From the NCBI GenBank assembly GCA_937863045.1, contig CALMBU010000098.1:1-53056 (forward strand): a stretch of DNA of 53,056 bases, written 5' to 3'. Made by a program: the position numbers and the translations under genes. Numbering within the stretch: the stretch's first letter is position 1; the number at the start of each line of letters is the position of its first letter. Of this stretch, positions 1 to 53,056 are shown one piece after another. The DNA is from an uncultured Polynucleobacter sp. GTDB taxonomy: Bacteria > Pseudomonadota > Gammaproteobacteria > Burkholderiales > Burkholderiaceae. The notes under the pieces are model-generated. The model saw only the letters and a program-made list of their open reading frames with translations. It did no database searches and had not been told where the DNA came from.

Positions 1-545
1 AGTTGTTGAGCTCGAGCCATTTGTCCGTTCTGAAGCGCCAGCCTGATGGCTGAGCTGGAGATTCTTTCTTGGTCTTCAACCAAAGTTTCCATGCTCTCCA
101 CCGAGAACCCAAATTGTTTGCCAGCAGTTTGTAAATCAGAAAAATTACCAGCACGCTTTGCGCCATAGTGGAAGTCATCCCCAATCAAAATTGACTTCAC
201 TTGCAAGCCATCAACCAAGATATCTTTAACGAAGGCTTCGGGGCTTAAGTTGGCAAATGCTTGATTGAAGTGAACCACCAATACTTGATCAATACCGATT
301 TCTGCCAAAGCTTCTAATTTATCTCTCAAGCCCAAAATTCTGGCGGGAGCTTTTTCAGGCGCAAAGTATTCAATCGGGTGCGGTTCAAACGTCATCACAC
401 ACGATTGCACTTGCAGAGATTTTGCCTTGGCCACTAATTTTTTTAGCAATGCCTGATGCCCCCGATGCACACCATCAAAATTGCCGATGGTCAGGGCGCA
501 GGGGGTCCAATCAGTTGCGGGAGGGATGCCTCTAATTACCTTCAC
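1..545 (-). CDS. ribF: Bifunctional riboflavin kinase / FAD synthetase (N-terminal part)
   Basis: Makes FMN from riboflavin and then FAD by adenylyl transfer. Reading the minus strand from a GTG at 545 gives an unbroken frame to the window edge, about 181 codons, so only the N-terminal FAD synthetase half is present. The nucleotidyl-transferase motif TIGNFDGVHRGHQ is near residue 20, followed by VMTFEPHP and later GDDFHYGAKRAG and ISSSAIRLAL, all typical of RibF. The GTG start is chosen because no ATG lies nearby and the protein then begins just before the usual IRG...TIGNFDGVH region. It is divergent from purN with 27 bp between start codons. The C-terminal riboflavin kinase domain lies outside the window. 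Confidence 0.93.
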   Translation of the reverse strand, partial: MKVIRGIPPATDWTPCALTIGNFDGVHRGHQALLKKLVAKAKSLQVQSCVMTFEPHPIEYFAPEKAPARILGLRDKLEALAEIGIDQVLVVHFNQAFANLSPEAFVKDILVDGLQVKSILIGDDFHYGAKRAGNFSDLQTAGKQFGFSVESMETLVEDQERISSSAIRLALQNGQMARAQQ

Positions 546-556
546 GTTAAGGTATG

Positions 557-565
557 AATTATATT
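557..565. promoter_or_regulatory. Overlapping back-to-back -10 elements between ribF and purN
   Basis: The AT core holds TATATT at 560-565 on the plus strand and a perfect TATAAT on the minus strand (558-563). The plus hexamer ends 7 nt before the purN ATG at 573, predicting a leaderless purN mRNA; the minus hexamer ends 12 nt before the ribF GTG. No convincing -35 box is seen on either side. Promoter function is inferred. Confidence 0.45.
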
Positions 566-572
566 GGCGGGC

Positions 573-1211
573 ATGACTTCAATTGTTATTCTTATTTCAG
601 GCCGTGGCACCAATATGGAAGCCATTGTTGATGCTGCTCAAAAAGAGGCTTGGCCGGCCAAAATTTCAGCCGTTATTTCTAATCGGCCCAATGCTGAGGG
701 CCTTGATTTTGCTAGGTCTCATGGCATTCAGACAGCGGTTTTGGATCACTCCCTGTTCAAGGACCGAGCCAGTTTTGATGCTGAATTGATCAAGTTAATC
801 GATTCATATTCCCCTGATTTACTGGTTTTGGCTGGATTTATGCGTATTTTGACTGGGGGCTTTGTGAAGCATTACGAGGGGCGCTTGTTAAATATCCACC
901 CTTCTTTGCTGCCTTTATTCCCAGGTTTGTCCACCCATCAGCAGGCATTGGATGCTGGTGTGAAGGAACATGGCGCCACTGTTCATTTTGTGACAGAGGC
1001 CCTAGACCATGGCCCTATGGTGATTCAGGCGAGCGTTCCGGTGTTTCCGGGCGACACTCCAGACCTTTTGGCTAAAAGAGTTTTAAAGCAGGAGCATGTT
1101 ATTTATCCCCGTGCTGTGCGCTGGTTCATTGATAATCGCTTAACTATTAGCGACAATCGAGTTTTAGTGAGCCCTCCTGAGCTTCAAATGCTCACCTCTA
1201 CGGATAAATAA
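573..1211 (+). CDS. purN: Phosphoribosylglycinamide formyltransferase
   Basis: Transfers a formyl group from 10-formyl-tetrahydrofolate to GAR in the third step of purine synthesis; cytosolic. The 212-residue protein has the ISGRGTNM phosphate-binding loop near residues 9-15, the catalytic NIHPSLLP motif (Asn107, His109) and EALDHGP with catalytic Asp145, matching the family's Asn-His-Asp triad and usual length of about 210. The frame is open back to a TTG at 564, but the ATG at 573 gives the standard N terminus (MTSIVILISG). No Shine-Dalgarno sequence precedes it. The RsmB-type methyltransferase gene follows after 3 bp, so the two are likely co-transcribed. Confidence 0.95.
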   Translation: MTSIVILISGRGTNMEAIVDAAQKEAWPAKISAVISNRPNAEGLDFARSHGIQTAVLDHSLFKDRASFDAELIKLIDSYSPDLLVLAGFMRILTGGFVKHYEGRLLNIHPSLLPLFPGLSTHQQALDAGVKEHGATVHFVTEALDHGPMVIQASVPVFPGDTPDLLAKRVLKQEHVIYPRAVRWFIDNRLTISDNRVLVSPPELQMLTSTDK

Positions 1212-1214
1212 TTA

Positions 1215-2582
1215 ATGACCACTGATCAAAAAGCCATTGCAGCACGGGCAAAAGCACTTCCGCAACACGTTGAGCATTTAGGCATCGTCATCACAGAATT
1301 AATGAAATTTGCTCACCCAGCAGATATGGTGGTGAGTAGATACTTTCGTGCTAACCCCCGTTTAGGCAATAGAGATCGGGCATTGATTGCCGAAGCCTCA
1401 TTTGCATTCTTGCGCAGAAAAACTGAAATCTCACAATTTGCTGAGAGCGGTGCTGGCCCCTTGGCCAGGCGTTTGGCGCTCTTGTCCCTGTTGGTCACGA
1501 TGATTGAAAGTGGCTTGGGTTCAGGCAACCGTTCTGAAAGTGCCTTGGCCGACTTGGCATTTGTGGTGCACCCCAATGAAATCGATTGGTTGCAGCGCTT
1601 TGGCACCATTGAAAGAAATACCTTGGCTCCTTTAACTCGAGTCAATTTGCCTGAGTGGATCTGGAATGCTTTGGGTTCATCTGTTCCTAAGGATGAGTGC
1701 TTGCCACTCGCTGAGGCGATGCTCAAGGCGGCTTCTTTGGATTTGCGCGTGAACACCATCAAAACTCAAAGAGAAGATCTTCTGGGCGTTTTAAATGACC
1801 TTGGTGGGCGTTATGCGGCAGAACCCACCCCTTACGCTCCAAATGGCGTCAGACTAAAAGGTAAGCCTGCTCTTCAAACCCAAGAATTTTTTAAAAATGG
1901 TTTTGCTGAAGTTCAAGACGAGGGCAGCCAACTACTGAGCATGCTTTTAGAGCCCAAGCGTGGTGAGATGGTGGTGGATTTTTGCGCTGGAGCCGGCGGT
2001 AAGACCTTGTCTTTGGGCGCCATGATGAAATCCAGTGGCCGTTTGTACGCTTTTGATGTTTCAGAGAAGCGCTTGGCCAATTTAAAGCCACGTTTGGCAA
2101 AGAGTGGTCTTTCGAACGTTCATCCCGTGTGGATCGACAATGAGAATGATGCCAAGGTGAAGCGTTTGGCTGGCAAGATTGACCGAGTCTTGGTTGATGC
2201 GCCTTGTAGTGGCTTAGGCACTTTGCGCCGCAACCCTGACCTCAAATGGCGTCAGTCCCCTCAAAGCGTGGCTGAATTGACGCAAAAACAGTTATCTATT
2301 CTGAGCTCAGCAGCCAGATTGCTAAAACCAGGTGGTCGCTTGGTGTATGCGACCTGCAGCTTGATTTATCAAGAAAATCAGGGTGTTGTTGAGGCCTTTT
2401 TGGCCAATAACCCTCAATTTGAGCTAAAAGATCCTAAAGAAGCCTTAAGGGACAGCTTTCCAATGATGGGTGAATTGCCGATTGGCACCACCCAAAACAG
2501 CTCTTACTGGCAGTTATTTCCTCACATTCATGGCACAGACGCGTTTTTTGGCGCCATTTTGGAACGAAAAGCCGCAACTTAA
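1215..2582 (+). CDS. RsmB/NOP-family RNA (cytosine-5) methyltransferase
   Basis: SAM-dependent m5C methyltransferase of the RsmB/Fmu group, which in E. coli modifies C967 of 16S rRNA. The 455-residue protein has an N-terminal region of about 230 residues, then the catalytic fold: SAM-binding VVDFCAGAGGKT (about 253-264), motif IV LVDAPCSGLGTLRRNPDLKW with Cys331, and motif VI YATCSLIYQEN with Cys381. Both cysteines needed by this class are present. The N-terminal part is less clearly NusB-like than in E. coli RsmB, so the exact target site is not certain. It starts 3 bp after purN, and an AT-rich 143-bp gap follows. Confidence 0.87.
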   Translation: MTTDQKAIAARAKALPQHVEHLGIVITELMKFAHPADMVVSRYFRANPRLGNRDRALIAEASFAFLRRKTEISQFAESGAGPLARRLALLSLLVTMIESGLGSGNRSESALADLAFVVHPNEIDWLQRFGTIERNTLAPLTRVNLPEWIWNALGSSVPKDECLPLAEAMLKAASLDLRVNTIKTQREDLLGVLNDLGGRYAAEPTPYAPNGVRLKGKPALQTQEFFKNGFAEVQDEGSQLLSMLLEPKRGEMVVDFCAGAGGKTLSLGAMMKSSGRLYAFDVSEKRLANLKPRLAKSGLSNVHPVWIDNENDAKVKRLAGKIDRVLVDAPCSGLGTLRRNPDLKWRQSPQSVAELTQKQLSILSSAARLLKPGGRLVYATCSLIYQENQGVVEAFLANNPQFELKDPKEALRDSFPMMGELPIGTTQNSSYWQLFPHIHGTDAFFGAILERKAAT

Positions 2583-2638
2583 CTAAAAGTAGCTAAATTT
2601 CACTAACTAATTCGATTTATTAGCTAAAAAACATGATT

Positions 2639-2660
2639 TAGATTAAATCTGTTAAATCTA
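2639..2660. promoter_or_regulatory. Dyad and short repeats upstream of the desaturase gene
   Basis: The 143-bp gap at 2583-2725 is very AT-rich. It contains a near-perfect dyad, TAGATTAA and TTAAATCTA, at 2639-2660 (one-base asymmetry) and TTAAATCT repeated directly at 2643-2650 and 2652-2659. Desaturase genes are often controlled by TetR-type lipid regulators binding such dyads, so this is a candidate operator. No consensus -35/-10 pair can be fixed here. Confidence 0.3.
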
Positions 2661-2725
2661 GCTTGTGTGGGAAAGTTGAAAGCTTGATAAACTATCACTC
2701 TTAAGCATATCGAGAGGATGGCCGC

Positions 2726-3925
2726 ATGGCTTGGTTAGAACAAACTAGAGATTTTGTGTTGAATTGGATTGCTAATGGCTACCTGAATTGGTCTTGGTGG
2801 CAGATTTTGTTGATCACACTGTTGTTGACTCACATCACCATTGCCAGTGTGACAATCTTTTTGCATCGTTGCCAGGCGCACCGCGCTTTAGAGTTGCACG
2901 CTATTCCCTCTCATTTCTTCCGTTTTTGGTTGTGGTTAACCACCGGTATGGTCACCAAAGAGTGGGCTGCGATTCACCGCAAGCATCACGCTAAGTGCGA
3001 AACCGTTGATGATCCTCATAGTCCTCAAGTATTGGGTATTGGCACCGTCTTATCAAGAGGCGCTGAGCTATATCGTGCAGAAGCAAAGAACAAAGAAACG
3101 ATTGAGAAGTTTGGTCACGGTACGCCTGATGACTGGATGGAAAAAAATCTTTACTCAAAATATCAATGGCAAGGTGTTGCATTGATGTTGATCATTGATG
3201 TGATTCTTTTTGGAGCATTGGGCGCCACTGTTTGGGCGGTTCAAATGTTGTGGATCCCAATCACTGCAGCCGGCATCATCAATGGCATGGGTCACTACTG
3301 GGGCTATCGCAATTACGATTGTGAAGACGCCTCTACTAATTTGATGCCTTGGGGTATTTTGATTGGTGGCGAAGAGTTGCACAACAATCATCACACTTAT
3401 GCCACCAGCGCAAAGTTATCAAATAAATGGTACGAGCTTGATATTGGTTGGGTTTATATCCGTGGATTAGAAATGGCTGGTTTGGCAAAAGTTAAAAAGC
3501 TGCCACCTAAGCCAGTATTGGCTGAGCTTGGTCAAGCTTCAGAAAAGACTTTGCAAGCCGTGATTGCCAACAGATATGAAGTGATGGCGCGTTACTCAAA
3601 AACTTTGCGTCAAACTTTTGATGCAGAAGTTGCGCACATGAAAGAACTCGCTGCGCAATTTGGTGATCAACATCTTTGGTTATACAAAGATGAAGCCAAG
3701 TTAACAGAAGCTGAGCTTGCAAGCCTTGAGAGGCTCATGGCAACGAATAAGTCAGTGAAGTTGATGGTTGAGATGCGTCGCGATCTAGCAAGTCTCTGGC
3801 AGCGTTCTCACGTGACCAAAGAGCAATTGATCACTCAGTTGCAACAATGGTGCCACAAGGCCGAAACAAGTGGCATGGCAGGCTTGCAAGAGTTCTCCTT
3901 ACGTTTGCGCAGATACACCGTTTAA
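2726..3925 (+). CDS. Membrane fatty-acid (acyl) desaturase, delta-9 type
   Basis: Di-iron membrane enzyme that introduces a double bond into acyl chains, controlling membrane fluidity. The three histidine boxes of the acyl-CoA/lipid desaturase superfamily are visible: HRCQAH (47-52), HRKHH (84-88) and HNNHH (near 220). Hydrophobic segments lie around residues 25-47, 62-75 and 150-185. The 399-residue length includes about 130 hydrophilic, helix-rich residues after the last box, a longer tail than in the shortest bacterial desaturases; its role is unknown. The ATG at 2726 has GAGAGG upstream as ribosome-binding site. A strong bidirectional terminator follows, separating it from rpmG. Confidence 0.88.
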   Translation: MAWLEQTRDFVLNWIANGYLNWSWWQILLITLLLTHITIASVTIFLHRCQAHRALELHAIPSHFFRFWLWLTTGMVTKEWAAIHRKHHAKCETVDDPHSPQVLGIGTVLSRGAELYRAEAKNKETIEKFGHGTPDDWMEKNLYSKYQWQGVALMLIIDVILFGALGATVWAVQMLWIPITAAGIINGMGHYWGYRNYDCEDASTNLMPWGILIGGEELHNNHHTYATSAKLSNKWYELDIGWVYIRGLEMAGLAKVKKLPPKPVLAELGQASEKTLQAVIANRYEVMARYSKTLRQTFDAEVAHMKELAAQFGDQHLWLYKDEAKLTEAELASLERLMATNKSVKLMVEMRRDLASLWQRSHVTKEQLITQLQQWCHKAETSGMAGLQEFSLRLRRYTV

Positions 3926-3974
3926 AGCTGCTGAGGTAGTTCTAAACGGCCAACAAAAAGGCAAATAAATGCCC

Positions 3975-4008
3975 AACAAAAAACCCGCTCTAGAGCGGGT
4001 TTTTTGTT
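3975..4008. terminator. Bidirectional intrinsic terminator (desaturase / rpmG)
   Basis: A perfect inverted repeat with 17-nt arms centred at 3991/3992: the core CCCGCTCT/AGAGCGGG is flanked by six A's on the left and six T's on the right. It can terminate both the plus-strand desaturase gene and the minus-strand rpmB-rpmG operon. Confidence 0.93.
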
Positions 4009-4046
4009 TGATCGAGAAGATCTGCTTAAGTTAATTAAGCCAGAGA

Positions 4047-4214
4047 TTACTTGATCTTTGTTTCTTTGTAAGACACATGCTTGCGAGCTTTAGGATCAAA
4101 CTTCATGATCTCCATCTTCTCAGGCATGGTACGTTTGTTCTTAGTCGTTGTGTAGAAGTGACCAGTACCTGCAGTCGATTCTAATTTGATTTTTTCGCGT
4201 CCACCTTTAGCCAT
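4047..4214 (-). CDS. rpmG: 50S ribosomal protein L33
   Basis: A 55-residue basic protein of the large ribosomal subunit, read on the minus strand from the ATG at 4214 to the TAA at 4047. It begins [18 protein letters not shown] and contains [10 protein letters not shown] and KFDPKARKH, characteristic of L33. The zinc-binding cysteines of some L33 paralogues are absent, so this is the cysteine-free form. It lies 11 bp downstream of rpmB in the classical rpmB-rpmG pair and ends in front of the bidirectional terminator at 3975-4008. Confidence 0.95.
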
Positions 4215-4225
4215 TTTGCCGCTCC

Positions 4226-4459
4226 TTAGATTTCACCGCGAGTACGCAAATCAACCAATACAGCGTCGATGCCTACTTTATCGATCATGCGAAGACCGGC
4301 GTTGGTAATGCGTAAGCTTACCCAACGGTTTTCAGATTCAACCCAAAAACGACGATTTTGCAGATTAGGCAAAAAGCGACGTTTTGTCTTATTGTTTGCA
4401 TGGGAAACATTGTTGCCGACCATCGGCTTTTTCCCGGTGACTTGGCATACTTTTGCCAT
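4226..4459 (-). CDS. rpmB: 50S ribosomal protein L28
   Basis: A 77-residue large-subunit protein with the L28 N terminus [21 protein letters not shown] and the sequence [14 protein letters not shown]. An AAGGAG ribosome-binding site precedes the ATG with a 7-nt gap. It is the first gene of the rpmB-rpmG operon. A promoter with an extended -10, shared with rpsU, lies about 30 bp upstream. Confidence 0.97.
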
Positions 4460-4486
4460 GACACACTCCTTGAATTGCGAAAAAAA

Positions 4487-4518
4487 GAGATTGTAGCAGG
4501 TGGCGAGAAACTATTCCA
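4487..4518 (-). promoter_or_regulatory. Promoter of rpmB-rpmG
   Basis: On the minus strand a -10 element TACAAT (4490-4495) has the extended TGC in front and lies 17 bp from TGGAAT (4513-4518), a weak match to the -35 consensus. The 12-mer TGCTACAATCTC (4487-4498) also occurs upstream of rpsU at 36801-36812, which supports its being a real ribosomal-protein promoter element. Confidence 0.65.
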
Positions 4519-4599
4519 CTATTTACTCAAAGGCATTCGGAACTGGATTAAAAAAGGGCTCTGATTTGACCCAAATTCCACTCAAAATAGACTTATAAG

Positions 4600-5289
4600 T
4601 TAGTGTTTACTATCTTTAAAAGGCATTATTTTATGCTCTAAAAAAGATGAGGCTCCTCTTTTTGTCACAATGCAGTGGTCTAGCAAGTTCACCTCAATCA
4701 GTTGCAAGGCTTCATGCAAGATGATGGTCAAAGTAATGTCCTCTTGACTCGGTTTTAAGCTCCCACTGGGATGGTTGTGGGCAATGATCAAATTACTGGC
4801 ATTTCTCAGCAAACATTCTTTGGCAATTTCTCGAATATGAACGGCTGTTTCCGAGATGGAGCCCCTGAAGATTTCATGGGTATCAATCAGCCTTAAATGG
4901 ATGTCTAAATAAAGACAAACAAAGACCTCGTATTCCCTCTGGCCTATCAGGCCGATCAAATAGCTTTTGACCAGATCAGTAGAGGTCAAAATACTTTGTT
5001 GTTTGATCTTCTCTTTATAGCTTCGCTGCACCAGCTCGTGAACGACTTGTAGCTGGGACCATTTAGAGATACCAATTCCTTTGTAGGATTCAAAGTCTTT
5101 GAAGCTTGCTGTGAGGATGGATGAGAGTGAGCCAAATTCCTGAATGAGCCTATGGGACAAATTCAGGGAATTTTCTCCTTGGTTACCGGTTCTAAGGATG
5201 ATGGAGAGAAGCTCGGCATCATTCATGGAGCCTGGACCATTCAAAAGCAGTTTTTCTCGTGGCCGAGACTGTTCTGGCCAATTTTTGAT
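4600..5289 (-). CDS. radC: RadC family JAB-domain protein (start codon uncertain)
   Basis: Belongs to the RadC/YicR family (JAMM metalloprotease-like fold; the old DNA-repair name is historical). The 229-residue product begins at the usual family N terminus (KNWPEQSRPREKLL), has a helix-hairpin-helix-like region (YKGIGISKWSQLQ, about 69-81) and the zinc motif HNHPSG...SQED (His171, His173, Asp184). The oddity is the start: in this frame there is no ATG, GTG or TTG between these residues and sequence deep inside the divergent fkpB gene. Candidates are ATC at 5289 (used here) or ATT at 5325. The frame stays open far upstream on the strand opposite fkpB and ispH, but that part has no RadC similarity. 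The product assignment is firm; the start is not. Confidence 0.82.
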   Translation of the reverse strand: MKNWPEQSRPREKLLLNGPGSMNDAELLSIILRTGNQGENSLNLSHRLIQEFGSLSSILTASFKDFESYKGIGISKWSQLQVVHELVQRSYKEKIKQQSILTSTDLVKSYLIGLIGQREYEVFVCLYLDIHLRLIDTHEIFRGSISETAVHIREIAKECLLRNASNLIIAHNHPSGSLKPSQEDITLTIILHEALQLIEVNLLDHCIVTKRGASSFLEHKIMPFKDSKH

Positions 5290-5331
5290 CGATGTTTGCG
5301 CAGATTTCTCAGGGCTAGTTAAAATGTTGCC

Positions 5332-5796
5332 ATGACTGAATCTAATATGGCTAGCGGAGCCGAAGTTACCGCCAATTCGTTCTTGACCTTGAACTACAGG
5401 ATTTCTTTGCCCGAGGGTGGAGACATCATGAACACTTTCGAGGACAGGCCTGCCACTCTGATGTTGGGCACTGGGCAATTCTCGCCCACGCTGGAGCAAG
5501 CCTTGATTGGGATGCGCCTCAATGAGCGCAAAACCTTCACCATGGCCCCTGAAACTGCGTTTGGTGAAAAGAATCCGGATTTGATCAGAACTATTTCTTT
5601 GACCACTTTGCGTGAAAACTCCTCTCCTGAAGAAGAGTATTTGCCTGGCGACATGATTGAGTTCAATGCCCCCAATGGTGCGACATACTCTGGAACGCTT
5701 TTGACAATCGATGGCGATTCTGCAACCTTTGACTTTAATCATCCTTTGTCTGGCAAAACAATTTTGTTCGAAGCGGAAATCATCGCGATTCTTTAA
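5332..5796 (+). CDS. fkpB: FKBP-type peptidyl-prolyl cis-trans isomerase (SlpA/FkpB-like)
   Basis: A 154-residue cytosolic prolyl isomerase. It has the FKBP strand FLTLNYRISLPEGG, a short DRPATLMLGTGQ segment, and the flap-insert (IF domain) region ending in FDFNHPLSGKTILFEAEI, as in SlyD/SlpA proteins. The histidine-rich metal tail of SlyD is missing, favouring SlpA/FkpB. It abuts ispH with no gap, the same pairing as fkpB-ispH in E. coli. The ATG at 5332 is used; an in-frame ATG six codons on is possible. No strong ribosome-binding site is seen. Confidence 0.88.
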   Translation: MTESNMASGAEVTANSFLTLNYRISLPEGGDIMNTFEDRPATLMLGTGQFSPTLEQALIGMRLNERKTFTMAPETAFGEKNPDLIRTISLTTLRENSSPEEEYLPGDMIEFNAPNGATYSGTLLTIDGDSATFDFNHPLSGKTILFEAEIIAIL

Positions 5797-6756
5797 ATGA
5801 CGACGCCTGTTCAAGCAACTTCTGCAGTGGAGCATGATGGCGAGATCTTGCTGGCTCAACCCAGAGGGTTTTGCGCAGGAGTTGACCGTGCCATCACTAT
5901 TGTTGAGCAGGCTTTGACAAAGTTTGGGGCGCCTATTTACGTGCGCCATGAAATCGTTCACAACGCCTATGTGGTGAATGACTTGAGGGCTCGTGGCGCG
6001 ATCTTTGTTGATGAGCTTCACGAGGTTCCTGCTGGCAATACTTTGATATTCAGTGCGCACGGTGTGTCTCCGGCAGTTCGCCAAGAGGCCGAGCAGCGAG
6101 GCTTGAAGATATTTGATGCGACCTGTCCTTTGGTGACGAAGGTGCACGTTGAAGTTATAAAAATGCGCAAAGAGGGCATGACGATCATCATGATTGGTCA
6201 TCGTGGTCATCCTGAAGTTGAAGGCACCATGGGCCAGGCACCGGAAGGCATTCATCTGGTGGAGAGCATTCATGATGTTCAAACTTTGACAATTAAGGCA
6301 GACACTCCTGTTGCGTATGTCACTCAAACAACCTTGTCGGTTGATGAGACCAAAGAAATTGTGGACGCACTAAAAGCGAAATACCCACATATTCAGCAGC
6401 CTAAAAAACAAGACATTTGCTACGCCACTCAAAATCGTCAAGATGCGGTGAAGTTCATGGCCCCACAAGTTGATCTAGTGATTGTGGTGGGAAGCCCTAA
6501 TAGCTCTAACTCCAATCGTTTGAGGGAATTGTCTGAAAAGTTGGGAGTTGTTTCCTACATGGTGGACCATCCCAGTCAGTTAAAGCCTGAGTGGTTTGTA
6601 GGAAAGAAGAGAATTGGCTTGACTGCGGGGGCGTCTGCACCAGAGAGCTTGGCTCAATCAATCATTGATCGCATCAAAGAGCTTGGACCAAAGAGTGTTA
6701 GACCCTTAGAGGGGATTGTTGAGAACACGGCATTCCCATTGCCCAAGGGTCTTTAA
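5797..6756 (+). CDS. ispH: 4-hydroxy-3-methylbut-2-enyl diphosphate reductase
   Basis: Last enzyme of the MEP isoprenoid pathway, converting HMBPP to IPP and DMAPP with a 4Fe-4S cluster. The three cluster cysteines are visible in [10 protein letters not shown] (Cys26), DATCPLV (Cys110) and ICYATQNRQ (Cys208); the catalytic Glu lies in [11 protein letters not shown] and the SSNSNRL substrate loop is present. At 319 residues it is of normal length. Its ATG directly follows the fkpB stop codon. Two other isoprenoid genes, dxs and ispA, lie elsewhere in this window. Confidence 0.97.
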
Positions 6757-6772
6757 CAGCGCCTTAAAGCTT

Positions 6773-7951
6773 TTACTTGATCGACTTGATCACGCCTCTT
6801 AAGAGATCAACCATTTGTTTTAATTCTTCCCGACTGATATTCAGTGCAGGCATGAAGCGAATTAAATTTGGGCGTGGAGAGTTCAATAAAAGACCAATAG
6901 GCTCAAGATTACGAGCACGCTCAACGATTTCAGGACCGATGTCACGATTGAGCTTGAGGGCTCTTAATAGGCCTTCACCACGCTCACCATCAAGACCAAG
7001 CTCTTTGCTCAGATCCAGTAATAGCTCTCTTAAATACTGACCCTTGGCCAGCACTTCATCCAAAAATCCTGGTGCCAATAATTGAGAGATCACACTAAAA
7101 CCAGCCGCAGTCATCAATGGATTACCGTTATAAGTACCACCTTGATCGCCTGGTTCAAAGCAAGCCACTTCGTCCGTGGCAAGTAGTGCTGCCAATGGCA
7201 CACCACCACCAATGCCTTTGCCCAAGGTCATGATGTCGGGGTTGATGTTGTATAGCTGATGGGCAAATAGTTTGCCTGTACGTCCGCAGCCAGCCTGCAC
7301 TTCATCAACAATCAACAAGATCTTGTTCTGCTTGGTGAGCTCGCGCAGATCACGCATGAATTGATGATCGGCTGGAATCACACCACCTTCACCTTGAACG
7401 GGTTCAAGCATGATGGCCACAGTCTTTTCATTGATCAGTTTTTTGACGGATTCAATATCGTTCAATTCTGCTTTTGGAAAACCAGGCACCTGAGGTGCAA
7501 ACATCGTGTCCCAACCTTCTTTACCAGAAGCACTCATCGTGGCCAATGTTCTGCCATGAAAGCCATGGTTGAAGGTGATGATTTCATAAGCATGATTCTT
7601 ATGAAGCTTGCCCCATTTCCGAGCCAATTTGATAGCACCTTCATTCGCCTCTGCGCCGCTGTTGGCAAAGAAGACTTTGTTAAAGCAGCTGTTGGCTGTC
7701 AGCAAATTAGACAGGGCAATCATTGGCTCGTTATAAAAAGCTGGACTTGGGTTGATGACTTTTTTAGCCTGCTTTTCAATCGCTTCAATCATGCCTGGAT
7801 TGGAGTGACCCAAACAGTTAACCGCCCAACCTTGTAAAAAGTCTAAATATTTTTTGCCGTTCTGATCCACTAACCAAGAGCCCTTACCTTCGGTGAAGAC
7901 CAGGTCTGGACGTTTGGTGATGTACATCACTGAGTGGGTATCGATGGTCAT
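6773..7951 (-). CDS. argD: Acetylornithine-type class III aminotransferase
   Basis: PLP-dependent class III aminotransferase, most likely acetylornithine transaminase of arginine synthesis. Motifs: FANSGAEANEGAIKLAR (about 95-111), TFNHGFHGRT, IMLEPVQGEGG, the PLP-aspartate motif IVDEVQAGCGRTG (Asp216) and the Schiff-base lysine in TLGKGIGGGVPLAA (Lys245). The ATG at 7951 gives 392 residues, standard for ArgD; the frame is also open to a TTG at 7972. Other omega-aminotransferases share these motifs, so the substrate is inferred from overall resemblance to ArgD. It is convergent with ispH, 16 bp apart. Confidence 0.85.
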   Translation of the reverse strand: MTIDTHSVMYITKRPDLVFTEGKGSWLVDQNGKKYLDFLQGWAVNCLGHSNPGMIEAIEKQAKKVINPSPAFYNEPMIALSNLLTANSCFNKVFFANSGAEANEGAIKLARKWGKLHKNHAYEIITFNHGFHGRTLATMSASGKEGWDTMFAPQVPGFPKAELNDIESVKKLINEKTVAIMLEPVQGEGGVIPADHQFMRDLRELTKQNKILLIVDEVQAGCGRTGKLFAHQLYNINPDIMTLGKGIGGGVPLAALLATDEVACFEPGDQGGTYNGNPLMTAAGFSVISQLLAPGFLDEVLAKGQYLRELLLDLSKELGLDGERGEGLLRALKLNRDIGPEIVERARNLEPIGLLLNSPRPNLIRFMPALNISREELKQMVDLLRGVIKSIK

Positions 7952-8003
7952 GTCTTTATTTATCTGGTTCAAGGTTGATCAAATAGTTAGTCTTTATCAA
8001 GGT

Positions 8004-9059
8004 TTAAGCAACAGCATTTTTCTTGGCTAAATCAGCGGCAGATGTGAAGGCGTCTGCATAAAACTCATCAGCTGGTAAGTGACATTTTGCAACGAAATCG
8101 TTTTTAGCGGATTCAATCACAATCGGCGCACCGCAGGCATACACTTGGTAGGCTGACATGTCTGGATTATCTTCCATTGCTGCCACGTGCACAAAGCCTG
8201 TTCGACCAGTCCACTGATCTTCTGGGGTAGCGTCTGAGGCAACCGGAATGTATGAGAAATCAGGGATTTCTTTGGCCCATGATTGGCACAAGGCATCGCG
8301 ATAAAAATCTTTTGGTCGACGACCGCCCCAGTAAAGCTTAACGGGGCGAGTAATGCCCGCATGACGCATGTGCTCAATGATGCCTCTGATAGGGGCAAAA
8401 CCTGTGCCAGAGGCGATAAAAATAATTGGCTTGTCAGAGTCTTCACGCAAGAAGAAGCTGCCCATAGGGCCCTCAAAACGCAAAATATCCTTTTCTTTGA
8501 GGGTGGTGCCGTTTTCAGTTTTGCCAAATACAAAATCAGTGAATGAGCCGCCTGGCATGTGTCTGATGTGAAGCTCTAAAGGACCTTCTTCATGAGGGGC
8601 ACTTGCAATGGAATAAGCACGACGTTTGTCTTTTAATAAAAACTCAATGTATTGACCAGCTAAAAACTGAAACTTTTCAGTGGCAGGCAGCTGTAGTTTC
8701 ACAACCACCACATCATCAGCGGCTTGCTCTAAGCTGGCAACGCGGCAAGGAATTTTCTTGATGGTGACATCCCCATTCAATGGAACTTCTTTCACATCAA
8801 TCACCAAATCTGACTCGGCCTTGGCGCAGCAAAAAAGAGCGCAGCCGTTGAAAGCTTCCTCAGCAGAAAGGGCTTTCTCTTGGTGTTGGCCATGTGAGAC
8901 CTGGCCAGACTCGATCTTGCCTTTGCAAGAGCCACAAGCACCATTTTTGCAACCATAAGGTAAATTGATGCCTTGACGCATGGCGGCTTCTAAAACAGTT
9001 TCATCGCCGTTGGCACTAAATGTTTTTCCGCTGGTTTTAATGGTTATTTGGTAAGACAC
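8004..9059 (-). CDS. Ferredoxin-linked NAD(P)H reductase, CDP-6-deoxy-delta-3,4-glucoseen reductase-like
   Basis: A 351-residue electron-transfer flavoprotein. The N-terminal 90 residues form a plant-type 2Fe-2S ferredoxin domain with GCKNGACGSCKGKI and a later CALFCC supplying the fourth cysteine. Then comes a ferredoxin-NADP reductase module: FAD motif RAYSIAS, IASGTGFAPIRGIIEHM for NAD(P)H binding, and VYACGAPIVI near the C terminus. This order is typical of the protein commonly named CDP-6-deoxy-delta-3,4-glucoseen reductase in Burkholderiales. No deoxysugar partner gene is nearby, so the true acceptor is unknown. The start is a GTG at 9059 preceded by AGGAAAG. Confidence 0.8.
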   Translation of the reverse strand: MSYQITIKTSGKTFSANGDETVLEAAMRQGINLPYGCKNGACGSCKGKIESGQVSHGQHQEKALSAEEAFNGCALFCCAKAESDLVIDVKEVPLNGDVTIKKIPCRVASLEQAADDVVVVKLQLPATEKFQFLAGQYIEFLLKDKRRAYSIASAPHEEGPLELHIRHMPGGSFTDFVFGKTENGTTLKEKDILRFEGPMGSFFLREDSDKPIIFIASGTGFAPIRGIIEHMRHAGITRPVKLYWGGRRPKDFYRDALCQSWAKEIPDFSYIPVASDATPEDQWTGRTGFVHVAAMEDNPDMSAYQVYACGAPIVIESAKNDFVAKCHLPADEFYADAFTSAADLAKKNAVA

Positions 9060-9087
9060 TGACTTTCCTTTTTTAAAGCATTACGAT
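9059..9087 (+). promoter_or_regulatory. Candidate promoter of the SDR gene (leaderless layout)
   Basis: CTGACT at 9059-9064 matches the -35 consensus at 4 of 6 positions and lies exactly 17 bp from TACGAT at 9082-9087, which ends 7 nt before the ATG at 9095. No Shine-Dalgarno sequence is present, so the transcript would start at or near the ATG. This is an inference from spacing. Confidence 0.4.
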
Positions 9088-9094
9088 TGAGTTT

Positions 9095-9967
9095 ATGCAA
9101 CGTATTGGTAAACCTAGAATTCTTATCGTTGGTTGTGGCGACGTCGGTATGCGCTTGCTGCCGCTATTGGTGAAAAAGTACCGAGTGTTTGCTCTGACTT
9201 CTTCAACCAGTAGGATGTCGGCATTGAGGCAAGCTGGGGCAATTCCTGTCTATGGGAACCTTGACCAGCCAGAGACTCTTTGGCGTTTACCTCACTTGGC
9301 TGCCCAAGTGATCCATTTGGCCCCGCCAGCTGCGCAAGGCCTTCAAGATCGTCGTACAAGTAACTTGCTGTCAATTTTATCTCACGGGGCAGGATTTATC
9401 AGGCAACTCATCTATATCAGCACCACAGGCGTCTACGGCGATTGTCAGGGCGCTTTGATTGATGAAACCCAAACCCTCAACCCAAGCACGGCCAGAGCCC
9501 AAAGACGGGTGTCTGCTGAGCAGCAAATCAGGTCCTGGGGTATGTCTGGGGTTCAAACCCATATCTTGAGGGTGCCGGGCATTTATGCGGGAGATCGCTT
9601 GCCTGTCGAAAGATTGGGGCGGGGCACCCCTGTGCTCAATGCTGATGAGGATGTTTATACCAATCACGTCAATGCTGATGATTTAGCAAGATTGATCACT
9701 TATGTTTTATGGAGAGGTAAAGCCCAACGTGTCATCAATGCTTGTGATGACAGTCAGTTGAAGATGGCTGATTACTTTGACCTGATTGCTGACAAGATGG
9801 ATTTACCAAAACCACCAAGAGCATCGAGGCAGGACTTGAGCGCACAGTTAGATCCGATGATGCTGTCATTCATGGGTGAGTCGCGACGCATTCAAAATAA
9901 ACGCTTGAAAGAACTCAGATTTAAACTTCGGTACCCAACAGTCAAAGACTGTTTAGAAACTCTTTAA
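9095..9967 (+). CDS. Extended SDR / NAD-dependent epimerase-dehydratase family protein
   Basis: A 290-residue Rossmann-fold protein. The N terminus carries ILIVGCGDVGMRLL, a GxGxxG nucleotide-binding loop, and later IYISTTGVYGDCQG (the Ser-Thr/Tyr region), a short RVPGIYAGDRLP segment and NHVNADDLARLI, as in the YeeZ-like group of extended SDR proteins. The substrate is not known and a full Tyr-x-x-x-Lys catalytic pair is not obvious, so it may act as a nucleotide-binding or atypical SDR. It is divergent from the ferredoxin-reductase gene with 35 bp between starts. Confidence 0.78.
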   Translation: MQRIGKPRILIVGCGDVGMRLLPLLVKKYRVFALTSSTSRMSALRQAGAIPVYGNLDQPETLWRLPHLAAQVIHLAPPAAQGLQDRRTSNLLSILSHGAGFIRQLIYISTTGVYGDCQGALIDETQTLNPSTARAQRRVSAEQQIRSWGMSGVQTHILRVPGIYAGDRLPVERLGRGTPVLNADEDVYTNHVNADDLARLITYVLWRGKAQRVINACDDSQLKMADYFDLIADKMDLPKPPRASRQDLSAQLDPMMLSFMGESRRIQNKRLKELRFKLRYPTVKDCLETL

Positions 9968-9995
9968 GACCGCCAAAGCTACCTTAAAGAGTCTT
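9959..9995. terminator. Weak hairpin between the SDR gene and glnS
   Basis: ACTCTTTAA (9959-9967) can pair with TTAAAGAGT (9984-9992), or alternatively AAGAC (9966-9970) with GTCTT (9991-9995), followed on the plus strand by a T-rich stretch. The stem is AT-rich, so termination efficiency is doubtful. It lies between convergent genes. Confidence 0.4.
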
Positions 9996-10001
9996 GATCT
10001 T

Positions 10002-11783
10002 TTATTTCCAAGTATCTTTCAGACCCACACACAAGTTAAAGACTGGGTTTGTAGCTGTGTGATCAATTCGGTCAGCCACAAAATAACCGTGACGTTCAAA
10101 CTGGAAGCGTTGTTCAGCAGCAGCATTCTTTAAGCTTGGCTCTAAGTAAGCATGCAAAACTTGTTTGGAATCTTGATTGATCGCATCCAAGAAATTCTTA
10201 TCACCGCTGTCTGGATGAGGATCTGTGAACAGGCGATCGTAAACACGGATCTCAGCCTTGATGCCTTCTTGGACGCTGACCCAGTGAAGATTGCCCTTCA
10301 CTTTGTAATTATTTGATTCTGGTGTGCCACTCTTGCTGTCTGGGAAGTAGTTAGCATGAACGGCAACCACTTTGCCGCTGGCATCAGTATCGTAACCTGT
10401 GCATTCAATCACAAAGCCATGACGCAAGCGCACCCGACTACCGGCCTCACCATTGATTGGCGGGTACAACCTGAAGAAACCTTTGATTGGTTCAAGCATG
10501 AAGTCATCTTCTTCAATCCATAGCTCTTTACTGAGATTGAAGTCGCGACGACCCCAATCCTCATGGTGAGGATGTTTGGGTGCAGAGCATGGCTCACTGC
10601 CCTTAGCATCAAAGTTATCAATGATTAATTTGAGAGGCTTTAACACCACAAAGGCACGCTCAGCCTTGGCATCCAAGTCATCACGAAGGGCTTGCTCAAG
10701 CACAGACATATCAATCCAGCTATCTGCTTTTGATACGCCGATGCGTTCGCAGAACAAACGAATACTCTCAGGAGTGAAGCCACGACGTCTGATGCCTACC
10801 AAGGTTGGCATGCGCGGATCATCCCAGTCATCCACACGTTTTTCTTCTACCAACTGCAATAGCTTGCGCTTGCTGGTGATGGCATAAGTTAAATTTAAAC
10901 GGGCGAACTCATATTGCTTCGGTAAAGGATCTTTGAAAACACCAATTTCTTTGAGCGATTCCAATACCCAGTCATAGAGCGGGCGGTTGTTCTCAAACTC
11001 CAAGGTGCAGATGGAGTGAGTGATGTTTTCTAAAGCATCTGAAATGCAATGCGTGAAGTCATACAGTGGGTAGATGCACCACTTATCACCCGTGCGATGG
11101 TGGTGGGCGTGACGAATTCGATACACCACTGGGTCACGTAAAACAATGTTCGGGTGCTTCATGTCGATTTTGAGTCTCAACACGTGAGCCCCATCTGGAT
11201 ACTTGCCAGACTTCATTTCTCTGAATAAAGCCAAATTTTCTTCGATGCTGCGGTCTCTGAAAGGGCTGTTAGTGCCTAACTGAGTAAAGTTACCGCGATT
11301 TTTATGAATCTCATCAGCGGATTGACTGTCAACATAAGCTTTGCCGGCTTCAACCAACTTCTCTGCAAATTCGTATAACTGATCAAAATAGTCGCTGGCA
11401 TAGTGCTGATGCTCAACACCATCATGGATCCAATCAAAACCTAACCAACGGACCGCATCGATGATGCTGTCGACGTATTCGGTTTCTTCTTTGCTCGGAT
11501 TGGTGTCATCAAAGCGCATATTGCAACGGGCGCCATGTAAAGCATGTGCGTAATCTCTGGCTAGGCCAAAGTTCAAACAAATACTCTTGGCATGACCAAT
11601 GTGCAAGTAACCATTGGGTTCCGGTGGGAACCTTGTGATGAGGCTTGGAAGCGGTTTCCCAGAGGAATCTAGGCGCTTAGAGTGTTTGCCTTGGGCAAGG
11701 TCAGCATCAATGATTTGACGCAAAAAATTCGAGACCTCTAGGGTCTCGAATTTAGAAGGAATTGGGTTCTTCTTTTCAGACAT
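10002..11783 (-). CDS. glnS: Glutaminyl-tRNA synthetase
   Basis: Charges tRNA-Gln; class I synthetase. With the ATG at 11783 the product has 593 residues. The HIGH motif appears as EPNGYLHIGHAKSICLN (His61-His64) and the KMSKS loop as TSKRKL; the GlnRS-specific MRFDDTNPSKEETEYVDSI block and the C-terminal anticodon-binding barrels (PINGEAGSRVRLRHGFVIEC) are present. A GTG two codons upstream (11789) is also possible. It sits 9 bp after tctA on the same strand and could be co-transcribed with tctBA. Confidence 0.96.
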   Translation of the reverse strand: MSEKKNPIPSKFETLEVSNFLRQIIDADLAQGKHSKRLDSSGKPLPSLITRFPPEPNGYLHIGHAKSICLNFGLARDYAHALHGARCNMRFDDTNPSKEETEYVDSIIDAVRWLGFDWIHDGVEHQHYASDYFDQLYEFAEKLVEAGKAYVDSQSADEIHKNRGNFTQLGTNSPFRDRSIEENLALFREMKSGKYPDGAHVLRLKIDMKHPNIVLRDPVVYRIRHAHHHRTGDKWCIYPLYDFTHCISDALENITHSICTLEFENNRPLYDWVLESLKEIGVFKDPLPKQYEFARLNLTYAITSKRKLLQLVEEKRVDDWDDPRMPTLVGIRRRGFTPESIRLFCERIGVSKADSWIDMSVLEQALRDDLDAKAERAFVVLKPLKLIIDNFDAKGSEPCSAPKHPHHEDWGRRDFNLSKELWIEEDDFMLEPIKGFFRLYPPINGEAGSRVRLRHGFVIECTGYDTDASGKVVAVHANYFPDSKSGTPESNNYKVKGNLHWVSVQEGIKAEIRVYDRLFTDPHPDSGDKNFLDAINQDSKQVLHAYLEPSLKNAAAEQRFQFERHGYFVADRIDHTATNPVFNLCVGLKDTWK

Positions 11784-11798
11784 ACCCACATTGTAAAT

Positions 11799-13301
11799 TT
11801 ATTCTTCGACAAAAGCCTCTTCTCTGGTTTTTTTCACTGCTGGAAGCAACACAATAAGTACCAAGGCTGCTGCAGCTATCAATAAACCTAGAGACAGTGG
11901 ACGGGTGAGGAAAACCGTGAAATCACCTCTGGCCAGGAGCAGGGCGCGACGGAAGTTCTCTTCCATCATCGGTCCTAGAATGAAGCCGAGAAGTAAAGGT
12001 GGCGCCTCGCAACCCAATTTGAAGAACAAGTAGCCAGCAATACCAAAGATGGCTGTCATGAAAATATCAAAGTTGGTGTTGTTGACTGTGTACACGCCGA
12101 TACAGCAGAAAACCAAAATAGCTGGATAGAGGTGACGATAAGGAATGGTCAACATTTTGACCCAGATGCCAATCAATGGGAGGTTCAAAACAATCAACAT
12201 CAAGTTACCAATCCACATTGATGCAATCAATCCCCAGAACAATGCTGGGTTAGAAGTCATCACCTGAGGACCTGGTTGGATGTTATGAATCGTCATAGCG
12301 CCCACCATCAAAGCCATCACAGCATTTGGTGGAATACCCAGTGTTAGCAAAGGAATGAATGATGTTTGTGATGCGGCATTGTTAGCACTTTCAGGACCAG
12401 CCACACCCTCAATCGCACCCTTACCAAATTCAGCACTGTGTTTTGAAGTCTTCTTCTCTAATGAGTAGGCAGCGAATGCAGCCAAAGGAGCGCCACCACC
12501 CGGTAGAACGCCCAAGATTGAACCAATGCCTGTACCACGAAGAATCGACGGCATCATGCGCTTGAAGTCTTCCTTGCTTGGCCAAAGAGATGTGACTTTG
12601 TCCAAGAAAGTTTCACGCTTATCTTTTTGCTCAAGGTTGCTCATGATTTCTGCGAAACCAAACACACCCATGGCGATGGCTACGAAACCGATGCCGTCTG
12701 TTAATTCAGGAATATCAAATGAATAACGGGCAGCTCCAGAGTTAACGTCGGTGCCAACAAGGCCCAATAACAAGCCAAGAATGATCATGCCAATCGCTTT
12801 GATCAATGAGCCTGATGCTAAAACCACTGCACCAATCAAACCCAATACCATCAAGGAGAAATACTCCGCGGGACCAAACTTAAAGGCAACCTGTGCCAGT
12901 GGTGCGGCAAAGGCAGCAAGAACCAAAGTTGCCACGCAGCCAGCAAAGAATGAACCAAAACCAGCCGTGAATAGCGCCACACCTGCACGACCGCGACGAG
13001 CCATTTGGTAGCCGTCAATGGCCGTTACAACCGAGGATGATTCCCCTGGAATATTGACCAAAATAGCAGTCGTTGAACCGCCGTACTGGGCGCCGTAGTA
13101 AATACCTGCCAACATAATCAGTGCAGCAATTGGGGGCAATGCATACGTTGCAGGTAATAGCATCGCAATCGTAGCGATTGGTCCTAAGCCTGGCAAAACG
13201 CCAATCATCGTGCCTAATAAAACGCCAAGAAAGCAGTAAATTAAATTCTGCAGCGTTAGAGCGGTGGTGAAACCCAGAGCGAGGTTATCTAGTAATTCCA
13301 T
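11799..13301 (-). CDS. tctA: Tripartite tricarboxylate transporter permease, large subunit (TctA family)
   Basis: The 500-residue, roughly 12-segment membrane subunit of a TTT-type secondary transporter for citrate-like or other carboxylates. Family signatures include [17 protein letters not shown] near residues 38-54, [20 protein letters not shown] (about 68-87) and a second inverted-repeat block [40 protein letters not shown] ribosome-binding site precedes the ATG. It follows tctB by 19 bp. The periplasmic binding protein TctC is not encoded here, so the substrate cannot be inferred. Confidence 0.92.
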
Positions 13302-13320
13302 GATGTATCTTCTCCGAGAT

Positions 13321-13782
13321 TTAAGGAGTTAAAAAGCTTGGCCAAACTTGGAACTGAAGCTTCAGACCCCAAATAAAGGCAACATAGGCAATCGCATTCA
13401 TGATCACCACATTCAATAAAGTACCTTTCCAGTGGAACTCATGGCTGGCCATGGCTGAGATAAATACCAACAATGCCAAAGAAACAACCAAGCCCATTGG
13501 CTTTAAGATCAGACCGAATAAAACCACTGATCCAGTGACCCATAGAACTGATACCCAGTCCCACTTTGCAAGCTTGTCTTTATGGCCTTTTTTAGTCATG
13601 GAAGTCATGACCACAATTGCGCCAATCATGGCTAGGACGATGCCCAACCAAAAAGGAAAATATCCAGGACCCATCTTGGCTGGCGTCCCCATTGGATAAG
13701 TTGTTGCAACATAGGCAAAACCTAGTCCAATAAGTACAAACATGATTCCTGAGGCGAAGTCTTTTTGACTGCGAATTTGCAT
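13321..13782 (-). CDS. tctB: Tripartite tricarboxylate transporter small membrane subunit (TctB family)
   Basis: A 153-residue protein with four predicted membrane segments (about 11-28, 44-62, 80-112, 118-140), the usual size and topology of TctB. The N-terminal LIGLGFAYVATTYPMGTPAKMGPGYFP-type segment, with Gly-Pro-Gly-Tyr-Phe-Pro, is typical of the family. It is first in the tctB-tctA order and divergent from alaS. Start ATG at 13782. Confidence 0.87.
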   Translation of the reverse strand: MQIRSQKDFASGIMFVLIGLGFAYVATTYPMGTPAKMGPGYFPFWLGIVLAMIGAIVVMTSMTKKGHKDKLAKWDWVSVLWVTGSVVLFGLILKPMGLVVSLALLVFISAMASHEFHWKGTLLNVVIMNAIAYVAFIWGLKLQFQVWPSFLTP

Positions 13783-13887
13783 CGTTAGGCCCTCTTAATT
13801 TTTGCAAGTAAGTGTTAAAGACGCAATTGTAAGCTTTCTTAAAGCTTTGATTCCCGTTTTTTGGCATGGGGTTTGTACCAATGAGCC

Positions 13888-13903
13888 ATGACTGAGTCAT
13901 AAT
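13888..13903 (+). promoter_or_regulatory. Palindrome and -10-like element in front of alaS
   Basis: ATGACTGAGTCAT (13888-13900) is a perfect dyad around a central G. It overlaps CATAAT (13898-13903), a -10-like hexamer ending 7 nt before the alaS ATG, which lacks a Shine-Dalgarno sequence. A dyad covering a -10 is a natural repressor site, and E. coli AlaRS is known to repress its own gene at a palindrome near the start. Function here is inferred only. Confidence 0.35.
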
Positions 13904-13910
13904 TACGCTC

Positions 13911-16538
13911 ATGAAAGTTACTCAAATACGCCAAAATTTCTTAAAGTTCTTTGAATCCAAAGGCCATCAAGTGGTCTCGTCCAGCCCGGTCGTGCCGGGA
14001 GATGATCCAACCTTGCTTTTCACGAATGCGGGTATGAATCAGTTCAAAGATGTTTTCTTGGGCTTTGATAAGCGCGCTTACAGCAGAGCCACCACAGCTC
14101 AAAAATGTATTCGTGCTGGTGGTAAACACAATGACCTAGACAATGTGGGTTATACCGCGCGTCACCACACCTTCTTTGAGATGTTGGGTAACTTCTCTTT
14201 TGGCGATTATTTCAAAAAAGATGCGATTCGTTACGCCTGGGAGTTATTGACCACGGTTTACAAGTTACCAGCTGAAAAGTTATGGGTGACTGTCTATGCT
14301 GAAGATGATGAGGCATATGAGATTTGGCAAAAAGAAATTGGTGTGCCTGCAGAAAGAATCATTCGTATCGGTGACAACAAAGGTGGTCGTTACGCATCTG
14401 ATAACTTTTGGATGATGGGTGACACGGGTCCTTGTGGTCCTTGCACAGAAATCTTTTATGACCACGGCGACCACATTGCTGGCGGCCCTCCTGGCAGTCC
14501 TGATGAAGATGGCGATCGCTATATCGAAATCTGGAACAACGTCTTCATGCAATTCAATCGCGATGAAGATGGTGTGATGCATCCGCTGCCTAAGCCAAGT
14601 GTTGATACTGGTATGGGTCTTGAGCGTATTGCTGCAGTTTTACAGCACGTTCACTCAAATTACGAGATCGATTTATTTGTTAATTTATTAAATGCTGCAA
14701 AAGCAGCGGTTGATGGTGCTGGTGCTGGTAACTGTGATGCCAATAGTCCTTCACTGAAAGTGATTGCAGACCATATTCGCGCCTGTTCTTTCACAGTTGC
14801 AGACGGTGTGATCCCGGGCAATGCAGGCCGTGGTTATGTTTTACGTCGTATCACTCGCCGTGCGATTCGCCATGGTTACAAATTGGGTGCTCGCGCTCCA
14901 TTCTTCCACAAGATCGTTGCTGCTTTGGTTCAAGAAATGGGCGAGGCTTATCCAGAACTGAAGGCCAATCAAGCAAGAGTCACAGAAGTGTTAAAGCAAG
15001 AAGAAGAAAGATTCTTCCAAACAATCACGAACGGCATGGAAATTCTTGAGGCTGCTTTGGCCAATAGTTCAAAAGTGATTGATGGTGAAACAGCGTTCAA
15101 GCTACACGACACCTTTGGCTTCCCGCTTGATTTAACAGCGGACGTGTGTCGTGAGCGTGGCGTGACGGTGGACGAAGCTGGCTTTGAAGTTGCCATGAAT
15201 CGTCAGCGTGATCAAGCCCGTGCTGCAGGCAAATTCAAAATGGCGCAGGGCCTTGAATACAGTGGCGCACCAACCGTGTTCCACGGTTATGACACCCTGA
15301 ATAAAGATTCAGCCAAAGTATTGGCACTTTATGTTGACGGCTCACAAGTTAATTCGATCAAAGCAGGCGATAACGCTGTTTTAGTTTTAGACAACACACC
15401 GTTTTATGCTGAATCTGGCGGTCAAGTCGGTGATGCTGGCGAGTTGCGCAACCAATCCAGTTTGTTTGAAGTTGAAGACACGCTGAAGATTCAGGCTGAT
15501 GTATTTGGTCATCATGGCCAAGTGCTTGAAGGCGAAATCAAAGTGGGCGATCAGCTCAATGCCAAAGTCAATGCTGAAAGACGTGCAAGAACCATTCGCC
15601 ATCACAGCGCCACCCATTTGATGCACAAAGCCTTGCGTGAAGTGTTGGGCGCACATGTGCAGCAAAAAGGTTCATTGGTCGATGCCGATAAGACACGTTT
15701 TGACTTCACACACACCGCAGCGATGACCCCAGAGCAGATCGCTCAGGTAGAGCAGTTGGTGAATGCGGAAATTCTTGGCAACGCTGCAACTTCAGCCAAA
15801 GTGATGAGTTTGGATGATGCTCAGAAAACGGGCGCCATGATGTTGTTCGGTGAAAAATACGGCGACTCTGTTCGTGTTTTAGAAATAGGTTCATCCAAAG
15901 AGTTGTGCGGTGGTACACACGTTCAGCGAACTGGTGACATTGGAATTTTTAAAATATTGTCAGAAAGCGGTGTTGCAGCTGGTATTCGCCGAGTGGAAGC
16001 CATCACTGGTGATCGCGCTTTAACTTATTTACAAAAACTAGATGCTCAAATCAATCAATTGGCCGTTAGCTTAAAAGCCACACCAAGCGATTTGGCGCAA
16101 AGAATCACCCAGCTTCAAGACCATGCTCGATCATTGGAAAAGGAATTGGAGCGTTTGGGTTCTAAGCTTGCTGCTAGTCAAGGTGATGAATTGTTGTCAC
16201 AAGCTGTTGAAGTGAACGGCGTGAAAATCCTGGCTGCTCAGCTCGAAGGTGCGGATGCCAAAGTTTTGCGAGAAACCCTGGATCAGCTTAAAAACAAATT
16301 GAAGTCAGCAGCCATTGTTTTGGCTTCCGTTCAGGATGGAAAAGTTCAATTGGCCGCTGGTGTGACTGCTGACACCATTGCCAAGGTCAAAGCTGGTGAT
16401 TTGGTGAACCATGTGGCTCAACAGGTCGGCGGTAAGGGCGGTGGTAAGCCTGATATGGCGATGGCTGGTGGTACTGATCCAAAAGGCCTCACGGTCGCTC
16501 TAAAGAGCGTTCAAGCTTGGGTGTCAGAGCGTCTATGA
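13911..16538 (+). CDS. alaS: Alanyl-tRNA synthetase
   Basis: Charges tRNA-Ala and edits mischarged Ser/Gly; 875 residues, the standard full length. The class II core at the N terminus shows [19 protein letters not shown] and [17 protein letters not shown]. The editing domain has [16 protein letters not shown] and the matching CGGTHV zinc/editing motif, and the C-terminal region has the glycine-rich [15 protein letters not shown] end of the C-Ala domain. Its TGA stop overlaps the ATG of the tusA-like gene (ATGA), so translation of the two is coupled. No Shine-Dalgarno sequence is seen before the ATG. Confidence 0.98.
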
Positions 16539-16768
16539 GTCAGCAAGTAGATAAAGAAGTTGATGCCAGTGGGCTTAATTGCCCACTGCCGATTTTGCGT
16601 GCCAAAAAAGCATTGGCAGAAATGCAAAGCGGAGAAGTTCTTAAGGTGACAGCAACCGATGCGGGTGCTGAGCAAGATTTTCCAACCTTTGCCAAGCACA
16701 CCGGCAATGAGTTACTGCTAACGGAGAAATTAGCAGACGCTTTTGTCTTTTATCTCAAGCGCCGCTAA
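16535..16768 (+). CDS. TusA/SirA family sulfur-carrier protein
   Basis: A 77-residue protein of the TusA/YedF/SirA family, which carries persulfide sulfur on a conserved cysteine. The hallmark CPxP motif is present as [16 protein letters not shown] (about residues 15-30), followed by [18 protein letters not shown]. The ATG at 16535 overlaps the alaS stop in ATGA, so this start is preferred over an in-frame upstream codon. Whether it acts in tRNA thiolation, as E. coli TusA does, or in another sulfur relay cannot be told from sequence. Confidence 0.88.
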
Positions 16769-16784
16769 AGATTGATTTAGTCGG

Positions 16785-17651
16785 TCAGCGAGTTTTAAGA
16801 AACTCGCTAAAACCTTCTTTGACTTCTGGATGACGCAAGGCAAAGTCCACTGTGGCTTTCAGATAACCGAGCTTGCTGCCACAGTCATAGCGCACACCTT
16901 CGTATTCATAAGCCAGAACTTGTTCTTGACTGAGCAGTGACTGAATCGCATCAGTTAACTGAAGTTCGCCACCAGCGCCTGGTTTGATTGTTTTGATGTG
17001 ATCAAAAATTCTTGAAGACAAAATATAGCGACCCACAACACCCATGTTCGATGGTGCATCGGCTGGCGCTGGCTTTTCAACAATGCCACTGAGTTTATAA
17101 ATACGCTCGTCAAATAGTTTGCCGTCAATCACACCGTATGACTTGCTTTGTTCAGGTGAGATTTTTTCAACGCCCAAGATTGAGCTGCGATAGTGTTGGT
17201 ATTGCTCAACCATCTGTTTCATGACAGGTACCTTGCCATCCAATAAGTCATCCGCCAAGATCACGGCAAAGGCTTCGTCACGAATCAATTTTTCAGCGCA
17301 TAGAACAGCATGACCCAAACCAAGGGCTTCTGGCTGTCTGACATACACACAGTCAATATGGCTTGGTTTGATGCTGCGAACCAAAGCAAGTAGATCTTGT
17401 TTGTTTTTGGCTTCTAATTCAGCTTCAAGTTCATAAGCTTTGTCGAAGTGATCCTCAATCGCGCGTTTACTGCGACCAGTGACAAAAATCATTTCAGTGA
17501 TGCCCGCAGCCATGGCTTCCTCAACGGCATACTGAATCAGCGGTTTATCAACCACATTCAACATTTCTTTAGGGCTTGCTTTGGTCGCTGGTAAAAATCT
17601 TGTGCCAAGACCTGCAACAGGGAAAACTGCTTTGGTGATAGTTGTATTCAT
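16785..17651 (-). CDS. galU: UTP--glucose-1-phosphate uridylyltransferase
   Basis: Makes UDP-glucose from UTP and glucose-1-phosphate for cell-surface polysaccharides. The 288-residue product has the nucleotide-binding AVFPVAGLGTRFLPATKASPKEM-type start (Gly-Leu-Gly-Thr-Arg-Phe-Leu-Pro), VDKPLIQYAVEEA, FAVILADDLL and GVRYDCGSKLGYLKA, all GalU hallmarks. The ATG follows the valS TAA stop after a single base, so the two genes are in one operon. Confidence 0.95.
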   Translation of the reverse strand: MNTTITKAVFPVAGLGTRFLPATKASPKEMLNVVDKPLIQYAVEEAMAAGITEMIFVTGRSKRAIEDHFDKAYELEAELEAKNKQDLLALVRSIKPSHIDCVYVRQPEALGLGHAVLCAEKLIRDEAFAVILADDLLDGKVPVMKQMVEQYQHYRSSILGVEKISPEQSKSYGVIDGKLFDERIYKLSGIVEKPAPADAPSNMGVVGRYILSSRIFDHIKTIKPGAGGELQLTDAIQSLLSQEQVLAYEYEGVRYDCGSKLGYLKATVDFALRHPEVKEGFSEFLKTR

Positions 17652-17652
17652 A

Positions 17653-20514
17653 TTAGGATGGTAAACGACTTAATTGACTGTTCAGTTTTTCTAATAAAGA
17701 CTCAAAATCAGCCAAACGCTGTTTCTCTTGAATCACCACTGCTTCAGGGGCTCTTGCCACAAAGCTTTCATTGTTTAACTTTGAATTGGCTTTATTGATT
17801 TCTGTGCTGATACGCTCAATTTCTTTACTTAAACGAGCTTTTTCAGCTGCCGCATCAATTTCAACCTTGAGCAAAATTTTGGTGTTGCCCACAATCGCCA
17901 CTGGCGCACCTGCACCATCTTTTTCAAGGCTGGCATCATCTTCATAAATCTTTACTTCTGATAACTTAGCCAATGCCTGAATATACGGCGCTGCAACTTT
18001 TAAGAACTCAGAGTCACCCTTGATATACAAAGGTACGCGCAGTGCTGGGGAGATTTGCATTTCACCTCTGAGGTTGCGGCAAGCGTCTACCAAAGCTTTC
18101 ACTTCGACCACCCAAGCTTCACTCTTTGCACATATTTTTTCTGGCTGAGCGATTGGGTAAGCTTGCAATGCAATCGTTTGCTTTTCTTGTTTCTCAAGAT
18201 CCTTGCCTGACATTGGACCAACGATTTGCCATAACTCTTCTGTGATGAATGGGATCACTGGATGAGCTAAGCGCAAGATGGTCTCAAGTACGCGCAAAAG
18301 AGTTCTGCGGGTGGCACGTTGTTGTGCTGGTGTGCCGTTTTGTAATTGAACTTTGGCAAGCTCCAAATACCAATCGCAATACTCATCCCAAACAAACTGA
18401 TAGATAGAGGTTGAGATATTGTCAAAACGATAATCTTGGAAACCCTTGGCAATATCTGCTTCAGTTCTTTGCAACAAAGAAACAATCCACTTATCTGCCG
18501 GTGAAAAGTTCAAGTAACCATCGGGACCGCATTCACCAACGCACGGCGCAATGCCATTGTCTTCAGGCGTACCGGGGCAGTTCATCAAAACAAAGCGAGT
18601 GGCATTCCACAGTTTGTTACAGAAATTTCGATAGCCCTCACAACGCTTTTGATCAAAGTTGATATTTCTACCAAGTGTTGCCATCGATGCAAACGTAAAT
18701 CTCAAGGCATCTGTGCCAAAGGCAGGGATACCATCTGGGAATTCTTTTTTGGTTTTCTTGGTGATGCTCTCAGCTTGCTTAGGATTCATCAAGCCAGTCG
18801 TGCGCTTGGCAAGCAAGGTGTCTAAATCAATACCATCAATCAAATCGATAGGATCCAGAGTATTGCCTTTGGACTTACTCATCTTTTGACCTTCGGCGTC
18901 GCGCACCAAACCGTGAACGTACACAGTTTCAAATGGGATCTTGCCAGTGAAGTGACAAGTCATCATGACCATGCGAGCCACCCAGAAGAAAATGATGTCA
19001 AAACCTGTCACCAAGGCTGAGGATGGTAGGAAGTGAGCCAGTTCTGGCGTTTTATTTGGCCAGCCCAATGATGAGAATGGCACCAATGCTGAACTGAACC
19101 AAGTATCTAAAACATCTTCATCGCGGCGCAAAGAACCTGTATAGCCATTGGCTTTTGCTTTTGCGGTGGCCTCTGCTTCTGTGCGCGCCACAACGATCTT
19201 GCCGTCTTCTTGATACCAAGCTGGGATTTGATGGCCCCACCACAGTTGACGCGAGATACACCAATCCTGAATACCTTCTAACCATTGGTTGTAGGTGGTG
19301 GTCCAGTTCTCTGGAACAAACTTCACGTCGCCACATTTCACTGCATCAAGCGCTGCCTCAGCGATTGATTTGCCTGGGCGATACATGTTGTGCTCACTTG
19401 GCTTAGACATCGCCACAAACCACTGATCGGTGAGCATTGGTTCAATCACAGATTTGGTGCGGTCACCACGTGGCACCATCAAGGTGTGCGGTTGAACTTT
19501 CTCTAATAAACCCAAACCTTCAAGATCAGCAACGATCAACTTGCGAGCTTCAAAGCGATCAAGACCCTGATATTTCTTTGGTGCCTGCTCATTGATCTTG
19601 GCATCCAAGGTCAAAATATTGATCATCTCTAATTGATGACGCAGTCCAACAGCGTAGTCATTGAAGTCGTGAGCTGGCGTTACTTTGACAACCCCAGTAC
19701 CAAATTCTTTGTCCACATAATCATCAGCGATGATCGGGATCTGTCTGTCGGAGAGAGGAAGATTGACTGTTTGACCAATCAAATGCTTGTAGCGTTCATC
19801 CTCTGGGTGAATCATCACCGCCACGTCACCCAGCATCGTTTCAGGACGGGTGGTGGCGACTGTGAGATGTCCTTGACCATTAGATAGTGGATAGCGAATG
19901 TGCCACATCGAACCTTGTTCTTCTTCGCTTTCAACTTCTAAGTCAGAAACAGCTGTGCCCAAAATAGGGTCCCAGTTCACCAAACGTTTACCGCGATAGA
20001 TCAAACCTTGTTCGTACAAACTGACAAACACCTCAACCACCGCTTGAGACATTTTGTCGTCCATCGTGAAGTATTCTCGGCTCCAATCAATCGATGCTCC
20101 CAGGCGTCTAATTTGATTGGTGATGGTCGATCCAGATTGCTCTTTCCAGGCCCATACCTTTTCTAAGAATTTTTCACGACCCAAGTCATGTCTTGAAACT
20201 TTTTGAGCGTCTAGCTGCCTTTCCACCACAATTTGTGTCGCAATGCCTGCATGGTCCGTGCCAGGCACCCAAAGTGTATTTTTGCCCTGCATGCGCGCAT
20301 GTCTTGCCAAGCCATCCATGATGGTTTGATTGAAGGCATGACCCATGTGAAGGGTGCCCGTGACGTTCGGTGGTGGCAATTGGATGCAAAAACTATCCTT
20401 TTTGTCATCCAGCGTAGCGGTGGCAATACCCCTTTTTTCCCACTCAGGACCCCATTGGGCCTCGATTTGGGAGGGTTCGAAAGATTTAGCGAGGTCAGAA
20501 AGATTTTTAGACAT
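17653..20514 (-). CDS. valS: Valyl-tRNA synthetase
   Basis: Charges tRNA-Val and edits Thr; class I, 953 residues, normal full length. Motifs: [15 protein letters not shown] (HIGH as HMGH, 56-59), the editing domain with [19 protein letters not shown], the KMSKS loop [14 protein letters not shown], and an anticodon-binding domain followed by a C-terminal coiled-coil arm of about 65 residues ([19 protein letters not shown] and on). The ATG is at 20514, divergent from uvrD. A TATAAT on the minus strand ends 8 nt before it and there is no Shine-Dalgarno sequence, suggesting a leaderless mRNA. galU follows after one base. Confidence 0.98.
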
Positions 20515-20522
20515 AAGCCCGA

Positions 20523-20530
20523 ATTATAAT
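20523..20530. promoter_or_regulatory. Symmetric -10 shared by valS and uvrD
   Basis: The octamer ATTATAAT contains TATAAT on the plus strand (20525-20530) and on the minus strand (20523-20528). The plus hexamer precedes the uvrD GTG by 24 nt, leaving room for its ribosome-binding site; the minus hexamer ends 8 nt before the valS ATG. No good -35 is found for either. Bidirectional promoters with a symmetric -10 are known in bacteria. Confidence 0.45.
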
Positions 20531-20554
20531 TTTTTGTTGAACGTAAAGGCGAAT

Positions 20555-22858
20555 GTGACGAATATTCTTAATAATTTAAATCCAGAACAGCTTGAAGCTG
20601 TGACATTGCCCCCAGTTAATGAGGCAGGCAACAGTCAATCAGCCATGATTTTAGCTGGTGCTGGCAGCGGTAAAACCAAGGTGTTGACGACCAGAATCGC
20701 TTGGTTGATTCAGACGGGTCAAGCATCACCGGTAGGCGTCTTAGCTGTGACTTTCACGAATAAGGCCGCCAAAGAGATGTTGACGCGCCTTTCTGCCATG
20801 ATGCCCATCAACACAAGGGGTATGTGGGTCGGTACCTTCCACGGTCTTTGTAATCGTTTATTGAGAGCCCATCACAAAGATGCGGCTCTGCCATCCACTT
20901 TCCAGATTTTGGACACCCAAGATCAACTGTCTGCGATCAAGCGACTCTTGAAGTCGCTCAAAATTGATGATGAAAAGTATCCACCCAAGCAACTTCAGTA
21001 CTTTATTGCTCATGCCAAAGAAAAAGGCATGCGCGCCAAAGATATGGATCGAGGAGATTCTTTTCAAAACACCATGGTTGAGCTCTACCAGGCATATGAA
21101 GAGCAATGCCAGCGTGAAGGCGTGGTTGATTTTGCTGAATTACTCCTCCGTAGTTATGAGCTTCTAAAACATCACCAAGCGATTCGTGAACATTATCAAG
21201 AGCGTTTCCGTCATATTTTGGTGGACGAATTTCAAGATACCAATGCCTTGCAATACGCATGGCTAAAGTTGCTATCTGGGCATGGCACAGCAAATCCATG
21301 TTCTGTATTCGCTGTGGGTGATGACGATCAAAGTATTTATGCCTTCAGAGGCGCCGATGTTGAGAACATGAAATTGTTTGAGCGCCACTTCAAGCCATAT
21401 TTGGTTAAGCTTGAGCAGAACTATCGTTCGTACGGACACATCCTGGATGCTGCCAATCATTTGATTGCCAACAACACAGAGCGTTTGGGTAAAAACCTCA
21501 GAACAGATGCTGGTCATGGTGAACCCGTGAGAGTCTATGAGGCTGCCACCGATGGAACTGAAGCTGCATGGATGGTCGATGAAATCAAAAGCTTGATCAA
21601 TACGGGCAGCATGCGCACGGAGATTGCCATTTTGTATCGCAGCAATGCGCAGTCACGCATCATCGAGCACGGATTATTTTCTGCGGGTATTCCGTATCGT
21701 GTTTATGGTGGATTGCGATTCTTTGAGCGAGCTGAGATCAAGCACGCTTTAGCTTATCTTCGTTTATTAGAAAACCCCAATGACGATACTTCCTTTGCGC
21801 GGGTGGTGAACTTCCCTACTCGAGGCATTGGAGCGAAAAGCATTGAAACTTTGCAAGACAGTGCCAAATTAAATAATTGTTCTTTCTATGCAGCAGCCCC
21901 TTACTTAGAGGGTAAAGCCGGAACATCAATTTCAGGATTTGTGCGCCTGATTGATCACATGCGCGATGCCACGCGTCACAACACCTTGCCTGAGACAGTT
22001 GATTATGTGATTCAGCACAGTGGTTTGATTCAGCATTATTTGACAGAGCGTGAAGGCCAAGACCGGGTAGAGAACTTACAAGAATTGGTGAATGCCGCTA
22101 CAGCATTCATTGCTGAAGAGGGCTTTGCTCAAGACACGGTGGCAGGCACTGATCAAACTGAAGCGATCACTGAGATGTCACCTTTGGCTGGTTTCTTGGC
22201 GCACGCCTCGCTTGAAGCTGGAGATAACCAAGCGCAGGCTGGTCAGGATGCTGTGCAATTGATGACAGTGCATGCCGCTAAAGGTCTTGAGTTCACCAAT
22301 GTGTTCATCACTGGTTTAGAAGAGGGCTTGTTCCCTCATGAGAACAGCATCAATGAAGATGACGGCTTAGAAGAAGAGCGTCGCTTGATGTACGTGGCCA
22401 TCACAAGGGCCAAAGAAAGATTGTTTTTATCTCATACCCAATCAAGATTGCTGCACGGTCAAGTGAGATATAACTTGCCATCAAGATTCTTGGATGAGTT
22501 ACCAGCAGAATCTTTGAAGCATTTAACACCTAAGAACAAAGATGCGCGCTGGGGCAGTGGCACAACCACCACCAGAATGCCCTCATGGTCTGAAGGCAGT
22601 GATTGGGGCGGTCCTGCAGCAACGATTCCGAATTTCTCTAGAAACAGTGCTATCACGGTGCCCATCAGTAGCTTGCCGCAAAAAGACAATGGGCATGGCT
22701 TCAGAGTTGGGCAAAGTGTGTTTCACACAAAATTTGGTGAAGGAAGAATTTTGGCCATTGAAGGTCAAGCTGATCAAGCCAAGGCCAACGTGAACTTCAA
22801 TCGTCATGGGCCTAAATGGTTGCAACTGGCGATTGCTAAATTAACCGCCATTGATTAA
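20555..22858 (+). CDS. uvrD: UvrD/PcrA-type superfamily 1 DNA helicase
   Basis: ATP-dependent 3'-5' helicase of repair and replication. Starting at the GTG at 20555 the product has 767 residues. Motifs: I ILAGAGSGKTKVLTTR (32-47), Ia TFTNKAAKEM, II ILVDEFQDTN, III GDDDQSIYAFRGA, IV QNYRSYG, V MTVHAAKGLEFTNVF, VI RRLMYVAITRAK. The C terminus (FRVGQSVFHTKFGEGRI) is the small Tudor-like domain typical of UvrD/PcrA and absent from Rep. The frame is open upstream into valS, but GTG with AAAGGCGA in front gives the usual start (TNILNNLNPEQLEAV). The gene abuts the convergent BPSS1780 gene with no spacer. Confidence 0.92.
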   Translation: MTNILNNLNPEQLEAVTLPPVNEAGNSQSAMILAGAGSGKTKVLTTRIAWLIQTGQASPVGVLAVTFTNKAAKEMLTRLSAMMPINTRGMWVGTFHGLCNRLLRAHHKDAALPSTFQILDTQDQLSAIKRLLKSLKIDDEKYPPKQLQYFIAHAKEKGMRAKDMDRGDSFQNTMVELYQAYEEQCQREGVVDFAELLLRSYELLKHHQAIREHYQERFRHILVDEFQDTNALQYAWLKLLSGHGTANPCSVFAVGDDDQSIYAFRGADVENMKLFERHFKPYLVKLEQNYRSYGHILDAANHLIANNTERLGKNLRTDAGHGEPVRVYEAATDGTEAAWMVDEIKSLINTGSMRTEIAILYRSNAQSRIIEHGLFSAGIPYRVYGGLRFFERAEIKHALAYLRLLENPNDDTSFARVVNFPTRGIGAKSIETLQDSAKLNNCSFYAAAPYLEGKAGTSISGFVRLIDHMRDATRHNTLPETVDYVIQHSGLIQHYLTEREGQDRVENLQELVNAATAFIAEEGFAQDTVAGTDQTEAITEMSPLAGFLAHASLEAGDNQAQAGQDAVQLMTVHAAKGLEFTNVFITGLEEGLFPHENSINEDDGLEEERRLMYVAITRAKERLFLSHTQSRLLHGQVRYNLPSRFLDELPAESLKHLTPKNKDARWGSGTTTTRMPSWSEGSDWGGPAATIPNFSRNSAITVPISSLPQKDNGHGFRVGQSVFHTKFGEGRILAIEGQADQAKANVNFNRHGPKWLQLAIAKLTAID

Positions 22859-23623
22859 TCATTCTTTATTGAAGCAAGCCTTCCAGGTGGCAAAGAATGA
22901 ACAGTACATCACTGTCAGAGCTGCCATTGAATAAGGTGGGATGATGAAAGGAATGGCGGTTCTGAGACCAATGCTATCAAGCAATGCTTCCAAGAAAAAT
23001 GGCACAGCAACAATCAGAACTGCCCAAATCATCAAATAGAAAATAAACGCAGCTTTATTGGTCCAGCAAGCAATCCAACTTGAGAAAAGCGCTTGAGCCA
23101 CTGACATTTTTTCCCAGGCGACCAAGACTGGCGCGAACCACATCACCATCGCCACTGGTAAGTAAAGAAGAAGTCCAATGGTCAATCCAGTGTACAAACC
23201 TTGAACGTCTCTGATGGTCGGTTCTTTCTGTTGTGTTAACAGAGTGACCAATTGTTTGAAGTCAATGAAAGCGCTGGCGATCAAACTCAAAATTAAAATA
23301 GCGAAGGCATAAACTGTGCCCAAAACCAACAAATTCTTTTTGGTGATTGAATCGGTTCCTCTGAAGCCTGCAAGGTAAACAGTGGGCATCACCCGCTCTC
23401 CGCGAATAACCATTTGACAAGCTGTCATGAAGCCCACAGTGAGAGCTGGAGTTAAAAGCAAAACCGCAAAAACTCCGAACACGGGGATGAGGATCGCAAA
23501 TTGCGCAATGAAGACATAAAGAAACACCAGCATTAAAAATGCCAATGGATTTTTCTTAAAAAGCCAAAAGCCTTGTCTTACCCATACGTAACCGTCGCCG
23601 GAAGGTGCTTTATTTAGTTGCAT
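22859..23623 (-). CDS. BPSS1780 family membrane protein
   Basis: A 254-residue integral membrane protein of the BPSS1780 family of betaproteobacteria, of unknown function. It starts with a short polar segment (WVRQGFWLFKKNPLAF) and has about five to six hydrophobic helices, around residues 30-65, 95-115, 140-165, 185-215 and 222-240. Its start overlaps the thrB end by 14 bp, so it is translated from the thrB mRNA. Its stop abuts the uvrD stop on the other strand. Confidence 0.8.
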   Translation of the reverse strand: MQLNKAPSGDGYVWVRQGFWLFKKNPLAFLMLVFLYVFIAQFAILIPVFGVFAVLLLTPALTVGFMTACQMVIRGERVMPTVYLAGFRGTDSITKKNLLVLGTVYAFAILILSLIASAFIDFKQLVTLLTQQKEPTIRDVQGLYTGLTIGLLLYLPVAMVMWFAPVLVAWEKMSVAQALFSSWIACWTNKAAFIFYLMIWAVLIVAVPFFLEALLDSIGLRTAIPFIIPPYSMAALTVMYCSFFATWKACFNKE

Positions 23624-24617
23624 ATTTACCAGAGTGATGTGGAATGTTAGAGATTAACTCACGACGTGAAATCAGAATTCTCTCAAAATGAGTAGGGTCA
23701 TGCGGGGTCAGCATTTTTGCCTCTCGAGGTAGATGATAGTCCCAGAGGCGAGACACCCAGAAGCGCAAAGCGGCTGCACGCAACATCATGTTCCAAGAAT
23801 TAATTTCAGCCGTTTCAAAAGGTCTAATGGCTTGATACATTTCAATCATGCCTGTGTATCTAGCTTGATCAATCTCACCAGTGGCCAAATCGATGCACCA
23901 GTCATTGATGGTGACTGCTAAATCAAATAACCATTTATCGTTACCAGCAAAGTAAAAATCAAAAAACCCACCGAGTTCATCTTCACCAGATGAGTTATCA
24001 AACAAGACATTGTCTCTGAACAAGTCGCAATGGCTTGGTCCTGAAGGCAAGGATTTGTATTCGACACTATTGAAAAAATCTATTTGCGCTGCAAGCTCTG
24101 ACTGAATCAGTTGATCTTGGGCTTTATTCAGGTGGGGAATGACCAAGGGAACAGTATTTTTCCACCAATCGATGCTGCGCAGGTTTGCTTGTGAGGACTG
24201 GAAGTCAAGGCCTGCCAAATGCATTTTGGCTAAAGCATTGCCCACCAATTCGCAATGACGCACCGAAGGATTTAAAAATGATTTTCCAGAAAGCTTTGTA
24301 ACGATGGTTGCAGGCTTACCATTTAAGTCACCAACAATCTGATGAGCATTGTCTCTAATCGGGGCTGGAACCTTGACACCTTTTTTTGACAGATGTTCCA
24401 TCAACTCTAAATAGTAGGGTAATTGCTCTTTTGATAAGCGCTCGAACAAAGTCAAAACAAATTCTTCTTGAGTTCCGCCTGTTTGAGTGGTCAAGAAAAA
24501 ATTAGAATTCTCGATACCGGTGCTGATGCCTTTTATTTCTGAAGCGGTTCCGACTTGGTAGTTCTTTTGCAACCAAGCATTGACTTCATCGAGAGTGACT
24601 GATGTGAAAACCGCCAT
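23610..24617 (-). CDS. thrB: Homoserine kinase, ThrB2 (aminoglycoside-phosphotransferase fold)
   Basis: Phosphorylates homoserine in threonine synthesis. The 335-residue protein is of the APH/choline-kinase fold, not the GHMP-kinase fold of E. coli ThrB. It shows KGISTGIENSNFFLTT at the N terminus, the catalytic loop PSGPSHCDLFRDNVLFD and the metal-binding FFDFYFAGNDKWLFDLA, diagnostic of ThrB type II. It lies 5 bp downstream of the DUF2782 gene and overlaps the next membrane-protein gene. This arrangement next to polA is a known betaproteobacterial neighbourhood. Confidence 0.92.
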   Translation of the reverse strand: MAVFTSVTLDEVNAWLQKNYQVGTASEIKGISTGIENSNFFLTTQTGGTQEEFVLTLFERLSKEQLPYYLELMEHLSKKGVKVPAPIRDNAHQIVGDLNGKPATIVTKLSGKSFLNPSVRHCELVGNALAKMHLAGLDFQSSQANLRSIDWWKNTVPLVIPHLNKAQDQLIQSELAAQIDFFNSVEYKSLPSGPSHCDLFRDNVLFDNSSGEDELGGFFDFYFAGNDKWLFDLAVTINDWCIDLATGEIDQARYTGMIEMYQAIRPFETAEINSWNMMLRAAALRFWVSRLWDYHLPREAKMLTPHDPTHFERILISRRELISNIPHHSGKYATK

Positions 24618-24622
24618 GACTA

Positions 24623-25033
24623 TTAAAAGGGCATTCGAATGGTTGGTACACGATTGACGTTCTGATCTCTGATTTTGGGTGATGCCGCATCAGCAGGGGT
24701 GCTCATTTCGTAGCGAGTTCCCATGGGGCTTTCAACAACGATCTCAGTTGCTTTACCACCCTCTTTGTATTCTTTGATGGTGGTGCCATCTGCCTCTTGA
24801 TGCTGAAAAGTTGGCTTTTTTTCAGACAATTTGCCAGTTTCAGCATTATTTTTGACTTTTGGTGCAATCGGTTGCTGATTGATTCTTTGCAATTCCTCGG
24901 CACTCAAACCTTGCGCGCTCTGCGCCATAAGTCCTTGAGATACAAGGATTAAAGCCAGAGTTAGCCCACTTAAAACAAGCTTCAATGGCGTGTTTTTTGA
25001 GGGGTTCATTTGAGAAAAAGTCGGGGTCATCAT
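24623..25033 (-). CDS. DUF2782 family small exported protein
   Basis: A 136-residue protein with a hydrophobic segment at about residues 17-36 (LKLVLSGLTLALILVSQGLM) ending in AQS, a likely signal peptide or anchor. The C-terminal domain contains GTTIKEYKEGGKATEIVVES and a final RVPTIRMPF, matching DUF2782, which is often found beside polA and thrB in betaproteobacteria. Function unknown; it is probably periplasmic. Two adjacent ATGs (25033 and 25030) could start it. TACAAT on the minus strand ends 6 nt before the first, and no ribosome-binding site is seen. Confidence 0.78.
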   Translation of the reverse strand: MMTPTFSQMNPSKNTPLKLVLSGLTLALILVSQGLMAQSAQGLSAEELQRINQQPIAPKVKNNAETGKLSEKKPTFQHQEADGTTIKEYKEGGKATEIVVESPMGTRYEMSTPADAASPKIRDQNVNRVPTIRMPF

Positions 25034-25039
25034 TCATCA

Positions 25040-25049
25040 ATTGTACGAT
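25040..25049. promoter_or_regulatory. Overlapping -10 elements between the DUF2782 gene and polA
   Basis: ATTGTACGAT holds TACAAT on the minus strand (25040-25045) and TACGAT on the plus strand (25044-25049). Each ends exactly 6 nt before its start codon (ATG at 25033 minus, ATG at 25056 plus). Neither gene has a Shine-Dalgarno sequence and no -35 consensus is seen. The layout predicts two leaderless divergent mRNAs. Confidence 0.45.
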
Positions 25050-25055
25050 TGTGGG

Positions 25056-27848
25056 ATGTCTACACATCGCCTTTTGCTAGTTGACGGTTCTAGCTACCTC
25101 TACCGTGCCTTTCACGCCATGCCAGATTTGCGCAATGCGCAAGGTTTTCCAACTGGTGCGATTCAAGGCATGGTCAATATGATGAGGCGTGCAAGAACAG
25201 AATTAGACGCTGATCACATCGCTTGTGTGTTTGATGCCAAAGGCAAAACATTTCGCGATGAGATGTACCCAGAGTACAAAGCCAATCGTTCATCCATGCC
25301 AGAAGATTTGGCGATGCAGATTGAATCAATCCATCAAGTCGTGCGCGCCATGGGTTGGCCTGTGTTGGTTGTGCCTGGCATTGAAGCTGATGATGTGATC
25401 GGAACTTTGGCCAAACAGGCCAAGGCAGCCAATTGGAATGTTCTTATTTCAACGGGTGATAAAGATTTGGCTCAATTGGTGGAACCCGGTATTAGCTTGA
25501 TCAACACCATGACTGAAGAGCGTTTAGATACTGCTGGCGTATTGAATAAATTTGGTGTTCCACCTGAAAGAATTGTCGATTACCTCTCCATCATGGGCGA
25601 TAGTGTGGACAACGTTCCTGGCGTGCCTAAGGCGGGCCCTAAAACTGCCGTCAAATGGTTGACTGAATTTGGCACCTTGGATGAGTTGATGAAGCGATCT
25701 GCTGAGGTGAAGGGCGTTGTTGGTGAGAATTTACGTGCCAGCCTCGATTGGTTGCCTAAAGCCAGAGAATTGGTCACGGTCAAAATTGATTGTGATCTAA
25801 ATGAGCATTTAATTGGTTTGCATGAGCTGCATGCAAAGTCAGAAGATAAAGAAACTCTCAGAGAGTTATTCACACAGTTTGGATTTAAATCTTTGTTGAG
25901 AGATTTAGATCGCGGATCATCTGCTCCAGTAGGGCAAAAAGAAGCTGACGCAGGAACTTCAGAATCAGCAGCAAAAACAACTGAAGTAAAAGAATTGTCA
26001 GGCGGAGACCTGCTGGGCTTTGTGGCGGAACTCCCTACCGAAAAAATCGAGCGTCACTATTCATGTGTGACCACTGATGCTGAGCTCGAGGTTTGGTTAA
26101 AGAAAATCAATTCAGCAGCTTTGACGTGTGTTGATACAGAAACAACCGGTTTGGATGCTCTCAGGGTTGATCTCGTGGGTATTTCATTGGCTGTTTCACC
26201 TGGGGAGGCTTGCTACATCCCCTTGGCTCACAGCACCAATGAAGATCAATTGGATAAAAAATCAGTTCTTGAAAAACTCAAACCCTGGTTAGAGAGTGAT
26301 GAGCATGCCAAGCTTGGCCAAAACCTTAAATATGACATTCATATTTTTGATGGTTGTGGCATTAAGTTGAAAGGTATTCAGCACGACACACTCTTGCAAT
26401 CTTATGTTTTAGAGTCTCACAGAAGTCACGACATGGACAGTTTGGCCATGCGCCATTTGGGTGAAAAAACCATTGCCTATGAAGAGGTTTGCGGCAAAGG
26501 TGTGCATCAAATCACTTTTGATCAAGTGAATCTTGAAACTGCCACGCAATATGCCGCTGAAGATGCTGATATCACTCTAAGACTTCATCATGCGATGTAT
26601 CCAGCCATTGAAGCTGATGAAAAGTTACTGCACATTTATCGCAAGATTGAAATGCCGGCGATGCTGGCGCTTGCGGTGATGGAGCGCAATGGTATTTTGA
26701 TTGACAGCGCTAAGTTGGCTGCTCAAGGACAAATTGTTGGACAGCGTTTACTTGAATTAGAAAAACAAATTCATGAGCTGGCCGGTCAGCCTTTCAACAT
26801 TCAGTCACCCAAGCAAATCGCAGAAATACTATTTGGCAAACTTGAATTACCCGTTGTTAAAAAAACACCTTCTGGCGCACCATCTACTGATGAAGAGGTG
26901 TTGCAAAAGTTGGCGGAGAACTATCCTTTGCCAGCCAGAATCTTGGACTACAGAAGCTTGGCCAAGTTGCAATCAACTTATATTGAAAAATTGCCAAGAA
27001 TGGTCAACCCTAAGACTGGCAGGGTTCACACGAACTACTCTCAGGCGGTGGCTGTGACTGGGCGCTTGGCTTCGAGTGAGCCAAATTTACAAAATATTCC
27101 AGTCAGAACAGAAGAAGGCAGAAAGATTCGAGAAGCCTTTATTGCTAAACCTGGATCAGTCATGGTTTCAGCCGATTACTCTCAAATTGAATTGCGCATC
27201 ATGGCCCATATTGCCGAAGACGAAAGCTTGTTAAAAGCTTTTGCAGCAGGTGAAGATATTCATAAGGCCACAGCCGCTGAAATGTTTCATGTGGCGCTTG
27301 ATCAAGTTAGTTCAGAGCAAAGACGTTATGCCAAGGTGATTAATTTTGGCTTGATCTATGGCATGAGTGCTTTTGGCCTGGCCGGTAATTTGGGTATCGA
27401 ACGATCAGCTGCACAGCAGTACATCGATACCTATTTTGCAAGGTACCCAGGTGTGGCTGATTACATGGCCAGCACAAGAGTTCGGGCCAAGGAAACGGGC
27501 TATGTGGAAACTGTTTTTGGGCGTCGTTTGTGGTTGCCTGAGATCAGAAGTGCCAATGGCATGCGTCGCCAGGGTGCTGAAAGAGCGGCTATCAATGCCC
27601 CAATGCAAGGAACTGCTGCTGATTTGATTAAATTAGCAATGATTGCAGTTCAGGATTGGATAGAGGAAAATCACCTGGAAACATGTATGCTTTTGCAAGT
27701 CCATGATGAATTGGTGCTTGAGGTACCTGAGTCCGAGCTAGAGTTGGTGAAAGAAAACTTACCAAAGCTGATGACGGGCGTTGCATCATTGAAGGTGCCG
27801 CTGTTGGTTGAAGTTGGAGTTGGTTCAAATTGGGAAGAAGCCCATTGA
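25056..27848 (+). CDS. polA: DNA polymerase I
   Basis: Repair and Okazaki-fragment polymerase; 930 residues. The N-terminal 5'-3' exonuclease (about 1-290) shows LLLVDGSSYLYRAFHA and the Asp cluster VPGIEADDVIG, STGDKDLAQL and GDSVDNVPGVP. The 3'-5' proofreading domain looks active: VDTETTGLDAL, NLKYDIHIF and YAAEDADITLRL keep the acidic residues. The polymerase domain has SADYSQIELRIMAHIA, RRYAKVINFGLIYGMS and QVHDELVLEVPE. ATG at 25056 is preferred over an in-frame TTG at 25041 because MSTHRLLLVDG matches the family N terminus. Confidence 0.98.
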   Translation: MSTHRLLLVDGSSYLYRAFHAMPDLRNAQGFPTGAIQGMVNMMRRARTELDADHIACVFDAKGKTFRDEMYPEYKANRSSMPEDLAMQIESIHQVVRAMGWPVLVVPGIEADDVIGTLAKQAKAANWNVLISTGDKDLAQLVEPGISLINTMTEERLDTAGVLNKFGVPPERIVDYLSIMGDSVDNVPGVPKAGPKTAVKWLTEFGTLDELMKRSAEVKGVVGENLRASLDWLPKARELVTVKIDCDLNEHLIGLHELHAKSEDKETLRELFTQFGFKSLLRDLDRGSSAPVGQKEADAGTSESAAKTTEVKELSGGDLLGFVAELPTEKIERHYSCVTTDAELEVWLKKINSAALTCVDTETTGLDALRVDLVGISLAVSPGEACYIPLAHSTNEDQLDKKSVLEKLKPWLESDEHAKLGQNLKYDIHIFDGCGIKLKGIQHDTLLQSYVLESHRSHDMDSLAMRHLGEKTIAYEEVCGKGVHQITFDQVNLETATQYAAEDADITLRLHHAMYPAIEADEKLLHIYRKIEMPAMLALAVMERNGILIDSAKLAAQGQIVGQRLLELEKQIHELAGQPFNIQSPKQIAEILFGKLELPVVKKTPSGAPSTDEEVLQKLAENYPLPARILDYRSLAKLQSTYIEKLPRMVNPKTGRVHTNYSQAVAVTGRLASSEPNLQNIPVRTEEGRKIREAFIAKPGSVMVSADYSQIELRIMAHIAEDESLLKAFAAGEDIHKATAAEMFHVALDQVSSEQRRYAKVINFGLIYGMSAFGLAGNLGIERSAAQQYIDTYFARYPGVADYMASTRVRAKETGYVETVFGRRLWLPEIRSANGMRRQGAERAAINAPMQGTAADLIKLAMIAVQDWIEENHLETCMLLQVHDELVLEVPESELELVKENLPKLMTGVASLKVPLLVEVGVGSNWEEAH

Positions 27849-27860
27849 TTAAATAATGGC

Positions 27861-27892
27861 TTAAGAAAACAATCACTTAAGAAAACAATCAC
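27861..27892. repeat. Two-copy 16-bp tandem repeat upstream of the dienelactone hydrolase gene
   Basis: TTAAGAAAACAATCAC occurs twice head to tail (27861-27876 and 27877-27892) in the 58-bp gap after polA, immediately before the AAAGGAGA ribosome-binding site of the next gene. It looks like a recent slippage duplication in a leader. Confidence 0.95.
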
Positions 27893-27906
27893 TAAAGGAG
27901 AATGCT

Positions 27907-28812
27907 GTGGATAAGAATCTAATCAAAGAAGCAGAGTCACTATTGAATAACACTGGCACTGATCGCCGCAGTTTTTTAAAGACTGGCGCTGTTGCAACGG
28001 TTGGTTTGGGATATGTTGCTGCTGCTGAACCAGTTTTAGCGCAGGCCATTCAAACAAACTTTGATGGCATTGATGCGCAAGAAGTGACTTTTAAATCTAA
28101 AGGATTTGATGTTCCTGCCTATGTGGCAAGACCAAAGAAGGCAGCAAAAAATGGCTTGCCTGTGGTTTTTGTGGTCAGTGAAATTTTTGGCGTTCATGAA
28201 TACATCGCTGATGTGGCGAGAAGATTTGCCAAGATGGGATATTTGGCGATTGCACCAGAATTCTTTGTAAGAGCTGGGGACCCGAATACTTTAGGCACCA
28301 TGGCAGAAATCTTGAAAGAGATTGTTGGTAAAACACCAGATGATCAAGTGTTGGCAGATGTGCAAGCTGGCATTGATTGGGCTGGCAAAAATGGCGGTGA
28401 TGTGAAGCGAGTTGGTATCACTGGTTTTTGTTGGGGTGGTCGCATCACATGGTTGGCTTGTGCACAGCTTCCGCAAATGCGAGCAGGTGTGGCTTGGTAT
28501 GGTCGAGTGGTTGGCGATAAAACACCTAACAACCCACTGCACCCAGTAGACGTTGCAGCGCAAATGAAAGCCCCGGTTCTTGGCTTGTATGGTGGAGCCG
28601 ATACAGGTATTTCTTTAGAAAGCGTAGACCAGATGAAGCAGGCTTTGGCAGCAGCCAAAACCAACAAAGCTGCGCAAGCGTCTCGTTTTGAAATTTATCC
28701 AGATGCACCTCATGCTTTTCACGCTGATTACCGGAATACCTATCGCGAAGGTCCAGCCAAAGATGGTTGGAACAAGTGCTTAGCCTGGTTCAAGCAACAA
28801 GGGGTTGTATGA
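27907..28812 (+). CDS. Dienelactone hydrolase family protein with Tat signal
   Basis: A 301-residue alpha/beta hydrolase. The N terminus has a twin-arginine signal, DRRSFLKTGAVATVGLGYVA (Arg20-Arg21) followed by a likely cleavage site near VLAQA, so the enzyme should be exported folded to the periplasm. The mature domain has the dienelactone hydrolase features SEIFGVHEYI, the nucleophile motif GFCWGGR (Cys175), GLYGGADTGI and the histidine in PDAPHAFHADY. The natural substrate is unknown. The GTG start has AAAGGAGA in front. Its stop overlaps the start of the ZIP transporter gene (ATGA). Confidence 0.88.
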   Translation: MDKNLIKEAESLLNNTGTDRRSFLKTGAVATVGLGYVAAAEPVLAQAIQTNFDGIDAQEVTFKSKGFDVPAYVARPKKAAKNGLPVVFVVSEIFGVHEYIADVARRFAKMGYLAIAPEFFVRAGDPNTLGTMAEILKEIVGKTPDDQVLADVQAGIDWAGKNGGDVKRVGITGFCWGGRITWLACAQLPQMRAGVAWYGRVVGDKTPNNPLHPVDVAAQMKAPVLGLYGGADTGISLESVDQMKQALAAAKTNKAAQASRFEIYPDAPHAFHADYRNTYREGPAKDGWNKCLAWFKQQGVV

Positions 28813-29597
28813 CATTAGTTTGGATCATCCTGGCCACCACGGTGGCCGGGGTATTGAGTATCACTGCTGCAGCAAGCTTATCTCTGACTGTTCTATCAAG
28901 AATGGTCAATAAGATGGTGAGTCTATCGGTCGGCGTTTTATTGGCGACCGCTTTATTACATTCTCTTCCAGAAGCTTTTAAAACTCCAGGCGCTGATGTT
29001 TCATCTTTGTTCATTGCCTTGCTCGCAGGATTGTTGGGCTTCTTTATTCTGGAGAAGGCTGCGCTCTTAAGGCACAGCCACCACCACGAGCATGATGGGC
29101 ATGGTCATCATCATGGTCATGATGCTGAGTCTGCTGGTAAGAGTGGTTGGGTTATTTTATTGGGCGACGGCCTGCATAATTTTGCCGATGGCATCTTGAT
29201 CGCAGCAGCATTTTTAGTGGATCCACAAATTGGTATTTTGACTGCTGTTGCGATTGTCTTACATGAGATTCCACAAGAGGTTGGAGACTTCATTGTTTTA
29301 CTCAACGCTGGGTTTAGTAAAGCAAAGGCGTTGCTCTACAACTTCATTTCTAGCATGATGGCAGTGATTGGCGGCGTACTAGGCTATTTCTTTTTGGACA
29401 GCGCTCAAGCATTGATCCCATATGTCATCGTATTGGCTTCTAGTAGCTTCATTTACATCGCAGTGAGCGATTTAATGCCGCAGATGCACAGACGTCCAAA
29501 GCTCAAAGAGTCCCTTGAGCAAATCTTTTTGATTGTTCTTGGTGTGGCTTTGGTTTTGGTTGTTTCAGAGATCAGTCATTTGGGTCACAGCCATTAA
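28809..29597 (+). CDS. ZIP family divalent metal transporter
   Basis: A 262-residue inner-membrane transporter of the ZIP family, moving Zn2+ or related cations into the cytosol. About eight hydrophobic helices are seen, with a histidine-rich cytosolic loop at residues 89-104 (HSHHHEHDGHGHHHGH) and the metal-binding helices HNFADG (His123) and LHEIPQE (His152, Glu153) of TM4/TM5. The ATG at 28809 overlaps the previous stop; an in-frame upstream start inside that gene is rejected. Histidines also end the protein (SHLGHSH). Confidence 0.9.
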   Translation: MTLVWIILATTVAGVLSITAAASLSLTVLSRMVNKMVSLSVGVLLATALLHSLPEAFKTPGADVSSLFIALLAGLLGFFILEKAALLRHSHHHEHDGHGHHHGHDAESAGKSGWVILLGDGLHNFADGILIAAAFLVDPQIGILTAVAIVLHEIPQEVGDFIVLLNAGFSKAKALLYNFISSMMAVIGGVLGYFFLDSAQALIPYVIVLASSSFIYIAVSDLMPQMHRRPKLKESLEQIFLIVLGVALVLVVSEISHLGHSH

Positions 29598-29601
29598 GGC
29601 C

Positions 29602-29633
29602 ATGTTCATCAAGACAGTGGTCTTGATGAACAT
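29602..29633 (+). terminator. Hairpin after the ZIP gene
   Basis: A perfect 14-bp stem, ATGTTCATCAAGAC (29602-29615) with GTCTTGATGAACAT (29620-29633), and a 4-nt loop, followed by a short T-containing tract. It lies just after the ZIP stop and before the convergent sulfurtransferase gene. The U-run is weak, so efficiency is uncertain. Confidence 0.6.
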
Positions 29634-29669
29634 TCTTTGAATATTCAATCAATCAATTAATTAACTGAT

Positions 29670-30521
29670 TTACTTTTCAATGGGGCGGGCAGGATCTGCA
29701 CACCACTCACTCCAACTGCCCGGGTAAATCATGGATGATTTCAAACCAGCCAATTCCATGGCAAACATATTGTGGCAAGCAGTGATGCCTGAGCCACATT
29801 GATGAACGATTGATTCACTCGGTGTTTCGCCAATCAAGTCTTTAAACTCTTTTGCCAAGATATCAGCTGATTTGAATTGGCCATTGGCATCCAAATTATT
29901 CTTGAAGAAACGATTGATCGCACCAGGAATGTGTCCGCCAACAGGATCAAGCGTTTCATTCTCTCCACGAAAGCGATCGGCTGAGCGAGCATCTAGCACC
30001 AAGAATCTTTTGCTTGATAAGTTATCCAGAACATCAGAAGCTAAAAGCACATCTTTAAAAGAAATGATGTCGGTCGAGTTCGATGCTGCGGTAGATGGAT
30101 TCGGCTTTTGATTATCGGCTTTCTCGTTTGCAAAACCAGCGGTCAACCAAGATCCATAGCCACCATTCAGTAATCGAACATGGGTATGACCTGTGGCTCT
30201 TAACATCCACCACATTCTCGAAGCGAAGATGCAAGACTGATTGTCATAAATGACAATGTTGCTATTCTTTGTGATGCCAAGACCCGCGCATGTTTTGACC
30301 CACTGCTCAATTGTTGGTAAAGGGTGTCTACCATTTTGACCACTTTTCTCAGAGGACAAATCATGATCAACATCAACGTAGATCGCAGATGGAATATGGC
30401 CATTCAAGTAGGACTCATACCCTGCCTTGGGGTTGGTCAAATCAAAGCGAGTATCAAATAACAATAGATCTTTACCTGATTCCAAATCATTCTTTAGTTG
30501 AGCAGCTTCAATCAATAACAT
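29670..30521 (-). CDS. Two-domain sulfurtransferase, 3-mercaptopyruvate/thiosulfate type
   Basis: A 283-residue tandem rhodanese protein that transfers sulfane sulfur to acceptors. The first domain is inactive-like (LFDTRFDLTNPKAGYESY and GHIPSAIYVDVDHDLS); the second carries the active-site loop VHQCGSGITACHN with Cys242. The CGSGxTA loop is typical of mercaptopyruvate sulfurtransferases (SseA) rather than thiosulfate-preferring rhodaneses. The ATG at 30521 is chosen because the frame further upstream runs into the neighbouring Rieske gene with unrelated sequence. The Rieske gene ends 10 bp upstream. Confidence 0.88.
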   Translation of the reverse strand: MLLIEAAQLKNDLESGKDLLLFDTRFDLTNPKAGYESYLNGHIPSAIYVDVDHDLSSEKSGQNGRHPLPTIEQWVKTCAGLGITKNSNIVIYDNQSCIFASRMWWMLRATGHTHVRLLNGGYGSWLTAGFANEKADNQKPNPSTAASNSTDIISFKDVLLASDVLDNLSSKRFLVLDARSADRFRGENETLDPVGGHIPGAINRFFKNNLDANGQFKSADILAKEFKDLIGETPSESIVHQCGSGITACHNMFAMELAGLKSSMIYPGSWSEWCADPARPIEK

Positions 30522-30531
30522 GATGAATCCT

Positions 30532-31632
30532 TTACTTGTATGACATCGCTTTTCTGTACCACTCATGGAAGTGTTGCATACCATCTTCCATGGGGCTTTG
30601 ATATGGTCCCACCTCATTCACGCCACGATCAAGAAGCGCTTTTCTACCTTGATCCATGCGTTCTGCAATTTCATCATCTTCAATGCATGTTTCCATATAA
30701 GCAGCTCTCTCTGCTTCAATGAACTCACGCTCAAACAATGCAAGCTCTTCTGGGTAATAAAACTCAACAATGTTTCTGGTTTTATTCACGCCCATTGGTT
30801 GCAGGGTTGATACACACAAAACGCCCGGGTACCACTCCACCATGATGTTGGGGTAGTAAGTTAACCAAATGGCGCCATGCTTAGGCATTTTTTCTGGATG
30901 TGTTTTTAAAACAGCATCGTGCCAACGTTGGTAGGTTGGTGAGCCAGCATGCTTCAATTGATTTTTAATGCCAACCGTCTGAACGCTGAACCAGTCTTCA
31001 AATTGCCAAGATAAATCCTCGCAAGAGACAAATTTACCCAAGCCAGGGTGGAAGGGTTCAACGTGATAGTCCTCTAGATAGACTTCAATGAATGTTTTCC
31101 AGTTGTAGTTACATTCATGAACCTCAACGTGATCCAACATATATCCAGAGAAATCTAGATCTTTTGAGATACCCATGTTCATCAAGTCAGCGTGAACATC
31201 TCTTGGGCCTTCAAATAAAAGACCTTGCCAATTTTGCAAAGGGCTCTTGCCTAAATTCAAGCAAGGTTGATCATCAAAGTGTGGTGCGCCCAATAAGGTG
31301 CCATCAGTTTTGTAAGTCCAGCGATGTAATGGGCAAACGATGTTATCGACGTGACCGCGTCCGTTGAGCATGATGGCTTGACGGTGGCGACACACATTGG
31401 AGAGCAGTTCAATCCCTTGATCATTGCGAATTAAGACACGACCTTCATTCTCGGCACTTAATGTTTGATAGTCACCAATTTCTGGAACCATGAGCTCGTG
31501 ACCGACGTAACCAGGCCCCTGCTTAAAAAGCAGGTCAATTTCTCTTTGATACAGCTCTGCATCAAAGTAAGCCGATACTGGCAGTTGTAGCTTGGACTGC
31601 GCAAGATGCTGCGCGCTAGCTAGATTAGTCAT
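30532..31632 (-). CDS. Rieske-type ring-hydroxylating oxygenase, alpha subunit
   Basis: A 366-residue oxygenase component. The Rieske 2Fe-2S ligands are CRHR (Cys81, His83) and CPLHRW (Cys100, His103). The catalytic domain has the mononuclear iron ligands in EDYHVEPFHPGL and an acidic residue near the C-terminal third. Such proteins hydroxylate or demethylate aromatic or quaternary-amine substrates; the substrate here cannot be named and no beta subunit or reductase gene is adjacent. The start at ATG 31632 is preferred to a GTG three codons upstream. It is followed closely by the sulfurtransferase gene. Confidence 0.87.
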   Translation of the reverse strand: MTNLASAQHLAQSKLQLPVSAYFDAELYQREIDLLFKQGPGYVGHELMVPEIGDYQTLSAENEGRVLIRNDQGIELLSNVCRHRQAIMLNGRGHVDNIVCPLHRWTYKTDGTLLGAPHFDDQPCLNLGKSPLQNWQGLLFEGPRDVHADLMNMGISKDLDFSGYMLDHVEVHECNYNWKTFIEVYLEDYHVEPFHPGLGKFVSCEDLSWQFEDWFSVQTVGIKNQLKHAGSPTYQRWHDAVLKTHPEKMPKHGAIWLTYYPNIMVEWYPGVLCVSTLQPMGVNKTRNIVEFYYPEELALFEREFIEAERAAYMETCIEDDEIAERMDQGRKALLDRGVNEVGPYQSPMEDGMQHFHEWYRKAMSYK

Positions 31633-31680
31633 TCTTCCCACCCCCGAAAAAAGTCAGCCGAAGCTAAGCGGAATAACCAA

Positions 31681-31707
31681 TCCAACCATCGACGGGTCGA
31701 TATTGGA
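31681..31707. promoter_or_regulatory. Inverted repeat in the Rieske/xseB intergenic region
   Basis: TCCAA..ATCGA (31681-31692) can pair with TCGAT.TTGGA (31697-31707) around a CGGG loop, with a small internal asymmetry. It lies about 50 bp upstream of the Rieske gene and 80 bp upstream of xseB. It could be an operator or a leader hairpin. The rest of the 154-bp gap shows only the AAGGGA ribosome-binding site of xseB. Confidence 0.3.
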
Positions 31708-31786
31708 TAGGGAAAAAGATTATAACCGTCCCTAAAGCCTTAAAATCGGTCAGTGAATTGTTTTTTATCAAATAAAAGGGATTTTT

Positions 31787-32020
31787 ATGCCTAAAAAGAC
31801 TGGCGCTGAAGCAGCTTCTGCTTCTTCCACTTCTTTGAGTGCTGATCTTCGTTATGAGGACGCGGTATCTGAGCTCGAAGGTTTGATCGCGACCATGGAA
31901 TCGGGCAAGTTAAGTCTAGAAGACACCTTGACTGCATACAAGCGTGGCGCTGAATTGTTGAAGCATTGCCAACATGTTTTAGAGCAGGTTGAGCAACAAG
32001 TGAAGATGGTTCAGGGTTGA
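31787..32020 (+). CDS. xseB: Exodeoxyribonuclease VII small subunit
   Basis: A 77-residue subunit that associates with XseA in the exonuclease VII complex. The core YEDAVSELEGLIATMESGKLSLEDTLTAYKRGAELLKHC covers residues 24-62 and matches XseB, here with a longer Ala/Ser-rich N terminus. AAGGGA precedes the ATG. It heads xseB-ispA-dxs-folE2. The large subunit gene xseA is not in this window. Confidence 0.94.
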   Translation: MPKKTGAEAASASSTSLSADLRYEDAVSELEGLIATMESGKLSLEDTLTAYKRGAELLKHCQHVLEQVEQQVKMVQG

Positions 32021-32035
32021 GGGCTAAGGGATAGT

Positions 32036-32935
32036 TTGAAACTGAGTGATTCAACTTCTGTCTGGTTGCAACGTTCAATAGAACGTGTGGATCAGGCCAT
32101 CCTAAAATCTTTTGATGATCAAGTATCGGCTGCGTCAGGCTTAAAGACTGCCATGCACTATGCCGCTACAGGGGGCGGCAAAAGAGTTCGCCCATTATTG
32201 GTTTATGCAACAGCCAGTCTTGCGGGTAAAGAATTAGACCAGTTGCCAGGAATTGATGCCTGCGCAGTGGCTGTTGAGTTGTTTCATACGTATTCATTGG
32301 TTCACGATGATTTACCGTGCATGGATAACGATGATCTACGTCGTGGCAGGCCAACTGTTCACAAAGCATTTGATGAGGCCAGCGCCTTATTAGTGGGCGA
32401 TGCCCTGCAAACCATGGCGTTTCAGCTGATTGCCCAAAGCGCTCTCAATGATGCTCAAAAAGTACAAGTCATCACAAGTCTGAGTATGGCTGGTGGTTTG
32501 GCTGGTATGGCTGGCGGTCAAGCGATTGATTTAGCCAGCGTTGGCAAACAGTTGAAAAAAAATGAACTAGAACAAATGCACCGTTTAAAAACAGGAGCTC
32601 TGTTAAGGGCTGCTGTGCAAATCGGTGCAATTGCAATTCATTTGAATGAGCAAGAAAAAAAATCCTTGGATGTTTTTGCCAGTGCTTTAGGTTTGGCTTT
32701 TCAGGTGGTGGATGATATTTTGGATGCAAGTTCAGACAGTCAAACTTTGGGCAAAACTGCCGGAAAAGATGCCGCTGCTAACAAACCAACGTTTGTATCT
32801 TTGATGGGTTTGGATGGTGCGAGGGAGTTTGCAAGACAATTACATCAAGAAGCTCTCGATAGTCTTAGCATTTGGGGCGACAATGCTGAACTACTAAGAG
32901 CCATTGCCAGTAAAGTGGTGAATAGAGAGAACTGA
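32036..32935 (+). CDS. ispA: Farnesyl/geranyl diphosphate synthase
   Basis: Condenses IPP with DMAPP and GPP to give farnesyl diphosphate. The 299-residue trans-prenyltransferase has the first Asp-rich motif in LVHDDLPCMDNDDLRRGRP and the second in FQVVDDILDASSD, plus GGGKRVRPLLVYA. The start is a TTG at 32036 with AAGGG 5 nt upstream; no ATG gives a full N terminus. The stop codon lies inside a 14-bp tandem repeat. It sits between xseB and dxs, the common xseB-ispA-dxs order. Confidence 0.93.
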   Translation: MKLSDSTSVWLQRSIERVDQAILKSFDDQVSAASGLKTAMHYAATGGGKRVRPLLVYATASLAGKELDQLPGIDACAVAVELFHTYSLVHDDLPCMDNDDLRRGRPTVHKAFDEASALLVGDALQTMAFQLIAQSALNDAQKVQVITSLSMAGGLAGMAGGQAIDLASVGKQLKKNELEQMHRLKTGALLRAAVQIGAIAIHLNEQEKKSLDVFASALGLAFQVVDDILDASSDSQTLGKTAGKDAAANKPTFVSLMGLDGAREFARQLHQEALDSLSIWGDNAELLRAIASKVVNREN

Positions 32936-32950
32936 TTAGAGAGAACTGAT
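32923..32950. repeat. Two-copy 14-bp tandem repeat across the ispA stop codon
   Basis: TAGAGAGAACTGAT is repeated head to tail (32923-32936 and 32937-32950). The ispA TGA stop is in the first copy, so the second copy is a duplicated gene end in the ispA-dxs spacer. Confidence 0.95.
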
Positions 32951-32982
32951 AGCAGTCATCATGACTGCAATTAAAATAGCTT

Positions 32983-34887
32983 ATGACTGATTTGCTTAAA
33001 ACAATTGATGATCCAAAAGATTTACGAGAGTTAAGTCGGGATCAATTACCAAAGCTTGCTGCAGAGTTGCGCGAATTTTTGCTGGATTCTGTCTCAAAGA
33101 CTGGCGGACATCTGTCGTCTAACTTGGGCACCGTTGAGTTAACCGTTGCTTTGCATTATGTCTTTCAAACACCCTATGACCGTTTGATTTGGGATGTGGG
33201 TCATCAAAGTTACCCACATAAAATTTTGACAGGTCGTCGTGAGCGCATGGGCACTTTGAGACAGTATGGTGGCATCTCAGGTTTCCCACGTCGTTCTGAA
33301 AGTGAATACGATACTTTTGGAACAGCACATTCCTCAACCAGTATTTCCGCAGCCATTGGTATGGCTCTGGGCGCTCGCGCACAAGGTGAGAAGCGTGTGG
33401 CCGTTGCGGTGATTGGTGATGGTGCGATGAGTGCTGGCATGGCTTTTGAAGCTCTGAACAACGGTGGTATTCACAAAGACTTACCATTGGTGGTTGTTTT
33501 AAACGATAACGATATGTCTATTTCACCGGCAGTCGGCGCCTTGAATCGTTATTTGGCTCGCTTGATGAGCGGTCGTTTTTACGCTGCGACCAAAAAAGGT
33601 TTGGACAGTGTTTTATCCATCGCACCACCTTTGCGAGAATTTGCCAAAAGATTAGAAGAGCATGCCAAAGGTATGGTCGTGCCCGGAACTATTTTTGAAG
33701 AGTTTGGCTTTAATTACATTGGCCCCATTGATGGTCATGATCTTGACTCTTTGATACCGACTCTCCAAAACGTCAGACGTTTGGCCCTTGAGGGCGAAGG
33801 CCCACAGTTTTTGCATGTGGTCACCAAAAAAGGGCAGGGTTATAAGTTGGCAGAAGCCGATCCAATTCTTTATCACGGCCCAGGCAAGTTTGATCCGGCG
33901 CAAGGTATTGCGCCTGCAAAACCAAGTACACCAAGTAAAAAAACATTCACACAAGTTTTTGGTGAATGGGTCTGCGATATGGCTGAGGCAGACAAGCGCT
34001 TAGTGGCGGTCACGCCAGCGATGCGCGAAGGATCTGGCTTGGTTGATTTTGAGGCACGCTTCCCCGATCGTTATTTTGATGTTGGAATTGCTGAGCAACA
34101 TGCTGTGACATTTGCTGGTGGTTTGGCTTGTGAGGGCATGAAGCCGGTTGTTGCGATTTACTCAACATTCCTGCAGCGTGGTTACGATCAATTAATTCAT
34201 GATGTGGCTTTACAAGATTTGCCAGTTGTCTTTGCGATGGATCGTTCAGGTTTGGTTGGCGCTGACGGCGCTACCCATGCGGGCGCTTATGACATTCCTT
34301 ATTTACGTTGTATCCCAAACATGTTGTTAATGGCTCCTGCGGATGAAGCAGAGTGCCGTGATTTACTCACCACTGCCTTTAAACAAAATCATCCATCGGC
34401 TGTGCGTTATCCGCGCGGCGCTGGTGTGGGCGCTGTTGCGAGTAAAGAGCTCAAAGAATTGCCGCTGGGTAAAGCTGAAATCAGACGCAGCACCTCAGGT
34501 CTGCAAGGTAAAAAAGTAGCGATTCTTGCGTTTGGTACTTTGTTGTACCCAGCCCTTGAGGTTGCACCTGACTTTGATGCCACAGTGGTCAATATGCGCT
34601 TCATCAAACCATTGGATGTTGATCTCGTTTGCAAAATGGCCAGAGAGCATGATTTGATTGTCACACTCGAAGAAGGTGCCATTGGTGGTGGCGCTGGCAG
34701 TGCTTGCTTGGAAGCCTTATCAACAGCAGGCATAGAAGTGGCCACTTTGGTGCTTGGTTTGCCCGATCGATTCGTTGATCATGGTGACCATGCCTTGCTA
34801 ATGAAAGAGTGTGGTTTGGATGCTGCAGGTATCAGAAAAGCCATTTCAAATAAGCTGGAAATTTCATTAAAACAGCAAGCGGCGTAA
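32983..34887 (+). CDS. dxs: 1-deoxy-D-xylulose-5-phosphate synthase
   Basis: First enzyme of the MEP pathway: pyruvate and glyceraldehyde-3-phosphate to DXP, with thiamine diphosphate. 634 residues, normal length. Motifs: [16 protein letters not shown] and [16 protein letters not shown] at the N terminus, the ThDP motif [18 protein letters not shown], and the transketolase-like central domain with [17 protein letters not shown] and [21 protein letters not shown] ends 5 nt before the ATG and no Shine-Dalgarno sequence is seen, so an internal promoter is possible in addition to read-through from ispA. Confidence 0.97.
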
Positions 34888-34907
34888 AATTGCAGGACAA
34901 TATAGCC

Positions 34908-35729
34908 ATGAATGACTTCAACACATCTTTCCTAAAAACATCTGCCATGGCAGATGTTCAGTCGTCCGTTGACCATCGCAACATCGTGATTGATCGCGTG
35001 GGTATACGTGGCGTGCGCCATCCTATTCAAGTAAAAACCGAATCAGGCGTGCAACCAAGCGTTGCCATGATTGATTTGGATGTTTTATTGCCAGCAGATA
35101 AAAAGGGTACTCACATGTCCCGCTTTATCGCTTTGTTACAAGACAGCCATGCGCCTTTGAATGCCCAAGAGATGCGTTCGATGATTAGCAAAATGTTGCC
35201 TTTGCTCGAAGCGCAGGCTGGTCAGATTTCTCTCAAATACACTCACTTCATCAATAAAACGGCACCCATCTCAGGTGTACAGAGTTTGCTTGATTACGAT
35301 GTGACTTGGGTTGCCAACGCTAAAAATGTGAAGGGCCAAGTAGAGGTGGATTTGAAATTACAGGCCGTTGTCCCTGTCACAAGTTTGTGCCCATGCTCAA
35401 AAGAGATTGCTGACTATGGTGCTCACAATCAACGTTCACATGTCACGATGAATGTGACTTTGCAAAAAGATGTTGATTTAAGTATTGAAGATTTGGTCAG
35501 AATCGCTGAAGCGGAGGCTTCATGTGAATTGTGGGGCTTGTTAAAGCGTCCAGATGAAAAGTATGTGACTGAGAGAGCCTACGACAATCCAAAGTTTGTT
35601 GAAGATTTGGTGCGTGATGTTGCTGGTCGACTAAAGGCAGATGCAAGAATTAAATCGTTTGTGGTTGAAGCTGAAAACTTTGAATCAATCCACAATCACA
35701 GTGCTTATGCATTGATTCAGTCAAACTAA
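34908..35729 (+). CDS. folE2: GTP cyclohydrolase FolE2 (type IB)
   Basis: Converts GTP to 7,8-dihydroneopterin triphosphate for folate (and possibly queuosine) synthesis, in the metal-flexible type IB form that can replace zinc-dependent FolE. The 273-residue protein has [13 protein letters not shown] near residues 28-40, [13 protein letters not shown] (66-78), the cysteine motif [19 protein letters not shown] (161-179) and a C-terminal [17 protein letters not shown]. The start is the ATG at 34908 with AGGA about 10 nt upstream; the open frame before it begins only at a TTG. Its last 9 bp overlap the end of tsaD on the other strand. Confidence 0.93.
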
Positions 35730-36785
35730 ATCATCCAGAGGCCATCTAGGCTTCACATCAAATCCCCAATGTTTGCTTGCAAGTTGGGGATTTTTCTTAA
35801 GACGCATGGCACCAGCAAAAGCAATCATGGCACCGTTATCGGTGCACAAATGCATCGGTGGGTAATGAACTGAAAATCCTTCTCTGGCGCAAGACTGTCC
35901 CAGGGATTCTCTGAGTTGCTCGTTAGCGCCAACTCCACCAGCCACCACCAAGGTTGTTAAACCAGTTTGTTTTAAGGCGTTAATAGATTTACTGACCAGC
36001 ACTTCCACAATGGCATCAACGAACCCTCTGGCAACATCGGCTTTAGCGGAATCACTTAAATGACCGTCATTGGCAGCGGACACTTTTTTAACTTGGGTCA
36101 GCACCGATGTTTTTAAGCCAGCAAATGAAAAATCTAAATCACCAGAATGTTTCATTGGTCTTGGAAATTGATGAGTGCTCGGGTTGCCAGTTTTAGCTAA
36201 ATTTGAGACAGCTGGCCCGCCTGGATAACTCAAACCCAACATCTTGGCGGTTTTATCAAAGGCCTCACCGGCAGCATCATCCAGAGTTTCTCCAAGGATC
36301 GAATACTCGCCCACCCCAGTGACTTTCATGAGTTGCGTGTGCCCGCCTGAGACCAATAAGGCCACAAATGGGAACTGAATATTGGCATCGTCTGCCAAGA
36401 GGGGTGAAAGAAGGTGACCTTCGAGGTGATGAATGCCCAAAACAGGCTTATTCAGGGCCAAAGCCATCCCTTTTGCCACGGATGCGCCGACCAAGAGTGC
36501 CCCGGCCAGACCTGGGCCTTGGGTAAAAGCGATCGCGTCGATGTCTTTTATGCCCCCAGGAGTTTCTTTAAGTACTTGATTTATAAGAGGTATGATTCTT
36601 TTGATGTGGTCTCGAGAGGCTAATTCGGGTACCACGCCGCCGTAATCAATGTGCATGGCGATCTGAGAGTACAGGGCTTGGCTTAATAAGCCCATCCCAG
36701 CAGGCTTCCCGGCCTCCCAGGGGGCTGTATCGACAATTGCCACACCTGTTTCATCACAAGAAGTTTCTATACCAAGTACTCGCAT
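35721..36785 (-). CDS. tsaD: tRNA threonylcarbamoyladenosine transferase subunit
   Basis: Catalytic subunit for universal t6A37 modification of ANN-decoding tRNAs, working with TsaB/E/C. The 354-residue ASKHA-fold protein has [15 protein letters not shown] at the N terminus, [15 protein letters not shown], the metal-binding [11 protein letters not shown], and [11 protein letters not shown]. Length is normal. It is divergent from rpsU, the usual arrangement in many proteobacteria, and its end overlaps that of folE2. Confidence 0.97.
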
Positions 36786-36800
36786 GACTGTATTTTGCCG

Positions 36801-36812
36801 TGCTACAATCTC
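36801..36812 (+). promoter_or_regulatory. Extended -10 promoter of rpsU
   Basis: TGCTACAATCTC contains an extended -10 (TGC followed by TACAAT at 36804-36809). No -35 consensus is found at the right spacing, as is usual for extended -10 promoters. The same 12-mer is in front of rpmB on the other strand (4487-4498). The predicted leader before rpsU is about 50 nt. Confidence 0.55.
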
Positions 36813-36865
36813 GTTTTACAGTTTTTTCTGACTTTTTTTTCAGATCCTATTTAGAGAACTACAGC

Positions 36866-37078
36866 ATGACAACAATCCGCTTACGCGAAAACGAACCATT
36901 TGAAGTAGCACTGCGCCGTTTCAAGCGCACCATCGAGAAGAACGGTCTTTTGACTGAGTTACGTGCTCGTGAGTTCTACGAAAAGCCAACAGCTGAGCGC
37001 AAGCGCTTGAAAGCTGCTGCTGCTAAACGCCATTACAAGCGTATTCGCAGCCAGATGTTGCCTAAGAAAATGTATTAA
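36866..37078 (+). CDS. rpsU: 30S ribosomal protein S21
   Basis: A 70-residue basic small-subunit protein. [19 protein letters not shown] and the Arg/Lys-rich [20 protein letters not shown]-type C terminus are characteristic of S21. The ATG at 36866 gives the family N terminus; the frame is open 22 codons further upstream but this is leader sequence. First gene of the rpsU-yqeY-dnaG-rpoD macromolecular synthesis operon. A terminator/pseudoknot structure follows at 37107-37151. Confidence 0.97.
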
Positions 37079-37106
37079 TTTTTTCTCAGGCTGGATTTCT
37101 AGCCTT

Positions 37107-37151
37107 GGGATAAGACAAACCCACTGACGGTTATCCCGCAGTGGGTTTTTT
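37107..37151 (+). terminator. Terminator with overlapping alternative stem between rpsU and yqeY
   Basis: A 10-bp stem, AAACCCACTG (37117-37126) with CAGTGGGTTT (37139-37148), ends in six T's and reads as an intrinsic terminator. Inside its loop, TTATCCC (37131-37137) is complementary to GGGATAA (37107-37113) just upstream. The two pairings interlock (5'A 5'B 3'A 3'B), so they either exclude one another or form an H-type pseudoknot. A GAGGAG ribosome-binding site for yqeY follows at once. Likely attenuates rpsU read-through into dnaG-rpoD. Confidence 0.8.
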
Positions 37152-37167
37152 CATTTGAGGAGTAAAG

Positions 37168-37614
37168 ATGAGCTTAAAAGACCAAATCACAGAAGATATG
37201 AAAAATGCCATGCGCGCAAAAGACACTGCTCGCTTGGGAACCATCCGTTTATTGCTAGCCGCCATGAAGCAAAAAGAAGTGGATGAGCGCATTGAATTAG
37301 ATGATGCCGCAGTGGTTGCCATCATTGAAAAATTGATCAAGCAACGCAAAGACTCTATTTCTCAATTTCAGGCGGCCAAGCGTGATGACTTGGTGGCGAT
37401 TGAAAATGCTGAACTGATTGTTTTGCAGGCATACATGCCAGAGCAAATGTCTGAAGCTGAAGTGGCTGCGGTGGTTGCAAAAGCAGTGGCTGAGGTTGGT
37501 GCGGCTGGCCCGCAAGACATGGGCAAGGTCATGGGCCTTGTTAAATCACAATTGGCTGGTAAAGCCGACATGGGTGTTGTCTCTGCTCAAGTGAAAGCTG
37601 CTTTAACAAAATAA
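37168..37614 (+). CDS. yqeY: GatB/YqeY domain-containing protein
   Basis: A 148-residue, helix-rich protein of the YqeY family, which resembles the tail of the GatB amidotransferase subunit and is thought to bind tRNA; its precise role is not established. It starts MSLKDQITEDMKNAMRAKD and includes RLGTIRLLLAAMKQKEVDER and the conserved QAYMPEQMSEAE and GPQDMGKVMGLV segments. GAGGAG precedes the ATG. Its place between rpsU and dnaG is conserved in many proteobacteria. Confidence 0.92.
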   Translation: MSLKDQITEDMKNAMRAKDTARLGTIRLLLAAMKQKEVDERIELDDAAVVAIIEKLIKQRKDSISQFQAAKRDDLVAIENAELIVLQAYMPEQMSEAEVAAVVAKAVAEVGAAGPQDMGKVMGLVKSQLAGKADMGVVSAQVKAALTK

Positions 37615-37636
37615 AGAATTGCCATAGACTAGCAAC

Positions 37637-39487
37637 ATGATTCCTCAATCCTTCATTGCTGATTTATTAAATCGCATCGATATCGTCGAGGTTGTTGGAC
37701 GTCATGTGACATTGAAAAAAGCGGGCGCGAACTTTCAGGGTTTGTGCCCCTTTCATAACGAGAAGTCTCCATCCTTCAGTGTGTCACCAACCAAACAGTT
37801 CTATCACTGCTTTGGTTGTGGAGCTCATGGCTCTGCCATCAGCTTTCTCATGGAGCACTCAGGTCTAACGTATGTAGATTCCATTGAAGAGCTGGCAAGA
37901 TCTGCTGGCTTGACCGTGCCACGTGAAGAGCGCAGACCCCAAGACCTTGCTAAACAGCAGCAAGCCATTGCTCTGAGTGAAGTCATGTCACCAGCCGCTG
38001 ATTGGTACAAGCAGCAGCTAAAACAAAACACACGAGCGATTGATTACTTAAAAGGTCGTGGCCTGAGCGGAGAAATCGCTAAACGATTTAACTTAGGTTA
38101 CGCACCAGAATCTTGGCAAGGATTGGAAGCAGTTTTTGGTTCATATTCTCAAGACTCAATCGCCAACGTTTTGGTTGAAGCTGGATTGATTATTCAATCT
38201 GATGCCAAACGCTATGACCGCTTTCGTGATCGAATCATGTTCCCGATTCGCAACCCCAAGGGACAGGTGATTGCTTTTGGTGGTCGTATCTTGGATGCGG
38301 GTGAACCTAAATATTTAAATTCTCCAGAGACACCACTGTTCTCTAAAGGCAATACTTTGTATGGCTTATTTGAAGCACGACAAGCCATCAGAGATAAGGG
38401 ATACGTGATTGTTTGTGAAGGTTATATGGATGTGGTGGCACTTGCTCAATTGGGCTTTGCCAATGGTGTGGCGACTTTAGGTACAGCATGCACAGCCAAT
38501 CACGTCAGAGCCTTGATGCGTCAAACTGATCGCATCATTTTTTCATTCGACGGTGATGCTGCAGGTCAGCGAGCTGCGAAGAGAGCGCTTGAAGCGTGTC
38601 TGCCGATGATGGCAGATGACAAAGAAATTAAATTCTTATTTTTACCAACTGAGCATGACCCGGATAGTTTTGTCAGAGAGCGTGGGGCTCCAGCGTTTGA
38701 AGAAGCTATTCGCCAAGCGATGCCGCTATCTTCATTTTTAATTCAGGTGGCCAACGAGGGGCACGATTGGAATACACCTGAAGGTAGAGCACAAACGCAA
38801 CACGCAGCGAAGCCACTGTTGTTATCCATGCCTGCGATTGCATTGAGAGCTCAATTGATCCGTGAGTTGGCCCAAAGAGTTGGCATCACCCCGGTAGAGT
38901 TGGAATCGTTTTGTGGATTTAAGCCGGTTCTTGAGCCAAAACAAATGACGCCGGTCAGTAATGCCGGAAATGATAAATACATGAGTGGGGCTGGCTCGAA
39001 TGGTAAAAAACCATGGACCAAGAAAGCACCCGTTTCATCGGGCCCTCCACCCACGGCACCAACAGATTTGGCAGAGCAAATCTTAAGAATTCTTTTGCAA
39101 TTCCCTTTCTTTGCCAGAAAACTTGAGCCTGAAGCAAAGCGACTGATTTTGGGTGCTGCCCAAAAAAGATCAGAGAAAGCCATGGCATTGATGGAGGATT
39201 TGATTTTTCAGTGTGAGCAAATGCCATCTAATGTGGGTTTTGCGGTTTTTCAGGAACAATTGGATCGGGCGCCTTTGGCCAAGTCTTATGCCATCCTGCG
39301 AGAAAGAATCATGCAAAGTGATTTAACCGAGGATATTGCCAAAGAAGACTTTTACAGCACCCTCAAAAAATTGGAACATGTTGATTTAAAGGATCAAATG
39401 ACCGAAATTGCTGCCAGAATAGCCGCTGGTCAAACCCAGGAAGGTGATGTTGAGCGCTATCGTCAATTAATGACAAAACTCAAATAA
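37637..39487 (+). CDS. dnaG: DNA primase
   Basis: Makes RNA primers for replication; 616 residues. The N-terminal CHC2 zinc finger has Cys37, His40, Cys58 and Cys61 in LCPFHNEKSPSF and FYHCFGCGAHG. The TOPRIM catalytic core shows YVIVCEGYMDVVAL and IIFSFDGDAAGQRA with the acidic residues, and RFRDRIMFPIRN precedes them. The C-terminal third (from about 430, after a Gly/Pro-rich linker) is the DnaB-interacting helicase domain and is divergent, as usual. It lies between yqeY and rpoD. TAGACT ends 6 nt before the ATG and no Shine-Dalgarno sequence is seen. Confidence 0.97.
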   Translation: MIPQSFIADLLNRIDIVEVVGRHVTLKKAGANFQGLCPFHNEKSPSFSVSPTKQFYHCFGCGAHGSAISFLMEHSGLTYVDSIEELARSAGLTVPREERRPQDLAKQQQAIALSEVMSPAADWYKQQLKQNTRAIDYLKGRGLSGEIAKRFNLGYAPESWQGLEAVFGSYSQDSIANVLVEAGLIIQSDAKRYDRFRDRIMFPIRNPKGQVIAFGGRILDAGEPKYLNSPETPLFSKGNTLYGLFEARQAIRDKGYVIVCEGYMDVVALAQLGFANGVATLGTACTANHVRALMRQTDRIIFSFDGDAAGQRAAKRALEACLPMMADDKEIKFLFLPTEHDPDSFVRERGAPAFEEAIRQAMPLSSFLIQVANEGHDWNTPEGRAQTQHAAKPLLLSMPAIALRAQLIRELAQRVGITPVELESFCGFKPVLEPKQMTPVSNAGNDKYMSGAGSNGKKPWTKKAPVSSGPPPTAPTDLAEQILRILLQFPFFARKLEPEAKRLILGAAQKRSEKAMALMEDLIFQCEQMPSNVGFAVFQEQLDRAPLAKSYAILRERIMQSDLTEDIAKEDFYSTLKKLEHVDLKDQMTEIAARIAAGQTQEGDVERYRQLMTKLK

Positions 39488-39489
39488 TC

Positions 39490-39518
39490 TGGAAAAACTG
39501 TAACTCACCGACTATAAT
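39490..39518 (+). promoter_or_regulatory. Promoter of rpoD
   Basis: A perfect -10 TATAAT (39513-39518) lies 17 bp from TGGAAA (39490-39495), which matches the -35 consensus at four of six positions. It starts just after the dnaG stop and would give an rpoD leader of about 80 nt, making rpoD separately transcribed from the rest of the operon. Confidence 0.75.
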
Positions 39519-39604
39519 ACAAGGTTTCCGAATTTCTAATGAAATTCAATAAGTTAGCAGTTTTGTAACTTCTTAGTCTATTAAAGTGAGTGAGTACTAA
39601 CATT

Positions 39605-42175
39605 ATGCCAGCATCCAAAGCCAAAAAAGTTGTTTCCAAGGCAAGCCCTAAAAAAGTCAGTGCAAAGCCAGTAGCTAAGAAGCCTGCACCTAAAAAAGCA
39701 GCAGCTAAGCCTGTAGCCAAAAAAGCCAGCAAGCCAGTAGCTAAACCAGCAGCTAAAAAATCAAGCAAGCCAGCACCTAAAAAAGCAGCAGCCAAGCCTG
39801 TAGGCAAAAAACCAACAGCCAAACCAGCGGCCAAGAAGCCAGTTGCTAAAAAAGCTGCGGTAAAGCCTTTGGCTAAAAAACCTGTCAAAGCAGTTGCCAA
39901 GCCGGCACCTAAAAAAGCAGCAGCTAAGCCTGTAGCAAAAAAAGCAGCCGCTAAGGTTCCAGCTAAATCAGCTAAATCAGCCAAGCCAACAAAGGCAGAA
40001 AAGCCAGCAAAAGTTGCTGTTAAGACAGCAAAAGAGTTAAGAGAAGAAGCTAAGTTAGCCAAAGCATTGGCTAAAGAATTGGCCAAAGCCGAAAAACTAA
40101 AAGCCAAGAAAGCTAAGGAAGAAGCAGCAAGTTTGGCTGTTGCCACTGATGAGAATGGCGAGCCAATTAAAAAGACACGTGGTCGTAAACCAAAACCAGT
40201 CGAGCCAGTAGATCCAAATGTGGATAACCGCACCGACCGTCAAAAAGCACGCGATCGCAAAGCAAAAGAAAAAGCATTATTGCAAGAGTTCAATGCCCAG
40301 AAATTAGGTAGTGAAGAGCAGCAGGAGTTGCGCCGTGCCCGCTTGAAGCATTTGATCAAGATGGGTAAGTCACGAGGCTACTTGACGCATGGCGAAATCA
40401 ACGACGTGATGTCAGATGAAATCTCTGATTCAGATTCATTGGAAACATTGATCAACTTGTTGAGCGACATCAGCATCACTGTTTACGAACAAGCACCAGA
40501 CGCAGAAACATTGTTGTTGAATGAAAACGCACCTTCTGCCACAACCGAAGAGGAAGCTGAAGAAGAAGCTGAAGCAGCTTTATCAACCGTTGACTCTGAG
40601 TTCGGAAGAACAACCGATCCGGTCCGTATGTACATGCGTGAAATGGGCACAGTTGATCTTTTGACTCGTGAAGGCGAGATTGTCATTGCCAAGAAGATTG
40701 AAGCCGGTCTTAAAGAGATGGTGATGGCATTGTCAGCATGTCCTGTGACGATTTCTGAGATTTTGGATAACGTCAAGAAAATCGAAGAAGGTACGATGGA
40801 GATCGATGAGTTTGTCGATGGTTTGGTTGATCCAAATGCAGAAGACATCCCAATGACTGCCGTTGAAGAAGAAGAGCCTCTTGAAGATGAGGAAGGCGAA
40901 GAGGGTGAAGATGAGGGCGGCGGTGGCGGCGGTGGTAATACTGCGTCCGCTAAGCAGCTTGAAGAATTAAAGCAGCTTTCTTTGGTTAAGTTCGTGGTGA
41001 TCCGCAATCAATTTGAAAAGATGCGCAAAGCTCATGAGAAAGAAGGATACAACTCTCCTGGCTACAAAAAAGCACAAGAAGCGATTCGTAATGAATTGAT
41101 GGGATTCCGTTTAACAGCCAAGTCAGTAGAAAAACTTTGTGACACGATGCGTAAGCAAGTAGATGAAGTTTGGGCTTTGGAGCGCGGTTTGGTTCGAGTG
41201 CTTGTTGATAAGGTGGGTGTGCCACGTGGTGAAGTGCTTGCCGCTCTACCAAAACAAGCTCTGAATTTAAAGTGGTCTTCAATCTTGTTGAAAGACGCCA
41301 AGTCTTACGCGGCGATTCTTGAAAGAAATATTCCTGCAGTTCAAGAAATTCAACAAAAGTTAATCGATATTCAAAATAAAGTCGTATTGCCACTTCCAGA
41401 GCTAAAAGAAGTGAACAAGAAGATGAATGAGGGCGAGAAACGTGCTCGTGCAGCTAAACGTGAAATGACTGTTGCTAACTTGCGTTTGGTGATCTCGATT
41501 GCTAAAAAATACACCAACCGTGGTTTGCAGTTCTTGGACTTGATCCAAGAGGGCAATATCGGTTTGATGAAGGCAGTGGATAAGTTTGAATACCGTCGTG
41601 GTTATAAGTTCTCAACTTATGCAACATGGTGGATTCGTCAGGCAATCACGCGTTCAATCGCTGACCAGGCCCGCACAATCCGTATCCCTGTTCACATGAT
41701 TGAAACCATCAACAAGATGAACCGTATCAGCCGTCAAATTTTGCAAGAAACAGGTGTTGAGCCTGATGCTGCAACATTGGCCTTGAAGATGGAGATTCCA
41801 GAAGACAAGATTCGCAAGATCATGAAGATCGCCAAAGAACCTATCTCAATGGAAACTCCAATTGGTGATGATGCAGATTCAAACTTGGGCGACTTCATTG
41901 AAGACACCAACACCTTGGCTCCGCAAGAAGCAGCTTTGCATGACTCGATGCGTGATGTGGTCAAGGACATCCTTGATTCATTGACACCGCGTGAAGCCAA
42001 AGTATTAAGAATGCGTTTTGGTATTGAGATGAGCACTGACCATACTTTGGAAGAAGTGGGTAAGCAGTTTGACGTTACACGTGAGCGTATACGTCAAATA
42101 GAAGCTAAAGCTTTGCGTAAAATGCGTCATCCAAGCAGAAGCGACAAACTCAAGAGCTTCTTAGAGGAAGATTAA
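39605..42175 (+). CDS. rpoD: Primary RNA polymerase sigma factor (sigma-70) with long Lys/Ala/Pro-rich N terminus
   Basis: Housekeeping sigma factor directing RNA polymerase to most promoters. 856 residues from ATG 39605. The first 140 or so are low-complexity Lys/Ala/Pro repeats like histone H1, then a charged helix and an AT-hook-like [10 protein letters not shown] near 190. Normal domains follow: region 1.1 ([10 protein letters not shown]...[12 protein letters not shown]), 1.2 ([11 protein letters not shown]), a non-conserved insert with an acidic and Gly-rich run ([10 protein letters not shown]), region 2 ([33 protein letters not shown]), 3 (IRIPVHMIE) and 4 ([20 protein letters not shown]). 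The N-terminal DNA repeats about 33 bp units. A 5' GTG at 39590 is also in frame. Function of the H1-like extension is unknown. Confidence 0.96.
39690..39950. repeat. Imperfect internal repeats in the 5' part of rpoD
   Basis: At least three copies of a roughly 33-bp unit coding [13 protein letters not shown] start near 39692, 39772 and 39905, embedded in shorter AAPK/KPVAK-coding repeats. They underlie the H1-like N-terminal tail and could change in number by recombination or slippage. Confidence 0.8.
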
Positions 42176-42182
42176 TCCATAC

Positions 42183-42259
42183 GGGCCCTTAGCTCAGTTG
42201 GTTAGAGCAGAGGACTCATAATCCTTTGGTCCGCGGTTCAAGTCCGCGAGGGCCCACCA
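42183..42259 (+). tRNA. tRNA with CAU anticodon, probably tRNA-Ile2
   Basis: A complete 77-nt cloverleaf: acceptor GGGCCCT/AGGGCCC, D arm GCTC..GAGC, anticodon stem GAGGA/TCCTT with loop CTCATAA, T arm CGCGG/CCGCG with TTCAAGT, and an encoded CCA. The anticodon is CAU. The T loop TTCAAGT and the variable loop ending in TTGGTC resemble E. coli tRNA-Ile2, whose C34 becomes lysidine through TilS to read AUA, more than elongator tRNA-Met. It is unlike initiator tRNA. The tRNA call is firm; Ile2 over Met is a judgement. Follows rpoD by 7 bp. Confidence 0.9.
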
Positions 42260-42268
42260 GAAATTAAA

Positions 42269-42296
42269 ATGCCAACCTACGGGTTGGTATTTTTTT
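42269..42296 (+). terminator. Intrinsic terminator after rpoD and the tRNA
   Basis: A 9-bp stem, ATGCCAACC (42269-42277) with GGTTGGTAT (42282-42290, one G-T pair), 4-nt loop, followed by six T's. Ends the rpoD-tRNA transcript. Confidence 0.92.
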
Positions 42297-42370
42297 AATC
42301 AAGTAAGTTATTCCCATTCCTTGTATAGTCTATTGATTACTTCAACCGATTTTATTTTTATTGAATATTT

Positions 42371-43411
42371 ATGCCTTATAACGGTCGTCTTACTTCTCTT
42401 TCTCATGGTGGTGGTTGTGGTTGCAAAATTGCACCAGGTGTTTTAAGCGACATCCTTAAGGCTTCACCCATCAGAAATATCCCGGGTGCCTTGCTGGCCG
42501 GCTCAGATAACAATGAGGATGCCGCTGTTTATCAAATCAATGAGAGCCAAGCCATCGTTGCCACGACTGATTTTTTTATGCCCATCGTTGATGATCCATT
42601 TGAGTTTGGTCGAATTGCTGCAACAAATGCCATATCTGATATTTATGCAATGGGTGCACAACCTTTGTTTGCTTTGGCCTTGCTTGGCATGCCCATCAAT
42701 GTCTTACCAATGGAAGTCATTCAGCAGATCACAGCCGGTGGCGAATCAGTCTGCAATGATGCTGGCATCATGATTGCTGGTGGTCATTCGATTGATACCG
42801 TTGAGCCTATTTATGGATTGGTTGCAATTGGTCTGGTTGATCCTAAAAAACTCAAGAGAAACAGTGGTGCCAAAACAGGCGACAGCATTATTTTAAGTAA
42901 GCCGTTAGGTGTGGGCATTCTTTCAGCAGCATTGAAGAAAGAGCAGTTGTCCGAGTCTGGTTATCGCGAGATGATTGCTTTAACAACCAAACTCAATAAG
43001 CCTGGTCTTCAGTTAGCGCAATTGGAAGGTGTGCATGCTTTGACCGATGTCACAGGATTTGGTTTGGCTGGGCATTTACTTGAGGTGGCCCGTGGTGCCA
43101 AGTTACAAGCTAAATTGGATTGGAAGAGCATCCCAGTTATTGAAGAGGCTATTAGCTTGGTGCAAAAAGATATTTACACCGGCGCCTCAACTCGCAATTG
43201 GGTAGGCTACGGCAATGAAGTGAAGTTGGCCCAGAATATATCTTTGTGGCAGCAGAATTTACTCACTGATCCCCAAACCAGTGGAGGTCTACTCATTTCT
43301 TGTGCTCCGGAAGTAGAGCAAGAGGTGTTGGCGATATTGCAAGCTGATGATTTTGGTGATGCCAAAAAAATTGGATACTTTACTGCGGGATCTGGCCTTT
43401 CAGTAGATTGA
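42371..43411 (+). CDS. selD: Selenide, water dikinase (selenophosphate synthetase)
   Basis: Makes selenophosphate, the donor of all known biosynthetic selenium, from selenide and ATP. The 346-residue AIR-synthase-fold protein has the active-site loop HGGGCGCKIAPG with Cys16, Cys18 and Lys19 (Cys form, no in-frame UGA), then ATTDFFMPIVDDPFEFGRIAA, SDIYAMGAQPLFAL and MIAGGHSIDTVEPIYGL. No selA, selB or mnmH gene is in the window. It converges with a SenB-type gene only 6 bp away, the partner that uses selenophosphate in selenoneine synthesis. It is separated from the upstream tRNA by a terminator. Confidence 0.95.
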   Translation: MPYNGRLTSLSHGGGCGCKIAPGVLSDILKASPIRNIPGALLAGSDNNEDAAVYQINESQAIVATTDFFMPIVDDPFEFGRIAATNAISDIYAMGAQPLFALALLGMPINVLPMEVIQQITAGGESVCNDAGIMIAGGHSIDTVEPIYGLVAIGLVDPKKLKRNSGAKTGDSIILSKPLGVGILSAALKKEQLSESGYREMIALTTKLNKPGLQLAQLEGVHALTDVTGFGLAGHLLEVARGAKLQAKLDWKSIPVIEEAISLVQKDIYTGASTRNWVGYGNEVKLAQNISLWQQNLLTDPQTSGGLLISCAPEVEQEVLAILQADDFGDAKKIGYFTAGSGLSVD

Positions 43412-43417
43412 GAAAAG

Positions 43418-44419
43418 TTAATTATTAACTCTCTTTAACAATGATTCCATCAGTAATTTGATGCTTCTCTTTTCAGCTGAAGGTTGCGCATAACGAACTC
43501 TCTTTTTGATGTGCGCTTCTAGAGACTTATAAAAAGAAGGTTCGAACTCTGCTTTTTGCAGTATTAGCGCCAAAGCTTTTGCGTCTCTGACTGGGTAATA
43601 GCCAGGATAGTCATCTCCAAGCAGACCACGATTACCCGGAATATCTGATGCAATCACTGGTACACCAATGGCAATGGCCTCTGTGACAACGTGAGCGCCA
43701 CCCTCCATGAGACTTGATATCACCATCAGATGACTGCGAGAGAGTTGCTGTAGTGTCTCAGAGTGGCTCAGTTCATCAAGCCATTGGTAGTTCTTGAGTT
43801 CTTTGTTGTATGCCTTTGCTAGGCTTTTCATCTCCGAGCTCATGGCCTTGCCCAGATGTAACACTTTTATTTTGCTTTCAGGCCCAAGGTATTTCAGACT
43901 TTCTGCTGTGCAAAAAGGATCTTTTTCTGGTCTTAGGTGGCCAATCACGCTGATTAAGAAACTCTTCTTCAAAAGAGCTTTGCGTTTGACTGGCTTAGTA
44001 GATTGATAAATGGTGTGTGTTTTTGCTTGTAAATGCTTCGGAATCATCGCCAATGCAGCAGATTGCAAAATAACGATAGCATCTGACATTTCCATTGATT
44101 TCAGCACCTCAGAATGCTCTGGCATATCTCGATACAAATCGGTGCCAGTCATGATGAGGATGATGGGGCGATTCGGATGAACCTTTCGGAAATGAACAAT
44201 CGATGCGTGGCTTCTATAAGCGTGCAGGGCAATCAATATATCCGTGCTCTTGCCAGACCACTGAGTGTAGATCCGAGCTTCATGACCTAATTTTTTCAGA
44301 AAGCCCTGCCAGCGCAATGCCGTGATGCGATTGCCATGCAGGCTTCCTGGTGGAGCAGGAGTCACGATTTCTATGTGGCTTGTAATGTTAAGGCCTTTTA
44401 TAAATTGCAAGAACTTCAT
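43418..44419 (-). CDS. senB: SenB-type selenosugar synthase (TIGR04348-like glycosyltransferase)
   Basis: A 333-residue GT-B glycosyltransferase that best matches SenB. SenB is established to join selenophosphate to a UDP-sugar, giving a selenosugar in selenoneine synthesis. The SenB-like N terminus reads IEIVTPAPPGSLHGNRITALRW (about 16-37, split here as IVTPAPPGS then GNRITALRW), differing from ordinary GT4 enzymes; later ITGTDLY-like MTGTDLYRDMP, the linker GHLRPEKDP (160-168) and the donor-binding EGGAHVVTEAIAIGVPVIAS (239-258). It converges on selD. The assignment is from recalled family features, not a search; a generic glycosyltransferase is the alternative. No senA is seen in the window. 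Confidence 0.78.
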   Translation of the reverse strand: MKFLQFIKGLNITSHIEIVTPAPPGSLHGNRITALRWQGFLKKLGHEARIYTQWSGKSTDILIALHAYRSHASIVHFRKVHPNRPIILIMTGTDLYRDMPEHSEVLKSMEMSDAIVILQSAALAMIPKHLQAKTHTIYQSTKPVKRKALLKKSFLISVIGHLRPEKDPFCTAESLKYLGPESKIKVLHLGKAMSSEMKSLAKAYNKELKNYQWLDELSHSETLQQLSRSHLMVISSLMEGGAHVVTEAIAIGVPVIASDIPGNRGLLGDDYPGYYPVRDAKALALILQKAEFEPSFYKSLEAHIKKRVRYAQPSAEKRSIKLLMESLLKRVNN

Positions 44420-44586
44420 TCATGATTTTTTACTTGTGTTGTGATTGTATAGACCTTCTCAAATCTCATGAATGCCATACAAATAATGAATAAATTGACT
44501 TAAATGAGTAATCATTCTTTGAATCTCTTTTTAAGACATAATTCACCCATACCAATTTTTAATCAATAACCCATAAAGAGACAAAT

Positions 44587-45189
44587 ATGAACACACTAGA
44601 CGCTATCCGCCAAAGAAGAGCCATTAAACACTTTGATCCAGCTCATCAATTCACAAAAGAAGAAACGCAACAATTGATTGAATTGGCGATGCAAGCACCT
44701 TCGTCATTCAATATCCAGCATTGGCGTTTGGTGAATGTCACGGATAAAGCCCTAAGAGTCCAGTTGCGTGCAGCAGCACATGACCAAGCTCAAGTAACGG
44801 ATGCTTCTCTATTGTTTGTTATTGCTGTGGACATCAAAGCTTGGAGCAAAGATCCTGCCAGGTATTGGGTCAATGCCCCTAAAGAAGCTCAAGACATCTT
44901 GGTGCCATGGATCAATCCTTTTTACTCTGGCGATGAGCAACTACAGCGTGACGAAGCCATGAGATCGGCAGGTATTTTGTTGCAAACCATGATGTTGTCT
45001 GCCAAGGCCATGGGTTATGATTCTTGCCCAATGGTAGGCTTTGACTTTAAGAAAGTCGCTGAATTGGTTCACTTGCCAAAAGACTTCGCTCTGGCTGCGA
45101 TGTTGCCTATTGGTAAAGCCACGAAACCAGCCTGGCCAAAACCTGGTTTCATTCCTCAATCAGAAATGATCGTTGAAAATCATTTCTGA
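44587..45189 (+). CDS. Nitroreductase family protein
   Basis: A 200-residue FMN-dependent oxidoreductase. MNTLDAIRQRRAIKHFDP begins with the family's Arg-rich FMN-phosphate segment, followed by ELAMQAPSSFNIQHWRLVNV, and the C terminus has GYDSCPMVGFDFKKVAEL and ALAAMLPIGKA. The electron acceptor is unknown. Divergent from senB across a 167-bp AT-rich spacer with no clear terminator or operator; a link with selenium chemistry would be guesswork. Confidence 0.86.
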   Translation: MNTLDAIRQRRAIKHFDPAHQFTKEETQQLIELAMQAPSSFNIQHWRLVNVTDKALRVQLRAAAHDQAQVTDASLLFVIAVDIKAWSKDPARYWVNAPKEAQDILVPWINPFYSGDEQLQRDEAMRSAGILLQTMMLSAKAMGYDSCPMVGFDFKKVAELVHLPKDFALAAMLPIGKATKPAWPKPGFIPQSEMIVENHF

Positions 45190-45214
45190 TTCAGATGAAT
45201 GTATTGATCAATCA

Positions 45215-45249
45215 TGAGCAATGAACAATGAGCAATGAATAATGAACAA
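45215..45249. repeat. Five-copy heptamer repeat covering a start codon
   Basis: Five tandem 7-mers TGAGCAA, TGAACAA, TGAGCAA, TGAATAA, TGAACAA (45215-45249). Each contains ATGA when read with its neighbour, so ATGs occur in all three frames. The last supplies the ATG of the following small membrane-protein gene. Confidence 0.92.
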
Positions 45250-45556
45250 GAAGACATTGCTCACTGTTCTTTCTCTTCTGATCTTTACATTCTTTGAGTT
45301 GATGATTGTTATCCTGGATGTTGGATTGATGGCTGCCGCATTTGCAATTCCAGCCTTGATTGGTTATGTCCTCATGCCTCAGCTTGGGGATTTGATTTAC
45401 TTGGTGTTTTTAGCCATCGGTATTGCAGCAGTGGCCGTTGTGTTTGTTTATCGCAAGCAGTCACAAGCTTATCTCAGAAAATCATTGGGTCAACGCTCAG
45501 AAAATCTGATCGAAAAGCTGAGATTCAGTCGATGGTTCAAGGACATCTCTCAATAA
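45242..45556 (+). CDS. Small membrane protein of unknown function
   Basis: A 104-residue protein I do not recognise. Two or three hydrophobic segments (about 5-24, 26-44 and 49-69) are followed by a basic hydrophilic tail (YRKQSQAYLRKSLGQRSENLIEKLRF) of about 33 residues that should be cytosolic. The ATG is inside a heptamer repeat and no Shine-Dalgarno sequence is visible, so expression may be weak or coupled. It lies between the nitroreductase and a coiled-coil protein gene. Confidence 0.62.
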   Translation: MNKKTLLTVLSLLIFTFFELMIVILDVGLMAAAFAIPALIGYVLMPQLGDLIYLVFLAIGIAAVAVVFVYRKQSQAYLRKSLGQRSENLIEKLRFSRWFKDISQ

Positions 45557-45623
45557 CGAGCGCTATTGGCAAACCCCTCATTTAGGTATAGGATGAATAA
45601 TCAACCATCTATAGGAGGTCGTG

Positions 45624-46259
45624 ATGTCCAGTCAAGATGAATTCATGAAGTGGCAGCAAGAGCGTGCCAAAGAGCTTTTCTCTCTATCCCATCGACTCTT
45701 AGAGACTGCCAAGGAGCTTGGGGAGCATCAGGTCACAGAAATCAAGGCCAGCATGGAGCATGCCAAGTCTTATGCCAAACAAGCCGCCACCAATGATGTG
45801 GCCAAGCTAAAGGCTTTGCAGGAGCAGTTTTCTGAAGATGCTATGGCGCGAATGAAGATTTACCAAAAGAAGATCAAAGGTCTTCTGAAGACCATGGAAG
45901 ATGAAGCAGCCGATGAAGTGGAAAAGCACCTCAATAAAGCTCGCTCAGCCATGGAGGACTGGCTTAAAGAGGCAAGCAAGAACTTGCCGGCTGGTTCAGA
46001 TAAGTTCACTGACATTGTGCGTGATGTGTCGGATGCTGGCCACAAGGTCCTAAAAGAGGGACGCAAGATGGCAAAGCAGGCAGCGGAGGCTGCAGAACAT
46101 GGCTTTGCTAATTTAGAAAAAATGGCTCATGACGCTGGTAAAAAATTAGCACCCCCTGCGAGCAAAAAACCAGCTGCTAAAAAAGTTACGAGAAAGACTA
46201 TCAAAACGGCTGTAAAAAAGACTGCCAGTAAGCCAGCAAGGAAATCAAGCAAGCTTTGA
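45624..46259 (+). CDS. Coiled-coil (phasin-like) protein with histone H1-like Lys/Ala tail
   Basis: A 211-residue, almost wholly helical, charged protein without membrane segments or cysteines. Residues 1-165 form amphipathic helices (KWQQERAKELFSLSHRLLETA, split family-wise like phasins); the last 45 residues are Lys/Ala/Pro-rich (PASKKPAAKKVTRKTIKT and on), as in H1-like or PhaF-type DNA-binding tails. It may coat storage granules or bind nucleic acid; I do not recognise a firm family. The ATG at 45624 has AGGAGG 7 nt upstream, a strong site; a GTG one codon earlier is possible. Confidence 0.72.
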   Translation: MSSQDEFMKWQQERAKELFSLSHRLLETAKELGEHQVTEIKASMEHAKSYAKQAATNDVAKLKALQEQFSEDAMARMKIYQKKIKGLLKTMEDEAADEVEKHLNKARSAMEDWLKEASKNLPAGSDKFTDIVRDVSDAGHKVLKEGRKMAKQAAEAAEHGFANLEKMAHDAGKKLAPPASKKPAAKKVTRKTIKTAVKKTASKPARKSSKL

Positions 46260-46296
46260 TCAGTTTGATTGATCTGACTGCTTTGATTTTCCCTTG

Positions 46297-46324
46297 AAAA
46301 GCCATGCACTAGCATGGCTTTTCT
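46297..46324 (+). terminator. Intrinsic terminator after the coiled-coil protein gene
   Basis: An 11-bp stem, AAAAGCCATGC (46297-46307) with GCATGGCTTTT (46312-46322), and a 4-nt loop, running into T's. Can work in both directions. Confidence 0.88.
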
Positions 46325-46392
46325 ATTTGTGAAATCAAGGCCATGCTCCTCTATAATTTGCAAATTAATCAGTTTCAATACAAGGGTTAGTT

Positions 46393-47823
46393 ATGTTGCT
46401 TTGGTTGGTTGCAATTTATTTATTAGCGTCAATTGCGATTGGTCTTTTAAGTGCCAGAAAAGTTCACAGCGCCAAAGACTACATCACGGCTGGACGTAAT
46501 TTGCCCCTACCCATGGTGCTTGCCATGGTCTTTGCCACTTGGTTTGGCGCTGAAACTGTTCTCGGAATTTCTGCCACATTTTTAGATAGTGGTTTTAGAG
46601 GTTTGATCTCAGATCCCTTGGGCGCTTCGATCTGTTTGGTTATTTTTGGCTTGATTTTTGCAAGGCCACTCTACCGCATGAATTTGCTAACACTGGGTGA
46701 CTTTTTCAGAATCAGATACAACAAGCAAACAGAAATGATTCTGTCGCTGTGTATTGTGATTTCTTATTTAGGATGGGTTGCTGCGCAGATCACTGCATTG
46801 GGTCTTGTGTTTAATGTGTTGTCCTATGACATGATCACTCAAACCCAAGGCATGTTGATTGGTGCAGCCGTGGTTTTGTTGTACACCTTGTTTGGTGGCA
46901 TGTGGTCTGTGGCGATCACCACCTTTGTGCAAATGATCGTGATCGTGATTGGCTTACTTTTAGTCACCTGGATGGCTGGAGATATGGCGGGTGGCTTTGA
47001 TAAGGTGATCAGCAGTGCTTCTGCAGCGGGTAAGTTTGAGTTCTTACCAAGATTGGAGTGGATTGATATGATCGGCTGGATAGCAGCGCTGGTCACGATG
47101 GGTTTGGGCTCAATACCTCAGCAAGATGTATTCGCGCGTGCCAATTCATCCAAAAATGAAAGTGTTGCTGTGTGGGGCACTACTTTGGGCGGTATCTCAT
47201 ATTTCTTCTTCGCTGCCGTGCCATTGTTCTTGGCTTATTCGGCCACGATGATTGATCCAGAATTAGTTGCAAGATATTTAGATAAAGATTCTCAATTAAT
47301 TTTGCCGATGTTCATTTTGGAAAAAATGCCATTCATCATGCAGGTGATTTTCTTTGGTGCACTTTTATCCGTCATCATGAGCACTGCGTCTGGAACTTTA
47401 TTGGCTCCATCGGTGACTTTTTCAGAGAACATTCTCAAGTCAGTTGTGCCACACATGAGTGATAAGCAATTTTTATGGGCAACCAAGCTCACCGTTGCTT
47501 GTTTTGCATGCATCGTGACTTTTTACGCGATTTATACAGATGCATCGATACACACCATGGTTGAGCATGCTTACCGAATCACCTTGGCCGGTGCTTTTGT
47601 ACCCTTGGCAGCAGGCTTGTTCTGGAAAAAAGCCAGTAATTTAGGAGCCGCTCTTGCCATCACCTTTGGTTTGGGTGTATGGTTGTTATTGGAGTTCACA
47701 AGCGCAGAATTGCTGGTTGAGCCTCATTTATTGGGCTTGATTGCTAGTGCGTTTGGTATGTTGCTTGGGGCTTATTTGGTGCCAAATAAGCATGACTATG
47801 AACACGTAAAAATGGGGCATTAA
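46393..47823 (+). CDS. Sodium:solute symporter family (SSS) transporter
   Basis: A 476-residue membrane protein with about 13 hydrophobic helices. SSS features include SAKDYITAGRNLPLPMVLA near residues 27-45, FATWFGAETVLGISATF, LTLGDFFRIRYNKQTE, MGLGSIPQQDVFARANSSKNE and a GALLSVIMSTASGTLLAPS segment, which resemble PutP-like Na+/solute symporters. The substrate is not predictable from these. The ATG at 46393 is used. It is followed after 8 bp by a small lipoprotein gene. Confidence 0.88.
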   Translation: MLLWLVAIYLLASIAIGLLSARKVHSAKDYITAGRNLPLPMVLAMVFATWFGAETVLGISATFLDSGFRGLISDPLGASICLVIFGLIFARPLYRMNLLTLGDFFRIRYNKQTEMILSLCIVISYLGWVAAQITALGLVFNVLSYDMITQTQGMLIGAAVVLLYTLFGGMWSVAITTFVQMIVIVIGLLLVTWMAGDMAGGFDKVISSASAAGKFEFLPRLEWIDMIGWIAALVTMGLGSIPQQDVFARANSSKNESVAVWGTTLGGISYFFFAAVPLFLAYSATMIDPELVARYLDKDSQLILPMFILEKMPFIMQVIFFGALLSVIMSTASGTLLAPSVTFSENILKSVVPHMSDKQFLWATKLTVACFACIVTFYAIYTDASIHTMVEHAYRITLAGAFVPLAAGLFWKKASNLGAALAITFGLGVWLLLEFTSAELLVEPHLLGLIASAFGMLLGAYLVPNKHDYEHVKMGH

Positions 47824-47831
47824 ATCATTCA

Positions 47832-48140
47832 ATGAGAAAACTCATCCTACTGAGCGCCATCTTTTTGTCAGCCTGTCAGGTTGCCCAAAAACAAGAAGAA
47901 CCGCCGCCTGTTGCAATGGGGGATACTCATTGGACCCTAGAGTTCACATTGTTAAAAAACAATAAGCCCACTGAAGTTAAAACCTATCAATTTGAATCAC
48001 GCATGGATTGCTTTAATACCATGTACAAGATGCAAGAAGCCGCCAAGAAAGTCCGCAATCAAACGGGCGGTGGTCTTTGCTACAAGCTATTTACTGATGG
48101 CCAGGAGCGTACCAGCAAAGATGTTTTATCAAGACATTAA
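47832..48140 (+). CDS. Small lipoprotein of unknown function
   Basis: A 102-residue protein with a short lipoprotein signal (KLILLSAIFLSAC) whose lipobox Cys is residue 15. The mature part begins with a proline-rich stretch (QEEPPPVAMG), then WTLEFTLLKNNKPTEVKTYQF and two cysteines near residues 60 and 80. No known family recognised. It lies 8 bp after the symporter gene, and its end overlaps the lipocalin gene on the other strand by 4 bp. Confidence 0.68.
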   Translation: MRKLILLSAIFLSACQVAQKQEEPPPVAMGDTHWTLEFTLLKNNKPTEVKTYQFESRMDCFNTMYKMQEAAKKVRNQTGGGLCYKLFTDGQERTSKDVLSRH

Positions 48141-48682
48141 AGCTTATTGGTGGGCTTGATCAAATCTTTGCGTTGATAACCTAGTTTTTCTGCTTTCTGT
48201 AAAAGAGCTTCCTCTAGCTTAGGGTCCAGTTGTTTTTGTCTGGCTAAGATCCAGAAATATTTACCCGCTGGCTCACCCACTAAAACCCAAGAGTAATCCT
48301 CGGCTAAATCAATCACCCAATAATCTCCATAAAAAGGTCTGAAGAAAGACACCTTTAACTGAGAGTTATTGGATCCTGGAACCGCTTTAGCAATGCCCTT
48401 AGCAACTTTAGGACCATCTTTTTTAAGGCAGGTATTGAGTACGCTGACATGGCCATCATCTCTCAGAGCATACTGAGCAGAGACGGTCACACAGTCGATA
48501 CTTTCAAAACGATTCGGGAGACGGTAAATTTCATACCAAGTGCCAAGGTAGCGATTCAGATCCACTGAGTTGACGCTTTTCAAAGGACTGCTTGATTGAC
48601 GGTATACGGCTTGACTGGCACAAGCGCTTAAAATGAAAACGCTGGTAATTGAGATAAAAAGAAGATAAATGTATTTACGCAT
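48137..48682 (-). CDS. blc: Bacterial lipocalin (Blc-like outer-membrane lipoprotein)
   Basis: A 181-residue lipoprotein. The signal peptide ends in FILSAC (Cys21, lipobox). The mature part has the lipocalin signature RYLGTWYEIYRLPNRFES, VTVSAQYALRDDG, FFRPFYGDYWVIDL and YFWILARQK, the order of strands in Blc-type lipocalins that bind lipids in the outer membrane. The ATG at 48682 is chosen over an upstream in-frame ATG because the signal peptide begins here. TACGAT ends 6 nt before it and no ribosome-binding site is seen, suggesting a leaderless mRNA. Confidence 0.9.
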   Translation of the reverse strand: MRKYIYLLFISITSVFILSACASQAVYRQSSSPLKSVNSVDLNRYLGTWYEIYRLPNRFESIDCVTVSAQYALRDDGHVSVLNTCLKKDGPKVAKGIAKAVPGSNNSQLKVSFFRPFYGDYWVIDLAEDYSWVLVGEPAGKYFWILARQKQLDPKLEEALLQKAEKLGYQRKDLIKPTNKL

Positions 48683-48688
48683 GATTAC

Positions 48689-48694
48689 ATCGTA
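48689..48694 (-). promoter_or_regulatory. -10-like element in front of the lipocalin gene
   Basis: TACGAT on the minus strand ends exactly 6 nt before the lipocalin ATG, the same layout as for polA and close to that of the SDR gene (7 nt). A -35 match is weak. Promoter function is inferred. Confidence 0.35.
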
Positions 48695-48712
48695 AACTAA
48701 ATTCATACACAC

Positions 48713-49351
48713 ATGAAAATTCGTATTTGGGATCTACCTCTAAGATTGTTTCACTGGCTGTTGGTCATGGCAGTGATTGGTAGTTTTGTGTCCGTCAAAT
48801 TAGGCGGCAATGCCATGATTTGGCACGGTCGTTTTGGTTATTTTGTTTTAACCTTGATTGTCTTCAGGCTCATTTGGGGTTTTGTAGGAACCTATCATGC
48901 GCGCTTTGTAAATTTCATTCGATTCCCTAAAGCCGTCTTAGCCTATCTTAAAAACCCTGCTGAAACGCTTGGCCACAGCCCATTGGGGGCTATCTCAGTT
49001 GTGGTGTTACTTGGCTTGTTTTTAGCTCAAGCCTTGGCGGGCTTATTTGCCAGCGATGACATCGCCTTTGATGGTCCGCTGGCGAAGTATGTGTCTTCTT
49101 CTTGGGTAGAGCTCTTGACTTCATTCCATCGATTGAATGAATGGGTGCTACTGGCTTTGGTGGGCGTGCACATTGCGGCAATTCTGTATTACAAATATGC
49201 CAAGAGAATCAATCTCATCTCTGCCATGATCACGGGTGATAAAGAGTGGGCAGATGCTGCGCCTTTGGTTCAGGATGACTCAAAGATCAGACTCAAAGCG
49301 ATGGCCATACTGATTGCCATCGCTTTGATCATGTATTACTTCTTACGATAG
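48713..49351 (+). CDS. Cytochrome b561 family protein
   Basis: A 212-residue inner-membrane di-heme b-type cytochrome. Family features: IRIWDLPLRLFHWLLVMAV at the N terminus with a heme His, MIWHGRFGYFVLTLIVFRLIWGFVG, LLTSFHRLNEWVLLALVGVHIAAILYY with later heme histidines, and a short cytosolic tail. About four to five membrane helices. It converges on cytochrome c' with a 16-bp overlap; cytochrome b561 can be the redox partner of cytochrome c'. Confidence 0.86.
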   Translation: MKIRIWDLPLRLFHWLLVMAVIGSFVSVKLGGNAMIWHGRFGYFVLTLIVFRLIWGFVGTYHARFVNFIRFPKAVLAYLKNPAETLGHSPLGAISVVVLLGLFLAQALAGLFASDDIAFDGPLAKYVSSSWVELLTSFHRLNEWVLLALVGVHIAAILYYKYAKRINLISAMITGDKEWADAAPLVQDDSKIRLKAMAILIAIALIMYYFLR

Positions 49352-49782
49352 TTATCGTGGCAGGCTTTGCAAGATTTTCCTGCTTCACCAAATGCTTTTT
49401 TAATCATATCTAAATCACCAGATTTAGCTGCCGTATTAAGATCAGCCACAGCCTTTTGCATTTTTTCGCTACCGGCTTTGAACTTATCCATTTCTTTCCA
49501 AATTTCAGGCAATGACTTACCGCCTTCTGTGCCTGGACCAAATGCTTGCCATGGGAGTTGGGCCATGCTGGCAACCACTGCAGCATTCGCAGCAACTTCA
49601 TTTCTGTCAAAAGGCTTTTCACCTTTAACGACAGCGCCAATTCTGGAGAAATGATTTCCCATCACCGTGAATGTCGCTGCGCGATATTTGATCGCATCTT
49701 CAGTTTTGGCAAATTGAGCATGAGCCATGCCGGGCGCTAATAGTGATAACAAGACACCTGCTACTAAGATCGGTTGTTTCAT
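49336..49782 (-). CDS. Cytochrome c' family protein
   Basis: A 148-residue periplasmic heme protein. A cleavable signal peptide ends in AHA (residues 20-22). The mature four-helix bundle has the C-terminal heme site CKACH (Cys138, Cys141, His142) with KSCKACHDNYRKK, as in cytochrome c', which can bind NO. AGGAGA precedes the ATG. It lies upstream of no obvious operon partner; the M50 protease gene is 17 bp upstream on the same strand. Confidence 0.9.
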   Translation of the reverse strand: MKQPILVAGVLLSLLAPGMAHAQFAKTEDAIKYRAATFTVMGNHFSRIGAVVKGEKPFDRNEVAANAAVVASMAQLPWQAFGPGTEGGKSLPEIWKEMDKFKAGSEKMQKAVADLNTAAKSGDLDMIKKAFGEAGKSCKACHDNYRKK

Positions 49783-49799
49783 GCTTATCTCCTAAATGA

Positions 49800-50465
49800 T
49801 TAAAAAATGAAACGAAGTGGCACAAGTAAGACATCTAAAAGCCAGTAAGTGGCAGACATCACTGGTTTCATCCAAAGGGCACTGATCACACCAGTGACCA
49901 CCAGACCTAAAACAATGAAAAAGCCCCAAGGTTCAACCCTTGAAACCATTGCTGCCTGTTTCCAAGGTAACACGCCTACCAAGATACGTCCACCGTCTAG
50001 CGGTGGTAGAGGGAATAAATTAAAGGCAAACATCACCACGTTGACCAATACACCTGCCTGACACATTTCCAAAAAGAAACGCTCAGAGAGTGATACCTTG
50101 ACCAGTAACAAATACATGATGGCCCAAAAGATTGCTTGAACCAAATTAGATCCTGGCCCAGCCAGAGCCACCCAAATCATGTCCTTTTTAGGATGCTTTA
50201 AATTACCAAAGCGAACGGGTACAGGTTTGGCGTAACCAAACAAAAAAGTACCTGCAGTGGCAAAGTAGAGCAATAGAGGAACGGCGATGGTCCCCATTGG
50301 ATCAATGTGCTTGATAGGGTTCAGGGTCACTCTGCCTAAAGCATAGGCTGTGTTGTCACCCAATTGCTTGGCTGCATAACCGTGCGCAGCTTCGTGCAAG
50401 GTAATCGCAAAAATGACAGGTATCGCATAAATAGCAACTGTCTGAATGATGTTTGCGATATCCAT
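49800..50465 (-). CDS. Site-2-type M50 family metalloprotease
   Basis: A 221-residue membrane zinc protease of the M50 family. Zinc ligands appear as HEAAHGYAAK (His24, Glu25, His28) in the first helix and the third-ligand motif FPLPPLDGGRIL near residues 153-164. Five to six hydrophobic helices. It resembles the rhomboid-like/Rip1-type group more than RseP because PDZ domains are absent. Its start codon overlaps the stop of the CopZ-like gene (TAATG), so translation is coupled. The substrate is unknown. Confidence 0.88.
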   Translation of the reverse strand: MDIANIIQTVAIYAIPVIFAITLHEAAHGYAAKQLGDNTAYALGRVTLNPIKHIDPMGTIAVPLLLYFATAGTFLFGYAKPVPVRFGNLKHPKKDMIWVALAGPGSNLVQAIFWAIMYLLLVKVSLSERFFLEMCQAGVLVNVVMFAFNLFPLPPLDGGRILVGVLPWKQAAMVSRVEPWGFFIVLGLVVTGVISALWMKPVMSATYWLLDVLLVPLRFIF

Positions 50466-50668
50466 TAAGCGACCGCCACAATATCGTAACCAGCATCAAT
50501 AATCGTCTCACTCAACTTTTCTCGATCAAGGCCGCTGCTCACTGTCACCGTTTGCTTGGGAATATCTGTTTCAACCTTCGCCTGCGGATCAAGCCCCACA
50601 ATGGCTTTGGTGATGGTTTGCGTGCAGTGACCGCAGTTCATGCCTTTAACGGTAAAAATGAATGCCAT
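50465..50668 (-). CDS. Heavy-metal-associated (CopZ-like) copper chaperone
   Basis: A 67-residue single HMA domain. The metal motif GMNCGHC (residues 9-15) binds Cu(I); the DIPKQTVTVSSGLDRE and YDIVAVA segments complete the ferredoxin-like fold. It probably delivers copper to or from the divergent P-type ATPase. It starts the minus-strand pair with the M50 gene and shares one base with it. Confidence 0.88.
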   Translation of the reverse strand: MAFIFTVKGMNCGHCTQTITKAIVGLDPQAKVETDIPKQTVTVSSGLDREKLSETIIDAGYDIVAVA

Positions 50669-50673
50669 ATTTT

Positions 50674-50704
50674 TTGTGATTTCCTAATATAAGGAGGACA
50701 ATAT
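50674..50704 (+). promoter_or_regulatory. MerR/CueR-like candidate promoter of the copper ATPase gene
   Basis: TTGTGA (50674-50679) and CAATAT (50699-50704) are 19 bp apart, the long spacing of MerR-family promoters, and the spacer is centred on the dyad TCCT-N6-AGGA (50682-50695). E. coli CueR binds a comparable, GC-richer dyad at copA. No merR-type gene is in this window, so this is a hypothesis. Confidence 0.35.
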
Positions 50705-50728
50705 ATATAAATCTTAACTTATTCCATT

Positions 50729-52972
50729 ATGGAGCTTATGAGTCAATTAGTCACCTTAAACATTCGCGGCATGACATGCGCCTCATGTGTGGCTAGACTT
50801 GAAAAATCATTATCAAAAGTTGCTGGGGTTGATGCAGCGAGCGTTAATTTAGCAACTGAAAAAGCTCAGATCAGAGTCAATCAAGAGCCGCAGCTCATCA
50901 CTGATCTTTTGATTGCTGCAGTTGAAAAAACTGGATTTGAGGCGAGCGTGTTCAGTCACCAACAAGCAAGTCCAGCCTCTACAAACTTCATCGACTTGCA
51001 TGGTAAGGGCGCAGTGATCTTGGCCATAGCACTTTCTCTGCCTTTGCTTGCCCCGATGTTGCTCATGCCCTTTGGAATACATTGGATGTTGCCAGCATGG
51101 GTGCAGTTCTTATTGGCAACACCTGTGCAATTTATTTTAGGGTCCCGTTTTTATGTTGCTGGCTTTAAAGCTCTGCGCATGGGCTCTGGCAACATGGACT
51201 TGTTGGTGGCGCTTGGCACTACAGCTGCTTATGGTTTGAGCATTTACACCTGGTATTTGTCTGACTGGGGTAGAGCATATGAACCTCATGAACTTTATTT
51301 TGAAAGTTCTGCGGTGGTGATTTCATTGGTGATGTTAGGTAAGTGGTTGGAAGCCAGAGCTAAAAAAGAAACCACTGCAGCCATCACGGCTCTTCAGTCT
51401 TTATGGCCTGATCAAGCCAAGCTATTGCGCCAGCATGACTTGAAGCAATTGGATTATGAGCATTTACCTATTGCACAAATTCTGCCGGGTGATTGGGTCC
51501 TGGTCTTGCCGGGCGAGCGCATACCTGTGGATGGCTTGGTCATCGAGGGGCTCAGCGAAATTGATGAATCAATGTTGACCGGTGAATCAAGGTTGCTTGA
51601 AAAAGAAAAAGGCGCAACAGTGATTGGTGGGTCTTTGAATGGCTCTGGACGATTGATCATTCAGGCAACAGGCATTGGTGAAACAAGTGTCTTGGCCAAG
51701 ATGATTGCCTTGGTCGAAAATGCTCAAGCAGAAAAAGCCCCTATACAACGATTGGTTGATCAGGTCAGTGCTTGGTTTGTGCCCATAGTGGTTTTAATTG
51801 CTGCGATCAATTTTTTAATTCATGCATTGATTCTGAATGATTCACAAAACGCATTGTTGTACTCAGTAGCAATCTTGGTGATTGCTTGCCCATGCGCTTT
51901 AGGCTTGGCCACGCCTGTGGCTATCATGGCCGGCACTGGGGTGGCGGCAAAGTTTGGCATTTTGATCAAAGATGCACAGGCGCTTGAATTGGCTCACCGC
52001 ATCAACATTGTGGCATTTGATAAAACTGGCACATTGACCTTGGGCAAACCCAGCGTCAAAAATTTTCATAACTTCAGCGATTTAAATGATCAGCAAATCC
52101 ATGCCTTGGCTTTAGGTTTGCAAATGGGCAGTGAACACCCCCTGGCAAAAGCCATGATTCAATTTGGCTTGCAGCATCAGATTCAATCAGAGAGCTATGC
52201 CACGGTTCTTGCGAACGTCGGTAAGGGCATTGAGGGTCAATGTTTGAGCGGCTCTTATCAGGGCAAAAAGATTGCCTTTGTGAGCTTTCATGCAATCAAG
52301 GAGCATGCTTCAGAGCAAATACAAGTGGCTGCGATCAATGAATTAAATCTTGGTCACAGTGCGTCTTGCTTGGTGGATGTGACAGATTCATCCAATCAAA
52401 TCTTAGCCATTTATTCATTTGGAGATGAGTTAAAAGCAAATGTGAGTGAAGCGATCCTGCGCCTCAAATCAATGAAGATTAAAACCATCATGATTTCAGG
52501 CGATAACCAATTAGTGGCTAATATGCTTGCTCAGAAAATTGGCATTGATGAAGTTTACGCAGAAGTATTGCCCGCTGAAAAGGCAGCCATCATTCAGTCA
52601 TTACAAGCCATCAATGGACGAAGTTATGTGGCCATGGTTGGTGATGGGGTGAATGATGCACCTGCTCTTGCGGTGGCTGATGTTGGTATTGCCGTATCAA
52701 CTGGAACAGACATTGCCATGCATGCGGCAAGCATCACTTTGATGCGAGGTGATCCTGCTTTGGTGCCTGATGCAATTGAGATATCGATTAAAACATGGCA
52801 GAAAATCAAACAAAATCTGTTCTGGGCATTTGCTTATAACTTGATTGGTATTCCACTGGCTGCATTGGGTTATCTAACGCCCATGATTGCCGGGGCAGCG
52901 ATGGCGGCATCGAGTGTGAGTGTGGTGGGCAATGCTTTACTGCTTAGAAAATGGTCTAGGCCCAAATCCTGA
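50729..52972 (+). CDS. copA: Copper-exporting P1B-type ATPase
   Basis: Pumps Cu(I) out of the cytosol. 747 residues. A single N-terminal HMA domain has GMTCASC (Cys17, Cys20), then eight membrane helices with the transport CPC in CPCALGLATP (Cys387, Cys389), the phosphatase loop LTGESR, the phosphorylated Asp in DKTGTLT (Asp431), the SEHPLA motif and GDGVNDAPAL hinge. All key residues are present. The ATG at 50729 is used; an in-frame ATG 3 codons later is possible and neither has a clear ribosome-binding site. The end forms a hairpin around the stop codon. Confidence 0.95.
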   Translation: MELMSQLVTLNIRGMTCASCVARLEKSLSKVAGVDAASVNLATEKAQIRVNQEPQLITDLLIAAVEKTGFEASVFSHQQASPASTNFIDLHGKGAVILAIALSLPLLAPMLLMPFGIHWMLPAWVQFLLATPVQFILGSRFYVAGFKALRMGSGNMDLLVALGTTAAYGLSIYTWYLSDWGRAYEPHELYFESSAVVISLVMLGKWLEARAKKETTAAITALQSLWPDQAKLLRQHDLKQLDYEHLPIAQILPGDWVLVLPGERIPVDGLVIEGLSEIDESMLTGESRLLEKEKGATVIGGSLNGSGRLIIQATGIGETSVLAKMIALVENAQAEKAPIQRLVDQVSAWFVPIVVLIAAINFLIHALILNDSQNALLYSVAILVIACPCALGLATPVAIMAGTGVAAKFGILIKDAQALELAHRINIVAFDKTGTLTLGKPSVKNFHNFSDLNDQQIHALALGLQMGSEHPLAKAMIQFGLQHQIQSESYATVLANVGKGIEGQCLSGSYQGKKIAFVSFHAIKEHASEQIQVAAINELNLGHSASCLVDVTDSSNQILAIYSFGDELKANVSEAILRLKSMKIKTIMISGDNQLVANMLAQKIGIDEVYAEVLPAEKAAIIQSLQAINGRSYVAMVGDGVNDAPALAVADVGIAVSTGTDIAMHAASITLMRGDPALVPDAIEISIKTWQKIKQNLFWAFAYNLIGIPLAALGYLTPMIAGAAMAASSVSVVGNALLLRKWSRPKS

Positions 52973-52994
52973 TAACTCAGAGTTTGGGCCTAGA
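52955..52994 (+). terminator. Hairpin straddling the copA stop codon
   Basis: A perfect 12-bp stem, TCTAGGCCCAAA (52955-52966) with TTTGGGCCTAGA (52983-52994), encloses the TGA at 52970-52972 in a 16-nt loop. No U-run follows, so it is either a weak terminator or a 3'-end stability element. The left arm encodes the last residues of copA. Confidence 0.5.
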
Positions 52995-53012
52995 TGTATG
53001 ACTTAGTAATAC

Positions 53013-53056
53013 CTGTCTCTTATACACATCTGACGCTGCCGACGATCTACTCTGTG
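53013..53056. other. Nextera transposase adapter at the contig end
   Basis: CTGTCTCTTATACACATCT (53013-53031) is the Tn5 mosaic end used by Nextera tagmentation. It is followed by GACGCTGCCGACGA (53032-53045), the rest of the read-1-side adapter, then TCTACTCT, whose reverse complement AGAGTAGA matches the i5 index I recall as 504, then GTG beginning the next adapter part. This is a library artefact, not genome sequence. The true sequence ends at 53012. Confidence 0.98.

Follow-up and report, generated by a model that had tools for sequence, protein, structure and literature searches.

A Polynucleobacter sen cluster lacking senA and egtD: a probable SelD-SenB route to a selenosugar

The window analysed here, a stretch of 53,056 nucleotides, is contig C98 of a metagenome-assembled genome (G000; 1.45 Mb in 176 contigs), whose completeness of 95.4 % bounds every absence reported for it and whose nearest matches by SenB search are Polynucleobacter; the organism is a freshwater bacterium. 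We found that the window contains a complete sen cluster minus senA and egtD, with the selenophosphate synthase gene selD and the selenosugar synthase gene senB left in place. We propose, with a probability of about 0.6, that SelD and SenB form a pathway that ends in a selenosugar or feeds another enzyme. Gene trees suggest that senA and egtD have been lost at least three times independently in the genus. According to the available text of PMC10702425 and to PMC9814287, SenC/SelD makes selenophosphate, SenB makes the selenosugar and SenA joins the selenosugar to hercynine.

The window SelD scores 512.1 bits against NF002098 (cut-off 299) and 417.8 bits against TIGR00476, is 88-92 % identical to the SelD of complete sen clusters at five loci (L066, L067, L068, L072 and L073) and supplies the SelD/SenC component of the selenoneine pathway. 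The converging gene had been taken for a SenB-type glycosyltransferase in a sequence-only reading of this DNA, and profile searches bear this out. Its product scores 367.7 bits against TIGR04348 (cut-off 300; residues 16-325 on model positions 1-309), while the runner-up families are the next NCBIfam model at 97.4 bits and Pfam Glycos_transf_1 at 65.1 bits; assignment to a generic GT4 family was rejected on these scores. The short segments quoted in that reading are present in the respective proteins. The best PDB sequence matches are solved SenB chains (E 1.3e-53 to 5.9e-60). The AlphaFold2 model (mean pLDDT 90.9) has a predicted GT-B fold like that of solved SenB, and in a Foldseek search of the PDB the top 15 matches are all SenB chains (TM to query 0.84-0.90), followed by BshA at 0.75. 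Because the first 10 residues have a pLDDT below 50, the true start of senB may lie downstream.

The part of PMC10891094 available to us assigns control of the sugar donor to N20, T23 and E231 of SenB and names K158 as the putative catalytic lysine. In the alignment to the PDB sequences these residues correspond to N30, T33, E239 and K166 in the window SenB, and Q131, H235 and E239 to Q139, H243 and E247. All seven are kept, donor residues included, together with the EGGAHV motif. Among 40 SenB compared, the equivalents of N20, Q131, K158, E231 and E239 are conserved in 40/40 and that of T23 in 38/40. The V157 position is E in the window SenB and in 39 of the 40 sequences, and is thus the family norm. 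Sequence and model together firmly support the prediction that ORF 43418-44419 is a genuine, intact SenB, and with SelD beside it the organism is likely to have the capacity to make a selenosugar.

Table 1. Features of the sen locus in the window
Feature	Position	Strand	Basis
rpoD, left-hand landmark	39590..42175	+	98.9% identity over 545 aa to L073
tRNA-Met (cat), left edge of sen locus	42183..42259	+	ARAGORN
Closed-up senA place, 111 bp between tRNA-Met and selD	42260..42370	.	L073 senA directly upstream of selD
selD, selenophosphate synthase (selenide, water dikinase), 346 aa	42371..43411	+	NF002098, TIGR00476
Closed-up egtD place, 6 bp between two stop codons	43412..43417	.	L068, L073 have egtD here
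senB, selenosugar synthase (Se-glycosyltransferase), 333 aa	43418..44419	-	TIGR04348, PDB SenB sequences, AF2 fold
Nitroreductase-family protein, divergent from senB	44587..45189	+	PF00881 111.6 bits

The gene order in the window is rpoD, tRNA-Met, selD, the converging senB, the nitroreductase gene, a gene for a 104-aa protein, phasin and an SSF transporter. Both selD and senB are open, and the 6 bp that the sequence-only reading had placed between them is the stop-to-stop gap. The interval between tRNA-Met and selD contains a short hairpin and the selD leader. A promoter scan at the locus found none, and no transporter gene adjoins senB in the window. Elsewhere in the window, positions 2726-3925 encode a DesA-family desaturase with the DesA/ISL3 tail domain common to ISL3 transposases, and the RpoD N-terminus (39590-40250) has a long Lys/Ala/Pro repeat stretch.

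The three nearest relatives by SenB, L068 (G118), L072 and L073 (G154), all have senA-selD-egtD converging on senB. The left half of L073, from Polynucleobacter sp. AM-26B4, consists of rpoD, tRNA-Met, an insert of about 5 kb, senA, selD and egtD, and its right half of the converging senB, a nitroreductase gene, the 104-aa protein, phasin and an SSF transporter. The rpoD landmark identifies the window locus as the same one, with senA and egtD gone from either side of selD and only 111 bp and 6 bp left. In complete clusters of the genus the gene that senB converges on is egtD or selD, and the convergent layout of the window is therefore explained by loss of senA and egtD from a cluster already arranged this way. 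This layout had been called unusual, and so had the divergent nitroreductase. We rejected convergence as an oddity since complete clusters in the genus usually have it. The nitroreductase, rejected as a partner in the system, adjoins senB in L068 and L073 and does not in L072, G005 or G089; we judge it an unrelated chance neighbour.

Several layouts seen in the course of this comparison are described here for their own sake. The L073 insert (about 14.5-18.6 kb) carries copper-type genes, multicopper-oxidase-like and cupredoxin-like by reading, and sits between an intact tRNA-Met and, immediately upstream of senA, a partial duplicate of that gene's 3' end, which is the mark of insertion targeted to a tRNA gene. 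The single contig of G062 has two senA-egtD-senB sets, around 717 kb and 1144 kb of C1. The same four genes, which include thioredoxin-like, DsbD-like and ATP-grasp-like ones, lead each set. On the single contig C1 of G068, senB (1107 kb) is unlinked from senA (961 kb) and egtD (952 kb).

To what extent senA might lie outside the window was addressed by searching the whole assembly. The SenA model found nothing at E<=1e-13 in G000 (best match E 5.3e-11), and the EgtD model TIGR03438 had no match there, so that the supply of hercynine is missing as well. PF03781, the kind of domain found in SenA and EgtB, gave a single match, a FGE-sulfatase-like, periplasmic-type protein of 261 aa with a signal-like start (G000:C173:16183-16875; L031), encoded directly after MsrPQ-like genes. 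It was rejected as SenA or EgtB for its scores (43 bits to SenA and 33 bits to EgtB), its length and its MsrPQ-like neighbours. Short weak matches to the SenA model, of about 43-49 bits, recur across many genomes of the genus. The sequence-only reading had seen no SenA-like (EgtB-like) gene in the window and left a choice between senA elsewhere and another fate for the selenosugar; none was found in the assembly either, senA elsewhere in it was rejected on the PF03781 and SenA-model searches, and the balance leans to another fate. Of the two products then considered, selenosugar or selenoneine, the selenosugar stays likely and selenoneine synthesis becomes unlikely on this gene content, because senA and egtD were not found, their places are closed up and the three nearest relatives keep both genes there. 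With neither SenA nor EgtD, a selenosugar would not be converted to the antioxidant selenoneine.

The assembly does encode MnmH (374 bits, G000:C25:1707-2624), which together with SelD gives the 2-selenouridine trait, so SelD keeps one known use. The presence of mnmH or selA, together with the absence of any selenosugar product, had been held in advance to count against a selenosugar role; mnmH is indeed there, but an intact senB under selection is left unexplained by it.

To estimate how widespread this gene content is, we searched 186 Polynucleobacter genomes for SenB, which was over the cut-off in 57, and sought SenA and EgtD in each of the 62 genomes whose SenB match reached E<=1e-20. In Polynucleobacter, the full-length SenA proteins lie at 349-400 bits and thus below the model cut-off of 420; they are called SenA because the two that were scanned beat EgtB (398 vs 213 bits and 391 vs 182 bits) and such proteins usually sit at the senB locus. 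Proteins of 403-462 aa with about 309-325 bits to the SenA model, mostly in genomes without SenB, were taken as EgtB. SenA is present, whole or as pieces at contig ends, in 49 of the 57 SenB genomes and was not found in 8. Good-quality genomes with SenB and without SenA and EgtD number five (5/57): G000, G005 (L074, Polynucleobacter sp. 30F-ANTBAC; 20 contigs, 99 % complete) and the single-contig G120, G136 and G161 (99-100 % complete). Against the SenA model, G120 gives 45 bits at best, and nothing reaches E<=1e-13 in G136 or G161. G074 (56 % complete) and G134 (59 %) were not counted owing to incompleteness, nor was G100, which has a piece of egtD at a contig end and perhaps senA in the gap. 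In G109 (91 % complete) senB is in two pieces at two contig ends and SenA and EgtD were not found; it may be a sixth case and is not counted in the five. G134 and G109 have one senB neighbour gene in common.

Five of the 62 genomes fall below the SenB cut-off. The gene has an N run inside it in G053 and is split over contig ends in G109 and G182, while in G102 and G107, where it lies on a single contig without N runs, it is broken by frame changes. Those two broken genes indicate that senB can be lost. In G102, senA and egtD are broken as well. The G107 gene (C1:310347-311275) is broken by a single frame change beside intact senA, selD and egtD; true loss and sequencing error are both possible.

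We also looked for partner genes. In G120, G136 and G161 an MFS transporter gene ends 2 bp ahead of the senB ATG, with a 4-bp overlap in G120 if a TTG start is used. This MFS gene is confined to one clade, and since the pair is found beside complete clusters too (G103, G062), it is only suggestive for the fate of the product. In a non-exhaustive comparison, no gene recurred as a partner in all SenA-less cases.

Two trees address whether these genomes share one loss. In an MnmH tree of 40 genomes chosen out of 121 (G136, G161 and G154 were left out), G000 groups with G118, G005 with G089 and G041, and G120 with G103 and G062, all of these partners having complete clusters. For the three SenA-less genomes the tree requires 3 changes, every one forced by starred branches, and the count stays at 3 when rows G053 and G109 are removed. 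The SenB tree has 37 sequences of the genus, out of 57 genomes and with G096 left out, plus 3 outgroups; on it the five SenA-less genomes need 4 changes and a single clade for them is rejected (p-AU 0.00025). Both trees reject one loss common to G000 and G005. Placing G120, G136 and G161 together in a single clade is not rejected (p-AU 0.325), so we keep the estimate at no fewer than three losses. The junction downstream of senB in G120 differs from that in G136 and G161, and a 26-gene tree of five genomes does not group these three, in a region that may recombine.

To look at constraint on the retained gene, we estimated omega on terminal branches with a codon model scripted by the authors (GY94-type, F3x4). 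For G000 senB omega is 0.177 against a background of 0.118 (difference p=0.10), and omega=1 is rejected at p=1.6e-12. The corresponding values are 0.122 for G005 (p=2.7e-9), 0.137 for G120 (p=5.6e-18) and 0.191 for G136 plus G161 (p=6.7e-18), and none of the SenA-less branches differs significantly from background. SenA-bearing controls range similarly: 0.191 for G118, 0.133 for WC_6, 0.079 for G154, 0.123 for G041, 0.231 for G103 and 0.224 for G062a. The senB genes of the SenA-less lineages are full-length, and these estimates indicate purifying selection along them. Part of each tested branch predates the loss of senA, and synonymous sites are close to saturated (branch lengths of about 1 or more), so a recent relaxation of senB may have occurred.

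SenB without SenA is also found outside the genus. We searched 399 genomes drawn from the order and found SenB over the cut-off in 118. Outside the genus, 117 genomes have a strong SenB match, and SenA was sought in 80 chosen from them; it is over the cut-off in 56, and 16 have no match above 170 bits. Among the latter, no match at E<=1e-13 was found in G201, G226, G252, G269, G275, G286, G356 and G424, weak matches of 61-83 bits are found in G233, G475 and G541, and OvoA-length ORFs with 159-169 bits to the SenA model in G198, G212, G351, G369 and G407. A bare senB-selD operon is present in 3 of the 16 (G226, G252 and G424), and in G541 senB is followed by a SelD-containing fusion. For the other 12, no selD was found on the locus examined (about 20 kb; about 10 kb from senB). 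A 40-row SenB comparison, from which L157 was left out because it gave no SenB, yielded a tree in which SenA-less and SenA-bearing kinds are intermixed, with 9 changes of which at least 4 are forced by starred branches.

Seven of those 12 genomes have one common neighbourhood, with genes that we named MotAB-like and rRNA-methyltransferase-like by reading. On their 20-kb loci (L164, L165, L168, L172, L173, L175 and L176) the SenB-model proteins score over 400 bits and neither selD nor senA was found. At L173 MotAB was not seen and the remaining common neighbours are present. Loci L078-L080 have the same methyltransferase neighbour.

If the genes act as their families predict, SelD would turn selenide into selenophosphate, part of which would go to MnmH for tRNA 2-selenouridine and part to SenB. 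SenB would then move selenium onto a UDP-sugar and yield a 1-seleno-sugar; the characterised SenB prefers UDP-GlcNAc. We infer both this reaction in the window organism and the fate of its product, which would be an end product, or the substrate of a further step, instead of a selenoneine precursor. Most likely it would serve to trap, detoxify or store reactive selenium present in surplus, or to export it; trapping or exporting the excess is the simplest use. Mammals, for comparison, excrete selenosugars.

We hypothesize, at a little under even odds, that SelD and SenB without SenA constitute a selenium pathway of their own in which the selenosugar is made for its own sake, as a means of trapping selenium, storing it or sending it out of the cell. 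Such a pathway would have been reached repeatedly by losing the selenoneine half, and would also exist as a stand-alone two-gene operon in the order. The retention of senB after several losses of senA and egtD suggests that the selenosugar itself is probably useful. Alternatively, the window pair could be a decaying relic of a recent loss of senA and egtD, with a senB that is useless and next to go and a selD kept solely for MnmH. MnmH is present, selD is over the cut-off in 117 of 121 genomes of the genus regardless of whether they have sen genes, G102 and G107 have a broken senB, and the G000 omega is slightly above background, all as decay would have it. We nevertheless regard decay as unlikely, because it would have to account for at least three independent cases with a full-length senB whose tested catalytic residues are kept (checked in G000, G005, G120 and G136), for the rejection of omega=1 on each lineage tested, and for the removal of egtD directly beside an untruncated senB in both G000 and G005. 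The 16 of 80 SenB genomes outside the genus that lack SenA argue against it as well.

It is also conceivable that the selenosugar feeds another C-Se bond-forming enzyme, whether ovoselenol-type or otherwise FGE/EgtB-like, or that a missed enzyme completes selenoneine. The ovoselenol enzyme is SenA-like. Ovoselenol is known as a second bacterial selenometabolite (PMC13188914, in the part accessible to us), and the OvoA-length matches in 5 of the 16 non-genus genomes would suit such an enzyme. We consider it very unlikely here given that the only PF03781 match in G000 is the short, low-scoring protein described above, and that in the single-contig genomes G120, G136 and G161 SenA-model matches are equally weak or lacking and egtD is absent too. 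A role for SenB outside selenium metabolism, with another acceptor such as thiophosphate or phosphate, is highly improbable in the window: senB adjoins selD or a SelD fusion there and in G005, G226, G252, G424 and G541, and the equivalents of N20, T23, Q131, K158, E231 and E239 are invariant or nearly so among the 40 SenB compared. Such a role would fit the SenB-model proteins of several other families that lie in the conserved MotAB-like/rRNA-methyltransferase-like context with no selD found on loci of about 20 kb. It would also fit the V. paradoxus enzyme, for which the available text of PMC10702425 gives a discrimination against thiophosphate of only 10-20-fold.

Among the papers covered by our literature search we found none on SenB without SenA. 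They treat SenB solely as the intermediate enzyme of the selenoneine route or as a means of producing organic selenium. Each part of the proposed SelD-SenB pathway is already known; what is new is the repeated reduction to SelD-SenB, although a prior mention, for instance in the founding work (Kayrouz 2022, 2024), is possible. If the proposal is true, a selenosugar would be a natural bacterial end product and a further dedicated use of selenium, and a SenB match alone would not predict selenoneine.

Compared with the Polynucleobacter sen locus of L073, L068 and L072, the window keeps the order of the remaining genes and, relative to L073, the same chromosomal place (flanked by rpoD and tRNA-Met on the left and by nitroreductase, phasin and SSF on the right), and differs in being without senA and egtD. 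The Variovorax paradoxus cluster (senA-senB-senC/selD) likewise has SelD/SenC and SenB adjacent, and its SenB, which shares about 34 % identity with the window protein in the structure alignment, has the same fold and catalytic residues; in contrast, no SenA or EgtD was found in the window genome, the genes are convergent and the pathway would end at the selenosugar. With the MnmH (SelU) 2-selenouridine pathway, which is encoded in this genome, SelD is common to both, whereas MnmH uses no selenosugar. The senB-selD operons of G226, G252 and G424 are similar in content, with SelD and SenB and no SenA found in the genome, but they are co-directional whereas the window pair is convergent, and the H235 position is F in G226 and G424, N in G252 and H in the window.
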